Source: Sphingomonadaceae bacterium
GTDB lineage: Bacteria > Pseudomonadota > Alphaproteobacteria > Sphingomonadales > Sphingomonadaceae
NCBI GenBank assembly: GCA_947472735.1
Contig: CANJBY010000004.1
Span: 24,311-88,310, forward strand
Direction of reading: 5' to 3'
Length of the DNA: 64,000 bases
This document shows, in pieces, positions 1-64,000 of this stretch (its first letter is position 1; the number at the start of each line of letters is the position of its first letter). The notes under the pieces are model-generated. The model was given only the letters and a program-made list of their open reading frames with translations, did not search any database and had not been told where the DNA came from. Made by a program: the position numbers and the translations under genes.

Positions 1-1019
1 ACCTCAACCCCGAGGCTTATGCCCCCTTTCGTGATCCACGTGACTACATCCTGAGCTGGACCGACCAGATCTGGATCGACAAGGGTCTTGGCCGGCTGGG
101 CGAACACTATGCAGACGATATCAAGGTTCACACTGCCTATGGCGAGACCTATGATTTCGATCATGTCCTGACCAACAGCGTCCAGAAAATGAGCGCTTTC
201 CCCAACGGCGGCGGCGGTTCGGGCGAAGACGTCGTGTGGGAACAGCGCGGCCCCATGGGCTTCATCAGTTCGCATCGCGTGCTCAAGACGGGTACCAATC
301 TGGGCTATTGGAACTATGGCCCCCCCACTGGTCGCAACTGGGTTTCGCGCACGATCGCACATTGCCTCGTGCAGGATGGCAAAGTGGTCGAAGAGTGGCT
401 GGTACGCGATGAATACGCGGTTCTTCAGTCGCTGGGGATTGACCCCGAACAGGTGGCGGCCGACATGCTACGCGCATCACCCGTGACCGGAGAACTCCTG
501 ACGATTACGGAGGATACGCCCGCCTTTTCGGGGACTTATCCCGATCCCGCCCGAGAAGGCATTTCTGGGAAGCGCCCCGATCGCTTCAACGAGGAATGCC
601 AGGCGATCGCGGCCATGTATGACGAGGTATGGAACCGCAAGCGTTTCGACCGTGCCTCTGCCTATTGCGATCCGAAGGTTGTGTGCCACACCGTGCGCAT
701 GCACCGGGCACAGGGCATCGATGGTTATCAGCAACAAATCATCGACCTGCTGGCCGCCTTCCCTGACGGCCGTATCGAATTACGCGACGTTGTGGTGTGC
801 CAATCGAACGAACTGGGCATGCGCATCGCGGCGATCTGGACGATGCACGCGACTTACAGCGGCGTTCCGCTTTACGGCCCGCCTACCCGCACCCCGGTGA
901 AGATCATGGGGGCATCCCACTTCGAAATGAAGGACGGCAAGATCCTGCGCGAATGGCGCCTGTTCGATGAAATCGCAGTAATGGCCCAGATCATCGGAGC
1001 GCGCCAGACGCTTGCCTGA
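1..1019 (+). CDS. NTF2/SnoaL-like protein, 5' end outside window
   Basis: The ORF track starts this gene at an internal Met (189), but the same frame is open and protein-like back to base 3 (LNPEAYAPFRDPRDY...), so the true start lies upstream of the window. The product looks like two tandem SnoaL/NTF2-type cone folds: an N-terminal part with SHRVLKTGTNLGYW and a C-terminal part with ARGxDGYQQQ-like and FPDGRIELRDVV segments, as in ester cyclase / polyketide-cyclase-like proteins. Substrate cannot be told from the sequence. It is followed by a rho-independent terminator and faces the TonB-dependent receptor gene convergently. The family call is fairly safe; the reaction is unknown. Confidence 0.7.
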   Translation, partial: LNPEAYAPFRDPRDYILSWTDQIWIDKGLGRLGEHYADDIKVHTAYGETYDFDHVLTNSVQKMSAFPNGGGGSGEDVVWEQRGPMGFISSHRVLKTGTNLGYWNYGPPTGRNWVSRTIAHCLVQDGKVVEEWLVRDEYAVLQSLGIDPEQVAADMLRASPVTGELLTITEDTPAFSGTYPDPAREGISGKRPDRFNEECQAIAAMYDEVWNRKRFDRASAYCDPKVVCHTVRMHRAQGIDGYQQQIIDLLAAFPDGRIELRDVVVCQSNELGMRIAAIWTMHATYSGVPLYGPPTRTPVKIMGASHFEMKDGKILREWRLFDEIAVMAQIIGARQTLA

Positions 1020-1046
1020 TAGGCCGCGATACTATGAAACAGGAAA

Positions 1047-1077
1047 GGGGTGGCGCGCAGGCGCTGCCCCTTTTTTT
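1047..1077 (+). terminator. Rho-independent terminator after the NTF2-like gene
   Basis: A ten-base-pair stem (GGGGTGGCGC / GCGCTGCCCC, two G-T wobbles) with a GCAG loop is followed directly by seven T residues. It lies about 30 bases after the stop codon at 1019. Confidence 0.85.
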
Positions 1078-1230
1078 CAAAGCCCGTAGGCACTTGGGTC
1101 CGCCTGCCCCTCCGTCCCTGCCAAGCGCTACGGCGGAACTTTGACCTCAGCTTGCGACAGCCTGACAGGCCTCGCCTTGCTTCGATCTGTCTGTTGCAGA
1201 TTGTTGGAAGAGGATGAACGTCACCAACGA

Positions 1231-1262
1231 AAAAGGGGGCAGCTTTAGGGCTGCCCCCTTTC
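1231..1262 (-). terminator. Rho-independent terminator after the TonB-dependent receptor
   Basis: The stem AAAGGGGGCAG / CTGCCCCCTTT with a short loop reads on the minus strand into a T run (CCCCCTTTTT). It lies about 30 bases beyond the receptor stop codon at 1290. Confidence 0.85.
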
Positions 1263-1289
1263 CGGAAGGGTAGATAAGAGCCGAAAGAC

Positions 1290-3737
1290 TTAGAAAGTCA
1301 GTCGGGTACGAATGCCAAAGTTGCGTGGCATGCCCCAGTTCGCCTGCTGCAGCCCGTCACCGCCGGTCTGCGTACGCTGGTTCAGCATGTTGTCTTCGAT
1401 GTTTTCAACGAAGACTTCGACGCTGTAGCGGCGATCATAATCGGAAACCGCCAAGCGCAGGTCGCTCTGCGTAAAGCTCGGCTGGAAGCCCGACAAGTCG
1501 AACGGCAACCCCCCATGGGCAAAGTAGCTACTGCTATAGCGCATCTGTGCCTGCGGCGTCAGATAACCAAAACCTACGTCGATGTCATAGCTGGTACCAA
1601 TGGTGAAGCTGAACTCAGGCGTATATGGCGGGCGATACCCGGCCAGGTTGATAAAGCGGCTGGCGGGAACGGCACCGTTCAGTACCTGGAAACCACCCGG
1701 CAGGTTTATGCCGAACGAGGCGTATTCCGGGTCCTGGTAGGCTGCACCAAAAGAAATCCGCCAGTTTTCAACTGGCAGAACAGCGCCAGACACTTCGATA
1801 CCCTTGGCATTCAACACGCCGCCGTTTGACGACAGGGTAAGGAACGAGCCGGGATTGGCGGGGTTCGGGATCTGGAAGGTAGTAGCCAGATCCGAATAAC
1901 GCACCTGATAAAGGGCGATATTGAGTTCTGCCCGACGATCCCAGAAACGCGACTTGAGGCCAAGTTCAAACGACCGCGATTTCTGAGGCTGGGTAACAGT
2001 CCCGTTCTGGTTCATTGCCCCGGAAAGGAACCCTGTCGATGCAGTAAAATAGGCCATGACATCGTCAGCCAGGTCATATTCCGTACCAGCGCGCCACGTA
2101 ACGTTCTTAAACGTCGCCGTGACGTCACTCTTTGCCGTCGCAGTCGCGCTAACATAGGGAAACACGACACGAGGATCGTTGGGCGGGGTCGTTGGCGTCA
2201 AGCTGCCAACATAAGCCGCGTTACCGTTGATCGCATGCTTGCGCTCATTGTTATAACGCACGCCACCGATCACGCGCCACTGGGGCGAGAGCGAATAGGT
2301 CGCTTCACCAAACGCGCCAAGATAACGGCTGTCGATGAATTGCGTGGTGTTCGAGGTGGAGTTGATCAAGTTCGCAAGCGAAACCAGCGGCGTGCCGGTT
2401 TGCACGCGCAGAACCGTGCCGTTGGTTGAAACCGCAGTGGGCCGAGCGTTCAGGTCATCCACCGTATGACGCAGCGATGAATACGAGAAGAACAGTTCGT
2501 CATAGGACGCGTAACCGCCAAGAGTAAGCTGAAGCGGTCCATCCCACTGGGAAATCAGCTGAACTTCCTGAGTGTACGACTTGTTATTTTCCTCAACCCA
2601 TTCACGCGCATTCGGGTTAGAGCTGTAGTCCGCATCGTTGCCCAGCAGCGAAGTGTAATTGGTGAACGAAGTGATCGACCGCAGCAGCATGCTGCCCAGA
2701 CCCACATTGGCATCCAGCGTCGCGTTGGTCTCGCGCAGACGATCCTTGTTCACGAAATCGCGCGAAACCGTGCGCTTATCGAGGTTGGACATACCAGGCG
2801 TGCCATCGAGCATGTCAAACGCTACGGTGCCACCTGAACCGCGACGAGGGTTCTGACAATCAAACACCGGACCATAAGGGTCGGTTAGGCCATTTGCCTG
2901 AACGGTGCGGCAAGCGCCGTTGATCGCGAACATCCCCGCAGGGTTACCCTTTTCGGAAATGCTGGACACGCGAAGGGTAATGTCAAGATCGCTGCTGGGA
3001 TTGTACCGTGCCGACCCTCGCAACGAGAGCGTGTCAGCGACGCCAAGATTGCCGCCAACAAGATTTTTGACCCAGCCATCGCTCTTGTCGCTCAGTGCCG
3101 CAAAGCGCACCGCGAAATTGTCAGTAATCCCCGCATTTACATACATTTCGTTGCGGAATTCATTAAACCGGCTGTATCGGCTATCGATCCCAGCTGTAAT
3201 GCCCTGAGCCTTGATGTCCGGACCGTTGGAATAGAGATTGATCGCGCCGCCCAGCGTATTTCGACCGTAAAGCGTACCTTGCGGGCCACGCAATACTTCA
3301 ACGCGGCTCACGTCAAAAAAGGCGCGCGTCTGTTGCGAAGCCCGCGGCTTGTAAACGCCGTCGACAAAAACGCCGACAATCGATGCGGTATCACCATAGG
3401 TAGCGTTGGAGTTTGCGCCGCGCAGAGCGATCTTGGCGTCATTGCCTCCCTTGGCAAAAACAAGACCCGGTGCAAGCTGCTCGAGACGAGACACGTCCTT
3501 GATGCCAGAGCGCGCCAAATCTTCACTCGTCAAAGCTTGAACCGAGGCGCTGACGTCCAGCAGATTTTGCTCCCGCTTATTGGCGGTGACAACGATATCG
3601 GCCAGTCCTTCGTTGGAATCTTGCGCCGCAGCTTCGGGCGCGGAAGCCGTCTCGGCCATCGCCGAAACAGGCAGCGCAGCCATTGCAAGTACGGCACCCG
3701 CCGCGCTCGTCCTCAAAATTATCCGAGTCATCGTCAT
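1290..3737 (-). CDS. TonB-dependent outer-membrane receptor
   Basis: An 815-aa outer-membrane active transporter that takes up a ligand using energy from TonB-ExbBD. The N-terminus is a clear signal peptide ending near SAMAETA. It is followed by the sphingomonad-type TonB box/plug start (DIVVTANKREQNLLDVSAS), plug motifs (VEVLRGPQGTLYGRNTLGG) and a long beta-barrel ending in the typical terminal Phe (RTRLTF). The start is supported by a strong AGGGGGG ribosome-binding site before ATG. It is divergent from an MFS transporter and an asparaginase, which suggests one uptake-and-degradation cluster. The ligand cannot be predicted. Confidence 0.93.
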   Translation of the reverse strand: MTMTRIILRTSAAGAVLAMAALPVSAMAETASAPEAAAQDSNEGLADIVVTANKREQNLLDVSASVQALTSEDLARSGIKDVSRLEQLAPGLVFAKGGNDAKIALRGANSNATYGDTASIVGVFVDGVYKPRASQQTRAFFDVSRVEVLRGPQGTLYGRNTLGGAINLYSNGPDIKAQGITAGIDSRYSRFNEFRNEMYVNAGITDNFAVRFAALSDKSDGWVKNLVGGNLGVADTLSLRGSARYNPSSDLDITLRVSSISEKGNPAGMFAINGACRTVQANGLTDPYGPVFDCQNPRRGSGGTVAFDMLDGTPGMSNLDKRTVSRDFVNKDRLRETNATLDANVGLGSMLLRSITSFTNYTSLLGNDADYSSNPNAREWVEENNKSYTQEVQLISQWDGPLQLTLGGYASYDELFFSYSSLRHTVDDLNARPTAVSTNGTVLRVQTGTPLVSLANLINSTSNTTQFIDSRYLGAFGEATYSLSPQWRVIGGVRYNNERKHAINGNAAYVGSLTPTTPPNDPRVVFPYVSATATAKSDVTATFKNVTWRAGTEYDLADDVMAYFTASTGFLSGAMNQNGTVTQPQKSRSFELGLKSRFWDRRAELNIALYQVRYSDLATTFQIPNPANPGSFLTLSSNGGVLNAKGIEVSGAVLPVENWRISFGAAYQDPEYASFGINLPGGFQVLNGAVPASRFINLAGYRPPYTPEFSFTIGTSYDIDVGFGYLTPQAQMRYSSSYFAHGGLPFDLSGFQPSFTQSDLRLAVSDYDRRYSVEVFVENIEDNMLNQRTQTGGDGLQQANWGMPRNFGIRTRLTF

Positions 3738-3975
3738 GAATACCCCCCTGATTGTTTTACGCGAGACGCGTCATTGCGGCTCTTCCCAAACAATGTACTC
3801 CGGATGCATTTTGACGCAAGCGAAATTATTTTGATCTAAATCAATGTTATAAGCGAAATGCCCAATTTCCCCAAACTGCAGACATCCCTTTTGTGCAATA
3901 ATTGATTGCATCCCGCTGCACACGGTTGCATTTGAAACATAGCTTGCAGCCATTAGGTGCTAAAAGGGGTGAATT
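3738..3975. promoter_or_regulatory. Divergent promoter region between receptor and MFS gene
   Basis: This 238-bp AT-richer interval separates the divergent receptor and transporter genes and must hold both promoters. It contains an inverted repeat TGCAAT-AATTG-ATTGCA (3894-3910) and further TTGCA copies at about 3926 and 3944, roughly 18-20 bp apart. That is the layout of a shared operator, but the regulator is unknown. The MFS ribosome-binding site (AAAGGGGTG) lies at its right edge. Confidence 0.5.
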
Positions 3976-5229
3976 ATGATGCAGCAGCGTGCAGAAGATT
4001 TGGGATTGCCCAGCAGGCTGCGAGCATTGGCCTTCCTTGCGATCGCCTACATTTTTTACAGTTGGTCATGGAACACCGTAGACGTGCTGCGACCATACAT
4101 CGCTGCCGATCTTGGCCTGTCACTGACTGAAGCCGGCTCGCTTTACAGCGCTCAGGCATTGGGTGCGCTTTGCGGTGCGATCATCAATGGGCAGATTGCC
4201 GACCGCCTTGGGCGTCGTAACGCCCTTATGGCAGTGATGATCGGTTTTGGCACGATGCTAATCGCTGGAACGCTAGTCACCAGCTATCTTCAGGTGCTTG
4301 GGCAACGCTTCATGCTCGGTTATTTCACCGGCTCTATGTATCCGATTACAGTGGGCATCTACGCAGGCCTGTTTGGTCCCGCGGTGCGGGGCCGGGTGGC
4401 ATCGGTCATTATGGGATCGTCCTATCTGGCGGTTTCGCTACTCGGCATTGCTTCTGCTGCCGTTTTTTCGCGCAATGGCGATTGGCATGTCCTTCTTTGG
4501 GTAGGGATGGCGCCCATTGCACTGGCTTTCCTGGCGCCATTTGTAGTGCCTGACGATCGCAAGTTGATCGCCTTCGGTAGCGTTGAGGGAAGCCTCGGCC
4601 TGACGAAAGGCCTGCCCATCAAACAGCTGTTCGCGCCTGGACTTCGCCGGCAAACAATCATGCTGACTTTGGTATCAGGTCTGAACTTCTTTGCCTATCA
4701 GGCCTTCAGCGGCTGGGCGACCACCTATCTACGCAGCGTGCGCGGCTTCAATGACAGTGCCATTGGCGTATCGGTATCCTGGATGTTTGCAGGCAGTTTG
4801 CTCGGGGGATTTTTCTGGGGCTGGATTGGCGACCGTTTTGGCCGCAGGGCGGCGGCAAGTGGGTTTTTCGTGACCGCATTGCTGATCCTGATCTATCTTT
4901 ATGCGCCGATTTCACCGGTGGTGCTCAACTTAGTCGCGTTCGGCTATGGCGCCTGCCTGGCCTGCAGTGTGGTCTGGGGTCCATGGCTTGCGGAATTGTA
5001 TCCTCAGCACCTTAAGTCCACTGCGGCATCAATTTTCAATTGGGGTCGCATAGTGAGCTTTGTTGCGCCTCTCATCACTGGCCAGATGGCTGAACTCTTC
5101 GGGCTGCCCGCAACCATGACGGTTGCCAGTGTAGTCTTTTCGATCGCTGCGTTGATCTGGTTGCGCCTGCCGGAAACCTATCGTCCTGACGGGTTGACCC
5201 CCAAGCCCTCCACAAGCGCAAGCCAATGA
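3976..5229 (+). CDS. MFS transporter
   Basis: A 417-aa major facilitator permease with about twelve hydrophobic segments. The loop 2-3 signature GQIADRLGRR and its second-half counterpart GDRFGRR are both present, as in organic-acid/sugar-type proton symporters. ATG codons at 3976 and 3979 both lie behind AAAGGGGTG, so either may be used. The asparaginase gene follows after only 28 bases, suggesting co-transcription. The transported compound is not evident; a small amide or organic acid would fit the neighbours, which is inference. Confidence 0.85.
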   Translation: MMQQRAEDLGLPSRLRALAFLAIAYIFYSWSWNTVDVLRPYIAADLGLSLTEAGSLYSAQALGALCGAIINGQIADRLGRRNALMAVMIGFGTMLIAGTLVTSYLQVLGQRFMLGYFTGSMYPITVGIYAGLFGPAVRGRVASVIMGSSYLAVSLLGIASAAVFSRNGDWHVLLWVGMAPIALAFLAPFVVPDDRKLIAFGSVEGSLGLTKGLPIKQLFAPGLRRQTIMLTLVSGLNFFAYQAFSGWATTYLRSVRGFNDSAIGVSVSWMFAGSLLGGFFWGWIGDRFGRRAAASGFFVTALLILIYLYAPISPVVLNLVAFGYGACLACSVVWGPWLAELYPQHLKSTAASIFNWGRIVSFVAPLITGQMAELFGLPATMTVASVVFSIAALIWLRLPETYRPDGLTPKPSTSASQ

Positions 5230-5257
5230 TTTCAAGAAGCTCGCGAAAGCATGACGG

Positions 5258-6211
5258 ATGAAAATCGGCGTGTTTGCGATGGGCGGCACCATCGCCATGC
5301 GCAGTCAGCCTGGCGGGGGCGTTGCGCCTGAAGATGGGGCAGACGCCATTTGGTCAAGCGCCCACTTGGCCTCCGACATAACGGTAGAGCGGCATGATCT
5401 CGCGCTGAAACCCAGCGCCAGCGTTGATCTCTCTGACGTAGCGGCGCTGGCTGATGCGATCCAACGGGCCGCAGCCTATGGAATGAATGGCGCTGTCGTC
5501 ACCCACGGTACGGATACGCTTGAAGAAACTGCTTTCGCACTGGAACTGATGCTTGGCAACGCGATCCCTGTCGTCGTCACCGGTGCCATGCGAAGCGCAG
5601 ACAGCATAGGTGCGGATGGGCCGGCCAATTTGGCCGCGGCCATCAACATAGCGGCAGATCCCAAGGCCCGCGATTATGGCGTAATGGTTTTGTTCGGTGA
5701 TGAAATTCACGCGGCACACATGGTCCGCAAGGTGCACAGTGCCCGGCCTCATGCGTTCTCGTCGGAACCTTACGGGCCAATTGGTCACGTCGTCGAAAGT
5801 GTCGTCCACTTCGAAATGACCTCGTGCGTGGTCTTGCCTCGCCTGACGTTAGGCGGGCCCATCCCGGTAGTTCCGATACTCCAAGCAGGTATGGATCTTG
5901 AACCAGAGACAATTCGCGCCTTCAAAGGCACCGAAATCGCTGCGTTGATTATTGCCGGCGTGGGCGGTGGGCACGTGTCAGCCAGGGCCACACCTGCACT
6001 CGAGGCTTTGGCCCGTGAAAAACCAGTCGTGATTACTAGTAGGGTTGGCATGGGCCCGACGCTGCAAAACAGCTACGCGTATTCCGGCGGCGACATCGAC
6101 CTTCAGAAAAGGGGCGTGCTGAACGGCGGGCGCTGGCGCCCCAGCCAAGTTCGGATACTGGTACAACTGGCCCTGAGCAGCGGTAAAAGCCTCCGCGAAA
6201 TTCTGAAATAA
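5258..6211 (+). CDS. Asparaginase family amidohydrolase
   Basis: A 317-aa protein of the bacterial asparaginase/glutaminase fold, which hydrolyses asparagine (or related amides) to the acid and ammonia. Visible family motifs are the N-terminal MGGTIA with its nucleophilic Thr, the second-site motif VVTHGTDTLEETAF and the VVTGAMR segment. There is no export signal, so it is probably cytoplasmic. The C-terminus (LREILK) is close to the usual family end. The stop TAA (6209-6211) is the last base triplet before the left end of the IS3 element, so a loss of a few C-terminal residues cannot be excluded. Confidence 0.85.
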   Translation: MKIGVFAMGGTIAMRSQPGGGVAPEDGADAIWSSAHLASDITVERHDLALKPSASVDLSDVAALADAIQRAAAYGMNGAVVTHGTDTLEETAFALELMLGNAIPVVVTGAMRSADSIGADGPANLAAAINIAADPKARDYGVMVLFGDEIHAAHMVRKVHSARPHAFSSEPYGPIGHVVESVVHFEMTSCVVLPRLTLGGPIPVVPILQAGMDLEPETIRAFKGTEIAALIIAGVGGGHVSARATPALEALAREKPVVITSRVGMGPTLQNSYAYSGGDIDLQKRGVLNGGRWRPSQVRILVQLALSSGKSLREILK

Positions 6212-6241
6212 TGAGTAACCACCAGATTTCTGGACGCCTTC
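6212..6241 (+). repeat. Left terminal inverted repeat of the IS3 element
   Basis: Begins TGAGTAACCACC and ends GGACGCCTTC. It matches the reverse complement of 7401-7430 at 25 of 30 positions. Confidence 0.9.
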
Positions 6242-6270
6242 TATCCTAATTTTGAGGACAGGAGGCGACG

Positions 6271-6540
6271 ATGGGGAAGCCCAATTTCAGTGATGAGTTC
6301 AAGCGCGATGCGGTGGCCCAGATCACCGAACGTGGGTATCGGGTAGCGGAGGTCTCGCAGCGGCTCGGGGTCAGCGCGCACTCGCTGTATGCCTGGAAGC
6401 GGCAGCTGGGCAGGCAAGTGTCTGGTGATTCCGGCAAGGATGCTGAGATCCGCCAGTTGAAGCGCGAGCTGGCCCGGGTGACCGAGGAGCGCGACATCCT
6501 AAAAAAAGCCACCGCGTATTTCGCCAGGGATGCAAAGTGA
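6271..6540 (+). CDS. IS3-family transposase OrfA
   Basis: An 89-aa DNA-binding subunit. Residues 1-50 form the transposase-8 helix-turn-helix (VAEVSQRLGVSAHSLYAWKR). They are followed by a leucine-zipper-like helix (EIRQLKRELARVTEERDILK) that in the family mediates multimerisation. Near the end the codons CTA AAA AAA form an A-rich slippery site. The stop overlaps the GTG start of orfB, and a -1 shift at the A run enters the orfB frame without meeting a stop, allowing the OrfAB transposase to be made. Confidence 0.93.
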   Translation: MGKPNFSDEFKRDAVAQITERGYRVAEVSQRLGVSAHSLYAWKRQLGRQVSGDSGKDAEIRQLKRELARVTEERDILKKATAYFARDAK

Positions 6541-7412
6541 GATACGCGTTTGTTGCCGAGCATCGTGACCAGTTCAGGGTTCGGTCGATGTGTCGGTGTC
6601 TCCGCATCCAGCCCAGCGGTTTCTATGCTTGGCAGAAGAGGCCGCTGAGTCAGCGGGCTCAGGAAGATGCTCGGCAGACGAAGTTGATCCGGCAAGCCTG
6701 GAACGACAGCGGCAAGGTTTATGGCTACCGCAAGCTGCACGATGACCTGCTGGATCATGGCGAGACCTGCAGTCCGAACCGCGTTGCCCGGCTCACCAGG
6801 CTGGCCGGCATCAGGGCACAGATCGGCTACAGGCGTCGGCCGGGCAGCTATGGTGGCAAGCCGTCTTTGGCGGTCGACAACACTCTGGATCGTCAGTTCG
6901 ACGTAGCTGCGCCAGATCGGGCCTGGGTGACCGACATCACCTACATTCGCCCCCTGGAAGGCTTTGCCTATCTGGCTGTTGTGATCGATCTGTACTCCCG
7001 CCGCGTGGTGGGCTGGTCGATGCAAAGCCGGCAAACCACCGATGTGGTGCTGCAGGCGCTGCACATGGCTGTATGGCGGCGCAAACCGAAGCAGCGAGTA
7101 TTGATCCACTCGGATCAGGGCTCGCAGTTCACCAGCATGGACTGGGCCGCGTTCATCCGGGCTCACAATCTTGAGCACTCGATGAGCCGACGCGGCAACT
7201 GCCATGATAATGCCGTCGCCGAGAGCTTCTTCTCGTCGCTCAAGCGCGAGCGCATCCGGCGCCAGACATACAAAACCCGCGAAGAAGCCCGACAGGACGT
7301 GTTCGATTACGTCGAGATGTTCTACAACCCGGTGCGCAAGCAGGTCAGGAACGGGATGCTGTCACCCGCCGAGTTCGAACGGCAGCAGATTTTGAAAGCG
7401 GAAGGCGTCTAG
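6537..7412 (+). CDS. IS3-family transposase OrfB (DDE catalytic part)
   Basis: A 291-aa integrase-core protein. The HTH_21 segment (GKVYGYRKLHDDL) is followed by the rve catalytic core with the DDE residues visible in WVTDITYIRP, LIHSDQGSQF and NAVAESFFSSLK. The frame is -1 relative to orfA and the nominal start is GTG, so the active product is probably the OrfAB fusion made by frameshifting. The reading frame is intact, so the element may still be mobile. Confidence 0.93.
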   Translation: MRYAFVAEHRDQFRVRSMCRCLRIQPSGFYAWQKRPLSQRAQEDARQTKLIRQAWNDSGKVYGYRKLHDDLLDHGETCSPNRVARLTRLAGIRAQIGYRRRPGSYGGKPSLAVDNTLDRQFDVAAPDRAWVTDITYIRPLEGFAYLAVVIDLYSRRVVGWSMQSRQTTDVVLQALHMAVWRRKPKQRVLIHSDQGSQFTSMDWAAFIRAHNLEHSMSRRGNCHDNAVAESFFSSLKRERIRRQTYKTREEARQDVFDYVEMFYNPVRKQVRNGMLSPAEFERQQILKAEGV

Positions 7413-7430
7413 AAAACTAGGGGCTACTCA
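7401..7430 (-). repeat. Right terminal inverted repeat of the IS3 element
   Basis: Reads GAAGGCGTCTAG...GGGCTACTCA. It overlaps the last codons of orfB and is the inverted partner of 6212-6241. Confidence 0.9.
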
Positions 7431-7575
7431 GTGCGACAATGGAAAATACGGCTCAATCCGACGCATCTGCGCCTCGCTCAACAACCACAGATCAGACAAT
7501 CGCAGCGCCTCCTCAGCGCCGCCATTGAATCAGCCGATCGCCTCTCGCGCAAAGCAATTTAATGGGTCCTGAGCC
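7431..7575 (-). pseudogene. IS5-family element remnant (transposase N-terminus and one end)
   Basis: Not in the ORF track. On the minus strand a TTG start behind AGGAGG opens a frame reading LSDLWLLSEAQMRRIEPYF, the characteristic N-terminus of IS5-family transposases. It is cut after PLSH by the IS3 right end. The outer end GGCTCAGGACCC (reverse complement of 7564-7575) looks like the terminal repeat of that element. The rest of the gene and the other end are gone, so this is a dead remnant exposed by the IS3 insertion or a later deletion. Confidence 0.8.
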
Positions 7576-7647
7576 TAGCCTGAATTCTCCAATTGATTTA
7601 ATGAATTACAACTGCATGCCGCGTGCAAATGAATTTAACCGGGAGGG

Positions 7648-8112
7648 TCATGAAACACCTTGATCGACCTTACTGTAAAGCTCTTTGACCGCTTCGATTA
7701 ACAGACCCACCAAGTTGCCGTAGGCAACGGACATAAGCCCATCCTTATTGGTCTGCACCGCTTCGGGCACAATGAGCGCCAACTCCTGGGCGATAAGACC
7801 AACGCCGCGATTGCCTGTGTCGCGCCGACTAAAGGTAACCCCACGGAGTTTCCGGACCCGGTCCAGCGCGCCAGTGATCGTCTCGATGTCAGTCTTCAGG
7901 CGGGCGTCGGAATAGGCAGTAATGTCGCCTGTCGCTGTGATTGAACCCGAGACGGAAATGCTGCCGGTGAAGCTATCACCCGCCTTGTTGGCAGGCGTAA
8001 ATCCGAGTGCACCCGTCACATCGCCTGAGGTCATTGAGGAGCCGGTCGTGACCCGCCCTTTGGCGTCAACCGTGACCTTGAGATAAGTCCCGGCCGTCGC
8101 GCCGCTATCTGT
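7648..8112 (-). pseudogene. Phage tail-fibre C-terminal fragment with S74 chaperone domain
   Basis: The ORF track gives 128 aa from a Met at 8034, but the same frame is protein-like further upstream (TDSGATAGTYLKVTVDAKGR), a typical tail-fibre repeat, to about 8112, where homology-like sequence stops without a start codon. The C-terminal part is the peptidase S74 intramolecular chaperone domain (YSDARLKTDIETI, GVGLIAQEL). The Ser-Lys pair expected for autocleavage is in YSDARLK. The fibre shaft is missing; the gene is truncated and joined to a ParB-like fragment. It is probably not functional unless expressed from an unseen start. Confidence 0.75.
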
Positions 8113-8213
8113 GCGACCTGCTCGTCCGAGTGCGTGCGGGAGTTACGCGCGTAGGGCGTGATCTTCTCTATCGGCCAGAGCTCACTGCTCTGGGCCGGCC
8201 AGTCCTGATCCAT
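8100..8213 (-). pseudogene. ParB/Srx-fold N-terminal fragment
   Basis: From ATG 8213 the minus strand encodes WPIEKITPYARNSRTHSDEQ followed by VAQIAA, the opening of ParB-like nuclease domains often attached to phage adenine/cytosine methyltransferases. The family normally continues with a conserved helix, but here the reading changes abruptly to sequence whose other frame is tail fibre. The join lies within about 8100-8113. The remaining domain, including its catalytic residues, is gone. Confidence 0.65.
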
Positions 8214-8307
8214 AGATGTCCTTGAAATGGGTTCGGCCGCAGGAGCCCGGAGAGCTTGCGGCACTTGTTTGCAATGTCAGTAAGCCGCTATGAGAGCAGC
8301 GGAGGTG

Positions 8308-8384
8308 GGGCCTGTAGCTCAGTTGGTTAGAGCTGGCCGCTCATAACGGCTAGGTCGCGGGTTCGAGTCCTGCCGGGCCCACCA
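8308..8384 (+). tRNA. tRNA with CAT anticodon (probably tRNA-Ile2, lysidine type)
   Basis: The 77-base gene folds as a full cloverleaf: acceptor GGGCCTG/CGGGCCC with encoded CCA, D-arm GCTC/GAGC, anticodon stem GGCCG/CGGCT around CTCATAA, and T-arm GCGGG-TTCGAGT-CCTGC. The CAT anticodon fits elongator Met or Ile2. The variable-loop and anticodon-arm context looks more like Ile2, in which TilS modifies the anticodon C to read AUA. It stands alone between phage fragments. Its 3' end points into the phage-like region, as in a tRNA attachment site, but I found no duplicated 3' end. Confidence 0.9.
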
Positions 8385-8409
8385 ACTCCCCTGAAGCCAG
8401 GCAAACGGT

Positions 8410-8946
8410 CTATCGGATCAGCAGCAAGTCCCCGGTTCCCGTAATGGACAGGTCAACATCGCGCGGCCGGAAGTAGGCCATCTGCTGGGCCACCTTGCCG
8501 CCGCATTCGAAGGTCCCCCGTGCGACCACGAACCCCCAGCCAGCCGGAAGCGTGGTCTGTCCAGCGACGCGCAGATGTTCAATCTCGCGCTCGCCGCTGT
8601 CGTTGCGCGACAGACAGATCCAGCGCGCGCCCTGCTCACCGGCCGTAATGGTCATGGGCTCGTGCCCGACTTCGTCGTTGGACCAACCATGATCACTTCC
8701 ATTGGGCAGCCAATGCCCGACGTAGTTGAACGCGCGGCCCGGGACGGCGCCGGCAGTAAGCTGGGTGACCTGGTGTTCGGCCGGGTCAGTTACTTCGATG
8801 GCATCATCAGCGCTGCGGGTCCCGCCAAGCGCGAAAATGCCATAGCTCGAACTCGCGGGCTTCTGCTGGAAAGTGAAGTTCTCGCCGGTCTCCAGCTCAA
8901 CCAGGTCAACTGAAAGCGCACTGTAGCGCAGCGATTTGTTGAGCAT
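8410..8946 (-). CDS. Hypothetical phage-type protein
   Basis: A 178-aa protein from ATG 8946; the track's GTG at 8949 is one codon earlier. I recognise no domain. The sequence is mixed beta-rich with no signal peptide or membrane segment (SALSVDLVELETGENFTF, RPRDVDLSITGTGDLLL). It is the last gene of a tightly packed minus-strand set (8946-9589) whose start and stop codons overlap. The neighbouring protein resembles a tail component, so a structural or adhesin-accessory role is plausible but unproven. Confidence 0.6.
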   Translation of the reverse strand: MLNKSLRYSALSVDLVELETGENFTFQQKPASSSYGIFALGGTRSADDAIEVTDPAEHQVTQLTAGAVPGRAFNYVGHWLPNGSDHGWSNDEVGHEPMTITAGEQGARWICLSRNDSGEREIEHLRVAGQTTLPAGWGFVVARGTFECGGKVAQQMAYFRPRDVDLSITGTGDLLLIR

Positions 8947-9074
8947 CACAGTTCTTCCGGCTCGCGGTAAATCTCGATCCGATAGACCGAGCCTTCATGA
9001 ACGCCCTCATGGACCTGCGGCTCTTTAGGTTGTTCGGACGGTACAGTCGGGGCAGGGTTTTCTTGCGCGTTCAT
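8946..9074 (-). CDS. Small Pro/Glu-rich protein, 42 aa
   Basis: Too short for the ORF track. It starts at ATG 9074, overlapping the upstream stop (ATGA), and ends in TGATG shared with the downstream start at 8946. The product (MNAQENPAPTVPSEQPKEPQ...) is proline/glutamate rich, then has a short YRIEIYREPEEL tail. The two overlapping junctions are the main evidence that it is translated. Function unknown; such linker-like small proteins are common between phage tail genes. Confidence 0.6.
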   Translation of the reverse strand: MNAQENPAPTVPSEQPKEPQVHEGVHEGSVYRIEIYREPEEL

Positions 9075-9589
9075 TGAAGCACCGCCGTTGAAGTTCCCAC
9101 TCCGTCAAACGGTGAGCCGCTGAACTGGTAGGTACTGGTGTTGGTGGTTGTATCGTAGGTGATTGTTGGCGCCCCCAGGTTGGTTCCGTTGACAATCAGC
9201 GTCGTGAGAAAGCTCGGGTTGGTGGTTTGATTACCGAGGAATTGAACCTGGGTGCCCCCGATCACATTGTAGAGCGCTTTGATGAAAACGCCCTTGTAGG
9301 TCGTGGGCGAAATGCTGCCGAACAGCACCGGCGCCGTTGTACCGGTTCCTGCGTAGCCCGCGTAGACAAACGGGACCTTAAGGTTGCCGTCGTTGTAACT
9401 GCCCTCGGTGACCGTAATCGTCGTGCCTGCGCTCTTGCCATAGAGGTTGCCGAGCGAGATTGCGCCAGTGGCTTTGCCGGCGAGGTTGCGCACGGCTGTT
9501 TCGCCCAGCGAGATTGCAGCGGTGCTGGCGCGGCCGAGCTCAACGTTCACTGCCGAGAGAGCTATTGGACCGGAGGCTGGTAACGTCAT
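9071..9589 (-). CDS. Phage tail-associated protein
   Basis: A 172-aa protein. Its N-terminus (MTLPASGPIALSAVNVELGR, followed by a repeated TAxISLG/GAISLGNLYG pattern) is a recurrent opening of uncharacterised tail proteins in phages of alpha- and gammaproteobacteria. The remainder is Thr/Gly/Asn-rich and beta-type, as expected for a virion-surface protein. It is coupled by overlapping codons to the two genes after it. The family impression is from memory and needs a profile search. Confidence 0.6.
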   Translation of the reverse strand: MTLPASGPIALSAVNVELGRASTAAISLGETAVRNLAGKATGAISLGNLYGKSAGTTITVTEGSYNDGNLKVPFVYAGYAGTGTTAPVLFGSISPTTYKGVFIKALYNVIGGTQVQFLGNQTTNPSFLTTLIVNGTNLGAPTITYDTTTNTSTYQFSGSPFDGVGTSTAVLQ

Positions 9590-9622
9590 CGCCGCCCCTC
9601 CTCTCGTTCCAATTGCGCGGGC

Positions 9623-9841
9623 TTAGAGCAGCCCCAGCTCATTCAAAATGGTCGCTGCGTCCAGCAGCTGTTCGGTCCGCACCGAAATCTCGATTGTGAC
9701 GCTATCAGCAGTCGCGCTGGCGTAGACGCCGCCCTCGTAAAGCTCCTGCTCCAACGTCTCGATCACCGTCACAATCCGGCTGCGATCAAAAGTCTCAGGC
9801 AGCGTGCGGATCGCGAGGCGGATCGTGCTAGCCGCGCTCAT
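9623..9841 (-). CDS. Hypothetical small protein, 72 aa
   Basis: The ORF track gives a longer frame to 10117, but the upstream part is a shadow of the 120-aa gene. The likely start is ATG 9841, which overlaps that gene's TGA (ATGA). The product (MSAASTIRLAIRTLPETF...LDAATILNELGLL) is a compact alpha/beta protein with no recognised domain. Translational coupling to the 120-aa gene suggests the two act together. Confidence 0.6.
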   Translation of the reverse strand: MSAASTIRLAIRTLPETFDRSRIVTVIETLEQELYEGGVYASATADSVTIEISVRTEQLLDAATILNELGLL

Positions 9842-10200
9842 GCGGCCTGCGCCTTCAGGCTGAAGTAGAGGACGAAGCCCTTCAGGTAGGGCAGCCCCTT
9901 GGGCATCGTGATCTCGCGGGCGGTTTCCCGGTTGATGGTCCATCCCATCCAGCGGGTGATCCCCGCCTCGATGGCTGCGGTCAGGTCGAGCCCCGCATGG
10001 ATCCCGTTGTGGACGTCGTCGGCGAAGTGACGGCCGTGGCGACTGTCGAGAAAATCCCGAACCCCTTCGGCAGTGCCTTCGGTCGCTGCGAGCACCGCCG
10101 GGAAGGCAATCGCCCAAGCCGCATCGGCATCTGCGAAGGCGTCGCTGGTGCCGTAGAAGCCCCAGGCTTCATTGGCGGTTGGCAGGGTCGAGTTGGTCAT
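9838..10200 (-). CDS. Conserved hypothetical protein of plasmids and mobile elements
   Basis: A 120-aa protein with NEAWGFYGTSD, DFLDSRHGRHFADDV, RWMGWTINRETAREI and GLPYLKGFVLYF. I recognise this pattern as a protein often seen on plasmids and integrative elements of alphaproteobacteria, with no assigned function. It is the first gene of a coupled pair. The 186 bp upstream (10201-10386), which hold nothing clear, probably include the promoter. Confidence 0.6.
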   Translation of the reverse strand: MTNSTLPTANEAWGFYGTSDAFADADAAWAIAFPAVLAATEGTAEGVRDFLDSRHGRHFADDVHNGIHAGLDLTAAIEAGITRWMGWTINRETAREITMPKGLPYLKGFVLYFSLKAQAA

Positions 10201-10386
10201 CTGCGTCGCTCCCGTGTTCGTGCAGCGACTACCGCTCTGTTCAGAAACGATAGCAACTCAAATATACGGAATTCTGGGACTTTCTGCTTTCTGACCCCCG
10301 GTTGCTAACTCGCGGGTGCGTGAATTTTGGGCCAGGCGCGGTTTCCCCTCCCAAGGCCCCAGACTTTCGACCCGCCCCCGGGGGGC

Positions 10387-10653
10387 TCAGCCGATCGGCC
10401 AGCCATCCGGGCCGGTGCCGATAGTCCGGCGCAGCCCGAACTGCTCGGCCGTGCGCGTCCGGTGACAGTCAGCACAGAGACAGCGGATGTTGCTGTCATC
10501 GTCGCTGCCACCCTGGGTGAGCGGCACGATGTGGTCCGGTACTGTGGCTTCCCGAACGATGCCCCTGGCAGCGCAGTCCCGGCAGAGCGGCTCGGTCTGT
10601 AATCGTCGCAGACGCTGCGCTACTGCCCGACGTCCCCGTTGCCGTTCAGCCAT
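10387..10653 (-). CDS. HNH endonuclease
   Basis: An 88-aa protein if started at ATG 10653 (MAERQRGRR...); the track's longer form to 10731 adds an unlikely N-terminus. It has a zinc-binding CxxC (LCRDC), the catalytic core DHIVPLTQGG, and NIRCLCADCHR with the second Cys pair and HNH His. Phage HNH proteins of this size usually sit beside the terminase small subunit and help DNA packaging. Here no terminase gene follows, which marks a deletion or loss of the packaging module. Confidence 0.85.
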   Translation of the reverse strand: MAERQRGRRAVAQRLRRLQTEPLCRDCAARGIVREATVPDHIVPLTQGGSDDDSNIRCLCADCHRTRTAEQFGLRRTIGTGPDGWPIG

Positions 10654-10822
10654 GCGCAACGCCTGAAACGAACAACGCCCGGAAGCTGGTGGGCTCCGGG
10701 CGCAGTTCTTAATTCTCGAATTTCGGAACACTATGCCGGATGCCTAGTCCCGTCAACAATAAATCGAACGATACTCCAATAGATTCAGTTTGTTACTTCA
10801 ATTGGCAGGCAAGGTAATCTGG

Positions 10823-11395
10823 TCACGAACTGTCCCTCCGGACCCGGAACAGCCGGCACAACGCATCCAGGCCATGGCCAAGGTTGCGCAGATCTGCTGG
10901 CGACCACTGCAAGGCCTCGGCATCATGGCGCACCACGGCATGTACCAGGACGCTGGGTTTGCGCCCGACAGTACCGGGGGCGTCGCTGTCGGCCGTGCAC
11001 AACATCAGGATTGCACTGGCAGCCTGCCTGCGGACCTTCGCGACCAGCTCCGGATCATGATCCGGCGTGCTGCCCCCGAAGATCCCCTCGTTGATCAACA
11101 GGGCCGTCACCGAGCGCGGCTGGTCCATCGGCAGGCCCATGACCGCGCGGTTGCGGGCCATGACCTCGCCGTAGATCTGACCGGCCGCATATTGCTCGGC
11201 GTCAATCACCCCGGCGAATGCCAACCTTCCCAGCGCCGTGCCCAGGCGATCGTCCTTCGCCTGGGTGGGTGAGACGCCGTAGTGTCGCTGCCGGGCCTCC
11301 AGCACAGTGGCCATGGCATCGCGCTGGCTTTCGTCGCGCGGGCGCTTTCCGCAGGGCAGCCGTCGGCCTGCTTTCCGTTTACGACCTCGTGCCAT
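10823..11395 (-). CDS. Hypothetical basic protein of the phage early module
   Basis: A 190-aa protein from ATG 11395; the track extends it to 11539 through a shadow. The N-terminus is strongly basic (MARGRKRKAGRR), suggesting nucleic-acid binding. The rest is helical with QRDAMATVLEARQRHYGV and DLRNLGHGLDALCRLF. It overlaps the preceding 62-aa gene by 17 bases in another frame. No family is recognised. Confidence 0.6.
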   Translation of the reverse strand: MARGRKRKAGRRLPCGKRPRDESQRDAMATVLEARQRHYGVSPTQAKDDRLGTALGRLAFAGVIDAEQYAAGQIYGEVMARNRAVMGLPMDQPRSVTALLINEGIFGGSTPDHDPELVAKVRRQAASAILMLCTADSDAPGTVGRKPSVLVHAVVRHDAEALQWSPADLRNLGHGLDALCRLFRVRRDSS

Positions 11396-11567
11396 GAGCG
11401 CCTCCGTAGAGCCGTTCGCCGATCGCCCGGATGGCTTCCCGCTCCATGGTGGTGAGCCGCTGGTCGCTGACCGACACCGCGAATATGCCGGTGCGCCAAC
11501 CATCCCGGCGCAGCTGTTCGCCGTCGCGCTGCCCGGCATGGCCGTAGATTTTCGAGATCATGGTCAT
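11379..11567 (-). CDS. Hypothetical small protein, 62 aa
   Basis: It starts at ATG 11567 in a TGATG junction with the upstream DUF6378 gene, with GGAGAT as ribosome-binding site inside that gene's end. The product (MTMISKIYGHAGQRDGEQL...) has an acidic-basic mix and no recognised fold. The coupling to both neighbours supports translation. Confidence 0.55.
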   Translation of the reverse strand: MTMISKIYGHAGQRDGEQLRRDGWRTGIFAVSVSDQRLTTMEREAIRAIGERLYGGAHGTRS

Positions 11568-11821
11568 CAGCCGATCTCCCGCAGCAGGGCGGCATAGCCG
11601 ATGACATCGACCACGCTGTCAGCATGGCGCGGATCGTAGGTCAGCCGGGTGAGCTTGAGGTCGATCATGCACAGCGCGACCTGGGCCGGTGTCACCGGTG
11701 TCCCGAGCGTGATCGACCAGCGAGCGGCAATCGCCCGGAACTGTTCGGCCGGATCGCCGTAATCGTCGCGGCGTTCTTCCAGCACCTTGGCGGTGTGGCC
11801 GAGAATGGACCAGCTGGTCAT
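11567..11821 (-). CDS. DUF6378 family protein (small MazG-like helical protein)
   Basis: An 84-aa product from ATG 11821, whose start overlaps the stop of the RuvC-like gene (ATGA). The sequence ERRDDYGDPAEQFRAIA...MIDLKLTRLTYDP...DSVVDVIGYAAL is typical of small phage proteins annotated as DUF6378, related in appearance to all-alpha nucleotide pyrophosphohydrolases. A role in nucleotide metabolism during phage replication is plausible but not shown. Confidence 0.7.
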   Translation of the reverse strand: MTSWSILGHTAKVLEERRDDYGDPAEQFRAIAARWSITLGTPVTPAQVALCMIDLKLTRLTYDPRHADSVVDVIGYAALLREIG

Positions 11822-12357
11822 CGAACACCTCCACGGGTCGCGATGGCCCAGCACAGGATGGCGATGGCATCGGCCTCGTTGTCATCGACCGGGGAGAACC
11901 CAACCTTGCGGACAGCATCGATGACGGCCGCCTTGTCGGCATTGCCCTTGCCGGTGATGAACCGTTTGATCGTGCCCACCGGCACGCCCTGGTAGGCGAC
12001 CAGGTGTTCCTCGCACCAGGCGGTCAGCACGGCCAGCAGCCCGCCATATACATGCGCGGCGTCGGTGCCGACGTGGCGGCGCACCTCCTCGAAGTAGACC
12101 GCCTCGATCGGCCCGGCATCGATGTCGAGCTGTTCGAGCCAGCGGCGGAAGCGCAGGAACCGCATCCCACCGCCATCGAAGCGGGTGTGCTTGAACGATG
12201 CGGTGCCGCTCGAGATGAAGTCGTCTCCGGTCTTCAGCGCCCAGCCGGTGCTGGTACCGAGGTCGAGGGCGAGCATGGCGCCGCGCATGATTGTGGGCCG
12301 CACAACAGCCGGCGGGGTTGCACTGCGCACCGGCGCAGGCAGAGTCAGAACATCCAT
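11818..12357 (-). CDS. RuvC-like Holliday-junction nuclease
   Basis: A 179-aa protein from ATG 12357, which has a good GGAGAA site; the track start at 12426 is less likely. RNase H-fold acidic residues can be placed: the first strand Asp in MLALDLGTSTGWAL, the Glu in VYFEEVRRH and the C-terminal Asp/Asp in DDNEADAIAIL. The spacing matches phage-type RuvC resolvases that cut branched replication or recombination intermediates. It lies within the early, replication-type gene run. Confidence 0.8.
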   Translation of the reverse strand: MDVLTLPAPVRSATPPAVVRPTIMRGAMLALDLGTSTGWALKTGDDFISSGTASFKHTRFDGGGMRFLRFRRWLEQLDIDAGPIEAVYFEEVRRHVGTDAAHVYGGLLAVLTAWCEEHLVAYQGVPVGTIKRFITGKGNADKAAVIDAVRKVGFSPVDDNEADAIAILCWAIATRGGVR

Positions 12358-12472
12358 GATGATTCTCCAATGGGGATGGATCGTGGTGCGGACGGCGGTG
12401 GTTTTGTGCTTGGCGGTACGGACCACCGTCGTCCGGTCTGGGGTGATGGGTTTCAGGACACCGGCGCCTCCA

Positions 12473-13015
12473 TCAGAACGGGATGTCCGAGAGCTCGTCG
12501 TCTAGCTCCTGGAGGGTTGTCTTGTTGGGCCGGACACTGATCACCTGCGCGCCGGGGAACGCGTCCTTGGCAGCAGCGAGAATCGGGTGACAGCGGATGA
12601 CGTTGGCGATCTCGTCGAGGGCCCAGACCTGGGCTTCGCGTCCGTGCCGCTGGGCCCGGCCGGTATCGCGCAGGTCCCGCACAAGGATGACGAGACCTTG
12701 CTCGGTCTCGAACTCCCACTGGTCGACCGGCAGCGGTTCGCCCTTGGCTTCGCGGGCCAGCTGATCGAGTTTGTCGTATGCCCGCAGCATCGCCTCACCG
12801 TGCTGGCGCACGAGCTTGAGGTTGAACTCCCACACCGCGGCGTTGAACAGCTTGTGCTGGGCCTGGAACCTCTCGGCCCAATCGATCGGCACCAGCATGG
12901 GCAAGCGCCCGATGCCCCAGCGTTCGTCCATCTCACGACCGCGCTGGTCGACGCAGTTGATGATGACCTGCATGTCGCTGATCTGACCATGCCGGGTCGG
13001 TGGCGCGCCTTTCAT
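12473..13015 (-). CDS. Phage early protein with an SSB-like DIPF C-terminal tip
   Basis: A 180-aa protein of unknown fold (PMLVPIDWAERFQAQHKLFNAA, EQGLVILVRDLRD). Its last residues are LDDELSDIPF, nearly identical to the acidic tip (DDDIPF) by which bacterial SSB recruits partner proteins. It is the first gene downstream of the primase-helicase, preceded by the TTCCGC repeat array. The tail suggests it binds SSB partners of the host or competes with SSB; the rest of the protein has no recognised domain. Confidence 0.65.
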   Translation of the reverse strand: MKGAPPTRHGQISDMQVIINCVDQRGREMDERWGIGRLPMLVPIDWAERFQAQHKLFNAAVWEFNLKLVRQHGEAMLRAYDKLDQLAREAKGEPLPVDQWEFETEQGLVILVRDLRDTGRAQRHGREAQVWALDEIANVIRCHPILAAAKDAFPGAQVISVRPNKTTLQELDDELSDIPF

Positions 13016-13070
13016 GCGCCCCTCCTTTCTTTGCTGGAAATTTGAGGCTGACGCAGAGCAAAAAGCGGCT

Positions 13071-13192
13071 GCGGAAGCCCTAGGGGGTATGGGGGAACAT
13101 AAGTGCAGCCTTCCGCATGCTTCCGCCCGTGCTTCCGCACCCTTCCGCAGGTGCTTCCGCAGACGAAAAACCTTGCTTCCGCAGGCTTCCGC
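13071..13192. repeat. Array of seven phased CTTCCGC repeats plus one inverted copy
   Basis: CTTCCGC starts at 13110, 13120, 13132, 13142, 13154, 13176 and 13186, i.e. spacings of 10, 12, 10, 12, 22 and 10, so one unit per helical turn. An inverted copy (GCGGAAG) lies at 13071-13077. The spacing is not a multiple of three and the array sits between the primase-helicase stop and the next start, so it is non-coding. It resembles iterons or a cooperative operator. Confidence 0.75.
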
Positions 13193-13199
13193 AAAGCCC

Positions 13200-15224
13200 T
13201 CATCGGCCGCTCTCCAGGTACTTGAGGACCCTGAGACCAGAGGCCCGGTTCATGGATTTTCCGCCTTCGGTGGCCATGTATCCGCGCTGCTGCCACTGGC
13301 TGATGCAGGACAGGGCTTCACGGGCTGACACCCCGTAGGTGTCGGTGATCATGTCGATGATGTAGCGGCCACGACGCTTGGCCTGGGGGAACGCGGACCA
13401 GGGCGTGCCAGCGTGCCACTGCTCGTCGACAGACTTGAAGATCTCGTGGATCTGGTGCCAGCTGAGGCCCTTCTGCTGGATGGGGATGGCGGCTGGTCCT
13501 ACGACCGGCACCAGCGTGCTCTGTTCAGGGCCAAAGCCGGTGGTCAGGTCGACAACCTCCATGGTGAAATGGACGTCGTCGATTTCCTCGCCGTCTTTCT
13601 GCTTCTCGACCGACAGGACCGTGCGGTCCTCGTCCTTGGCCACCCGGATGGCGGTGTCGCAACCACCGAGCAGCACGGTCGAACCGCGCATGCCGCGATC
13701 CACATCCTTGCCCGAGTGGTGGATGCCAACGACGGTGCCGCCGCAGTGGTTCTGGATCTGCGTGCAGGCATCGATGAACAGCGACATCGCTTCCTGGCTG
13801 TTCTCGTCCTGCCCGGGGATCGAACGCGACACGGTATCGATGACGACCATGCCGATCTCGAAGTCGACCTCGGCGCGGACCTGGTCGATCGTCCGCTTCA
13901 GCTTCTCGACGCTGGCGGGATCGAGCATGTGCACCGCGACCGGCAGCAGCTTGAACGGCGCATCCACGGCCTCGAGGCCATGCTTCTTGCGCCAGCCCTT
14001 GATGCGCTGGCCGATACCGAACCGTCCTTCACCGGCGATGTAGAGGACGCCTGTCTGACGAACGGCCCGTCCGTGCCAGTCGAGGCCGTAGGCAGTCCGC
14101 AGCACCATATCGAGGGCGAGGAAGGTCTTGTGCTCGCCGGGCTTGCCATAGAGCAGCGCCAGCCCATGCTCCGGGATCAGGCCATCGATCCGCCACTGCG
14201 GCGGCGGCATGTTGACGATCTCGTCCAGACTGAGAGTCTCGAAAACTTCGGGACCGGCAGCGGCGTCGACCTCGAAGATGGCCCGGACCGCCTCCAGGCC
14301 GGAGATCGCGGCCATGTCGTTGAAATCGGTGCCGAGGCTGGCAACCGGAAACGTGGGGAATACCGCCGGACAACGCAGGATGCGGGCAGCGGCCATCGCG
14401 GCGTCGCGGCCGACATTCTTCGCCTTGCCCCGGTCATCGTCGCCGGCCACGATCCAGGACGCGCCGGGATAAGCGGCAGCAAGGCGCTCGGCGACTTTGG
14501 TGAGATTGCCGGAATTGAACGCCACGACGACGGTGCGGCCGGTGGCTTCATGCAGCGACGCGCCAGTGGCGAACCCTTCGCAGACCAGCACTGGAGCGCG
14601 GGTCTCAGCAATCGGCGGCCCGATGACGAACATCGCGCCGGCAACCGGAAGGTCGGCCTCGAACAGCTTGTGCCCGGTTCGATCGATCGACTGCAGCGAG
14701 CCCAGCGCGCCGTCGGTGTCGAACAGCGGTACCAGGACATGCTCGCGGTCGAGCCTGGTGCCGTTCGGCCCGATGCCCTTGGCAGTCAAATATGGATGGG
14801 AAGAATAGCCGGGATTGGCCGCTTCCCAGCGCAGCTGCATCTGCTCGGCAGCTGACTTGCGCCGCTCCGCCTGCTCGGCCTCAAAGCGCGCCTGACGGGC
14901 CTGGAGTTCGGCGACGCGATCGGCCGACATGACGGGGAACGTTCCGCCTGTCAGGCGCTCGGCCGCAGCCCGGATATCAAGGCCTTCCTGGTGCTGCAGA
15001 AAATCGAAGAGGTCGCCATGCGCGCCGCAGCCAAAGCAATGATACCGCTGGTCCTGCGGGTAGACGGTGAACGAAGGCGTGCGTTCCATGTGGAAGGGGC
15101 ACAGGCCGACGAGCTGGTGGCCACGGCGCTTGAGGGCAACGTGCTGGCTGACGGTCTCGGCCAGCGGATACTGGTCCTTGATCGCCTCGATATCGATGCT
15201 GCCGGTTTCAATGCGACGCGCCAT
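13200..15224 (-). CDS. Primase-helicase (CHC2 zinc finger, TOPRIM, RepA-like ATPase)
   Basis: About 674 aa from ATG 15224; the track's GTG start at 15299 would run the reading frame through the DnaA-box-like repeats. Domains in order: DnaG-type zinc finger (GLCPFHMERTPSF, YHCFGCGAHGDLFDF), TOPRIM (VLVCEGFATGASL, WIVAGDDDRGK), then a RecA/RepA-like ATPase with Walker A ALLYGKPGEHKTF and Walker B-like MVVIDTVSRS. The protein would lay primers and unwind DNA for element replication. Its presence argues that the element once replicated on its own. Confidence 0.88.
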   Translation of the reverse strand: MARRIETGSIDIEAIKDQYPLAETVSQHVALKRRGHQLVGLCPFHMERTPSFTVYPQDQRYHCFGCGAHGDLFDFLQHQEGLDIRAAAERLTGGTFPVMSADRVAELQARQARFEAEQAERRKSAAEQMQLRWEAANPGYSSHPYLTAKGIGPNGTRLDREHVLVPLFDTDGALGSLQSIDRTGHKLFEADLPVAGAMFVIGPPIAETRAPVLVCEGFATGASLHEATGRTVVVAFNSGNLTKVAERLAAAYPGASWIVAGDDDRGKAKNVGRDAAMAAARILRCPAVFPTFPVASLGTDFNDMAAISGLEAVRAIFEVDAAAGPEVFETLSLDEIVNMPPPQWRIDGLIPEHGLALLYGKPGEHKTFLALDMVLRTAYGLDWHGRAVRQTGVLYIAGEGRFGIGQRIKGWRKKHGLEAVDAPFKLLPVAVHMLDPASVEKLKRTIDQVRAEVDFEIGMVVIDTVSRSIPGQDENSQEAMSLFIDACTQIQNHCGGTVVGIHHSGKDVDRGMRGSTVLLGGCDTAIRVAKDEDRTVLSVEKQKDGEEIDDVHFTMEVVDLTTGFGPEQSTLVPVVGPAAIPIQQKGLSWHQIHEIFKSVDEQWHAGTPWSAFPQAKRRGRYIIDMITDTYGVSAREALSCISQWQQRGYMATEGGKSMNRASGLRVLKYLESGR

Positions 15225-15248
15225 GGCGGCCAGGCTCGCTTTCCTGAA

Positions 15249-15281
15249 TGTGGATAAGATGCGGGATAAGTCTGGGATAAG
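15249..15281. repeat. Three phased GGATAA repeats including a perfect DnaA box
   Basis: TGTGGATAA (15249-15257) is the exact consensus DnaA box, TTATCCACA on the minus strand. Two more copies with CGGGATAAG and TGGGATAAG follow, with GGATAA at 15252, 15264 and 15275, 12 and 11 bp apart. The set lies just upstream of the primase-helicase start, and could act as a DnaA-dependent origin element or as a promoter operator. Confidence 0.65.
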
Positions 15282-15323
15282 CGGTGGATGCCGGGCCACC
15301 GCAGCAGCCCGGCATCTGACCGA

Positions 15324-15959
15324 TCAGAACAGCGGCGCCCCTGCCGGCGCGGGTGCCGAGGCTGGCGCAGGGGGCGGCATGTGTGCGGCCGGCGCTGCAG
15401 GAATTGGCGCAGGAGCCGGTGCCGCTGCCGTCGGCGCAGCCGCCGCCGCACCACCGCCGAGCGCTTCAGGCCGGTCGGTCCAGCCGATGATCTCGAACTG
15501 CGGCTGGTAGTTGGTGCCGTGCTTGTTGCCGATCGCGGTCACACCCACACAGCGCACCACGGGAAGCTGGCCGGTGGCGGTCTCGGGCGCCGCCATCCAG
15601 GCATCGTAGAGCGCGTTCATCGACTTGATCACGATGCTGGCGGTCGAGGTGAACTCGCGCAGCCCCAGCAGGTTCTTCTCGGAATAGAGGTCGAGCTGGA
15701 AGCCGCGCTTGAAGTCCTGCCCGGGATTGGGCGCGGACTCGGTGAACGACGGATCGATGACCTTTTCCGGCGCCACATTCGTGGTGAACTTGAACCAGCC
15801 GGTCTTGAGACTGGTCATGTCGAACACCGCCGTCATGTCGGTAACCTCGAACATCGGCTCGTCCTTGCCATCGCGCTTGGTATACCAGCGGCCGGCCTTG
15901 GCATTGAAGCCGACGTAGACCTTGAACACCTCGTCAGAGGTGACGTTCATGAAACCCAT
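15324..15959 (-). CDS. Phage protein with SSB-like architecture
   Basis: A 211-aa protein. Residues 1-165 look like a compact beta-rich domain (VFKVYVGFNAKAGRWYTK, TGWFKFTTN, GFQLDLYSEKNLL). They are followed by a long Ala/Pro linker and a short hydrophobic end (GAPLF). This globular-domain plus disordered-tail layout, and the position between the exonuclease and the primase-helicase, suggest an ssDNA-binding or recombination-mediator protein. No family is recognised with certainty. Confidence 0.6.
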   Translation of the reverse strand: MGFMNVTSDEVFKVYVGFNAKAGRWYTKRDGKDEPMFEVTDMTAVFDMTSLKTGWFKFTTNVAPEKVIDPSFTESAPNPGQDFKRGFQLDLYSEKNLLGLREFTSTASIVIKSMNALYDAWMAAPETATGQLPVVRCVGVTAIGNKHGTNYQPQFEIIGWTDRPEALGGGAAAAAPTAAAPAPAPIPAAPAAHMPPPAPASAPAPAGAPLF

Positions 15960-15994
15960 TGTCCTGTTTCCTTGTTGCTTGGAGGTGCCGCGTG

Positions 15995-16783
15995 TCAGGC
16001 CTGCGGCGCGGCCTCGAGGGGTTGGCCCCAGATCTCTTCGGCCGCCGCGCGGGCAGCCGGGTCGTTCCAGTAGAAGCTGTCGAGATCGGGCGAGAGCGAC
16101 CGGGTCAGTTCCGCGCCGTCGTCCGACAGCGACAGGAACCGCTCGATCGACCGGGCAATGCTGACCACCCGATCGAGGTGGCGGCGCGGATCCTCCAGCC
16201 GGTAGACGCCCATCTTCTGGGGCGTGACATAGGCGAAGCGGATCTCGGCGTTGCCGTGGGCGGCATGGTAGATCACGCCCTGGCGGGCATGCGGATCAGA
16301 GATCTTCGAGGACAGGCGTGCCTGGGTTTTGAGGTCGACGATGATCCCATGCGCGGGATACCAGAAGTCGAGCCAGCCGATGAACGGCACCGGCACGCCG
16401 GCCAGATGGACCTCGATCCGGTGCTGGCGGTTCTCGCCGGCCGCCTCGGGCACGCCGTATTGCCGCAGTTCGGCAAGCGCGATGGCGACAGCCGGCGCGA
16501 TGTTGGCGCGTTCCTTCTGAACCGCCGGATCAGCGGACAGGGCCGTCAGCTGGTTGAACCGGGCAAGCGCAGCTTCCTGGCAGGCCTCGACCGGTGCGGC
16601 TGGATCGAACAGGCCCATCTCGACGCCGGCCTCGATGGCGGTGCCGCGGTGGGCAGCAGGGCCGACCATCGACCTGCGCCCCATCAGCTTCTGCATCGCC
16701 CACATCGCAGGCTGCGCCACGAACAGGTTGATCGACGAGGCCGAGAGGTGGTCGAGCCCATGACGCTCAAAAGCGTTCGCCAT
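15995..16783 (-). CDS. PD-(D/E)XK nuclease (RecB/Cas4-like exonuclease)
   Basis: A 262-aa protein from ATG 16783, which shares TGATG with the upstream stop. The catalytic core is readable: helix with HRGTAIEAGVE, Asp in IGWLDFWYP, and the DLKT (D-x-K) motif in GIIVDLKTQ followed by the QGVIYHAAHGN helix typical of RecB-like nucleases. Phage members trim double-stranded ends for strand annealing, which fits the adjacent SSB-like gene. No Cas genes or CRISPR repeats are present, so Cas4 itself is unlikely. Confidence 0.8.
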   Translation of the reverse strand: MANAFERHGLDHLSASSINLFVAQPAMWAMQKLMGRRSMVGPAAHRGTAIEAGVEMGLFDPAAPVEACQEAALARFNQLTALSADPAVQKERANIAPAVAIALAELRQYGVPEAAGENRQHRIEVHLAGVPVPFIGWLDFWYPAHGIIVDLKTQARLSSKISDPHARQGVIYHAAHGNAEIRFAYVTPQKMGVYRLEDPRRHLDRVVSIARSIERFLSLSDDGAELTRSLSPDLDSFYWNDPAARAAAEEIWGQPLEAAPQA

Positions 16784-17124
16784 CACGCCGCCTCCGCCAG
16801 TTCGATGTCAGCCAGCGGATTGCGCGCACCCGGTGCCCGTGGCCGGGCGATCGCGACATAGCTGTAGGTGTCGGGACCGAGCCGTTCCTGGATCAGGTGG
16901 ACACAGCCCTTGTCCGCCGCCCACCGCGCACGGGCCGCCAGGCGCTCGAGGGCAGCACGCTGCTTTTCGTCCAGGCGGCGCTTCGGACCGCGATCGAGAT
17001 CCTTGGCGAGGAACCCGCGGTGATATTCGTAGCGGTCACCGCCTGCGGCATCGGCCAGCCAGGCACAAAACAGCAGTTCGTGCCCGATCTGTCGGCGCGC
17101 ATTTGTTCGTGATATGTTCTGCAT
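16783..17124 (-). CDS. Hypothetical protein, 113 aa
   Basis: The real start is ATG 17124 (MQNISRTNARRQIGHELL...) with AGAGGGG before it; the track's upstream extension is a shadow. The protein has a basic central helix (DRGPKRRLDEKQRAALERLAARARW) that could contact DNA. It starts in a TAATG overlap with the small Cro-like gene and ends in a TGATG overlap with the exonuclease gene. No family recognised. Confidence 0.6.
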   Translation of the reverse strand: MQNISRTNARRQIGHELLFCAWLADAAGGDRYEYHRGFLAKDLDRGPKRRLDEKQRAALERLAARARWAADKGCVHLIQERLGPDTYSYVAIARPRAPGARNPLADIELAEAA

Positions 17125-17360
17125 TATACCCCTCTGCAAGATTCGGTGGTGGAGCGGTGGGAGGCGCGGCCGCGCGGGGCCGGCTGGTAGTCTTCCATGA
17201 AGGCCCGGATGCGTGCTTCGGTGGCGGGCCACAGCCGGCGACCGGCGCGCAGCTGGGCCACGAGCTTCCAGTCGTTGGTGGCGCGGCGGCCGAAATAGCT
17301 CTCGGCCATCTTGTGGGCCTTGAGGAAGGAATCGATCTCTTGAACGATGGGATGCGTCAT
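17124..17360 (-). CDS. Small DNA-binding (Cro-like) protein
   Basis: A 78-aa product from ATG 17360, behind AAGGGTG. The core (MAESYFGRRATNDWKLVAQLRAG and RRLWPATEARIRAFM) has the pattern of small phage/element regulators in which a helix-turn-helix of the SxFG-RxA type is followed by a second helix. It is the first gene of the leftward early operon and is divergent from the S24 repressor, the usual position of a Cro-type regulator. Confidence 0.65.
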   Translation of the reverse strand: MTHPIVQEIDSFLKAHKMAESYFGRRATNDWKLVAQLRAGRRLWPATEARIRAFMEDYQPAPRGRASHRSTTESCRGV

Positions 17361-17455
17361 ACACCCTTTATTCCGGGATGAATCCAACTGCACAAGTAGG
17401 GCTGTGTCCCACAAATAAGATTGCGGGAGGCATCCCACAGTGTTACCCACAGCCG
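17361..17455. promoter_or_regulatory. Divergent control region of the CI/Cro-like switch
   Basis: The 95-bp interval between the divergent regulator genes contains three direct copies of a CCCACA core: TCCCACA at 17407 and 17433 and ACCCACA at 17445. The first lies in a small palindrome TGTG-TCC-CACA. Read on the minus strand these are TGTGGGA/T sites, plausible operators for the S24 repressor. Promoters for both directions should lie here. Confidence 0.55.
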
Positions 17456-18181
17456 ATGACCCAGACCCCCGCCTTCAACATCGCGTTCCTGCGCAAGCTC
17501 CTCGAGGATGCGACCGCGCCAGACGCGAAGTGGAACTCGCGCTCGCTCTCGATGGCGGCCACAGCCGGGAAGAACCCCTACCTCGTGCGCGACATCATCA
17601 AGGGCAAAAGCACCAACCCGACGCTCGATACGCTGGTGGGCCTAGCGAGGGCGCTGGAGATGGATATCTCGCAGATGATCCCGGCCGCCACCACGATCAT
17701 GCACCGGGTCGGTGGCTCGCAGCCCTTCGAGACGCTCGAGGTCGTGGGCGCGGTTGCCGCCGGCGTCTGGCGCGAGGAGACCACCTGGGGCGCAGAAGAC
17801 CGTTATTCCATCGAGGTGGGCCCCAATCCCTTCCCGGGCAGTGAGCGCTTTGCTCTGCGCATGGAAGGCTATTCGATGGACAAGATCATCCCGCCGGGAT
17901 CGGATCTCGAATGCCTGCGGGTGACCTATGGCTACGTCGAGCCGCAGCCTGGCGATATCGTCATCGTCCAGCGCGACAAGCATGACCTCCACGAGCTCAC
18001 CTGCAAGCGGCTCGACCACGATGGGCAGAACTTCATCCTGCGTGGCGAGTCGACCCGGGCGGAGTTCCAGGAGCCGATAGTGATCGGCCGTCCCGATGAA
18101 AACAGCATCAGCGACGACGGCATCACGATCGTCGCCATTGTCCTGCGCGCACACCAGAGTCTCTACACCCGCCGGCGGTGA
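17456..18181 (+). CDS. CI-like repressor with S24 (LexA-type) peptidase domain
   Basis: A 241-aa protein from ATG 17456. The N-terminal helix-turn-helix region spans about residues 10-75 (GKNPYLVRDIIKGKSTNPTL). The C-terminal S24 domain has a probable autocleavage site VAAG, the catalytic Ser in MEGYSMDKIIPPGS and the Lys in ELTCKRL. It should hold the leftward early operon off and be inactivated by RecA filaments after DNA damage. The intact catalytic pair suggests the switch could still work. The track's earlier start at 17378 would run through the operators. Confidence 0.88.
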   Translation: MTQTPAFNIAFLRKLLEDATAPDAKWNSRSLSMAATAGKNPYLVRDIIKGKSTNPTLDTLVGLARALEMDISQMIPAATTIMHRVGGSQPFETLEVVGAVAAGVWREETTWGAEDRYSIEVGPNPFPGSERFALRMEGYSMDKIIPPGSDLECLRVTYGYVEPQPGDIVIVQRDKHDLHELTCKRLDHDGQNFILRGESTRAEFQEPIVIGRPDENSISDDGITIVAIVLRAHQSLYTRRR

Positions 18182-18221
18182 CAGGACCCCTTGTCAAGAG
18201 GGTTTGTGACACCAGACCGTT

Positions 18222-18250
18222 TTGACATGGGATATGTCCATCATTATTCC
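18222..18250 (+). promoter_or_regulatory. Promoter of the recombinase operon with overlapping operator
   Basis: TTGACA (18222-18227) and TATTCC (18245-18250) are 17 bp apart, a good sigma-70 layout. An inverted repeat GACAT-GGGAT-ATGTC (18224-18238) covers the -35 box and half the spacer, so a repressor bound there would block transcription of the small ORF, DUF2924 and recombinase genes. Confidence 0.55.
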
Positions 18251-18261
18251 TGAGCGAATAC

Positions 18262-18294
18262 CCGGGAGCGAACCAGCGGTTCAGCGGCTCCCGG
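18262..18294 (+). other. Leader hairpin upstream of the recombinase operon
   Basis: CCGGGAGC pairs perfectly with GCTCCCGG, and inside the loop GAAC-CAGC-GGTTC forms a second stem. There is no T run after it, so it is not a simple terminator. It would lie in the 5' leader of the mRNA, 20 bases before the first ATG, and may modulate translation or message stability. Confidence 0.5.
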
Positions 18295-18315
18295 CCCTTA
18301 AGCCAGGAATGCCCG

Positions 18316-18531
18316 ATGATCGCCCAGAGCCACCCCAACGCCCTCGCGCCCGACCAGATGACGCCCGATGCCCGGATCGCCGAGTTGGGGCGCATCGTCG
18401 CCGCCGGCGTGCTGCGGCTGCGCGAACAGTCCAGTTCTATATCTGCCCACGGTGGAGATAGTTCTCTCGCTATCTCGCCCACCAGGAGCGTCAGTCGTCC
18501 CCGGGCAAAAGCCCGGAATGGAGGACGATAA
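18316..18531 (+). CDS. Small conserved ORF preceding DUF2924
   Basis: A 71-aa protein (TPDARIAELGRIVAAGVLRLRE, then a Ser-rich tail). Its stop overlaps the next start (TAATG), and a short protein of this kind regularly stands before DUF2924-recombinase pairs in alphaproteobacteria. The first half looks like one amphipathic helix; function unknown. AGGAATG in front of the ATG could serve as ribosome-binding site. Confidence 0.6.
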   Translation: MIAQSHPNALAPDQMTPDARIAELGRIVAAGVLRLREQSSSISAHGGDSSLAISPTRSVSRPRAKARNGGR

Positions 18532-18992
18532 TGCACAAACAGGATGACAATGCGCTGGTGCTGGCCAGGCTGGCGGCGCTGAAAGACATGTCGGTCAAAC
18601 AGCTGAAGGCCGAATGGGCAAAGCTGTTCGAGACAGAGGCGCCCAACAACAGCCGGTCGTTCCTCGAGCAGCGGCTGGCCTACCGGATCCAGGAGCTGAC
18701 GTTTGGCGGCCTGTCGAAGCCGGCGCGCCAGCTGCTCGACGCGCTGGCGGACGAGGTTGAGGGCAAGAAGGTCAGGAAATCGGTGATTTCCGACCCGCGC
18801 AATCCGGTGATCGGCACGCGCCTCGTGCGCGAATGGAACGGGGCGGAGCACGTCATCACCGTATTGAAGGACGGGTTCGACTGGCAGGGGCGCCGCTACA
18901 AATCGCTGTCGGCCATCGCACGGGACATCACCGGCACGCAGTGGAACGGCTATCGTTTCTTTGGCCTGCGGGAACGGAAGGACGCAGCATGA
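18531..18992 (+). CDS. DUF2924 protein
   Basis: A 153-aa protein with the family's features: an N-terminal helical part (LKDMSVKQLKAEWAKLF, SRSFLEQRLAYRIQEL) and a C-terminal beta part (GTRLVREWNGAEHVITVLKDG, YKSLSAIARDITGTQWNGYRFFGL). The latter resembles a DNA-binding fold that reads KSLSAIARxITG. Genes of this family almost always sit directly before a serine recombinase, with which it overlaps here by ATGA. It is probably a recombination accessory factor; the biochemistry is not established as far as I know. Confidence 0.85.
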   Translation: MHKQDDNALVLARLAALKDMSVKQLKAEWAKLFETEAPNNSRSFLEQRLAYRIQELTFGGLSKPARQLLDALADEVEGKKVRKSVISDPRNPVIGTRLVREWNGAEHVITVLKDGFDWQGRRYKSLSAIARDITGTQWNGYRFFGLRERKDAA

Positions 18993-20308
18993 CCGATACG
19001 ACACCCCGGCGGCGCCTGCGCTGCGCCGTCTACACCCGCAAATCCAGCGAGGAAGGGTTGGACATGGAGTTCAACAGCCTCGACGCCCAGCGCGAGTCCT
19101 GCGAGGCCTATGTTGCCAGCCAGCGCGCCGAAGGCTGGGTCTGCATGCGCGAACGCTACGACGACGGCGGGTATTCTGGCGGCTCGCTCGAACGCCCCGG
19201 TCTCAAGGCCCTGCTGGAAGATGTCGAGGCCGGCCTGGTCGACGTCATCGTCGTCTACAAGATCGACCGCCTGTCACGCTCGCTGATGGACTTCGCCAAG
19301 CTGGTCGAGGCCTTCGACCGCAACAACGTGACGTTCGTGTCGGTGACGCAGGCGTTCAATACCACGACCAGCATGGGCCGGCTGACGCTCAACATCCTGC
19401 TGTCCTTCGCCCAGTTCGAACGCGAGGTCACCGGCGAACGGATCCGTGACAAGTTCGCGGCCAGCCGCGCCAAGGGCATGTGGATGGGCGGGTTCGTACC
19501 GATGGGGTACGACGTCGTCGACCGGAAGCTGGTGATCAACGAAGCCGAGGCCGCTGCGGTCCGCCATATGTTCCAGAGGTTTGTCGAGCTGGGATCGGCG
19601 ACGCTGCTGACCCGGGAACTGGTGGCAAGCGGCACCCTCAACAAGCGCGGCAAACCGATCGACAAGGGGTTCCTGTACAAGCTGCTGCGCAACCGGCTCT
19701 ATATCGGCGAAGCGGTGCACAAGGGCACCAGCTATCCCGGCGAGCATCAGGCCATCATTGACGAGCCGCTGTGGGATCAGGTCCATGCCATCCTGCAGGA
19801 GAGCCCGCGCCAGCGCGCTGCCAACACCCGCACCCAGACGCCAGCGTTGCTCAAGGGGCTCATCTTCACCGATCGGGGTATCGCCATGACGCCGACGGTC
19901 ACCAAGAAGGGCAGCCGCCACTACCGCTACTACACCTCGATGGACGCCATCCGGAACCGGGCGTGTGAGGGCCGCGACAGCTTTGTCCGGCTCAATGCCG
20001 GCATGGTCGAGGGCGCAGTGGTACAGCACATCCGGTCACTGCTGCGCACGCCAGAAATCGCTGCACGGGCGATGGAAGCGACCCGCCGAACGGCACCGGA
20101 CATCGACGAGCAGGATGTGGTCACCGCCTTGTCGGGCTTTGACGGTCTCTGGGAATCGCTGTTCCCGGCCGAGCAGGCCCGGATCGCCCGGCTGCTGATC
20201 GAGCGGGTCACGGTCAGCGCCGATGGCCTTGCGGTCGACCTGCGCACTGAAGGCCTCGGATCGGTCATCCGGGAAATGGTCACGCCTAAACAGGAGCTGG
20301 CAGCATGA
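18989..20308 (+). CDS. Serine recombinase (resolvase/invertase-type integrase)
   Basis: A 439-aa protein starting at ATG 18989 inside the DUF2924 stop; the track's 18833 start is a shadow extension. The N-terminal catalytic domain has the nucleophile Ser in CAVYTRKSS and the YKIDRLSRSLMDF and FAQFEREVTGERIRDK signatures. The recombinase domain follows (GKPIDKGFLYKLLRNRLYIGE). The zinc-ribbon segment lacks the usual Cys pairs (GLIFTDRGIAMTPTV). This is the only integrase-type enzyme in the element and the likely agent of its integration or excision. Confidence 0.9.
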   Translation: MTDTTPRRRLRCAVYTRKSSEEGLDMEFNSLDAQRESCEAYVASQRAEGWVCMRERYDDGGYSGGSLERPGLKALLEDVEAGLVDVIVVYKIDRLSRSLMDFAKLVEAFDRNNVTFVSVTQAFNTTTSMGRLTLNILLSFAQFEREVTGERIRDKFAASRAKGMWMGGFVPMGYDVVDRKLVINEAEAAAVRHMFQRFVELGSATLLTRELVASGTLNKRGKPIDKGFLYKLLRNRLYIGEAVHKGTSYPGEHQAIIDEPLWDQVHAILQESPRQRAANTRTQTPALLKGLIFTDRGIAMTPTVTKKGSRHYRYYTSMDAIRNRACEGRDSFVRLNAGMVEGAVVQHIRSLLRTPEIAARAMEATRRTAPDIDEQDVVTALSGFDGLWESLFPAEQARIARLLIERVTVSADGLAVDLRTEGLGSVIREMVTPKQELAA

Positions 20309-20682
20309 GCGCGCCGACCACCATGCGGGTGTTCATCCCGCTGACCATCCGCAAGCGCAACGGGCGGCCGAAGATCGTGCCGCCGGCCGACGTGGTGCCG
20401 GAAACCGGCGGGGTAGATCCGCATGTGCTGAAGGCGATCGCCAAGGCGTGGAGCTGGCGGCGGAAGCTGGAGATCGGGGAAGCGGCAACCCTCGCGGACG
20501 TCGCCACGGCTGAGGGTGTGACACCCGCCTATGCCGGCCGGATGCTGAAATTGACCTATTTGGCGCCGCCCGTGCTGGAGAAACTACTGATCGCGCGCGT
20601 CCCGCCAGCGGTGTCGGTGAAGGAACTGGCAGTAGCAGCCGAGTTGCCGTGGGCAGATCAGGAGGCGTCGGTATTTGGCTGA
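20305..20682 (+). CDS. Recombinase-linked small HTH-like protein
   Basis: A 125-aa protein starting at ATG 20305, overlapping the recombinase stop. The first part (VFIPLTIRKRNGRPKIVPP) is basic. The middle resembles a helix-turn-helix (ATLADVATAEGVTPAYAGRMLKLTYLAPPVLEKLL), a segment commonly found in a protein encoded right after DUF2924-linked recombinases. It may be a recombination directionality or regulatory factor; this is inference from order and overlap. Confidence 0.65.
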   Translation: MSAPTTMRVFIPLTIRKRNGRPKIVPPADVVPETGGVDPHVLKAIAKAWSWRRKLEIGEAATLADVATAEGVTPAYAGRMLKLTYLAPPVLEKLLIARVPPAVSVKELAVAAELPWADQEASVFG

Positions 20683-20878
20683 GCGAGAAGTCCGCTTCGC
20701 GCCTCATCTTCCGCCATCAGGGCGGCGGTCCGACAAACTCCAACCTAGCCGTTCCTCCGGCTAGTCTCGGCACACGCGCCCAGCGCCGACCATTCGACAT
20801 CCCTCGTTTGGCACCCTGGCAGATGAGTGGGCAGTCCTTCATAGTTCGGGCATGCAGGAAATAATATTTGCCCATGCA

Positions 20879-20906
20879 TTGACACCTTCGCGACGCGGTG
20901 TATTTA
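20879..20906 (+). promoter_or_regulatory. Promoter of the 351-aa cargo gene
   Basis: TTGACA (20879-20884) and TATTTA (20901-20906) are 16 bp apart, about 40 bases before the ATG at 20947. Two TTGCCCAT direct repeats flank the promoter (about 20868 and 20930). The rest of the 20683-20946 interval holds only a six-base-pair hairpin (CTAGCC/GGCTAG, 20745-20764). Confidence 0.5.
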
Positions 20907-20946
20907 GGGCGCATCAGAATTCCCAGTTGCCCATTTGGAGTGAGCT

Positions 20947-22002
20947 ATGCCAGACCGCGCTTCCGTAGTCAGTGAATTCGAGGCGCGCCTCAACGAGTTT
21001 CAGGAGGGGTACGAGTGGTCCGAATCCGATGGAATCTTGCGATCGTTCACCGTTGTCGGTGAACTCCTCGACGCCGCCTTCGACCCCGTAACGGCCGCGC
21101 GCGGTATGCAGGCCATGCGCCTAATAACTAACACGAAGCCCGCAGATCCAATCGATTGGTCAAAGCTTGGGGGAGAAGCCCCCGCCGACTGGGCTGAAAC
21201 CTGGGGCGACCTTGACGCCTTCAATGACTCGAGCTGGTCGTCACTCATGGAGGCTGCCCATAACCTGAATGCATTCGCCAATTTTGGCATTCTGCCCACT
21301 TGGGCCCTGTCCTTTGCCGACAGGAGTTCCGAGCAGTTCCATGATGTCCCGGCCTATGTCCGCGGCGCGGTCAACCAGCTCAACAGGTTCATCCAGTTGC
21401 TCCCGAAATCGTTGGACTTGTACGGCATCGAAAACATCGAGCGGACCTGCCTCGCTGCGATTGGGCGATTGAAGATCGACGCTAATGAGCCGCTCATCGT
21501 GCACGAGTTGGCGGCAGTGACCCAGGTCACCACCAAGCGCCTGCAAAATGCCATCTACGCGAAGTCCGCAGATGCTCCGATCGTGGCCAAGGACGGGACA
21601 ATTCCTGCTGCCGCTGCCCAACGTTGGCTCGACGCACGCGACTACAAGGCTTCAATCTGGCGCGAGTTCATCGCGTGCAAAGGTTGGGAAGAAGATGGCA
21701 ACGCCATCACCCCTGCCGCAACAGAAAACGAGGTCGGAGACTTCCTGTTCGTTCCCGAAGCCCGCGACGGCACAGTGTTCAGCCCGATTTCGTGTAAAAG
21801 AGGCGGCAAGAACGGCACAGCATATTACACAGTCGGGACAAAGGACGCCGAGGTCGACTACGAAGATTACGATGAGGCTCTTGCCGCGTTGTCGAAGATG
21901 TCGACGCCCCGCTGGCGCCGGCCGAACGAAAACGGAAACTTTGGCATCGTCAGCGCTGAACGCTGGCGCCGGCTAACCCGCGAAGAGCTGTTTGCCATCT
22001 GA
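20947..22002 (+). CDS. Unknown 351-aa cargo protein
   Basis: No known family is recognised. The N-terminal two thirds are helical (SSWSSLMEAAHNLNAF, GAVNQLNRFIQLLPKSL). Residues about 182-205 (LIVHELAAVTQVTTKRLQNAI) look like a helix-turn-helix. The C-terminal domain (FSPISCKRGGKNGTAYYTVG, then LSKMSTPRWRRPNENGNFGIV) resembles a segment I associate with uncharacterised proteins of mobile elements. It has its own promoter, separate from the recombinase operon. Its position at the element's edge is typical for accessory or defence cargo, but no enzymatic motif is visible. Confidence 0.6.
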   Translation: MPDRASVVSEFEARLNEFQEGYEWSESDGILRSFTVVGELLDAAFDPVTAARGMQAMRLITNTKPADPIDWSKLGGEAPADWAETWGDLDAFNDSSWSSLMEAAHNLNAFANFGILPTWALSFADRSSEQFHDVPAYVRGAVNQLNRFIQLLPKSLDLYGIENIERTCLAAIGRLKIDANEPLIVHELAAVTQVTTKRLQNAIYAKSADAPIVAKDGTIPAAAAQRWLDARDYKASIWREFIACKGWEEDGNAITPAATENEVGDFLFVPEARDGTVFSPISCKRGGKNGTAYYTVGTKDAEVDYEDYDEALAALSKMSTPRWRRPNENGNFGIVSAERWRRLTREELFAI

Positions 22003-22284
22003 CGACTTTTGAAACCCGTTCGACGCTCTTCGTCTGAGCGAGATTGAAAGCGACGTCGCGTGTCCTGCCTGACGCCCAACACCGCCCGCGACCTCGGTTG
22101 CGGGGGCCAGGTAACGCGACTGCTTCGTGCGATAGGGCCCGCCCTTCGCCTTGCAGCCGGAGGCAAGCGCCGCTCCGGATGAGCAGGATCGATTTAACCT
22201 TTCGGTCGACCTTGCTCCCTGAACGCGGGGACACGCGTGACAGCCCGGAGAGACGGCACCCCAATCCGAGTAAAGAAGAATCTG
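22003..22284. other. Gene-free structured interval before the ASCH gene
   Basis: 282 bp without a convincing gene. Two strong hairpins can be drawn: CCCGCGAC-CTCG-GTTGCGGG (22085-22104, eight pairs with a tetraloop) and CCGGAG...CTCCGG (22157-22178) with extra GGC/GCC pairs inside. No T run follows either. It may be a long structured leader of the ASCH mRNA or a small RNA gene. Confidence 0.4.
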
Positions 22285-22686
22285 ATGACCTACACCCCTA
22301 TGAAAGCTCTCATCATCGACGACCCCTGGATCAGCCATATCCTTGATGGCTCGAAGACATGGGAAATGCGCTCAAGGCCGACAAAAATCCGTGGGCAGTT
22401 CGGCCTGATCAAGAAGGGCAGCGGCGCCATTTCCGGCGTGGCCACACTTGTCGGTTGCGGCGAGCCTTTGCCCCCGGATGCCATGATCCGCGCCTTCGAC
22501 AAGCACCGGATTCCCGAGCAGATGATCCGTAGTGGCCAAGTCGCGAAGTGGAACTGCCCGTGGTTTCTATCCACCATACTAAAGCTCCTTCAACCCGTGC
22601 CCTATCGGCACAAGCCCGGCGCCGTCACATGGGTCAATCTTGAGCCGGAGGTGGCCGCTGCCGTCCGCGCTCAGCTCGCCGTTTGA
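22285..22686 (+). CDS. ASCH-domain protein
   Basis: A 133-aa protein from ATG 22285; a second in-frame ATG at 22300 (MKALIIDDPW) is also possible. The ASCH (PUA-like) fold is indicated by the opening ALIIDDPWISHILDGSKTWEMR, the RGQFGLIKKGSGAISGVATL strand set and the C-terminal AVTWVNL. ASCH proteins bind RNA or modified nucleosides, and some act as RNases or amidohydrolases. The catalytic potential here is unclear. It lies between the 351-aa unknown and an XRE regulator in the cargo zone. Confidence 0.75.
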   Translation: MTYTPMKALIIDDPWISHILDGSKTWEMRSRPTKIRGQFGLIKKGSGAISGVATLVGCGEPLPPDAMIRAFDKHRIPEQMIRSGQVAKWNCPWFLSTILKLLQPVPYRHKPGAVTWVNLEPEVAAAVRAQLAV

Positions 22687-22731
22687 ATTCTCGCAATTGA
22701 CCAGGCCGTCCCCAGCACAGGAGCTACGACC

Positions 22732-23121
22732 ATGACAATCATCGCTGACACAGACCTTGATCTTTTCTCTTATCCCTTCGCGAACACTGCCGCGACGAAG
22801 ATGCTGGCAGATGCCTTCGATACCCTCTGGAAAACACGCGGCGTGTCACAGCGGCAGGTGGCCGCAAAACTCGGATATCGAGGATCTGTGTGTCTCAGCC
22901 ACATGGCGACAGGTCGAATTTCCATCCCGGTAAGGCGAGTTCTGGACTTGGCGCGGGTACTCGAAATTGAACCAGCCGAACTGCTGCTCGCGGTTTTAGA
23001 ACAGCGGCACCCGGAAATCGCGTTCCGGGCACTTCTACAGCCTTTGATGCCTGACTCAACAAGATCAACCAATCACCGACGTTTAGCGTACGGCGGACCA
23101 CAGAATATCCAACAGGTATGA
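22732..23121 (+). CDS. XRE-family transcriptional regulator
   Basis: A 129-aa protein with a single helix-turn-helix of the XRE/Cro type at about residues 30-85 (TRGVSQRQVAAKLGYRGSVCLSHMATGRI, then RVLDLARVLEIEPAELLLAVL). The N-terminal and C-terminal extensions are of low complexity. It follows the ASCH gene by 45 bases and may regulate the cargo genes. No toxin partner is recognisable next to it. Confidence 0.75.
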   Translation: MTIIADTDLDLFSYPFANTAATKMLADAFDTLWKTRGVSQRQVAAKLGYRGSVCLSHMATGRISIPVRRVLDLARVLEIEPAELLLAVLEQRHPEIAFRALLQPLMPDSTRSTNHRRLAYGGPQNIQQV

Positions 23122-23193
23122 CTAGAGTAGCCAACTACACGAGCAATTTACCTCGGATTCTCACATCGCTTTGGGTGCCGGGTTTGCCCTGAA

Positions 23194-23346
23194 AAGGTAT
23201 AGACGTGCGCGAGGCAGAAAAGCCCCGAAATGCGTCATTTCCGAGACTATACCTTCCTCGCCAAGGTTTAGGTGAAAAGAGACAAAAGCCGATCAGAGAC
23301 CAATTTCGCCGTTTCTGGCAGTCTCTGAGGTTTAGGCGCGATCGGC
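23194..23346. other. Two nested inverted-repeat modules next to tRNA-Ser
   Basis: In the 293-bp gene-free gap before tRNA-Ser, AAGGTATAG (23194-23202) pairs with CTATACCTT (23247-23255) around an inner GAAAT/ATTTC hairpin. TCAGAGAC (23293-23300) pairs with GTCTCTGA (23321-23328), itself enclosed by GCCGATC/GATCGGC (23288-23346). A GGTWTAG motif occurs three times (23196, 23265, 23329). No ORF covers it. It could be a structured RNA, a recombination site or an old element end. Confidence 0.5.
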
Positions 23347-23414
23347 AAAACCGCGCGGAAGCTGGGGAATTCTTGGCCCCGTAAGGACTATCTCATTGAT
23401 TCGCATTAAGATGT

Positions 23415-23505
23415 TGGCGGAGCGGGAGGGATTCGAACCCTCGATACGCTTTTGACGTATACTCACTTTCCAGGCGAGCGCCTTCGACCACTCGGCCACC
23501 GCTCC
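23415..23505 (-). tRNA. tRNA-Ser (GGA)
   Basis: A 91-base class II tRNA: acceptor GGAGCGG/CCGCTCC with encoded CCA, long variable arm, and anticodon loop CTGGAAA giving GGA. The 3' end points left towards the mobile region, so this is a possible historical integration site. I could not find a second copy of the 3' end elsewhere in the window. Confidence 0.95.
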
Positions 23506-23657
23506 GCATGCACTGGAAGGCGCGCCCTAGCGTGCGGTGGGGGGTTTCGCAAGGCGTGGTGCGCTGGCAGGATGTGCGGGATGAGAGCTTTGACATTTCT
23601 GCCTGCCGCAGCCCGCGCGGTTGCCCTTCGCCTACCATCGTCACGGCAGGTTAAACC

Positions 23658-23984
23658 GTGAGCGGCTTTGGGACCGAAACCCTCACCCACACCGGCCAGA
23701 TATGGCGCTGGTCCGGCTCGGGTAATGGCGGCTCGTGGCACTTCCTGACCATCGACGGCGAAGCGGGCGAGGCGCTTTCGGGGACGGCGGTGATGCGGCG
23801 AACGGAGGGGACGATTGGCGGCTTCGGCTCGATCAAGGTCACCGCCCGGATCGGGGACAGCCGCTTCACTACGTCAGTCTTCCCGAGCAAGAGCGAAGGC
23901 TGGCTGCTGCCGGTCAAGGCCAGCGTGCGCAAGGCCGAGGGGCTGGCCGAGGGCGATGCGGTGGACGTGCAGCTTGAGTTCTAG
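23658..23984 (+). CDS. DUF1905 protein
   Basis: A 108-aa protein from a GTG start at 23658. The sequence WRWSGSGNGGSWHFLTIDGEAG, RTEGTIGGFGSIKVTARIG and FPSKSEGWLLPVKASVRKAEGL matches the DUF1905 beta-barrel family often joined to YdeI-like domains. It stands alone here, convergent with the lipoprotein gene (2-bp gap). Function is not established. Confidence 0.8.
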   Translation: MSGFGTETLTHTGQIWRWSGSGNGGSWHFLTIDGEAGEALSGTAVMRRTEGTIGGFGSIKVTARIGDSRFTTSVFPSKSEGWLLPVKASVRKAEGLAEGDAVDVQLEF

Positions 23985-23986
23985 GC

Positions 23987-24562
23987 TCAGTCCACCACCA
24001 GAAAATAGCGCACGTCCTCATTGCTGAGGTTCGCCACTTCGATCGTATAGCGCTGCGTGAATAGCGGGACCCAGCGGCAGGTGCCGCCGTGATTGGCTTC
24101 GCCCTGGCAGATGGTCCGGGCCTGCGGATCGATCACCCGCATTGCCACGCGTCCGCCGTTCGGCGCGGAGACGGCAATCTGCGCGCCGGTGCCGGAAAGG
24201 AACAGCTGCGCGAAGCTCTCCTTCGAGCCGGCCGCGATGCGCCCCGAGCGATAGCCGGGACCAAGCGTGCGACCACGCAAGGGTGGATCGGTAAAGGCGG
24301 CGTTGCTGCGCCAGGCACCCAGCGGATCATCCGCCGCGCCGGCCAGCGGATGGGCGCCAAGCCGGTCGATCAGAGCCACGGCCTGCCCCAGCGCCTGCCG
24401 GTCACCCGCCGCCTCGGCTGATGCAGCTGCGGCGAGGGCCAGAGCCAGCTGTTCGGCGCGGGTCGGTGCGGCCACGGCAGCGGGATCCATCTCCGCCCGC
24501 GCGCGGCCAGCGCATCCGGCCAGCACCATCAGGCCCGCCGCAACCATCACCGCAATCCGCAT
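23987..24562 (-). CDS. Putative lipoprotein
   Basis: A 191-aa protein whose N-terminus is a lipoprotein signal (MRIAVMVAAGLMVLAGC, lipobox LAGC). The C-terminal half is beta-rich (SAPNGGRVAMRVID, FTQRYTIEVANLSNEDVRYFLVVD) and resembles a PPC-type accessory fold. It is the last gene of a run with the histidine kinase and response regulator (3-bp gap), so it may be part of what the two-component system senses or controls. Confidence 0.7.
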   Translation of the reverse strand: MRIAVMVAAGLMVLAGCAGRARAEMDPAAVAAPTRAEQLALALAAAASAEAAGDRQALGQAVALIDRLGAHPLAGAADDPLGAWRSNAAFTDPPLRGRTLGPGYRSGRIAAGSKESFAQLFLSGTGAQIAVSAPNGGRVAMRVIDPQARTICQGEANHGGTCRWVPLFTQRYTIEVANLSNEDVRYFLVVD

Positions 24563-24565
24563 TGA

Positions 24566-25933
24566 TTACCGCTCCTCGGGCGCGATGACGAAACAGGCCC
24601 CCTGCTCCGTAGGGGAAAGCACTATCCCAAGACCATGCCGCTCGGCAATGGCGCGGGCGAGCGCCAGTCCCAATCCGGCACCTTGCTGGACCGCGGCGCC
24701 ATCGCCGGGCGGACTGTCGGCACCGCGCTGGAAGCGGACGAAGATCCGCTCGCGGTCATGAGGGGCAATGCCAGGACCGTCGTCGGCGATAGTCAGGCGC
24801 GGGCCGGGATCCAGCCGCACCCGGACCGTGCAGCCGGGCGGGACGTATTTGAAGGCATTGTCGAGCAGGTTGGTGACCAGACGTGTGAGTTGCATCTCCT
24901 CGCCGTCGATGGTCACGCCCGGTGCGACCGCGACCTCGAACCGGTGCCCGCTTTCTTCGGCACTATCGGCATAAAGATCCGCGATTCGGGTAACCAGGGC
25001 CGAGAAATCGACGGGGGTCAGGCCATGCGGATCCCCTTTGCGCGCCTCGCTTGAAGCGATATCTAGCAGGCTCTCAAGCATGGCGATGATGTGGCGGATC
25101 TCGGTCCGGGCGTCGGCAATGCCAGCCCGCACCGCATCATCGGGAGCTGCCTTGAGCGCCCGCACCAGCCGGTTATCGAGATGCATCAGCGGCGTGCGCA
25201 ACTCGTGCGCGATCTGGTCCGAAGTCCCGCGGTGCGTAGTGACCAGCCGCTTGAGCCGGGCCAGCGCCTCGGCCGAATGGCGCGTCAGTTCGCCAATTTC
25301 GTCCTGTGCATCGCGGCCCTCGGCCAAGGCTTCGAGCGACCGGTCATCCTGTTCCCGAAAGGCGTGATTGATCCGGTCAATCCGCCCCGCAAGCCGCCGC
25401 GCCATCCAGCGGCCGAGCAAACCCACGGCCAGCACCGCGAAAGTCCCGGCCAGGATGAAGGCCATGCGCAACTGCGATTGCAGTTCGGTATCATGGCCAT
25501 ATTCACGCGCCACCAGCAGCTTGAGCCCCGGCCCGAGCTGCGTCGCCCGCGCTTGTGCCCGCTGATCGTCCATCAACCGCACTTCGCCAGCTTCGGAGCG
25601 GTTGGCGGTGAGCGCCGGCCAGCGCATGATGTCACCCGCGATGCGCGCGCCGGCATCGTCAGCCAGCATGTAATGCGGCGCGTTGCCATCACTACTGGCG
25701 AGCGCGAGGCGATCGGCGATCCGCCGCTCGAGCTCGACTTGCCCGCCCGAGGCGTAGATATCGGCCAGCCCGGCCAGATCGACGTCTACCGCACGCGACA
25801 GGGTCGCCCGCCCGGTCCGGTCGATCGTCGTCGCGGTCACCGCCCACAACAGCAGCGTCACGCCCGCCGATACCGCAATCGCGATCAGCGCAAGCCGGGC
25901 GAAGATCGACCGGTGAAACGGAACTTCGCTCAC
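24566..25933 (-). CDS. Sensor histidine kinase
   Basis: A 455-aa inner-membrane kinase: TM1 at residues 12-33, a periplasmic segment of about 120 aa, TM2 (MAFILAGTFAVLAVGLLGRW), HAMP, then the HisKA box (SDQIAHELRTPLMHLDNRL) and HATPase_c with N box (NLLDNAFKYVPPG) and G1 (IADDGPGIAPHDRERIF). All catalytic boxes are intact. Its GTG start overlaps the stop of the response-regulator gene, the normal coupling for a cognate pair. The signal is unknown. Confidence 0.92.
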   Translation of the reverse strand: MSEVPFHRSIFARLALIAIAVSAGVTLLLWAVTATTIDRTGRATLSRAVDVDLAGLADIYASGGQVELERRIADRLALASSDGNAPHYMLADDAGARIAGDIMRWPALTANRSEAGEVRLMDDQRAQARATQLGPGLKLLVAREYGHDTELQSQLRMAFILAGTFAVLAVGLLGRWMARRLAGRIDRINHAFREQDDRSLEALAEGRDAQDEIGELTRHSAEALARLKRLVTTHRGTSDQIAHELRTPLMHLDNRLVRALKAAPDDAVRAGIADARTEIRHIIAMLESLLDIASSEARKGDPHGLTPVDFSALVTRIADLYADSAEESGHRFEVAVAPGVTIDGEEMQLTRLVTNLLDNAFKYVPPGCTVRVRLDPGPRLTIADDGPGIAPHDRERIFVRFQRGADSPPGDGAAVQQGAGLGLALARAIAERHGLGIVLSPTEQGACFVIAPEER

Positions 25934-26640
25934 CGGCCCTCCAGCAGACGGTAGCCCGTACCCCAGATGGTCTCGAGCGCGGGCGAGGTGAAACCATCCT
26001 CTAGCTTGCGGCGAAGGCGGCCGATGTTGACGTCAACCACGTTGGTCTGCGGGTCGAAGCTCATGTGCCAGACGTCGCGCAGCAACATCTCGCGCGTCAC
26101 CACTTCGCCGGCATTTTCCATGAAATAGCGGAACAGCTCGAATTCCTTGGGACTTAACGCCAGGTGCCGGTTGTCCCGAAAGGCGGTGCGGGCCTTCACG
26201 TGGCATTCGAAGGCGCCGAATATGATCACCGCGCTGTGCGACCGGCCGGAAGAGCGGCGATGCAGCGCGCGCAGCCGCGCCAGCAGTTCTTCCGACTCGA
26301 ACGGCTTGGCCAGATAGTCATCCGCTCCGGCATCGAGGCCCTCGGCGCGGTCGATCGTGCGGCCGAGCGCGGAGAGCATCAGCACCGGCGTGCCCACCCC
26401 GCTTTCGCGCAGCCGGGCCAGGATCGTCATGCCGTCGAGATCAGGCAGCATCCGGTCTAGAATGATCACGTCGAACGCGTCACGACCGGCGCGCAGCAGG
26501 CCGCCACCGCCAGTCGCTTCCCAAACAAGTCGGTCACCATTGCGCGAGGCGAGCTCCTGCACTTCGGCCGCAACGCGGGCGTCGTCCTCGACATAGAGGA
26601 TCGACAGCCCGGTTCCCGCCTGGTTCGGAGCCCCCTCCAT
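25930..26640 (-). CDS. OmpR-family response regulator
   Basis: A 236-aa protein. The receiver domain has the acidic pair in YVEDDARV, the phospho-acceptor Asp in IILDRMLPDLDGM and the Lys in LAKPF. The winged-helix DNA-binding domain has LSPKEFELFRYFMENAGEVVTREML and VVDVNIGRLRRKLE. Partner of the overlapping histidine kinase. The CsgG-like gene lies 6 bp upstream, so all may be in one operon. Confidence 0.92.
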   Translation of the reverse strand: MEGAPNQAGTGLSILYVEDDARVAAEVQELASRNGDRLVWEATGGGGLLRAGRDAFDVIILDRMLPDLDGMTILARLRESGVGTPVLMLSALGRTIDRAEGLDAGADDYLAKPFESEELLARLRALHRRSSGRSHSAVIIFGAFECHVKARTAFRDNRHLALSPKEFELFRYFMENAGEVVTREMLLRDVWHMSFDPQTNVVDVNIGRLRRKLEDGFTSPALETIWGTGYRLLEGR

Positions 26641-26646
26641 GCCCGG

Positions 26647-27363
26647 TCAGCGCTGCGAAGCAGCAGCTGGCGCCGGCTGCGGCGCGGATGCAGCCGGGAT
26701 CGGAGCGGCTGGCATGGTCATCGCGGAAATCGCCGGACCCTGCTGCGTGACCGCGTTGAAGGCCTTGATGAAAGCCTCGACCAGCAGCTGTCCGTCCTTG
26801 TTGGAGCCGTAGGCCGCGGCGGTGGAATTCGAGCTCACCGTGCCGAGCCCGGAAATCGAGATCGTGGTCTTGCTGGACTCGCCCTGCCCGGTGACCAGCG
26901 TCTGCCCGGACGCCGGGCTGATCAGGCGCAGCGCGGCGGCGAGGGTCTTCTTCTTGCCTCCAAGCCCACCCATAAGGCCGCCCAGGGCGCGCCCGCCTAT
27001 CCCGCCGACCAACTTGTTCGCCGCCGTCTTGCCCACGTTGCTGGCCATCGCAACGGTGCGGTCGATTTCTTCCTTGTCGCCGGCCGAGACGTTCATCAGG
27101 AACGTGGCGGGCCTTCCAGCGGCAGGATCGTAGGGAGCGAAGCAGCCGGATTCGAGCGCCAGCGCCGCGATCAGATCGCGCGGGGAGCCGAGTCCGAATT
27201 TGAGCCAGCCTTGCGTATCGCCATCGACCATCGCGATCGTGCCCAGGCTGGCGGTGCACTTGTCCAGCGTGACGGGCGGCGGCGGCGGATCCTTGGCCAG
27301 TGTCGGTGCCGAAACCAGCACAGCGGAAAGGATCATCGTCGAAATTGCAAGCCTGCGGATCAT
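26647..27363 (-). CDS. CsgG-like secreted protein
   Basis: A 238-aa protein from ATG 27363 (MIRRLAIST...), with a cleavable signal ending near APTLAKD. The N-terminal extension in the track has no signal-like logic. The core (WLKFGLGSPRDLIAALALESGCF, EIDRTVAMASNVGKTAANK, LAAALRLISPASGQTLVTGQGES) resembles CsgG/HfaB-type outer-membrane secretion or assembly proteins, though the lipobox Cys is absent. It ends in an Ala/Pro-rich tail. It probably acts in the periplasm; the client is unknown. Confidence 0.65.
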   Translation of the reverse strand: MIRRLAISTMILSAVLVSAPTLAKDPPPPPVTLDKCTASLGTIAMVDGDTQGWLKFGLGSPRDLIAALALESGCFAPYDPAAGRPATFLMNVSAGDKEEIDRTVAMASNVGKTAANKLVGGIGGRALGGLMGGLGGKKKTLAAALRLISPASGQTLVTGQGESSKTTISISGLGTVSSNSTAAAYGSNKDGQLLVEAFIKAFNAVTQQGPAISAMTMPAAPIPAASAPQPAPAAASQR

Positions 27364-27462
27364 CACGTCACTCCCTGTTGCGCGTGACTTGAGCCTTAAG
27401 ACCCCGGCCGACCGCGACACACACAACAAGACTGTTAGAAGTGTGACAAGTGCTGTTAGCCC

Positions 27463-29358
27463 TCAGTCCCGCAACGGGGCGAAAATCCGTCCGGCTAGCG
27501 CTACCCAGCCCTGGCCGGCAGAGTCGCGCCGCTGCGGCGCCGCACTGACCGGGCAATCGATACACAGCGCTTGTGCCCCGCGCGCTCCAAACATGCGCTC
27601 GAACTGGGAGAATGCGCGGGCCAGGTCGTCCTGCTGGCGCGCGGCGACGATGCCGGCGAAATCGGCAACGGCCTCCGGAGCATCCTCGTCGTCCGATCCG
27701 CGCAAGCGCTCCAGCAGCGAGGCATAGGGATTGGCATCGCCGCCGAGATAGACCGCATGCCATGCCCCGTCTTCGAGCTTGGCCTGCCGCGCAACCCACG
27801 CCACTGCATCTTCCAGTCCGCCGAACTGATCGACTAGCCCGAGCTGCCGCGCGGTGCCGCCATCCCAGACCCGGCCTTGGGCAATCGCGTCCACCTGTTC
27901 CGGCGTCTTGCCGCGCGCCTTTCCGACCAGACCAATAAAGCGGGCGTAGCCGTTCTCGATCCCCGCCTGGATCATCGCGTCCACTTCCGGCGTGAACCCG
28001 GTGATGACGTCTGGTTGCCCCGAAAGCGGCGTGGTTCGCACTCCGTCTCCGGTCACGCCATAATTGGCCAAAACCTTCTCGAAACTGGGAATCGCCGCCA
28101 GGATGCCGATCGAACCGGTGATCGTGCCCGGTTCGGCAAAGATCCGCTGTCCGGGAGTCGAAACCCAATAGCCGCCACTGGCCGCGAGGTTGGCCATCGA
28201 GACCGCGATCGGGATGCCCTTCGCCTTGTGTCGCAGGATGGCGGTGCGGATCATCTCGCTGGCGAGCACCGAGCCGCCGGGAGAATCGATGCGGATGACC
28301 AACCCGGCCAAATCCTCGGACAGGGCCTCGTCAAGCAGCCGGGCAATCCGGTCGCCTCCGGCGCTGCCTGGCCCCGCTTTGCCATCAACGATCGCACCGG
28401 CAATCGTCACGACGCCGATCGGCTTGCCGGTTTGCGGCTCCGGATTGGCAGCCAGCCAGGTGGCAAGGCCGGTGTGGGCAAAAACACCCGGCAAGGTGCT
28501 CGTGGTATCCTTCCCGGCCAGCGCCGCCACCCGGTCGCCGAACTCGGCGCGAGTGCCGATGCTGTCGACCAGCCCGGCGGCTTTTGCGGCTGCGGCAGAA
28601 TCACCGCCCGCAGCCTTGAGCCAGCCAACCGGATCGCCCGTTACCAACTTGATGTTCGCCTTGGGCCGGGCCTTGGCTACGTCGTCCTGCCAATCCTGCC
28701 ACAACGCATCAAGCAAGGCCTTGCGCGCAGTCCGCGCCTCGTCCGACTGGTTGTTGCGCAGATAGGGTTCGACATAGTCCTTGTACGTGCCGACCCGGTA
28801 GACGTGGTAGTTGATCTTCAACCGGTCGAGCAACTGGCGATAGTAGACGGTATAGCCGCCAGGGCCGGTGATGTAGGCGCCGCCCATCGGATCCACCCAG
28901 ACTTCGCTGGAATGCGCCGCGAGCAGATATGCGTCGTCGGAATAGGCCAGGGCATAAGACAGCACCGGCTTCTTCGCAGCCCTGACCGTATCCAGCGCGG
29001 CGGCAATCTCCTGCATGTGGACCTGCCCACCCCCGGTGAAGCGCGAGAGATCGAGCACTACCGCTTTGATGCGCGCATCTGTTGCCGCCCGGCGCAAGGC
29101 GCGGGCCAGGTCGCGGGCGCGATACTCGTGGGTCGGCAGCTCGCTGGAAAGCAGGGTCTGCAATGGATCGATCGCGGCCGGCTCCTCGACCACGTGGCCA
29201 TCCAGCTTGAGGAGCAATGCGCCCTCCGCGACCGGCGCGACATGCGGCCGGGCGGAGAGGATTCCGAACAGCCCGATGAAGAACAGCAACAGGAAAGCCA
29301 GCGCCAGGCCATCCTTGATTGCCACCAGCAGCTTCCAGACCTTGCGCGCGAAATCCAT
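27463..29358 (-). CDS. sppA: Signal peptide peptidase SppA (long, 67-kDa type)
   Basis: About 631 aa from ATG 29358, chosen because AGAGGT precedes it at good spacing. It has one N-terminal membrane anchor ([15 protein letters not shown]) and two tandem S49 peptidase domains. The nucleophile Ser is in the second domain ([14 protein letters not shown]) and the general-base Lys in the first, as in E. coli SppA. The enzyme degrades cleaved signal peptides in the inner membrane. It is divergent from pyrB; the two genes' starts are 97 bp apart. Confidence 0.92.
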
Positions 29359-29455
29359 GAAATACCTCTTTGAACTCATGGCACTCTATGCGCTGGGGAT
29401 GGAATGGCAAAGCGCCTTGCGCATCGGCCCTACGCAGCTTATGCCGCTGTCTTCA

Positions 29456-30448
29456 ATGACATCGCCGAAAAACACGCAAGCGGGCCGCTATCCAGCAGGC
29501 TCCGCTGCCTTCCCGCACCGTGGTCTCGTGGGCCTCGCCGGCATCGCTCCGCACGAACTGCTGTTCCTGCTCGACGAGGCCGAGCAATGGGTCGAACTCA
29601 ACCGCTCGACCAAGAAGCGTGATGAGCGGCTGGCCGGGCTGACCATCATCAACGCCTTCTTCGAGAACTCCACCCGCACCCTGCTGTCATTTGAAATCGC
29701 AGGAAAAAGGTTGGGCGCAGACGTGGTGAACATGCACGCCGCGCAGTCATCGGTGAAAAAGGGCGAGACGCTGATCGACACGGCGATGACCCTCAACGCG
29801 ATGCGCGCCGACGCGATCGTGATCCGCCATGCCAGTTCGGGCGCCGTGCAGTTGATCGCGGACAAGGTCGATTGCCCGGTGCTCAACGCCGGAGACGGGC
29901 AGCACGAGCATCCTACCCAGGGCCTGCTTGATGCCCTGACCATTCGCCACGCCAAGGGTGACATCAACGGCCTGACGGTGACAATCTGCGGCGACATCCT
30001 GCATAGCCGGGTCGCGCGTTCCAACATCCATTGCCTGACAACGCTGGGCGCAGAAGTGCAGGTCTGTGCCCCGCCGGCGCTGATGCCGGCCGGCATTGAA
30101 AGGATGAAGGTTACGCCTTTCCATGATTTTGACGCAGCGCTGGTCGGCGCGGACGTGGTGATGATGCTGCGGCTCCAGCAGGAGCGGATGCAGGGCCAGT
30201 TCATTCCCTCGCCGCGCGAGTTCCGCCATCTCTATGGCCTGACGTCAGACCGCCTCGCCATGGCGAAGCCCGACGCGCTGGTGATGCACCCCGGACCAAT
30301 GAACCGGGGGATCGAAATTGACAGCAACGTGGCCGATCTGCCCGAACGATCAGTCATTACGCGGCAAGTCGAGATGGGGGTGGCGATCCGCATGGCCTGC
30401 CTCGATGTGCTGACCCGCAAGACCCGCGGCGTGGAGGGCTGGGCATGA
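29456..30448 (+). CDS. pyrB: Aspartate carbamoyltransferase catalytic chain
   Basis: A 330-aa enzyme from ATG 29456 ([13 protein letters not shown]...), an alternative start being 29441. It joins carbamoyl phosphate and aspartate, the second step of pyrimidine synthesis. Signatures: [12 protein letters not shown] (the carbamoyl-phosphate loop), [19 protein letters not shown] and [13 protein letters not shown]. Its stop overlaps the start of an inactive dihydroorotase homologue, the arrangement of PyrB complexes that need a dihydroorotase-like partner for assembly. No regulatory pyrI is present. Confidence 0.96.
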
Positions 30449-31677
30449 GCAAAGCGGCGCCCCTCACCATCACCAACGGGCTGCTCCTTCCGGCTGTGGG
30501 CGCACCGCAACGCGGTGGCTTGCGCGCTGAGGACGGCCGGATCGTCGCGCTCGGCAACGTCACCGCACAGCCGGGCGACGCGGTGATCGACGCCAAGGGC
30601 GCACTGATCGCGCCCGGGTTGGTCGATCTGGGTGTTTTCGCGATCGACAAGCCGGCCTTTCACTTCGGCGGTATTACCCGCGCGGCGCTAATGCCCGATC
30701 AAAGCACCGTTCTGGATCGCCCTTCGGCGGTGCGGTACGCCGCGCAATCAGGCAAGCCGGGTTTGTGGGTCCACCCGCTCGCCGCTGCAACGGTCGGTCT
30801 CAAGGGACAGGAACTCGCCGAGATTGCGTTGATGCGCGACGCCGGGGCCCGCGCGGTAGCAACCGGGCGGCACTGGATCGGCGACTCGGGCACCATGGCC
30901 CGCCTGCTGTCCTACTGTGCGATGCTGGGGCTGGTGGTGGTCACCCATGCCGAGGACGGCGGATTGACAGGCAGCGCCGTAGCCACAGCCGGTGAGATGG
31001 CGACACGGCTGGGCCTGCCCTCTGCGCCGGCCGAGGCCGAGGCTTTGGCAGTTGCCCGCGACATTGCGCTTGCCGAAATGACCGGGGCCCGGCTCCATAT
31101 TCGCCAGCTCACCACGGCTTCGGCCATAGCTTTGGTGCGCGCCGCAAAGCTGCGAGGCGTGGCCGTTACTGCGGGGGTGACTCCGGCGCATTTCATGCTT
31201 TCAGACCTCGCCGCGGCCGAGTTCCGCACTTTCGCCCGGCTCTCCCCGCCGCTGCGCTGCGAGGCGGACCGGCATGCGGTACGCGCCGCTCTGGCCGACG
31301 GGACCATCGACGTAATCGCATCGGGACACGATCCGCGCGGCCCGGAGGACAAGCGCCTGCCTTTCGCCGACGCCGAGCCCGGCATGGCCGGCGCGGAGAC
31401 ACTGCTCCCGATGACCCTGTCACTGGTACGCGACGAAGTGATCGACTTCGCCCGAGCCTTTGCACTGCTGGCTGCCAATCCGGCGCAACTTCTGGGAGTC
31501 GACGCGGGCGCGCTGGCAGTGGGCATGCAGGCGGACGTCGCGATAATCGACCCGGACAAGCCATGGATCGTAGATTCCGGCAAGATGGCTGCGGCAGCCG
31601 GAAACACGCCATTCGACCGGCAGCCCGTGCAGGGCCGGGTCCTGTCGTTGTTCAAGGGCGGCGCGCCTGTCGGATAA
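30445..31677 (+). CDS. pyrX: Dihydroorotase-like subunit, probably inactive (PyrX/PyrC')
   Basis: A 410-aa protein of the dihydroorotase fold ([35 protein letters not shown]). The metal-binding HxH normally after APGxVD-x-H-x-H is missing ([13 protein letters not shown]), and the later HxSTA-type His is also replaced (IRQLTTA). It should therefore not hydrolyse dihydroorotate but form the structural partner of the overlapping PyrB, as known for Pseudomonas. A catalytic PyrC is expected elsewhere in the genome. Confidence 0.85.
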
Positions 31678-31709
31678 AAAAAGCCCCGGTCTTTGGAACC
31701 GGGGCCTTT
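31676..31709. terminator. Bidirectional rho-independent terminator
   Basis: GCCCCGGT (31683-31690) pairs with ACCGGGGC around a short loop, with seven A on the left and CTTTC on the right. It can stop both the rightward pyr operon and the leftward TPR-SPOR gene, whose stop is 19 bases away; the A run makes the leftward direction the stronger one. Confidence 0.85.
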
Positions 31710-31728
31710 CAGGAGGGAGCTTTGGATT

Positions 31729-32891
31729 CTAGCGACGGACGCGGATCGGCCCGCTGGCGCGACCGGCCGGAGCCGCCGGCGCCTGTCCGCGCACCGAAGA
31801 AGTCGCCGCGTAATCGAAGCAGGCACCGCCGCGGTTCTTGACTGACGAGCACAGACCGCTCGCACCGCCGGCATTGAGGCCGGCCGCAGCCACGCGCCAG
31901 TAGGTCTTGCCGCGGACGACCGCCGAGGCGATGGTCATGCGGGTGTTCTTGAGTTCGGGATTACGCGCGGCAAAAATGCCCCAGGCGCGGCGCGCGCCCT
32001 GCTCGCTTGAGAACGAGCCGAGCTGGACGAGATGCGTGCCGTTCACTTTCGGGGCGGCTGGCACCGTGACAGGACGTGCCGCGGAATGGACTGCGACTGC
32101 GGGACGGGCCACCGGAGCGGCGACCGGCCGGACCGCCGGTTGCGCCAATGCCGCCTGAACCGCGACAGGTGCAGGAGCGCTCCAGCTGGTAACCGGTCCC
32201 GGCGTCGGCGCGGCGATCGCAACGGCCGGTTCGGCGACGGCTGCGGTTGCCGGCAGTTCGGAAAGTGGCTGCTGGTCCGGACGGACCGCAGACGATTCTG
32301 CGGCGAGTTGTTCCGCCGAAGGCGAGTTGGCCAGCGCCAGGCGAGCGCATAGGCATAAGCAAGGTTCTGGCGGGTCTTGGCTTCGCCATCGCCAGAGCGG
32401 ATAGCATCGGAAAGGATCGCCACGCCGCGCGAGGATTCGCCCGCGAGGGCAAGAGCCAGGCCGAGATCGCTCGCCGGGATGGAATCGCGCCAGTCATCCA
32501 GCAGCGCCACTGCTTCGGCATTCCGGCCTGCGCCGATCTTTGCCAGCGCCAGGGCCAGAGCCGTGCGAGTGCTGTTGTCCCCAAGGCTCATGGCATCGTC
32601 AAAAGCAGTCGCAGCCGAATCGAACCGACCCGACTTGAGATAGGCATGGCCCAACAGCGCGCGCTTATCGGCGGCGCGGGGATCGGCCTCAACCGATGCT
32701 TCGGCCAGATTGACCGCCCGACCGGTCTTGCCCTGCGCCAGTGCGGCCTGGGCTTGCGCGGCCGAGCCATCGACTTTGCCGATCTTGCCGGTCGAAGCGC
32801 AGCCGGCGAGCGAAACCGCCGCAAGCACGCCGGTTACGGCGAAGCGAAGCGACCGGGGGGCGATGCGCGGTGCGATCTTGGGGGCGATCAT
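31729..32891 (-). pseudogene. TPR-SPOR lipoprotein gene, frameshifted
   Basis: From ATG 32891 (AGGAG seven bases before) the gene encodes a lipoprotein signal (LAGCAS), then TPR-like repeats up to NLAYAYALA. At about 32340-32350 the frame shifts. In the other frame sequence continues plausibly as ANSPSAEQLAAE, Ala/Pro-rich linker and a SPOR domain (HLVQLGSFSSEQGARRAWG ... VAAAGL) to the stop at 31729. The segment that normally follows the last TPR helix seems missing, pointing to an internal deletion with a frame change rather than one miscalled base. SPOR domains bind denuded septal peptidoglycan. Confidence 0.75.
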
Positions 32892-32918
32892 GGGCATTCT
32901 CCTGTCAGTCATTCAGTT

Positions 32919-33449
32919 TCAGCGCTTGACCGCGACTTGGGCGGCCAGAGTCTCGACTTCCGGCAACTCGTCGATCAGGCGATCGAGCGCTTCGGTCACC
33001 AGCTGCTGCGCGCTGCGATTGCGAATGGTGCAAGCGAGGCGAAGCTTGAGATGACGTTCGGCATCAACCCGCAACGTGAAAGCGGCGCGGCGACCTTCAC
33101 TCAGCGCGTTGCGCCGGGTAGGAGCGGCCTTGCGGACCGGCATGATCGTAACCCGGGCCTGGGTTTCGACGCGCTCGGCGATTGCTTCCTGCTGGCGGAC
33201 GATTTCGGGCACCTCGGCCGACACGGGGGTCGGGGAATCGTTGAGAGACACGACCTCGCCGACGGGATTTTCGTCGGCCTCGTACCCCATGTCGTTCCAC
33301 CCGAGATCATCGTGACCGGAGTGATTCGGCACCTGGCCGTAGTCGATGTCGATCAGCGCCTGGAGTTGCGGGCGCATGGCGGGCTTGGCGCCGCCCTTGC
33401 GGGCCTGCAAGCCGGAGGAGAGCGATGCGAAAGGCTTGGCTTCAGACAT
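32919..33449 (-). CDS. ParA-associated protein of unknown function
   Basis: 176 aa from ATG 33449 (MSEAKPFASLSSGLQARKGGAKPAMR); the track's longer form includes a shadow. The N-terminal basic patch and acidic centre are followed by a C-terminal helix region (AAFTLRVDAERHLKLRLAC, SAQQLVTEALDRLIDEL) resembling a ribbon-helix-helix. The gene is 14 bp downstream of a ParA-type ATPase, and RHH proteins are common ParA/MipZ partners. A DNA-binding partner role is inferred. Confidence 0.65.
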   Translation of the reverse strand: MSEAKPFASLSSGLQARKGGAKPAMRPQLQALIDIDYGQVPNHSGHDDLGWNDMGYEADENPVGEVVSLNDSPTPVSAEVPEIVRQQEAIAERVETQARVTIMPVRKAAPTRRNALSEGRRAAFTLRVDAERHLKLRLACTIRNRSAQQLVTEALDRLIDELPEVETLAAQVAVKR

Positions 33450-33463
33450 GGTGACCATCCCCC

Positions 33464-34186
33464 TCACGAGCCCGCGACCCGGCGGCCGAAGCCTCCGGCC
33501 GATCGATGCGCACCCGGCATCACTGCTGCGGGGCTGTTGGGAGCGGCGAACACGGTGCGGCGGAAGTTCTTTTCCAGCCGGTCCGAAATGTAGTTCCACA
33601 GCGCGACCACTTCAGCCGCGCTCCGGCCGTTGGGATCGACTTCCATCACCGTGCGGCCATCGATCATCGAGGCAGCGTAATCGGTGCGGTGGTGCAGTGT
33701 GATCGGGGCGACGGTGCCGTGCTGCGATAGCGCGACCGCCGCCTCGCTGGTGATCTTGGCCTTGGGGGTGGCGGCGTTCACAACGAAGATGAGGGGTTTG
33801 CCGGCACGTTCGCACAAGTCGACGGTAGCGCCGACGGCGCGCAGATCATGTGGACTGGGGCGGGTGGGAACAACGATCAACTCGGCAACAGAGATGACAC
33901 TCTGGATCGCCATGGTGATCGCGGGCGGCGTGTCGATCACCGCCAGGCGGAAGCCCTGCTGGCGCAACACGGCGAGATCGCTGGCCAATCGGGCGACGGT
34001 GGTTTGCGCAAAGGCAGGAAATTCAGCCTCGCGTTCGTTCCACCAATCGGACAGCGAACCTTGCGGGTCGATATCGATAAGTACGACCGGGCCGGCGCCC
34101 GCCCGTTGAGCCTGCACAGCGAGGTGTCCGGACAGGGTTGTCTTGCCCGATCCGCCCTTCTGTGATGCCAATGCCAATACGCGCAA
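33464..34186 (-). CDS. ParA/MinD-family ATPase
   Basis: A 240-aa protein with the deviant Walker A KGGSGKTTLSGHLA, Walker A' (DIDPQGSLSDWW) and Walker B (RLAVIDTPPAI). This is the shape of single-domain ParA-like ATPases that position DNA or protein complexes. No ParB follows; the neighbour is the RHH-like 176-aa protein, so it is an orphan ParA rather than the chromosomal parAB pair. The 238 bp to the divergent SPOR gene (34187-34424) hold the promoters and no gene. Confidence 0.88.
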   Translation of the reverse strand: MRVLALASQKGGSGKTTLSGHLAVQAQRAGAGPVVLIDIDPQGSLSDWWNEREAEFPAFAQTTVARLASDLAVLRQQGFRLAVIDTPPAITMAIQSVISVAELIVVPTRPSPHDLRAVGATVDLCERAGKPLIFVVNAATPKAKITSEAAVALSQHGTVAPITLHHRTDYAASMIDGRTVMEVDPNGRSAAEVVALWNYISDRLEKNFRRTVFAAPNSPAAVMPGAHRSAGGFGRRVAGS

Positions 34187-34424
34187 AGTCTGGTCCCCCC
34201 AGAGACAAATGATGCCAATCTGTCCGGGGGATCGCAGATCGTTCCTAATTTAGAGTTAACGATGGAGCTCCCGGCACAACTTGGTCGCCGATTGGGGCTG
34301 CCAAAAAACTTTTGCTAACCGGCTATTTACTGTGTCAATTAGGCATCGCGGACCGCACTGGATCGCCGCCCGGGAGTGAAAAACCCCTAGTGCCGGGCAG
34401 GAAATGGGCTTCAGGAACCTTTCG

Positions 34425-35483
34425 ATGAAATCCTTGTCCGCTCTGGCAGCAATTCTCGCGGCTGCGGCAATATCGATCGCGAATCCCGCGCATGCCGACG
34501 TGCGCAAAGGCGTTGATTCCTGGACCAACGGAGATTTCGCGGCAGCGGTTCGGGAATGGCGGCCGCTGGCTGATGCGGGCGATCCCGACGCCCAGTTCAA
34601 CCTCGCGCAGGCTTACAAGCTCGGCCGCGGTGTGCCGCAGGACCTCGCTCGCGCCGAGGATCTGTTCGCCCGCGCCTCGGACAAGGGGCACCTGCAAGCC
34701 GCTGACAACTATGGCCTGCTGCTGTTCCAGCGGGGCGAGCGCGCGAAGGCCCTGCCCTTCATCCGAGCTGCTGCCGACCGGGGCGAGCCGCGTGCGCAGT
34801 ACTTGCTCGGCATTTCGCACTTCAATGGCGAGAACGTGCCCAAAGACTGGGTGCGGGCCTATGCATTGGTCAGCCTGGCACACCAGTCCGGACTTACGCA
34901 GGCCAAAGTAGCGCTGACGCAGATGGATCAATTCGTTGCCATCGAGCAGCGCCAGCAAGCCGTGGCCCTAGCGCAGGAGCTGCGCAGCCAGGCCGATGCC
35001 ACCCGCGCGCGCCAGTTCGCCGCTCAGGACCTCGGGACCAGCGCGCCAGCACCGGCCGATGTCGTGACTCAACCGCTGCGCACCGCTCCGCGTCAGGCTC
35101 ACGTTGAACCCGTGGCCACTGCCCGGCAAGCTGCGGCCGGCGCCACTCCGGCCAGCGCCGGGGCGGACTTCGCGCGCCCCGCCCCGCATCCGTCCCCACC
35201 CCGCCCGCAAACTGCGCCGGTACGGACACCTGCTCCAACCGCGGTTCCTTCCACAGGCATCTGGCGGGTCCAGCTCGGCGCGTTCGGAGTGGCGGCCAAC
35301 GCCGATGCATTGTGGAACCGGATCAAGGCCCGCCCGGAGCTGGCCGGTCATCCCAGGATCAACGTACTCGCCGGCGCGGTGGTCAAGCTGCAGGCGGGAG
35401 GGTTCGCCACGCAGCAAGCGGCCCAGACAGCTTGCGGCTCCCTCAATGCGGCAGGCATCGGCTGCCTTGCGGTAAAGGGTTGA
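34425..35483 (+). CDS. Sel1-repeat protein with C-terminal SPOR domain
   Basis: 352 aa from ATG 34425 (AGGAAC before it). Signal peptide ending near NPAHA, then Sel1-like repeats (DAGDPDAQFNLAQAYKLGRG, DRGEPRAQYLLGISHFNG), a long Pro/Ala-rich linker and a SPOR domain (GIWRVQLGAFGVAANADALW ... CGSLNAAGIGCLAV). It is probably periplasmic, targeted to the division septum through SPOR binding to glycan strands. A second SPOR gene nearby is broken, so this one may have to serve alone. Confidence 0.82.
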   Translation: MKSLSALAAILAAAAISIANPAHADVRKGVDSWTNGDFAAAVREWRPLADAGDPDAQFNLAQAYKLGRGVPQDLARAEDLFARASDKGHLQAADNYGLLLFQRGERAKALPFIRAAADRGEPRAQYLLGISHFNGENVPKDWVRAYALVSLAHQSGLTQAKVALTQMDQFVAIEQRQQAVALAQELRSQADATRARQFAAQDLGTSAPAPADVVTQPLRTAPRQAHVEPVATARQAAAGATPASAGADFARPAPHPSPPRPQTAPVRTPAPTAVPSTGIWRVQLGAFGVAANADALWNRIKARPELAGHPRINVLAGAVVKLQAGGFATQQAAQTACGSLNAAGIGCLAVKG

Positions 35484-35490
35484 ACCGGCA

Positions 35491-36735
35491 GTGGAGGGTG
35501 CACCCGGACGGATCCGCACCCTCGATCTGATCCGCGGCGTCGCCGTCCTCGGCATCCTCGCCGTCAACATCACCGGTTTCGCAGGGCCGATCGGGGCAAC
35601 CCGGTCCCCGCACATACCTGCTCCCGGCAGCGCCGTTGACGAAGCGGCGTTCGCATTGATGCTGCTGGTGTTCGAAGGCAAGATGCGGATGCTGTTCTGC
35701 ATGTTGTTCGGGGCCAGCCTGGTGCTGTTCGTGGACCGAACCGACGCGCAGGGACGCGGCGGTGACGCGCTGCAATTGCGCCGTCTAGGGTGGCTCGCGC
35801 TGTTCGGAATGGCCCATTACCTGCTGCTGTGGTGGGGCGACATCCTGTTTGCCTACGCCGCCATCGGGCTGGTGGTCCTGGCCCTGCACCGCCGCCCGCT
35901 CCTTCATCTCGGAGTGCTGGCGCTGATGGTTTTTTCGGTCTGGACCCTGACCGCTCTGGCCGCCACCGTCGGTGATGCCGCCGCCGCTGAACAGCTCCAC
36001 CGCGGGACGGCGACCGCCGCTCAGATGAGCGATCACGCGGCGGCACTGGCTGACTCACTCAAAAACGCGGCTGCCGATCTCGGGATGATGCATGCCAGCT
36101 ACAGCCAGCAGTTCGCCCACCGGCTCGTCGAACACCCGCTGTGGTTGCCCAACATGGCGCTTAACAATCTTTGGGAACTGCTGCCGTTGATGCTGATCGG
36201 CGTGATCTTCCAGCGCAGCGGATTCTTCGCGGGCGAGTGGCCCCGCCCGCTGGTGCTGCGGATGGTCCGATCCGGCATTCTGGGCGGCGGCCTGCTTTCG
36301 CTCGCGGTGATCGGCTGGGCCTGGTGGCGCCATTTCGACCCGGTGCATGTCGGGGAGGTGGTCGCAGTCTGGTCGGCCGCGCCGCATCTGCTGATGGCAA
36401 CGGGCTACGCCGCGGCGCTTGTCCTGCTGGCACCCCGGCTGCTGCACACGCGGCTGGGGCGACGGATCGAGGCGACCGGGCGGATGGCGTTCAGCAACTA
36501 TCTGGGCACCACCGTGGTGATGACGGCGATGTTCAGCGGCTGGGGCCTGAACCTTGCCGGGACGGTACCGGAATCACGCATGGGCTGGTTCGTGCTGCTC
36601 GGATGGACGCTGATGCTTGGTTGGAGCCAGCCCTGGTTGCGCCGTTTCCGCCAGGGGCCCCTCGAGTGGGCCTGGCGCTGTTTGACCGAGTGGCGCCGGC
36701 TACCCTTGCGGCGGGCGGATCAATCCCGCTTGTAA
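35491..36735 (+). CDS. DUF418 multi-pass membrane protein
   Basis: A 414-aa integral membrane protein from a GTG start just 7 bp after the SPOR gene. It begins RIRTLDLIRGVAVLGILAVNI, the hallmark of the DUF418/YeiB family related to acyltransferase-3. It contains the family signatures KMRMLFCMLFGAS and GRMAFSNYLGTTV in the C-terminal DUF418 part. Function is not firmly known; cell-envelope modification is likely. It overlaps the 3' end of the convergent der gene by 16 bases. Confidence 0.88.
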   Translation: MEGAPGRIRTLDLIRGVAVLGILAVNITGFAGPIGATRSPHIPAPGSAVDEAAFALMLLVFEGKMRMLFCMLFGASLVLFVDRTDAQGRGGDALQLRRLGWLALFGMAHYLLLWWGDILFAYAAIGLVVLALHRRPLLHLGVLALMVFSVWTLTALAATVGDAAAAEQLHRGTATAAQMSDHAAALADSLKNAAADLGMMHASYSQQFAHRLVEHPLWLPNMALNNLWELLPLMLIGVIFQRSGFFAGEWPRPLVLRMVRSGILGGGLLSLAVIGWAWWRHFDPVHVGEVVAVWSAAPHLLMATGYAAALVLLAPRLLHTRLGRRIEATGRMAFSNYLGTTVVMTAMFSGWGLNLAGTVPESRMGWFVLLGWTLMLGWSQPWLRRFRQGPLEWAWRCLTEWRRLPLRRADQSRL

Positions 36736-38090
36736 GGATTCTTGGCGCTGCGCAGGGTCAGCCGCACCGGCACCGCTTCAAAGCCCAGGTCACGCCGGAT
36801 ACCGTTGACCAGATAGCGCCGGTAGCTCTCCGGAAGCTCGTCCAGCCGCGTGCCAAACAACACGAAGCCCGGCGGGCGAGTCTTCGCCTGAGTGATGTAG
36901 CGCAGCTTGATCCGCTTGCCTCCGGGGGCGGGAGGCGGGTTCTTTTCCAGCGCCTCGTCGAACCAGCGGTTGAGTAGCCCGGTCGAGACGCGCTTGCTCC
37001 AGGCTTCGCGCAATTCGAAAGCTGCGCGCAGCAGATCGTCGAGCCCTTTGCCCGTGCGTGCCGAAACAGCAAGCAGCGGCAACCCGCGAACCTGCGCCAA
37101 GCCTTCGTCCAGCGCGCCGCGGATGCCGTTGAACAGGCCCGAGGCACCCTCGGCGACGTCCCACTTGTTGATCGCAACGATCAACGCGCGGCCTTCCTCG
37201 ATCACCATCGAGGCGATCTTGAGGTCCTGATGCTCGAGCCCGCGAGTCGCATCGAGCAGCAGCACCACCACTTCGGCGAAATCGACGGCGTGGCGGGCAT
37301 CGGCCACCGCCATCTTCTCGAGCTTCTCGACGACTTGCGCCTTCTTGCGCATACCTGCCGTGTCGATCAGCCGCACCGGGCGTGGATCGCCGCCTTTCGG
37401 ATCGGTCCATTGCCAATCGACTGCAATCGAATCCCGGGTGATCCCGGCCTCGGGCCCGGTCAGCAAGCGGTCTTCGCCCAGCATGGCATTGATGAGGGTC
37501 GACTTGCCGGCATTCGGGCGACCAACGATGGCGAGCTTGAGCGGGCCGGAGAGGTCATCCTCATCCACCTCGGGCTCAAACCGCTCATCCTCGTCGCGCT
37601 CGATCAGCGGTTGCAAGGCTTCGAACAAGTCCGCCAGACCCTCGCCATGCTCCGCTGAAAGCGCCACCGGCTCACCCAGGCCGAGGCTGAAGGCCTCGAA
37701 CAACCCGCCGTCGCCCGCCCTGCCTTCAGCCTTGTTGGCAATGACGATCACCGGAACGGTGGAGGCGCGCAGCCACCGGCCGATCTCTTCATCAAGCGGA
37801 GTCAGCCCGGCGCGCGCGTCGATCACGAACAGAGCCACATCGGCGCCGTGCAACGATACTTCCGTTTGCTGGCGCATGCGCCCCGGCAAACTGGCCGCGT
37901 CCTCATCCTCCCAGCCCGCCGTATCGACGATGGTGAACTCCAGGCCGAGCAAGTGCGCTTCGCCAAAACGCCGGTCACGCGTCACCCCCGGCTGGTCGTC
38001 GACCAGCGCAAGCTTCTTGCCGACCAGCCGGTTGAACAGCGTCGACTTTCCGACATTGGGCCGGCCGATGATGATCACCTGGGGGAGCAT
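36720..38090 (-). CDS. der: Ribosome biogenesis GTPase Der
   Basis: 456 aa from ATG 38090. Two tandem GTPase domains, each with G1 (GRPNVGKSTLFN and GRPNAGKSTLIN), G3 (DTAGW and DTAGM) and G4 (ANKAE and INKWD), then the KH-like C-terminal domain (RITLRYITQ-type segment IKLRYITQAKTRPPGF). Der is essential for 50S subunit assembly. The start chosen omits a TTG four codons upstream. Confidence 0.96.
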   Translation of the reverse strand: MLPQVIIIGRPNVGKSTLFNRLVGKKLALVDDQPGVTRDRRFGEAHLLGLEFTIVDTAGWEDEDAASLPGRMRQQTEVSLHGADVALFVIDARAGLTPLDEEIGRWLRASTVPVIVIANKAEGRAGDGGLFEAFSLGLGEPVALSAEHGEGLADLFEALQPLIERDEDERFEPEVDEDDLSGPLKLAIVGRPNAGKSTLINAMLGEDRLLTGPEAGITRDSIAVDWQWTDPKGGDPRPVRLIDTAGMRKKAQVVEKLEKMAVADARHAVDFAEVVVLLLDATRGLEHQDLKIASMVIEEGRALIVAINKWDVAEGASGLFNGIRGALDEGLAQVRGLPLLAVSARTGKGLDDLLRAAFELREAWSKRVSTGLLNRWFDEALEKNPPPAPGGKRIKLRYITQAKTRPPGFVLFGTRLDELPESYRRYLVNGIRRDLGFEAVPVRLTLRSAKNPYKRD

Positions 38091-38217
38091 TTCGCGCCCC
38101 AAGTGGTCGCTTGCGGGCCGAAAGGCAAGCTTCGGTTCGTCGCGATTATCAAAGGTAATGCGGAATTAACCACACCCCTCAGCCCAAGGTTAACCACGAG
38201 TTTCGCAAAGACGCCAA

Positions 38218-38616
38218 ATGTCGCTGCGATATTTCACTTGTCTGGTCGGCCTTTGCCTCGGGCTTGCAACCCCGCTCGCGGCGCGTTCAACCATCGACGT
38301 CGAAGATGTTTCCGGCGGCGGATCGATCGAGGACGACGTGCGCGCCGTCGACGTTTCGCCGGATAACGACTGGAGCGAGGTCCGGGTGTGGTACGCGCCG
38401 ATTCAGGATCTTGGCGGCACGCACTGGCCGGTGACCGGCTTCATCTACAACCAGAAGGCCAAACCAGCCGAAACCACCCTGGAGCGCGGCCTATCAGGCA
38501 CCGACGATCCGATCGGGGCAATCATTGCGGCGCGTCAGGCGCCGGCCGCTCTCAAGCCTTCGCGATTGGCGGATTCTCGCCAAGATCTTCGAACCAGGCT
38601 TCGACCGGGCCGTTAA
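38218..38616 (+). CDS. Secreted hypothetical protein
   Basis: A 132-aa protein with a signal peptide ending near ATPLAARS, followed by an acidic region and a short conserved-looking core (EVRVWYAPIQDLGGTHWPVTGFIYN). The last 65 bases overlap the convergent DUF3297 gene. No family recognised; a periplasmic role is likely. Confidence 0.6.
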   Translation: MSLRYFTCLVGLCLGLATPLAARSTIDVEDVSGGGSIEDDVRAVDVSPDNDWSEVRVWYAPIQDLGGTHWPVTGFIYNQKAKPAETTLERGLSGTDDPIGAIIAARQAPAALKPSRLADSRQDLRTRLRPGR

Positions 38617-38839
38617 GCTTGATCGTCAGCGGCTGCCCGTTGCGATCCATCGACTTGCCGGCCTGGACCCGCACCCATCCTTCGGAAATGCAGTATTCCT
38701 CGATATTGTTGCGCACCACGCCCTTGAAGCGGATGCCAATGCCACGGCTCAGCAGTTCCATATTGAAATGGGGGCTTTTCGCGCTGATCGCGAGCCGGTC
38801 GGGCGGCAGGTCGGGGCTAGGTGTGATGTCTTCGCTCAT
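38552..38839 (-). CDS. DUF3297 protein
   Basis: A 95-aa protein from ATG 38839 (MSEDITPSPDLPPDRLAIS...). The pattern SPHFNMELLSRGIGIRFKGVVRNNIEEYCISEGWVRV and RNGQPLTIKLNGPVEAWFE matches the DUF3297 family of short alpha/gamma-proteobacterial proteins. Cytoplasmic; function unknown. It overlaps the convergent secreted-protein gene. Confidence 0.8.
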   Translation of the reverse strand: MSEDITPSPDLPPDRLAISAKSPHFNMELLSRGIGIRFKGVVRNNIEEYCISEGWVRVQAGKSMDRNGQPLTIKLNGPVEAWFEDLGENPPIAKA

Positions 38840-38919
38840 GCGCCAGCGCCATAGGCCACTTTGCCCGCTTGTCAATTTGCCCGGGCCCCTCTAATGGCGC
38901 GCCTTCCGCATGGCATTGC

Positions 38920-38994
38920 GGGCGCGTAGCTCAGCGGTAGAGCACACCCTTCACACGGGTGGGGTCACAGGTTCAATCCCTGTCGCGCCCACCA
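38920..38994 (+). tRNA. tRNA-Val (CAC)
   Basis: 75 bases with acceptor GGGCGCG/CGCGCCC and encoded CCA, anticodon stem ACCC/GGGT around TTCACAC giving anticodon CAC, and T-arm ACAGG/CCTGT. It opens a tRNA cluster of Val, Thr and Leu genes. Confidence 0.95.
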
Positions 38995-39335
38995 TGACTG
39001 GCCAGGAGAATAGCGTTTCTCCGCTAGAGTTGCTTCGCCTGGCCCTTTCGGTTGAGATGCCTTTAGGCTGCAAGTGCGCTTGTCAGGCGGCAACAAGTTC
39101 CGTTTCGAGAGGATACGACGCTGGTTCCGCCGCACCGGAACGCGCGCGGTAGACGTTTGCCTCGGGTGATTGGAGGTGGCGTTCCAGCATCGTCGTCGGT
39201 GAACGTTCCGCGTGGCAGCAACATCTATGCCTACGATGCGAAGAGTAGACAGATTTCGAGCGTGCTTGGAGGGTAAAATATACAACAAAGCCCCACATGT
39301 GCTGGGCTTTCAAATCACAGAATTTAAGAGAAAAA
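38995..39335. other. Gene-free interval between tRNA-Val and tRNA-Thr
   Basis: 341 bp without a credible gene. Just after tRNA-Val a nested structure is visible: GGCCAGG (39000-39006) with CCTGGCC (39038-39044) enclosing GGAGAA-TAGCG-TTCTCC, perhaps the tRNA terminator. Near the right end AAAGCCC (39288) pairs with GGGCTTT (39305), a weak bidirectional terminator. The ORFs in the track here look random. Confidence 0.45.
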
Positions 39336-39411
39336 TGGTGCCGCCTATAGGATTCGAACCTACGACCCCCGCATTACGAATGCGATGCTCTACCAACTGA
39401 GCTAAGGCGGC
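39336..39411 (-). tRNA. tRNA-Thr (CGT)
   Basis: 76 bases with acceptor GCCGCCT/AGGCGGC and encoded CCA, and an anticodon stem-loop GCAT-TCGTA-ATGC with CGT anticodon. The 5' end faces the small island to its right. Confidence 0.95.
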
Positions 39412-39474
39412 AATGACGCGCCCATTAGCGTCATCTAGGCGATTTTCATACCCCCTTTTTTGCTTGGTTTGCAG

Positions 39475-40185
39475 TCATTTCCTTCTTTTCTGCATTGTCT
39501 GGAGATTTCCGTGCCTTGCGACCATGCGCTCCATCCTCTTCGCATCGGACAGGACATGCAGCACCAGCAGCGGCGCGGTGAGGCCCAGGTGCTCGCGATA
39601 GGCACCACCCGCGACATAGGCGTCATACTGCAACAGGTTCCGCTCGAAACTCTTCCGGTTCCAGTTGCTCGAAGTTGTCGGCTCGGTAGCGCGATCCGCC
39701 TCGACCGCAAAGAAGCGGAAGCGGTCGCCATTCGCAGTACGGTAGCGCAAGCCGAAAACCGCATCCGGTATCAGGTCTTTCGGCCCGATCCATCCAGTTG
39801 CGGGATCGGCAATGGTGACGGGAAAGCGCAGTTCGACCTCGGCTCGCGCCAGAATCTGCGACTGCGGAATGAAGGTAATGTCCTTGCGGTCAAGCGTGGC
39901 CAGCTCGACCGACGCCGTGATGCAGCTCGTCATGAAGCGGTGCAGCCACGGCCCGGATGGTGAGTTGTTCTTCAGCCTATCAATGCCTCTGCGTTCCAAG
40001 GCACGCCGTCCCGCCGGGGCAAGGTCATAGACAAGCTGATTGTACCGGCTGTTGAGGGTGCGGAACTGTTGCGGCGGACGGATCAGGTATGCGCCGTTGC
40101 CAGGCGTATTATCCTCGTGGAAGAGGTCGGTAAGCCGCTCGCGTGTGCGCTTGGCGCTGCGATGGAAACAAAGGATGCAGAAGGG
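39475..40185 (-). pseudogene. Replication-relaxation protein gene, 5'-truncated
   Basis: The track shows only 174 aa from a TTG at 39999, but the frame is protein-like upstream to 40185 (RSAKRTRERLTDLFHEDN, AYLIRPPQQFRTLN, YNQLVYDLAPAGRRALE), where a TGA stops it before any start codon. Together they match the central and C-terminal part of the Replic_Relax family (GPWLHRFMTSCI, LIPDAVFGLRY, RFFAVEADRATEP) known from plasmids and integrative elements. The winged-helix N-terminus is lost, so this is a remnant of an integrated replicon. Confidence 0.7.
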
Positions 40186-40231
40186 TCAAGACCAAATTTA
40201 CAATAGGCGGATGATGGGGGTGATGGTGGGG

Positions 40232-40262
40232 TTCATAAATTATGCGGAACATAATTTATGAA
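40232..40262. repeat. Perfect 13-bp inverted repeat with 5-bp spacer
   Basis: TTCATAAATTATG and CATAATTTATGAA flank CGGAA with no mismatch. The arms are AT-rich in a GC-rich genome. The layout (two 13-bp arms, short spacer) resembles a tyrosine-recombinase core site or a dimeric-repressor operator. It sits between the truncated replication-relaxation gene and the AlpA-type gene. Confidence 0.8.
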
Positions 40263-40343
40263 GTCACGAAGCGGCAGCTTGCTGTTCAGCGCCACTGTGT
40301 GGTGCCATGTTCCTCTTTGGATAGGGAACGAATTTGGGGCGAG

Positions 40344-40377
40344 ATGGGGATACAGGAATAAGGGCTTGTATCCCCAT
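40344..40377. repeat. Perfect 11-bp inverted repeat (hairpin)
   Basis: ATGGGGATACA (40344-40354) and TGTATCCCCAT (40367-40377) are separated by 12 bases. No T run follows on either side, so it is not a typical terminator. No gene covers it. Confidence 0.75.
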
Positions 40378-40433
40378 GTCCGGTCTGCTCGGGAAATGGG
40401 TGACCGGGCTTGCAATCCCGGCCACCCGCTCCT

Positions 40434-40634
40434 TCAGAAGGAGTGTCGGCTAGGCGCTTCTCTGCAATCCAACCGTTTTTGGAGCCAGTCGAGCACTTCA
40501 GCCTCAACCCATCCCACTCGGCTAGGGCCAAGGTGTACCCGCTTGGGGAATTGCCCGGCCTTTTCCAATCGTGCGATGTGCTGCGGTGAGTACAGAACCA
40601 ATTCCTTGAGCTGACGCTTTGATAGAATCCTCAT
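40434..40634 (-). CDS. AlpA-family regulator
   Basis: A 66-aa protein from ATG 40634; the track's longer version adds a shadow N-terminus. MRILSKRQLKELVLYSPQHIARLEKAGQFPKRVHLGPSRVGWVEAEVLDWL is read as the AlpA/excisionase-type winged helix (helix, then FPxRVxLGxxRVGW, then EVxxWL). Such proteins activate excision genes in integrated elements. With the truncated replication gene it marks debris of one element between two tRNA genes. Confidence 0.8.
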   Translation of the reverse strand: MRILSKRQLKELVLYSPQHIARLEKAGQFPKRVHLGPSRVGWVEAEVLDWLQKRLDCREAPSRHSF

Positions 40635-40847
40635 CACGATGTTCCCATGAAGAGAGCATCGCGATGCCCCGGTTACGACAATACCCAGGCGGGCTGACGT
40701 TATCAGGATCGTGAAGTGTCGCCAATGGACTGAGCATAGGTGCGCATCGCGTCTCATTGCTTCGCAGAGTTCAGGGTGGACCAAAGGGTGGGCCAAATTT
40801 CAGAGTGGCCCCTAAGGGGTTGAAATTAAGCTATAAAATTAGTGAAA

Positions 40848-40936
40848 TGGTGCCCAGAAGAGGACTCGAACCTCCACGCCCTTGCGAGCGCCAGCACCTG
40901 AAGCTGGTGCGTCTACCAATTCCGCCATCTGGGCAC
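40848..40936 (-). tRNA. tRNA-Leu (CAG)
   Basis: An 89-base class II tRNA with acceptor GTGCCCA/TGGGCAC, encoded CCA, long variable arm and anticodon stem CCAGC/GCTGG around TTCAGGT, giving anticodon CAG. Its 3' end points towards the small island on its left. Confidence 0.95.
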
Positions 40937-41131
40937 GGTGCGCCGTGCCGGAACGCACGGTGCGAGGTAGGAGCGGGCCGATAGCGGGCGGCGGGGGCGC
41001 TTGTCAACGGCAAGGGTGGGAGATTCTTCCAGACCGGCCAGGCGGGCCCGGCATAGGCCGTTGCACTGAAGGCCGAGACTGTGCCAAGGGGCCGCTTAGA
41101 GGCAGGCATTCACAGCTGCGGCGAGGACGAG

Positions 41132-42097
41132 ATGACGGTCAGGACGGACAGCGAGGCATTGCGCGGCAAGCTGGTGGTGCTGATCGGCGGCAGTGGCTTT
41201 TTCGGTCGGCACGTGGCGCAGGAGCTCCTGGCGCGAGGCGCGCGGTTGCGGATCGCCAGCCGTAATCCGCGGCGCGCTTTCGCCATCAAGCCGCTGGGCA
41301 ACCTGGGACAGGTGCAGTTTACCGGGATCGACGTGACCAAGAGCAAGCACCTCGGCCTTCTGCTCGAGGGCGCGCACGCCGTCGTGAACCTGGCCGGCGC
41401 GTTCAAGGGCAATCTCGACGCATTGCAGGGCAAAGGTGCGGGCCGGATCGCAGCGGTCGCAAAGGCTGCCGGAGCGACGGCCTTCGTCCATGTTTCCGCA
41501 CTGGGCGCCGACGCCGAAAGCCCTATCGACTATGCCCGGACCAAGGCGGAGGGTGAGACCGCAGTGCTGGGCGCATTCCCGACCGCGACGATCCTGCGGC
41601 CGTCGGTCCTGTTCGGCGGAGACGACAGTTTCGTGAACCTGTCCGCCGGACTGATCGCCACCTTGCCGGCCGTGCCGGTATTCGGCCCGGCGGCGCAGTT
41701 CCAGCCCTGCTTCGTCGATGATGCCGCCGAAGCGGTAGCGGCAGCGCTGGTCGATTCCGCCGCCCACGGGGGCAAGACTTTCGAACTGGTCGGCCCCGAG
41801 ACCATCACCATGGGTGACCTGAACCGCCGGATTGCCGCCGCGCAGGGGCGCAAGCGCTGGTTTGCCGAACTGCCGGATGCGGTATCGGGGGTGATCGCCA
41901 CGCTCACCGGTTGGTTGCCGCTGGCGCCGCTCACGTCCGATCAGTGGCAACTGCTCAAGGCGGGCAGCATTGCTTCAGGAAAACTGCCGGGCTTCAAGGC
42001 GCTGGGCATCGCCCCGCGGCCGCTCGACCTGTTCCTTGATCGCTGGATGACGCGATATCGCCATCACGGCCGGTTCGGCGGCACCAGCGCGGCTTGA
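41132..42097 (+). CDS. NDUFA9-like NAD(P)-binding protein
   Basis: 321 aa from ATG 41132 (GAGGACGAG before it). An atypical short-chain dehydrogenase with the NAD-binding loop VVLIGGSGFFGRHVAQELLARGARL and the VVNLAGAF strand. The overall pattern (SKHLGLLLEGAHAVVNLAG, DYARTKAEGE, ILRPSVLFGGDDSFVN) matches the complex I NDUFA9/39-kDa family. In alphaproteobacteria these can be supernumerary subunits of NADH dehydrogenase; enzyme activity is not expected to be strong. Confidence 0.85.
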   Translation: MTVRTDSEALRGKLVVLIGGSGFFGRHVAQELLARGARLRIASRNPRRAFAIKPLGNLGQVQFTGIDVTKSKHLGLLLEGAHAVVNLAGAFKGNLDALQGKGAGRIAAVAKAAGATAFVHVSALGADAESPIDYARTKAEGETAVLGAFPTATILRPSVLFGGDDSFVNLSAGLIATLPAVPVFGPAAQFQPCFVDDAAEAVAAALVDSAAHGGKTFELVGPETITMGDLNRRIAAAQGRKRWFAELPDAVSGVIATLTGWLPLAPLTSDQWQLLKAGSIASGKLPGFKALGIAPRPLDLFLDRWMTRYRHHGRFGGTSAA

Positions 42098-42101
42098 GTA
42101 G

Positions 42102-43460
42102 TCAGCCGGCCACTCCGGCATCCGCATCCAGCTTCTGGCGATAGAACCGCGCGTAAGGACGGATCGCCCGCCAGATGCAGAACACGGCGAGCGGACCGAA
42201 AATCACCTTCACCGCAACCAGAACATAGCGCAGGTCGCCTTCCGAGCGGGCGAGATGATCGGACATGAAGCCGATCAGCGTCGGTCCGATCGACCCCCCG
42301 ATGGCGGTGATGCTGGCCGCATATAGGACCGTCACCTGCGCCCGCATTTCGTTCGGAGTGGTCACCTGGATCGCCGCGCTGAAGGCGGGACCGCCCATCA
42401 CTTGCGCGATGCCGGCAACTGCGCCGCAAGCCAGCGCGGCCCAGGGATTCGGCATGAGCGGCATGATCACCAGCAGCGGCTGGGCCAGCAGATGCGACAG
42501 GAACATCACGGGGAGATTGGCGTCGTCGCGGGTCTTGGCATACCGTTCGGCCAGCATGGCGCCCAGAAACAGCCCGCCGAGCGAAGTGAACAACGAAACA
42601 ATGCCGAGCAAGGGACCGATCTTGGCAGGCCCCCACCCATAAGTCCGGTCATAGAATGCCGGCATCCAGGCGGTATAGCCGTGCGTCATCACGGCCAGCA
42701 GCAGCATCCCCAGCAGCAGCGGGACGTGAAGCGAAGCTTGCCCGCGCACGAAAGCAAAGACCTCGCGCAGCGGATAGCCACCGGGACGCGACGCACCCTT
42801 GCGGCGCGGCTCGGGCACCGTCAGCAGCATCAGCAAGGCGACCATGATCCCGGGCAGGCCCACAATCATCAGCACCAGTTGCCAGTTATGGATCGTGCCC
42901 AGCCCGGCAATCTGGATAGGCTCGATATGGGCCAAGGCGCCGTACAGCACCCCGCCGATCAGCAATGAGAGCGCTGATCCGCCGGCCACCCCAAGCGATT
43001 GCACCGCGAAGGCCCGCGGCAACCGCTCGCGCGGGACTGCGTCAGCGATGATCGACAGCGAGCCGGTGGTGTTGACCGACTCCGCCCCGCCAGTCACGAA
43101 GCGGCAGACCGCCAGCGTCCAGTAGTTCTGGGCGATTCCGCACAGCGCCGTGGCAAAGCTCCACAATGCAAGGCATCCGGCGATCAGACTGCGGCGATTG
43201 CCGCGATCGATCAGCCGCGCCATCGGCAGTCCGACGACGAAATAGGGAAGCGTAAAGGCGAGTCCCAGCAGCAGGCTGACCTGGGTATCCGACAAGTTGA
43301 AATCGCGCTTCATTGGCTGGACGAACAGCGCCATGACGCCCCGGTCGATGAACGAGAGCATCGATACTACGCCGAGCAGGATTACCGTGTACCAGCCCCT
43401 TGGCGCAGTACCGTCATCGGATGGGGCGTCGGCGGCAATCGTTTCCTCGGCAGCCGACAT
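42102..43460 (-). CDS. MFS transporter (spinster-like)
   Basis: A 452-aa permease with twelve predicted helices. The first helix segment GVVSMLSFIDRGVMALFVQPMKRDF and the loop motif GLPMARLIDRGNRRSLI match the spinster-type/hexuronate-like MFS group common in sphingomonads. Substrate unknown. It is convergent with the NDUFA9-like gene (4 bp). Confidence 0.88.
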   Translation of the reverse strand: MSAAEETIAADAPSDDGTAPRGWYTVILLGVVSMLSFIDRGVMALFVQPMKRDFNLSDTQVSLLLGLAFTLPYFVVGLPMARLIDRGNRRSLIAGCLALWSFATALCGIAQNYWTLAVCRFVTGGAESVNTTGSLSIIADAVPRERLPRAFAVQSLGVAGGSALSLLIGGVLYGALAHIEPIQIAGLGTIHNWQLVLMIVGLPGIMVALLMLLTVPEPRRKGASRPGGYPLREVFAFVRGQASLHVPLLLGMLLLAVMTHGYTAWMPAFYDRTYGWGPAKIGPLLGIVSLFTSLGGLFLGAMLAERYAKTRDDANLPVMFLSHLLAQPLLVIMPLMPNPWAALACGAVAGIAQVMGGPAFSAAIQVTTPNEMRAQVTVLYAASITAIGGSIGPTLIGFMSDHLARSEGDLRYVLVAVKVIFGPLAVFCIWRAIRPYARFYRQKLDADAGVAG

Positions 43461-43567
43461 GGATCACTTCTCCCAAAGACGCGATGCCGTGTCCGGCGCA
43501 GCCGCTCGGCACCCTTTATTTAACGACGTTAACGAATACCCGCCACCAGTCAATCGCCGCCTGCGGC

Positions 43568-44449
43568 TCAACCCAACAAACGCTGCGCCATGGCGCGAAC
43601 CTCGTCCGCCATGTCCTCGCGCTCCAGCGCTATGGCCAGCGTCGCCTCGACAAAGCCGATCTTCGACCCGCAATCATAACGCTTGCCGGCGAAAGTGACC
43701 GCGTGGAACGGTTGCTCACCGATCATCCGGGCCATCGCGTCGGTCAACTGGATTTCGCCGCCGGCGCCTTTTTCCTGGCTCTCCAGCACGCGCATCACTT
43801 CGGGTTGCAGGATGTAGCGGCCGGAAATGATGAGGTTCGAGGGAGCCTCTTCCCGCTTCGGCTTCTCGACCAGGCCTTTGACTTCGGTCAGCGCGCCATT
43901 CGCCTTGCCCGGCGCGATCACACCATAGCTGGAAACCTCGTCCTCCGGCACTTCCAGCACCGAAATCAGGTTTCCACCCACCTCGTTGTAGGCCTCGACC
44001 ATCTGCTTCATGCACCCGGGCGAACCGATCATTAGTTCGTCAGGGAGGAAGATCGCGAAGGGTTCATCCCCGACGATCGCCCGCGCGCACCAGATGGCAT
44101 GGCCCAGCCCAAGCGGCACCTGCTGGCGCACCGTGACCAGGTTGCCCGGCTGAATCCGGGTCGGCTCCAGCACTTCGAGCGACTTGTCGCGGCCTGCCAT
44201 GGTGGTTTCAAGTTCGAATGCCATGTCGAAATGTTCGACGATGGCAGTCTTGCCGCGTCCGGTAACGAAGATCAGCTGCTCGATCCCGGCCTCGCGCGCC
44301 TCATCGACCGCGTACTGGATCAGCGGCCGGTCGATAACCGGGAGCATCTCCTTCGGGATAGCCTTGGTGGCGGGCAGAAAGCGCGTGCCGAGCCCCGCGA
44401 CGGGAAAGACGGCTTTGCGAATGGGTTTGCGATTTTGTGACTGTGTCAT
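43568..44449 (-). CDS. galU: UTP-glucose-1-phosphate uridylyltransferase
   Basis: 293 aa. The nucleotidyltransferase signature KAVFPVAGLGTRFLPATKAIPKEMLPV is at the N-terminus, with LPVIDRPLIQYAVDEAREAGI and the Asp in LPDELMIGSPG. It makes UDP-glucose for exopolysaccharide, lipopolysaccharide and galactose pathways; the exosortase-type glycan genes at 56-59 kb would be one consumer. Divergent from murA. Confidence 0.95.
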   Translation of the reverse strand: MTQSQNRKPIRKAVFPVAGLGTRFLPATKAIPKEMLPVIDRPLIQYAVDEAREAGIEQLIFVTGRGKTAIVEHFDMAFELETTMAGRDKSLEVLEPTRIQPGNLVTVRQQVPLGLGHAIWCARAIVGDEPFAIFLPDELMIGSPGCMKQMVEAYNEVGGNLISVLEVPEDEVSSYGVIAPGKANGALTEVKGLVEKPKREEAPSNLIISGRYILQPEVMRVLESQEKGAGGEIQLTDAMARMIGEQPFHAVTFAGKRYDCGSKIGFVEATLAIALEREDMADEVRAMAQRLLG

Positions 44450-44594
44450 GCCCTACCATTAAAGAGTTTGCTCTTGCAGGACCATTAAGGCGAGGCTTTT
44501 TCGCCCTGCAATGGACAAACTCGATATCACGCCTTTTGTTCAAAGCGATGTCCCATGCTTGTCGCGCCGACAAAACCGGCTAAATCGGCTGGAT

Positions 44595-45878
44595 ATGGAC
44601 AAAATCATCATTGAAGGCGGCAAGCGCCTCTCCGGCACCATCCCTATTTCCGGCGCAAAGAATGCGGCACTGACCCTGCTGCCGTGTGCCCTGCTTACCG
44701 ACGAACCGCTGACGCTGCGCAATCTGCCGCGCCTTGCGGACATCGACGGATTTCAGCACCTGCTGAATCAGTTCGGCATCTCCACTACGATCGCCGGATC
44801 GCGACCCGAGGACTTCGGCCGGGTGATGACCCTGGCTGCGACGCGGATCACTTCTTCCGTCGCGCCTTACGAGCTGGTGCGCAAGATGCGGGCCTCGATT
44901 CTCGTACTGGGACCGATGCTCGCGCGGATGGGCGAGGCGACAGTTTCGCTTCCCGGCGGGTGCGCGATCGGCAATCGTCCGATCGACCTCCACCTCAAGG
45001 CTCTGGAGGCGCTCGGCGCGCAGATCGAAATGGCGGCTGGCTACGTGCGCGCGATCGCGCCCGATGGCGGTCTGCCGGGCGGGCGCTATTCCTTCCCGGT
45101 TGTCTCCGTGGGCGCAACCGAGAACGCGCTGATGGCGGCGGTGCTGTGCACCGGCAAATCCAGCCTGCACAACGCCGCGCGCGAGCCCGAGATCGTTGAC
45201 TTATGCAACCTGCTGGTCGCGATGGGTGCGCAGATCGAGGGGATCGGCACGTCCGACCTCACGATCCACGGTGTGCCCCGGCTTCATGGTGCGACGTATC
45301 GGGTGATGAGCGACCGGATTGAAGCCGGCTCCTACGCCTGTGCCGCCGCGATCACCGGCGGAGACGTGTTCCTGAAGCACGCGGTGATCGAGGAAATGGA
45401 CGCTACGGTCCAGGCGCTGCGCGATGCCGGCGTGCTGGTCGAGCCGCGGGCCGACGGCATCTACGTCGCGGCCGATGGTCCGCTGAAGGCGGTCACCCTG
45501 TCGACCGCCCCTTACCCCGGCTTCGCCACTGACATGCAAGCGCAGCTCATGGCGATGCTCTGTCTGGCGCAGGGCTCCAGCGTGCTGACCGAGACGATCT
45601 TCGAAAACCGCTACATGCACGTCCCCGAACTGAACCGCATGGGCGCACACATTGAAACCAAGGGCCGCACCGCCGTGGTTCACGGGGTCGGCAAGCTGAC
45701 CGGCGCCGAAGTCATGGCCACGGACCTGCGTGCGTCAATGAGTCTGGTGATCGCCGGTCTGGCCGCAGAGGGCGAAACCCAGGTGCACCGGCTCTATCAT
45801 CTGGACCGTGGGTACGAACGGCTGGAAGAGAAGCTGGCGCTGGCGGGAGCACAGATCGAACGGGTGGGCGGAGACTGA
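44595..45878 (+). CDS. murA: UDP-N-acetylglucosamine enolpyruvyl transferase
   Basis: 427 aa from ATG 44595 ([26 protein letters not shown]). EPSP-synthase fold; first committed step of peptidoglycan synthesis. The active-site Cys is present in [14 protein letters not shown], so the enzyme should be fosfomycin-sensitive. The track start at 44511 would add 28 unconserved residues. Confidence 0.96.
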
Positions 45879-45950
45879 ACTCAAAGCTGGAACAACTGGG
45901 TGGGCCGCTGGTTGCTGTGCCAGTATTGTTCCTCACATAAGGCCACTGCC

Positions 45951-46190
45951 ATGTTGTTCAAACTCGCTGCCGCAAGCATCGCCGGTTATGCCCTTTATCG
46001 TTACGCGAGCCGGGCACGCTCGGAGCTGACACCTGCTGCATTTGCCGTCGGGGAAGGTGGTGACACGAGTTTCGCGCAAGTGCGCAACGCCGGTCCCGAC
46101 GCGATGCGCAGCGACGTGGACGATTGGGACAAGGTCGACGAGGCGGTGGATGAGAGCTTCCCCGCCAGCGACCCCCCATCGACCTACTGA
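45951..46190 (+). CDS. Small sphingomonad membrane protein
   Basis: 79 aa from ATG 45951 (MLFKLAAASIAGYALYRYAS), with one N-terminal membrane helix and a hydrophilic C-terminus ending DEAVDESFPASDPPSTY. This DESFPASDPP ending recurs in small proteins of sphingomonads. Function unknown; probably anchored in the inner membrane with the tail in the cytoplasm. Confidence 0.7.
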   Translation: MLFKLAAASIAGYALYRYASRARSELTPAAFAVGEGGDTSFAQVRNAGPDAMRSDVDDWDKVDEAVDESFPASDPPSTY

Positions 46191-46343
46191 TCCCTGGCGC
46201 ACCTGATCCGGCGTCTCTTGCGTTACGAGTCAGGCGCGCTAAGTACCCCTTCTCGGGGCAAAGCAACCTCCCGGTCAGGCGCCTGCGCCCAAGCGTTGCC
46301 TTGATCGTCCGCTGCTTCGCGGACGAAGAGGCATGGGATCGAC

Positions 46344-47648
46344 GTGACCGATACAACTCCAAGTTTCCGCGAACTCCTGCGGGTGTTCACGCGCATCGGT
46401 TTTCTCAGTTTCGGCGGCCCCGCCGGACAGATCGCGCTGATGCATCGCGAGCTCGTCGACGAGCGGCGGTGGGTGAGCGAAGAGCAATACCTGCACGCGC
46501 TCAACTTCTGCCACCTTCTGCCCGGGCCTGAAGCGCAGCAGCTTGCCACCTGGGTCGGCTGGCGCCTGCACGGCTGGCGTGGCGGTCTGGCCGGCGGCCT
46601 GTTGTTCGTCATTCCTGGCGCCGCGGTGATGCTGGCACTGTCGATGTTATATGCGGTGGCGGCCAACCTCGGCTGGTTCGCTGCCTTGTTTCTGGGGATC
46701 AAGGCAGCCGTGCTGGCGGTGGTGGTGCAAGCGCTGCTGCGGATCGCGGGCCGCGCACTAAACACCACGTTCAAACGCGCGCTGGCCGTTGTGGCGTTCC
46801 TCTGCCTGTTCCTGCTCGACCTGCCGTTTCCGCTGGTGGTGCTCGGCGCCGGCGCGATCGGGATTGCGGTTGCCGCCGTGCGACCGGGCTGGCTCGCCCT
46901 GAAAGCGGATTCCGGACCGGCTCCTACCAGCCCGCGCCCTTGGGGCCAGAGCCTGCGAGCGGTGATGCTATGGGGAACGATCTGGGCGGCACCGATGGTG
47001 CTGGTGGCAGTGACGCTGGGGCGCGGCCATGTGTTGTGGCAGATCGGCGCGTTCTTTTCGCAATTGGCCGTGGTAACGTTCGGCGGTGCATATGCGGTGC
47101 TGGCCTACATGGCCCAGCAAGCGGTGCAACATTACCACTGGCTGAGCGCAGGCGAGATGGCTGACGGGCTTGGTCTCGCCGAAACCACCCCCGGACCATT
47201 GATCATGGTCACGCAATTCGTCGGCTATCTTGCCGCGTTCCGCACGCCCGACCCTTTCTCGCCGCTGGTCGCCGGGATGCTCGGGGCGGTGCTGACCACC
47301 TGGGTCACTTTCGCGCCCTGCTTCATGTGGATCTTCGCGCTGGCGCCGTGGATCGAACGGCTGGAGCACGCGAAGAAGCTGAAGGGCGGACTCGCGGCGG
47401 TGACCGCAGCGGTGGTCGGCGTGATCGCCAACCTCACCTTGTGGTTCGCGCTGCATGTGTTGTTTGCGCGGGTCGGCGAAGTGCGCAGCGCAGGGCTGCG
47501 GTTCTACGTGCCGGAGCTGACCAGCTTTGACTGGCGCGGCGGACTCCTGGCCGCAATGGCCATGGTGCTGGTCTTCCGCTTGCGCTGGAACATGATCGCC
47601 GTGCTCGGCACCGCAGCGGCCGGCGGGCTGCTGCTCGCGGGGATATGA
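46344..47648 (+). CDS. chrA: Chromate transporter family protein
   Basis: 434 aa from a GTG start. The two CHR halves are clear: GFLSFGGPAGQIALMHRELV ... NFCHLLPGPEAQQLATWVGW in the first, and TFGGAYAVLAYMAQQ ... GLAETTPGPLIMVTQFVGY in the second. Full-length ChrA proteins export chromate by proton antiport. No chrB regulator is next to it, so constitutive low expression or another substrate is possible. Confidence 0.92.
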   Translation: MTDTTPSFRELLRVFTRIGFLSFGGPAGQIALMHRELVDERRWVSEEQYLHALNFCHLLPGPEAQQLATWVGWRLHGWRGGLAGGLLFVIPGAAVMLALSMLYAVAANLGWFAALFLGIKAAVLAVVVQALLRIAGRALNTTFKRALAVVAFLCLFLLDLPFPLVVLGAGAIGIAVAAVRPGWLALKADSGPAPTSPRPWGQSLRAVMLWGTIWAAPMVLVAVTLGRGHVLWQIGAFFSQLAVVTFGGAYAVLAYMAQQAVQHYHWLSAGEMADGLGLAETTPGPLIMVTQFVGYLAAFRTPDPFSPLVAGMLGAVLTTWVTFAPCFMWIFALAPWIERLEHAKKLKGGLAAVTAAVVGVIANLTLWFALHVLFARVGEVRSAGLRFYVPELTSFDWRGGLLAAMAMVLVFRLRWNMIAVLGTAAAGGLLLAGI

Positions 47649-47687
47649 GCGGACAGTAAGGCGGCGCGGCGGTTGTGGAAGGAGCAG

Positions 47688-47930
47688 TCATGCCAGCCGC
47701 CGCGCCAGCCACGCCACCAGCCACAACCGCACCGCCGTGGCCAAGCCGGGCGGGGTCGGCGAGGCAATCCTTTCGGCGTCGATCCGCGCCACCAGCGCAT
47801 TCAGCGGCAAGCCTTCGCTCTCGGCCGCCTGCTTGAGCAGGGCCCAGTAAAGCGGCTCGAGGCTGATCGAGGTCTTGTGCCCGGCGATCTCGACTGAGCG
47901 TTTGACGGGGGGGTGATAGGGACTGGTCAT
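47688..47930 (-). CDS. Ribbon-helix-helix protein
   Basis: 80 aa: KRSVEIAGHKTSISLEPLYWALLKQAAESEGLPLNALVARID matches the RHH_4-type fold (beta strand then two helices) of small DNA-binding regulators. The C-terminus is basic and hydrophobic. No partner toxin is next to it; it may act as a stand-alone regulator. Confidence 0.8.
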   Translation of the reverse strand: MTSPYHPPVKRSVEIAGHKTSISLEPLYWALLKQAAESEGLPLNALVARIDAERIASPTPPGLATAVRLWLVAWLARRLA

Positions 47931-47955
47931 GGTTCCGACCGGTGTTGCGCGCGGG

Positions 47956-48022
47956 CTTCGACAGGCTCAGCCTGAGCGGGTTGGCGAAAATACAAACTCC
48001 GTTCATCCTGAGCCTGTCGAAG
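47956..48022. repeat. REP-like inverted repeat
   Basis: CTTCGACAGGCTCAG (47956-47970) and CTGAGCCTGTCGAAG (48008-48022) are perfect 15-bp inverted arms around 37 bases. I recognise the arms as an intergenic repeat frequent in sphingomonad genomes. It lies between the RHH gene and the end of phbB and may act as an mRNA-stabilising hairpin. Confidence 0.75.
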
Positions 48023-48041
48023 GATGCCATGCATCTCTCGC

Positions 48042-48764
48042 TCAATACATGTGCTGACCACCATTGATGCTCATGGTCGATCCGGTGACGAAACCGGCGT
48101 CCTCCGAACAGAGGAAGGCCACGCCGCGCGCAATCTCGTCGGCATGGCCAAGACGGCCGACCGGAATCTTGGCAACGATCTTTTCCAGCACCGGGGCGGG
48201 CACTGCGGCAACCATGTCAGTGTCGATATAGCCCGGCGCGATCGCGTTGACGGTAACCCCGTACCTGGCACCTTCCTGGGCCAGCGCCTTGGTGAAGCCG
48301 TGAATGCCGCTTTTCGCGGCAGCATAATTGACCTGGCCGTATTGGCCGGCCTGTCCATTGATCGAGCCAATGTTGACGATCCGCCCCCAGCCGCGCTCGC
48401 GCATACCGGGGAATGTCGCCTTGGCCATGTTGAAGCAACCGCCGAGGTTGATGCGCATCACCTCGTTCCAGTCTTCGAAGCTCATTTTGTGGAGCACGCC
48501 GTCGCGGGTGATGCCGGCATTGTTGACGACGATGTCCACCGGGCCATGGTCCACGGCAACCTGCGCGCAACCGGCCAGGCAGGCCTCGTGGTCGCCCACA
48601 TCCCATTGGTAGGCGGGAATGCCGGTGTCGGCGGTGAACTGGGCAGCTCTGGCTGCATTGCCGCCATAGTTGGCGACGACGGTTACGCCCGCCTGTTTGA
48701 GAGCAAGGCAGATAGCCTCGCCGATACCCCTCGTTCCACCGGTAACAATTGCAACTCGCGCCAT
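48042..48764 (-). CDS. phbB: Acetoacetyl-CoA reductase
   Basis: 240-aa short-chain dehydrogenase: NADP loop VTGGTRGIGEAI, NNAG, the catalytic Ser/Tyr/Lys in NIGSINGQAGQYGQVNYAAAKSG. The QGQYGQVNYAAAKSG-type context and VNAIAPGYIDTDMV are specific to PhbB/PhaB. It reduces acetoacetyl-CoA to 3-hydroxybutyryl-CoA for polyhydroxybutyrate. The thiolase at 54.5 kb could supply the substrate. Confidence 0.92.
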   Translation of the reverse strand: MARVAIVTGGTRGIGEAICLALKQAGVTVVANYGGNAARAAQFTADTGIPAYQWDVGDHEACLAGCAQVAVDHGPVDIVVNNAGITRDGVLHKMSFEDWNEVMRINLGGCFNMAKATFPGMRERGWGRIVNIGSINGQAGQYGQVNYAAAKSGIHGFTKALAQEGARYGVTVNAIAPGYIDTDMVAAVPAPVLEKIVAKIPVGRLGHADEIARGVAFLCSEDAGFVTGSTMSINGGQHMY

Positions 48765-48846
48765 GATTATCCTTTCCTGTCCTCCCCGTAGTCCATGCTA
48801 GGCACCGCGCACCCGTGCGGCAACCTGCAAACGAATGCGGGGTGGA

Positions 48847-49608
48847 TCAGAAGCGGAATTGCGTGCCGACGTAGACGGCCTGGCTATTCTGCTTGCCATC
48901 GACCAGCGGTGCCAGCCGATCGCGCTCGGTGGAATAACGGACGCCCGCCGTGACATCGAGATTGCGGGTGATGCGATAGGCTCCGCCGACGTCGACCGTC
49001 TGGTTGCTGCCTTCGAAGGTCCGCGGCGCCCGGCCAGGCTTCTCGCGCCCATCCAGCGCGACGCGCGGCGCGAACCGCGACGGATCACCGTCGGGCCCGG
49101 TGGCCGGGTGGAAAGTGGAAAGATCGGGCATTTCGATCCGCCGTACATCGGGACCGAGGGCGGTCTGTCCACGCATCGCGCGGGTCGGGCCAAGACTGTA
49201 GGCGGTCGGGGCCAGGCGGACGGTCCCCAACCCAGGTTGCACTTGTGCGGGACGAATACCGGCGCGCACCGTGATTGCCCGGGCGGTTTCAGCATCGACG
49301 CGCACCGCCACCGTCACCGAGCGATCCGGCCGGCTTGACGTTCCTGCCGGTGTGAAACGGAACAGGCCCCCGGCCTCGCCCGAACGAGCAACCAGCGCGC
49401 GGGCCAGTTGCGGATCCACTGCGCCGGGTTTGTAGCGATCCAGTTCGTTGCCGATCTGCTCTTCGGGAACGGACATTTCGAGACGGCTGGAAAAAGCAAG
49501 CACGGCACTAGGCAGAGCCAGCGCGCCCACCGCAGCCGCAATCAACACCGCGGGCGTGGCCGCCTGCCGTCTTACCGCGAACCTGCCGATTCTGGCGCCT
49601 GCGCGCAT
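48847..49608 (-). CDS. Hypothetical outer-membrane-type protein
   Basis: 253 aa. N-terminal hydrophobic stretch (AVLIAAAVGALALPSAVLAF), a long disordered middle and a C-terminal part ending in a beta-signal-like YVGTQFRF with alternating residues (DVGGAYRITRNLDVTAGVRYS). This suggests the last strands of a small beta-barrel. No family is recognised. Confidence 0.6.
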   Translation of the reverse strand: MRAGARIGRFAVRRQAATPAVLIAAAVGALALPSAVLAFSSRLEMSVPEEQIGNELDRYKPGAVDPQLARALVARSGEAGGLFRFTPAGTSSRPDRSVTVAVRVDAETARAITVRAGIRPAQVQPGLGTVRLAPTAYSLGPTRAMRGQTALGPDVRRIEMPDLSTFHPATGPDGDPSRFAPRVALDGREKPGRAPRTFEGSNQTVDVGGAYRITRNLDVTAGVRYSTERDRLAPLVDGKQNSQAVYVGTQFRF

Positions 49609-49907
49609 CCTGCCTCATGCTCCTTCCGCCGGTTTTCCCGGGCCGGTTCTATTTAGACTCACCCTAGCTGAACCGCACCTTGATTTTCGCTTGTTTCGCG
49701 ACGAATTCCAACCCGGGAATCGACGAGCCGAAGTGCGGGGACCGGAAAGGGCAATCCGGTATTCAGCACGGGTTCACCGCTTGGAGCCAGATTCCGGCTT
49801 TGCTTGCCTGCAAGCGCCCTTGCCGCGCCCGCCGCTAAGGCTATAGAGGCGGCAGCACCCCGGCTCCGTTCGGAAGTCCGGCCACAGTAACGGGATCTGG
49901 AACGACG
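49609..49907. other. Gene-free interval
   Basis: 299 bp between a minus-strand and a plus-strand gene. It must hold the promoters of both; I see no RNA gene, repeat or clear terminator. The long minus ORF in the track here is the shadow of the DUF3576 gene. Confidence 0.4.
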
Positions 49908-50372
49908 ATGACTGGCAGCCTCTCTACCGGCCTTACCCCCAAGCGGCTGCTCACCCATGCCGGCATCGCAGCGATGATGGCGCTGGCTCTCGCCGGCTGC
50001 GGCAAAAAGAATCGCCCTAAGGCCGATCTTGCCGCCTCGCAGGTCACCACGATCGGAATAAATTCCTACTTGTGGCGCGCCAGCCTCGATGCCCTTTCGT
50101 TCATGCCGCTGCTCCAGGCCGATAGCGCCGGCGGTGTCATCGTCAGCGATTGGTACACCAATCCCTCCAATCCGAACGAGCGGATGAAGGTGACGGTTAC
50201 GATCCTTGACCAGGATCTGCGCGCCGATGCCTTGCGCGTCGCCGCCAGCCGTCAGATCCAGCAGAACGGCGGCTGGGTGGATGCGCCGGTGCAGGCTGCA
50301 ACCGTGCAGCGGCTCGAAGACGTGATCCTGACCAAGGCCCGCGACCTGCGCCGTTCCACCATCGGCGGTTGA
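49908..50372 (+). CDS. DUF3576 lipoprotein
   Basis: 154 aa. Lipoprotein signal with lipobox LAGC ([13 protein letters not shown]), then the DUF3576 core: [58 protein letters not shown]. The family is restricted to alphaproteobacteria and is placed before leuS in many of them, as here (13-bp gap). Probably an outer-membrane lipoprotein; LptE, another OM lipoprotein, is two genes on. Confidence 0.88.
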
Positions 50373-50385
50373 CGCCGCCAGCGGG

Positions 50386-52920
50386 ATGAATGCGATGACT
50401 GAGCGTTTCGAACCGTCCGGTGCCGACGGCAAGTGGCAACGCATCTGGGAAGAGCGCCAGTGCTTCCGCGCCGACGACGCTTCCGACAAGCCGCGCAGCT
50501 TCGTGCTTGAGATGTTCCCCTATCCCTCGGGGCGCATCCACATCGGCCACGTCCGCAACTATACGATGGGCGACGTGCTGGCCCGCTACAAGCGGATGCA
50601 GGGCCACGAGGTTTTGCACCCGATGGGCTGGGACGCCTTCGGGATGCCGGCCGAAAACGCCGCGATGGAAAAGGGCGTCCATCCCGGCGGCTGGACCCGC
50701 GACAACATCGCCAACATGAAGGCGCAATTGAAACGCCTCGGCTTCGCGCTTGACTGGAGCCGTGAGCTCGCAACCTGCGAGCCTGAATACTACGGCCACG
50801 AACAGGCTCTGTTCCTGGATCTCTATGCGGCGGGCCTGGTCTATCGCAAGGAAAGCGCGGTCAACTGGGACCCGGTCGACATGACCGTGCTGGCCAACGA
50901 GCAGGTGATCGACGGACGCGGCTGGCGCTCTGGCGCTCTGGTCGAGAAGCGCAAGCTCAGCCAGTGGTTCCTCAAGATCACCGATTTTGCCGAGGAGTTG
51001 CTCGAAGGCCTCTCCACCCTGGAAGGTTGGCCCGAGAAGGTCCGGGTCATGCAGGAGAACTGGATCGGCAAGAGCCAGGGCCTGCGCTGCACCTTCCGCT
51101 TCGTCGACAGTGCCGAGGGCATCGACGTATTCACGACCCGGCCCGATACCATGTTCGGTGCGAGCTTCGTGGCGATCGCAGCCGATCATCCGGTCGCGCA
51201 GGCCATGGCCGAGACCGTGCCGGAACTGGCCGCGTTCATTGCCGAATGCAAGCAAGGCGGCACCACTGCGGCGGAGCTGGAAACGGCGGAAAAGAAGGGC
51301 TTCAACACCGGGCTGTCAGTGGAGCACCCGCTCAAGAAGGCCTGGCACTTGCCGGTCTACGTCGCCAACTTCGTACTGATGGACTACGGCACCGGAGCGG
51401 TGTTCGGTTGCCCGGCACATGACCAGCGCGACCTCGACTTCGCCCGGAAGTACGAGCTGCCGGTTACCCGCGTGGTCTCCGATGCTGAGCATACCGCGGC
51501 GGATTTCCCGAGCGACGAGGCCTATACCGGTCCCGGCCGGATCGTGAATTCCGAGTGGATGGACGGCATGTCCGTGGCCGAGGCCAAAGCCGCGGTGATC
51601 GCCAAGGCGCAGCAAGAAGGCTGGGGCCAAGGCGAGACGCAGTACCGCCTGCGTGACTGGGGCGTCAGCCGCCAGCGCTACTGGGGCACCCCGATTCCCT
51701 TCATCCACTGCGAGCACTGCGGCATCGTTCCGGTGCCCAAGGCGCAGTTGCCCGTGGTGCTGCCCGAGGACGTCGATTTCCAGACACCAGGCAACCCGCT
51801 GCTGCGCCATCCGACCTGGATGCACGTCGATTGCCCGACCTGCGGCAAGCCGTCCACCCGCGAGACCGATACGCTCGACACCTTCGTTGACAGCTCTTGG
51901 TATTTTCTGCGCTTTGCCAGCCAGCCGGGCGACAAGCCGTTCGATCGCGAAGCGATCGCGAAGTGGCTGCCGGTCGAGCAGTATATCGGCGGGATCGAAC
52001 ATGCGATCCTCCACTTGCTCTACGCCCGCTTCTGGACCCGCGCGCTGCAGCGGATTGGCCTGATCGACGTGAAGGAACCCTTCGCCAGCCTGTTCACACA
52101 GGGGATGGTGACCCACGAGACTTACTCCAGGATCGATCCGTCGAACGGCCAGCCGATCTATTTCGCACCAGCCGAAGTCGCCAAGCGTGGCGAGAGCGCA
52201 GTGCTCGTGGCCGACGACGCCCCAGTCGAGATCGGCCGCGTCATCAAGATGTCGAAGAGCAAGAAGAATGTCGTCGATCCCGACGACATCATTGCCCAGT
52301 ACGGCGCCGACGCAGTGCGCTGGTTCATGCTTTCCGACAGCCCGCCCGAGCGTGACTTGCCATGGTCCGAAGCCGGGATCGAAGGCTGCGCCCGTTTCGT
52401 GCAGCGGCTGTGGCGGCTGTTCGGGCAATACGACGCCGCCGCCACTGGGGAGGACAAGGCGCTCGATCGCAAGCGCGATCAGATTGTCCATGCCGCCGCG
52501 CAGGACATCGAGTCGCTGGGCTTCAACAAGGCCGTGGCGCGGATCTACGAGCTGACCAGCGCCACCGAGAAAGCCGCACCTTCCGCGAGCCGCTCTGCTG
52601 CGATCAAGACGCTGCTGCTGCTGGTCGCGCCGATGATGCCGCATCTTGCCGAAGAGGCCTGGGCGGAGATGGGCGAAGGGCTTGTTGCGGACGCGGCCTG
52701 GCCGACGGTCGATCCGGCGCTGCTGGTCGACGACGAGGTGACCGTGGCGATCCAGGTCAAGGGCAAGCTGCGCGATACCATCACCGTCGCCAAGGGGTTG
52801 CCGAACGCCGAGCTGGAGAAGCTTGCTCTCGCCTCCGACAAGGTGCAGCGTGCCATCGACGGAGCTCCGGTAAGGAAAATGATCGTAGTGCCCGACCGGC
52901 TGGTGAATATCGTCGCATGA
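50386..52920 (+). CDS. leuS: Leucine-tRNA ligase
   Basis: 844 aa, class I synthetase. HIGH motif in [16 protein letters not shown], zinc-binding HCEHCG/CPTCG, the editing domain ([16 protein letters not shown]), and the KMSKS loop in [12 protein letters not shown]. All are intact. Its stop overlaps the lptE start (ATGA). Confidence 0.97.
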
Positions 52921-53423
52921 TCCGGCGCGCCGCCTTGCCGCTGGCGCTGCTGCTGGCCGGGTGCGGCCTCCAGCCGATGTACGCTGGTGGCAGCAGCGGC
53001 GCAGTCGCGCAGGGACTGGCGGCGATCGACGTTCCGGCAATCGAAGGCAAGGCCGGCTGGCTGGTACGCAATGCGCTGACCGACCGACTGAGTGCCGCAG
53101 GTTCGTCCGCAGATGGCCCCCGGTACCGTCTCGACGTGCGGCTGGACGACAAGCTTGAAGGCCTTGGCCTGCTTTCGGATGATACCATAGCGCGCGAACG
53201 CCGCACCTTGCGTGCGCGCTACCAGCTGGTCGACCTGGCCAGCGGCGAGATCGTGCTGGATGCCACAGCCGGTTCGGACGCCGGTATCGACGTGGTTTCC
53301 TCCGAATATGCCACCATCGCTGCGGAGCAGACGGCGCTGGAGAACCTAGCTCGCCAGGTCGCCGACCGGATTGTCACCCGCCTCTCGCTGCAACTGCGCG
53401 CGGGCGCCGAACAGCCGCAGTGA
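52917..53423 (+). CDS. lptE: LPS assembly lipoprotein LptE
   Basis: 168 aa from ATG 52917. Lipobox LLAGC near residue 16 ([17 protein letters not shown]), then the typical short beta-alpha fold with [15 protein letters not shown]. LptE plugs the LptD barrel in the outer membrane. The placing between leuS and holA is the standard order in alphaproteobacteria, and both junctions overlap. Confidence 0.93.
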
Positions 53424-54445
53424 AAGCTTCGCAGCGCGATTTTGCAACTGTCGCGCCCCGCGCTGCGCAGGCGGCCAAAGTCTTCTTTTTCTGCGGCCCC
53501 GACGAAGCCGGCGCACATGATGCCGCGCAGAAAATCCTTTCCCTGTTGCCCGATCCGGGCGAGCGAATCGAACTGTCCGGCGCCGATCTGAAACGCGATC
53601 CGGTCAAACTCGGGGATGAGGCGCGCTCCTCCTCGCTGTTCGGCGGAACCCGGCACATCATGGTCCGTGCCAGCAATGAAGAGGCCTTCGAGGCGCTGGA
53701 GATCCTGCTCGCCGGAGAGGTTGAGCCTTGCCCGGTTCTGGTCGTGGCCAGCGGCGCGACCGACAAGTCACGCACCGCCAAGTTGCTGGCCGATCGTCCC
53801 GATGCACTGGTAGCGATGTTCTATCCCCCCGATCTGCGCAGTGTGGCCACCACGGTCCGCGCCATGGGTGATGCGGCAGGACTGCGGATCGGGGGAGACA
53901 TCGCCGAACGGATCGCGCGCGGTGCGGGGCTGGATACGCGGCTCGCCCAGTCCGAAGTGACCAAACTTGCACTGTACCTTGATGCCGCACCGGAAAGTCC
54001 CCGCACCGCCAGTGCCGAAGCTCTCGATGCGATCGGGGCTTCGACCGAGGAAGACGGGTTCAACCCACTGGTAAACGCCGTGCTCGCTGGCGAAACGACG
54101 CGAGTCCCCGGCGAACTCAGGCGGATGCGCGAACTCGGGCTCAATCCGGTCGGCGTCCTTCTGGCCTTCGAGCGGCGCACCGCACAGCTCGCTCAGCTCG
54201 CGGCCAAGCTTGGGCCGCGCGGCGACGTGGCGGCGCTACTCAAGGCGGAAAGCACCGCCCGGCGGATCTTCTGGAAAGACGAACGAGACCTCGGCGCGCA
54301 ACTGAAACGTTGGCGGGGCCGCAAGCTGGAGCGGCTTATTGCCCGTCTCGCCGAATTGCACCGAGCCTTGATGGCGCACAGCCAGGATGCCGAGCTGCTG
54401 CTCGCGCAGGGGCTGGCCGAAATCGCCCGCGCCGCAGCGCGCTAG
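53420..54445 (+). CDS. holA: DNA polymerase III subunit delta
   Basis: 341 aa from a GTG start overlapping the lptE stop. Clamp-loader AAA+-like fold with FFFCGPDEAGAHDAAQKIL at the N-terminus and the C-terminal helical collar (NPVGVLLAFERRTAQLAQLAAKL). Delta opens the sliding clamp. It ends 7 bp from the convergent thiolase gene. Confidence 0.93.
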   Translation: MKASQRDFATVAPRAAQAAKVFFFCGPDEAGAHDAAQKILSLLPDPGERIELSGADLKRDPVKLGDEARSSSLFGGTRHIMVRASNEEAFEALEILLAGEVEPCPVLVVASGATDKSRTAKLLADRPDALVAMFYPPDLRSVATTVRAMGDAAGLRIGGDIAERIARGAGLDTRLAQSEVTKLALYLDAAPESPRTASAEALDAIGASTEEDGFNPLVNAVLAGETTRVPGELRRMRELGLNPVGVLLAFERRTAQLAQLAAKLGPRGDVAALLKAESTARRIFWKDERDLGAQLKRWRGRKLERLIARLAELHRALMAHSQDAELLLAQGLAEIARAAAR

Positions 54446-54451
54446 TTCAGG

Positions 54452-55630
54452 TCAAAGCACCTCGAACAGACCGGCCGCACCCATGCCGCCGCCGACGCAC
54501 ATCGTCACGACCACATACCTGGCGCCGCGCCGCTTGCCTTCGATCAGCGCATGCATCGAGCAACGGGCGCCGGTCATGCCATAGGGATGCCCGATCGAAA
54601 TCGAGCCACCGTTGACGTTCAGCAGCTCGTTTGGAATTCCCAGCTTGTCGCGGCAGTAAAGCACTTGCACCGCGAAGGCCTCGTTCAATTCCCACAGCCC
54701 GATATCGTCCATCTTGAGCCCAAACCGGTTGAGCAGCTTGGGAATGGCGAAAACAGGGCCGATTCCCATCTCGTCGGGTTCCGTGCCGGCAACGGCCATG
54801 CCGAGATAGCGGCCAAGCGGGGTCAGCCCCTTCTGGGCCGCCAGTGCAGCCTCCATCACCACGACCGCGGCCGAGCCGTCCGACAGCTGGCTGGCATTGC
54901 CGGCGGTGACGATGCCTTCGGGCAGCACCGGCTGGAGCGACTTCAGCCCTTCCAGTGTGGTTTCAGGGCGATTGCCTTCGTCCTTGGTCAGGGTGACGTC
55001 CTTCATCGTGACCTCGCCGGTCTCCTTGTTGGCTACCCCCATGGTGGCCGCGCAGGCGACGATCTCGGCATCGAACTTGCCCGCCGCTTGCGCTGCTGCG
55101 GTGCGCTGCTGGGATTGCAGGGCATACTCGTCGCAGACGTCACGGCCGATGCCATAACGCTTGCCGACGATCTCCGCGGTCTGCAGCATCGGCATGTAGA
55201 TCGCCTTGTGCATCGCCATCAGACTGGGATCAGGCACTACCCACATCTGCTTGGTCTGCACCAGGCTGATCGATTCCTGTCCACCGGCAACGACCACGTC
55301 CATCCGGTCGATCACGATCTGCTTGGACGCGGTGGCAATGGTCAACAGGCCGGATGAGCACTGCCGGTCGATGCTCATGCCAGAAACGGTCGCGGGCAGG
55401 CCCGCCCTGAGCGCCGCCTGGCGGGCAATGTTACCGGCTTGCGTGCCTTGCTGAAGCGCCGCGCCCCACACTACGTCGTCAACCTCCGCGCCCTCGATCC
55501 CGGCGCGGGCAACTGCTTCCTTGATCGAATGAGCGCCAAGCGTGGCACCGGGGGTGGCGTTGAAGGCGCCCCGGTAGGCCCGGCCGATAGGAGTGCGCGC
55601 GGCGGCAACGATGACGGCATCACGTGACAT
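54452..55630 (-). CDS. Acetyl-CoA C-acyltransferase (thiolase)
   Basis: 392 aa. Active-site Cys in [16 protein letters not shown], His in [13 protein letters not shown] and second Cys in [17 protein letters not shown]. Thiolase II-type fold. The enzyme joins or splits acyl-CoAs; beta-oxidation or acetoacetyl-CoA supply for PhbB are both possible. A MaoC-type dehydratase gene follows upstream on the same strand. Confidence 0.92.
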
Positions 55631-55681
55631 GGCAAATTCCTTGAACTGAGCTTCGCGACGGCTTCCCCGGAAGGTGGCGCG

Positions 55682-56131
55682 TCAGATGAAGAACTGGGAT
55701 ATCCATTCGGCAACCAGCGCCGGCTTGTCCTCGCCCTCGATCTCGATGGTGGTCTCGATCTCCTCCTGCCATTGCCCGGGGCGCTTTTCCTGCAGCGAAA
55801 GCAGCTTGAAATGGGCACGAACGCGCTTGCCGGAGCGGACCGGAGCGAGGAAACGGACCTTGTTGCCGCCATAGTTGACGGCCATCTTGATCCCGTCCAG
55901 CCGAGGGCAATCGGAACTCGTGCGCAGCAACGGGATCAGCGAGAGGGTGAGGAACCCGTGAGCAATGGTCCCGCCGAATGGCGTCAGCTTTGCCTTGTCG
56001 GGATCGACGTGGATGAACTGGTGGTCACCGGTGGCATCGGCGAAGGTGTTGATCCGTTCCTGCGTGACCTCGACCCAGGGCGAAGTTCCGATCACCTGGC
56101 CAACCTGGGCCTGAATTTCCTGCGGGGTCAT
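55682..56131 (-). CDS. MaoC-family dehydratase
   Basis: 149 aa from ATG 56131; the track extends through an unlikely leader. Hot-dog fold with the R-specific hydratase motif FADATGDHQFIHVDPDKA (Asp/His pair) and GTIAHGFLTLSLIP. Hydrates or dehydrates 3-hydroxyacyl/enoyl-CoA. It is read together with the thiolase gene downstream. Confidence 0.9.
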   Translation of the reverse strand: MTPQEIQAQVGQVIGTSPWVEVTQERINTFADATGDHQFIHVDPDKAKLTPFGGTIAHGFLTLSLIPLLRTSSDCPRLDGIKMAVNYGGNKVRFLAPVRSGKRVRAHFKLLSLQEKRPGQWQEEIETTIEIEGEDKPALVAEWISQFFI

Positions 56132-56208
56132 GGGGTTCCTCCACCAATGTCTGTCGGTGGCAAGAATGGCCCGGAAACCCGCGGATTGCAACGCGGATCG
56201 GCTTGCCG

Positions 56209-57573
56209 CTACGGCATCGCCAGCGCGGCGCGCGGGCGGGCGACGGTGGTCTTGCCGGCACGCGACGATCTATCGATTCGCCGCAAGTAGCTCCACAGTC
56301 CGCACTGCAAGCCGATCAACATCATCATGAAGGGCAGGAACGCGATTCCCACGAAAACCGAGCCCAGCAGATATACCAGCTGGGCGTGCTGCAGCGCTGT
56401 CGCCAGCGGGGCTTGCCATTGCTCACCAGCGCCTGTGCGGTTCCTCCAATGGCGGCGCAGCAGTTCCATCTGGAACAGTCCCAGACCCTGCAACAGCAGC
56501 CACAGGATCAGCCCGGGCCAGCCCTGCTCGCCAAGCATCTCGAAATAACTGGAGTGATAGGCCCGTCCGGCATCGACGATTTCGGAAGTCTCGACCGAGG
56601 CGGTGTTGCCGGACTTTTCGGTTTCGCGTGTTTCGTAGGCTATCCGGTTGCCGCGGTAAGCATCGAACCCTCCGCCGAACGGATGATCGCCGACGTAGTC
56701 GAGTGTCCATTTCCAGACTGCGAGCCTGGTCGAGGCGGATTCGTCGCCCTCATGGTTCTCGATAGTGCTCATCCGCGCCGTGTAGCTTTGCGGCAGGAAG
56801 GGGATTGCTGCCAGTGCGGTGACACCCATCAGCGCGACATAGAGGAAGCGGCGCTTCGCTGCCCGCAACGTCAGGACAGCGAGCAGGCCAATGCACAACA
56901 GGCCGGTGCGAGCCTCGGTGCCGACCGGGATCAGCAGGCAGGCAAAAGTCAGCGCCGCGGCGAAAGTGGTGACTTTCCAGTCGCGCTGGAACACCGTGCC
57001 ATGCCGGCCCAGCCACCACACCAGCGGGATGATGGCAATGGCGACGCACGATATGATCGAACCCTCATACAGCCCGGTGTTGTCGTTGACGAAGAAGTGC
57101 AGCGAGCCGTAGCCCCCGCCGGACAGCGCCGTCTTGATCCCGCCAGTGATGACGATCGACGCCGCCGAGAGCACCATGACCAGCGCCGCCGCCTCGATTC
57201 TCAGCCGGGTCCGCAGGGTCAACGGCAAGAAAGCCGCAAAAACCAGTGCCTTCCACACCCAGGCCCACTTACTCAGGGCGTTGGCGGGGAAATCCGCGCT
57301 CAATGTGGTCAATCCGCAATAGACGAGCAGCACCAGCAGCAGGCCCTGTCGCACCGTGAAGCGGCTATCGCGCTTATCGTCGAGCACAAGCCAACCACCC
57401 GCCGCAGCGAGAAAGGCGATCAGCGAGATCGGCAAGGCAGCGAGCAGGAAGTAGGATATCTTCTGCGGCGCCACGATGTCGATGTAGAGATAGGCCAGGA
57501 CCCACAGGAACGGCCGGCGCAGTCCCAGCGCAAGCAGGCCCAGGGTGAAGCCCGTAAGCGCGAGGTCAAGCAC
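56209..57573 (-). CDS. O-antigen ligase-like protein, exosortase-A-associated
   Basis: 454 aa, about ten to twelve membrane segments. The long periplasmic loop near the C-terminus has DESASTRLAVWKWTLDYVGDHPFGGGFD and YHSSYFEMLGEQGWPGLILWLLLQ, as in Wzy/ligase-type proteins called exosortase-A-associated O-glycosylation ligases. It should transfer or polymerise a surface glycan. The overlapping 61-aa gene and the divergent glycosyltransferase gene belong to the same locus. Confidence 0.85.
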   Translation of the reverse strand: MLDLALTGFTLGLLALGLRRPFLWVLAYLYIDIVAPQKISYFLLAALPISLIAFLAAAGGWLVLDDKRDSRFTVRQGLLLVLLVYCGLTTLSADFPANALSKWAWVWKALVFAAFLPLTLRTRLRIEAAALVMVLSAASIVITGGIKTALSGGGYGSLHFFVNDNTGLYEGSIISCVAIAIIPLVWWLGRHGTVFQRDWKVTTFAAALTFACLLIPVGTEARTGLLCIGLLAVLTLRAAKRRFLYVALMGVTALAAIPFLPQSYTARMSTIENHEGDESASTRLAVWKWTLDYVGDHPFGGGFDAYRGNRIAYETRETEKSGNTASVETSEIVDAGRAYHSSYFEMLGEQGWPGLILWLLLQGLGLFQMELLRRHWRNRTGAGEQWQAPLATALQHAQLVYLLGSVFVGIAFLPFMMMLIGLQCGLWSYLRRIDRSSRAGKTTVARPRAALAMP

Positions 57574-57751
57574 GGCGCACCGGCTCCTCGCGCTTCAGAA
57601 CGAAGCGCGGATCGGCCGCGGGCGCGGTGAGCGGAGTGTCTTCTGCCGTTTCTTTGGCCGCATCACGGTCGAGGTCGTCGCGCCACAGCAGCCGCCAGGC
57701 GGCGATGGCCAGCAACCCGTGGGTGAGCGCGAGAGAGAAATAGTCAACCAT
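57566..57751 (-). CDS. Small membrane protein preceding the ligase gene
   Basis: 61 aa (MVDYFSLALTHGLLAIAAWRLLWRDDLDRDAAKETAED): one N-terminal membrane helix, then an acidic tail. It overlaps the start of the ligase gene by eight bases, so it is co-translated with it. Proteins of this size occur at the same place in other sphingomonads; function unknown. Confidence 0.65.
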   Translation of the reverse strand: MVDYFSLALTHGLLAIAAWRLLWRDDLDRDAAKETAEDTPLTAPAADPRFVLKREEPVRRA

Positions 57752-57814
57752 TTACGGCCGATTAGCGCATCGCGGTTGACGGCGCGTTAAGCACTCTCGG
57801 CTAGGGCACAAGCC

Positions 57815-59043
57815 ATGACCCGGGTGCTGCACATCCTCGACCATTCGTTGCCGCTGCACAGCGGCTACACGTTCCGCACCCGCGCCATCATGGCCGCGCA
57901 GGCCGCTATCGGCATCGAAGCGCAGGGTATCACCGGCGTCCGGCACGTTGACGCCGGCCCTGATCCCGAGACCGTCGACGAGCTGACCTTTCACCGCGTC
58001 GCGAGCAAGGTTTGCGGCCCGCCGGTCCTGCGCGAATGGCGCGAGGTCACCGTGCTGGCTGAAGGCATCGAGCGGGTGTGCGACCAGTTTCGGCCGGACG
58101 TGTTACATGCCCACTCCCCGGCCCTGTGCGGTTTGGCAGCGCTAAAAGTGGCGCGGTGGCGCAGTTTGCCGATGGTCTATGAAATCCGTGCCTTCTGGGA
58201 AGACGCTGCGGTGGAGAACGGCACTGGCCGGGAGGGATCGGCAAAGTACCTGCTGACCCGATTGCTGGAGAACCATGTGATCGCCGAGGCGGACCATGTC
58301 GTCGCGATCTGCGACGGCCTGCGCTCCGATCTGATCGGGCGCGGGGTAGATCCGGATCGTGTCTCGATCATGCCCAATGGCGTTGACCTTTCGCTCTTCG
58401 GCGATGCACCGCAGCGCGACGGCGCGCTGGCGCGGCAATTGGGGCTCGGCGAAGGACCCGTGATCGGCTTCATCGGCAGCTTCTATGCCTACGAGGGGCT
58501 CGATGACCTGATTTCCGCGATGCCTGCCTTGCTCGAATGCCACCCGGACGCGCGCATGTTGCTGGTTGGAGGGGGGGCCCCTGCGAGGCTGTACTCAAGG
58601 CCCAAGCCTATACGCTGGGCGTGGCTCATGCCATTCGTTTTACCGGCCGGGTCCCGCATCACGAGGTGGAGCGCTATTACGCGCTGACGGACGTAATGGC
58701 CTATCCGCGCAAGCGCAGCAGGCTGACGGATCTCGTAACTCCGCTCAAGCCGCTGGAAGCGATGGCCCAAGGCAAGCTGGTTGCCGCATCCGACGTTGGC
58801 GGGCACCGTGAACTGATCGACGATGGCGTCACCGGCACGCTCTTCCCGCCAGATGCCCCCGCCGATTGCGCCGCCGCGCTGGCGCAGCTCCTGCGTGATC
58901 GCGGGAACTGGGAAGCGCGCCGCGAGGCCGGCCGCACGCATGTCCGCGAAAGGCACGACTGGATGCATAACGTTCTACGTTATCAGGATATTTACCAACG
59001 CTTGTTAGCCGGTCGGGACGGGCTTGGCCGCCGCGCGGCCTGA
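57815..59043 (+). pseudogene. Exosortase-A-type glycosyltransferase (GT4), frameshifted at a G7 tract
   Basis: Two overlapping frames (57815-58687 and 58537-59043) make up one GT4-family glycosyltransferase. The first gives the GT-B N-half (RVLHILDHSLPLHSGYTFRTR, VLHAHSPALCGLAAL, GFIGSFYAYEGLDDLI) to LLVGGG. The second continues with the donor-binding half (CEAVLKAQAYTLGVAHAIRF, TPLKPLEAMAQGKLVAASDV). The switch lies at seven G residues (58571-58577). One more G, or two fewer, would restore the frame. It is either a real off state, a phase-variable tract or a sequencing error. Confidence 0.8.
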
Positions 59044-59085
59044 GGTTTGAACGGTTCGATCGAGTGGCAGCTGGGGTAGCGACGC

Positions 59086-60534
59086 GTGGTTAGAAAGACG
59101 GGTAAATCAGGGACCGGGCGCAAGTCCGTGGCGAGCCATCCGCTCTTTCCGGTTGTCGCCGCCTTGTGGTTCGGCGCCCTTTTCGGACTGGGCAGCCTCT
59201 GTATCAGGCTGCAGGTGCTCGAAGAACTCGCCCGGTCGAGCAGGCTCGACTTGCTGATCCCCATTGCCAGCCCGCCATTTGGCATGACCGCGAGAATTCT
59301 GCTGGCGCTGGCACTGTGTCTGATTGGCGGCGCCATCGGTGGGGCGATCGCCCGGCGCATAGCACGTCCTCGCCCGGACCGGTCCGGGCGCCGCCGGTCA
59401 GCCTCGGATGCGGCGTCAGCTGCCATGGAGCGGCACAGTACCCATTCCGCCGCACCCGCGCGAAAGCCCATCTCGGTTCGCGAAGACTTGCCCGAAGTAG
59501 CAATCGCTGCGCCGGTCTCCCCGGAAAGTGAATTTTTCGGATCTCGGCGTCGGCCGCTCACTCTGCCCGACGAACCTCGGACCGATTTCGTGGAATTCGC
59601 GCCGCTTCCGGGCGAGGACTGGTATTCGCCCGCCGCCGCTGTCGCGCAGCCTGCCGAGCCGCTGGATCTGGCCGATTATTCGCCCCCGACCACTCAGCCG
59701 GCGCTGGAACCGGAGCCCGCCGCTGCCTTCACGTCCGCCGAGCCGGCCGATGAGCCTGCGCCCGGCATACCGACGCCATGGCCGCAGGACGCCCAGCCCC
59801 GCTCCGCCCTTTCCGAAATTGGCAGCGAGGAATTGATGCAGCGCCTTGCGGCATCCCTGCAGCGACGCCGCCGCGCGCAATCGGCCCCAGTCGTTCCCGC
59901 GGCTGTCCCGATTGCAGCGCCCGAACTCGCCTGCGCCCTGCCCCGCCTGCGCCCGCAACCGCCTGCCGGTGCGGCGGCAGACCCAGCGCCGCCCACCACC
60001 GGACCGACCGCGATGCCCAATGCATTGCGGCCTTTCGACTTCGGCGCGCTGGATGATGACGCGGATTTTGAAGATCTGCCCGCCCGCCATTTGCCATTCA
60101 CGCAGCCCGGGCTCGCAGCAATGCAAGGCACGGCCGCAGACGAGCTTGCTGCGTCGTTGGCCCTTTCCCGCCAGATGGCGGCAACCAAGGCCCTCGAGGA
60201 TGAGGAGCCGGCCGAAATTGTGGAAGAGGCCTACTCTTCGCTGATCGACATGACCGCGCTGCCAACGCCGCCGCGGCAGGACTTCGTCCGCATCGCTGAT
60301 GAGCCAGATGCTGCCGATGCGGTCGAGCCCGTGGTGATCTTTCCAGGCCAGTCGCCCGCCGAACGGCTTGCGGCAACGCCTTGGCCCGGGCAGGACAACG
60401 ACAGTATTGCCAATGGCAACGAATCGGCTGCAATAGCGCGCGCACCGCAGCTCCAGCTACGCGATCCCGAAGAGACCGAAAGAGCCCTGCGCGCAGCCCT
60501 CGCCTCGCTTCAACGGATGAGCGGCGCGGCTTGA
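59086..60534 (+). CDS. Hypothetical membrane protein with long acidic Pro/Ala-rich domain
   Basis: 482 aa from a GTG start. Two N-terminal membrane helices (LFPVVAALWFGALFGLGSLC and ARILLALALCLIGGAIGGAIA) precede a 380-aa cytoplasmic domain that is rich in Pro, Ala, Asp and Glu, with short ordered stretches (SEELMQRLAASLQRRRRA, AADELAASLALSRQMAATKALED). Known in sphingomonads as a conserved protein of unknown role; it sits between the glycosyltransferase and gltB. It may scaffold the glycan machinery. Confidence 0.7.
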   Translation: MVRKTGKSGTGRKSVASHPLFPVVAALWFGALFGLGSLCIRLQVLEELARSSRLDLLIPIASPPFGMTARILLALALCLIGGAIGGAIARRIARPRPDRSGRRRSASDAASAAMERHSTHSAAPARKPISVREDLPEVAIAAPVSPESEFFGSRRRPLTLPDEPRTDFVEFAPLPGEDWYSPAAAVAQPAEPLDLADYSPPTTQPALEPEPAAAFTSAEPADEPAPGIPTPWPQDAQPRSALSEIGSEELMQRLAASLQRRRRAQSAPVVPAAVPIAAPELACALPRLRPQPPAGAAADPAPPTTGPTAMPNALRPFDFGALDDDADFEDLPARHLPFTQPGLAAMQGTAADELAASLALSRQMAATKALEDEEPAEIVEEAYSSLIDMTALPTPPRQDFVRIADEPDAADAVEPVVIFPGQSPAERLAATPWPGQDNDSIANGNESAAIARAPQLQLRDPEETERALRAALASLQRMSGAA

Positions 60535-60721
60535 TCAAGCGCTGAATTGGTATGCATTCCAGCGATCTGCCGTCCCCGGGTAACCGGGGGTGGCATTCGC
60601 AGTTGCAAAAATACATTCCTGTCGTCATGGGGACCGTTCGCGTAACTTTCGCTGCTTTTTGCGGCAGGGTGAGTCGCGCTTCATTGCCGGTTTGAGTGGC
60701 GCTGAACCGGCCGACGTCAGG

Positions 60722-64000
<3,279 letters not shown>

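Follow-up and report, generated by a model that had tools for sequence, protein, structure and literature searches.

The stretch of DNA analysed here (64,000 nucleotides from a Sphingomonadaceae bacterium, hereinafter the window) carries an array of short direct repeats between two genes of the minus strand. The first of these, P0001 (13200..15299), codes for a primase-helicase of 699 residues that combines a CHC2 zinc finger (residues 37–117), a Toprim domain (237–331) and a RepA-type helicase domain of the AAA_25 family (363–532; Pfam E = 1.1e-35). The second, P0002 (12473..13015), lies downstream of the array as its conserved neighbour and codes for a protein of 180 residues with an SSB-like tail, DDELSDIPF. 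Both neighbours are as the sequence-only reading had described them, with the stop of P0001 at 13200 and the start of P0002 at 13015. The genes nearby code for a RuvC-like resolvase, a PD-(D/E)XK nuclease, an HNH endonuclease, an S24 repressor and a serine integrase, and relatives of the locus sit in Sphingomonadales genomes. The part of a temperate Sphingomonadales phage that holds the array is its early region, covering 9838–20682 of the window. Among the ORFs scanned around the array, no structural genes were recognised beyond a small tail-fibre-like ORF (7648–8034), so the prophage may be a remnant; no attachment-site repeats longer than 12 bp flank the prophage region. Neither P0001 nor P0002 matches a Rep family, and the scan of neighbouring genes turned up no Rep initiator.

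The array (13109..13193, minus strand) starts 7 bp past the stop of P0001 and comprises seven copies of a unit that reads TGCGGAAGc on the coding strand of the adjoining genes. Read on the plus strand, it gives seven exact copies of CTTCCGC in a single orientation (13110–13116, 13120–13126, 13132–13138, 13142–13148, 13154–13160, 13176–13182 and 13186–13192), whose start-to-start spacings of 10/12/10/12/22/10 bp are precisely those first reported for it. What is exceptional is the clustering of the heptamer and not its abundance: over the whole window CTTCCGC occurs 23 times against 17.7 expected, which is no significant excess, while the array is the only place in the 64 kb where any 7-mer has at least five non-overlapping copies inside 100 bp. 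In 60 simulated windows (first-order Markov), the corresponding maximum per 100 bp was three copies in 56 cases and four in the other four. A function of the array as a hairpin or RNA was considered and rejected, as the strand folds no better than its shuffles (z = -0.33 with DNA parameters).

Three further elements accompany the direct copies. An inverted copy lies on the plus strand at 13071–13077 (feature bounds 13070..13077), separated by 32 bp from the first direct copy; it had likewise been anticipated, the originally proposed range of 13071–13192 including it. Between the array and this inverted copy lies a C-rich element, CCCCCATACCCCC (13083..13095, minus strand), which perhaps has a role in opening or priming. 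The double-length gap inside the array (13162..13174, minus strand) is occupied by AAGGTTTTTCGTC, the array's only T-rich stretch; a comparable T-rich gap (CGGTTTTGCGTC and alike) is found at the same position in relatives, and we regard it as a possible opening site. Where the array ends, a single weak terminator-like site was detected on the minus strand.

In Pfam, P0001 matches AAA_25, CHC2 and Toprim only, with neither DUF927 nor D5/Primase_Cterm, and its last ~100 residues fall outside any Pfam family. The C-terminal ~90 of these (about residues 610–699; 13203..13472, minus strand) probably constitute an unannotated winged-helix domain. In the AlphaFold model, the structural elements follow one another as in a winged helix, and a Foldseek search against the PDB returned LexA and other winged-helix DNA-binding proteins among the best matches, these being weak (best E 0.075). 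For P0002, searches of Pfam, PHROGs and NCBIfam gave no family match and the AlphaFold model is of low confidence (pLDDT 64); homologues with 46–98% identity are present in 30 viral loci, and it might possibly be a replication accessory protein.

Relatives of the locus were retrieved with P0002 and the helicase half of P0001 as separate protein queries, and hence the array itself had no part in their selection; single proteins served for the collection scans, an alignment being too divergent for that purpose. Of 30 distinct family members, 27 (the window included) carry an array at the same place; the window apart, these are 26 distinct relatives found by protein alone. The geometry is all but invariant: the copy offsets of 0, 10, 32/33, 44, 54, 66 and 76 are kept in all 27, one of them being off by 1 bp. 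In contrast to this near-constant geometry, the letters of the repeat change, and they do so in concert in every copy. Two types are distinguished, namely TGCGGAAG in three members (the window among them) and GTCGGAAG in the other 24, some copies of the latter type reading GTCGCAA. The inverted copy, which stands 32–33 bp beyond the array in all 27 members of these two types, changes its letters together with the direct copies. The C-rich element is likewise present in all 27, in the general form CCCCC[A]TACCCCC, and also occurs in part of the more distant array-bearing phages. As a separate observation, the extended form CCCCCATACCCCC(TAGGG), at 13078–13095 of the window, recurs in the corresponding position in L153, L157, L036, L038 and others.

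Comparison of the encoded proteins indicates that only the C-terminal ~90 residues of the helicase track the repeat type. For this domain, identity is 58% between types as against 91–94% within them, the ranges being without overlap. Mean pairwise identity between types is 77% for the primase, 83% for the helicase core and 87% for P0002, roughly the same as within types, and these three do not follow the repeat. Natural exchanges are also seen. In L152, which is otherwise nearly isogenic with the window, a block corresponding to 13034–14307 differs, so that the helicase half and the array are both replaced. More generally, L152, L170, L179 and L004 keep the primase half (70–99% identity) along with an unrelated helicase half (~25%) and different repeats. 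In L155, a helicase of the L152 type is followed by other repeats, directly before an intact old GTCGGAA array (L155:3245–3600), and this represents a recombination joint at the border of gene and array.

The association extends to other phages. A scan of IMG/VR on DNA only, for three phased copies of CTTCCGC, yielded at least 120 loci. Among the matches listed, HMMs of the C-terminal domain detected it at 41 of the 65 loci with non-triplet spacing versus one of the 55 with triplet spacing, a count that is partly circular because the first HMM was seeded with sequences from part of those loci; the protein-only scans are free of this circularity. The remaining 24 non-triplet loci (again among the matches listed) have no domain match, in some cases owing to a short contig. 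The window array differs from the triplet-spaced GCGGAAG runs in IMG/VR, most of which are contained in long ORFs and have no such domain, and a reading of the array as a coding repeat was rejected. The domain-bearing IMG/VR proteins vary in their N-terminal parts. At 35 of 101 distinct domain-bearing loci, at least three phased exact 7-mers stand directly past the stop codon; among control windows, the figure is 31 of 2415. For the L046-type helicase, many relatives have no detected array directly past the stop, and in some of them it lies further downstream. The unit itself varies in other phages (GCGGAGA, ACGGAAG and CCGGAAG), and remote homologues of the domain, at ~25% identity, retain CGGAAG-like repeats in unrelated phages. 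Rhizobium phage RHph_N65 has GCGGAGA arrays behind its helicase gene. In plasmid p1 of Caenibius sp. WL, a circular phage-plasmid of 38 kb with no replicon type listed, the helicase gene, three clusters of TGCGGAA repeats and a P0002-like gene (to judge by the gene start) follow one another in the same order. The detrended minimum of GC skew, taken as a proxy for the start of replication, lies 0.85 kb from the array in p1 and far from it in RHph_N65.

Given these observations, we consider it highly probable that the array is the iteron part of a replication origin of a temperate Sphingomonadales phage and that its reader is the predicted winged-helix domain at the C-terminus of the upstream primase-helicase. 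Direct recognition of the iterons by the helicase tail is supported by the winged-helix model and matches together with the coupling of this domain to the array. We infer that several initiator molecules would occupy the seven phased sites, which lie on one face of the helix, perhaps along with the inverted copy, and that, once bound, they would open the nearby DNA. The RepA-type helicase could then be loaded directly at the origin, following which the fused CHC2-Toprim primase would prime synthesis.

The sequence-only reading had left the choice between origin iterons and a cooperative operator; comparison across the relatives lends good support to the former and makes the latter less likely. 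The occurrence of such an array in the corresponding position on a circular phage-plasmid also speaks, indirectly, for an origin. As an operator, the repeats would be bound by the helicase (as autoregulation) or by a phage regulator and would govern how P0002 and the genes that follow it are transcribed. The position of the array just upstream of P0002 is what such a site would occupy, and phased sites suit cooperative repressors, a function with which an origin role could coexist. Against this, a consensus scan found no sigma-70-like promoter on the gene strand between 12900 and 13400, the array tracks the helicase tail rather than a regulator, and in unrelated phages whose downstream genes differ it is still found behind the helicase gene. 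Moreover, the array type switches and P0002 does not, and we hold the operator to be improbable. The same constancy bears on P0002 as the binder of the iterons, a role in which the 180-residue protein had also been suggested. It is conserved beside the array, including (to judge by the start of its sequence) in Caenibius p1; however, it shows no split by repeat type, and the window protein shares 98% identity with that of L152 or L153 despite their other repeats, which leaves that role very unlikely.

A further consideration is that the covariation could be one of linkage, with domain and array exchanged by recombination as a block in the absence of any mutual recognition. Phage mosaicism is common, L155 retains an old array beside a swapped helicase, and linkage could yield part of the covariation because domain and array adjoin. 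As the whole explanation we find it very unlikely, for the letters change under a fixed geometry, P0002 is uncoupled although it adjoins the array on its far side, and the CGGAAG-like repeats persist in unrelated phages beside domain homologues of only ~25% identity. Additionally, unrelated 7-bp repeats occupy this position behind some helicases in which no copy of the domain is detectable.

Several known systems come close to the reading as origin iterons bound by the helicase tail. The Rep proteins of iteron plasmids are not known to be helicases, and their iterons measure ~17–22 bp, as opposed to a unit of 7–8 bp at a pitch of 10–12 bp in the window. In P4, the α protein with ori/crr unites primase, helicase and origin recognition in one protein acting at short repeats, its helicase and iterons being, as far as known, of a different family and sequence from those of P0001 and its array. 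Iteron plasmids have phased direct repeats to which an initiator binds (PMC4980987); the window array has phased direct repeats too, and its proposed initiator would likewise bind them, probably via a winged helix. P4 α is a primase-helicase fusion (PMC7145576); P0001 similarly has primase and helicase domains, and it is the covariation that points to origin binding. A matching arrangement is offered by the SaPI Rep protein, which uses its C-terminal domain to read iterons that immediately follow its gene (PMC7581432). SaPI Rep and SCCmec Cch2 share with the P0001 system an initiator helicase (predicted in the case of P0001), short iterons directly downstream of its gene and a primase that is fused or adjacent. 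However, they are helicases of the DUF927 or D5/Primase_Cterm type (PMC7581432), whereas P0001 couples an AAA_25 helicase (RepA/RecA fold) to a CHC2-Toprim primase in Alphaproteobacteria; the likeness lies in the arrangement. By analogy, P0001 and its array may work like SaPI Rep and its ori on another helicase family. That family is shared with the RepA of RSF1010, a hexameric AAA_25-like helicase, which is loaded at oriV after a separate protein, RepC, has opened it (PMC8965321); in P0001, by contrast, the DNA reader appears to be fused to the helicase. Among open-access papers, we found none describing GCGGAAG iterons.

We further posit, with about even confidence, that these loci exemplify a widespread and as yet unnamed class of phage modules, in which RepA/AAA_25 helicases recognise the origin through a winged helix at their own C-terminus and are self-loading at 7-bp iterons that directly follow the gene, with no separate initiator. 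The helicase-tail-iteron cassette would be exchanged to switch origin specificity, and the primase domains would be shuffled independently. The findings suggest that helicases of the RSF1010 RepA type, for which RSF1010 itself needs a separate initiator, can carry an origin-binding domain that has escaped annotation. They provide a candidate origin for many temperate phages of diverse kinds, and for a phage-plasmid, whose records, where examined, have none annotated, and a rule for searching, namely 7-bp repeats at a pitch of 10–12 bp just past the stop codon of an AAA_25 helicase. With the natural cassette swaps, one of which is in a nearly isogenic relative of the window, origin specificity becomes open to testing by domain exchange.

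Some related arrangements were noted in passing. Behind four AAA_25 helicases with no detectable copy of the domain, the 7-bp repeats are CGCAACA in L221 (from 9750), TGGTTCA in L224 (after 4111), GGGGACA in L225 (after 4132) and TTCCCAA in L220 (after 12933); four others examined have no such repeats past the stop. L048 (1515–1700) and L123 (around 699), both devoid of a domain match, contain 13–17 copies of GCGGAAG at a strict spacing of 11 bp. Finally, a conserved AT-rich spacer, TAAGTCATTGAAATCATTG, absent from the window array, separates two or three clusters of iterons past the helicase stop in L046, L067, L182, L212, L216 and others. It occurs with different iterons and holds the motif YAANNNNTTG, which resembles the IHF core; its 58 distinct instances correspond to 0.31 per kb past the stop versus 0.009 upstream.
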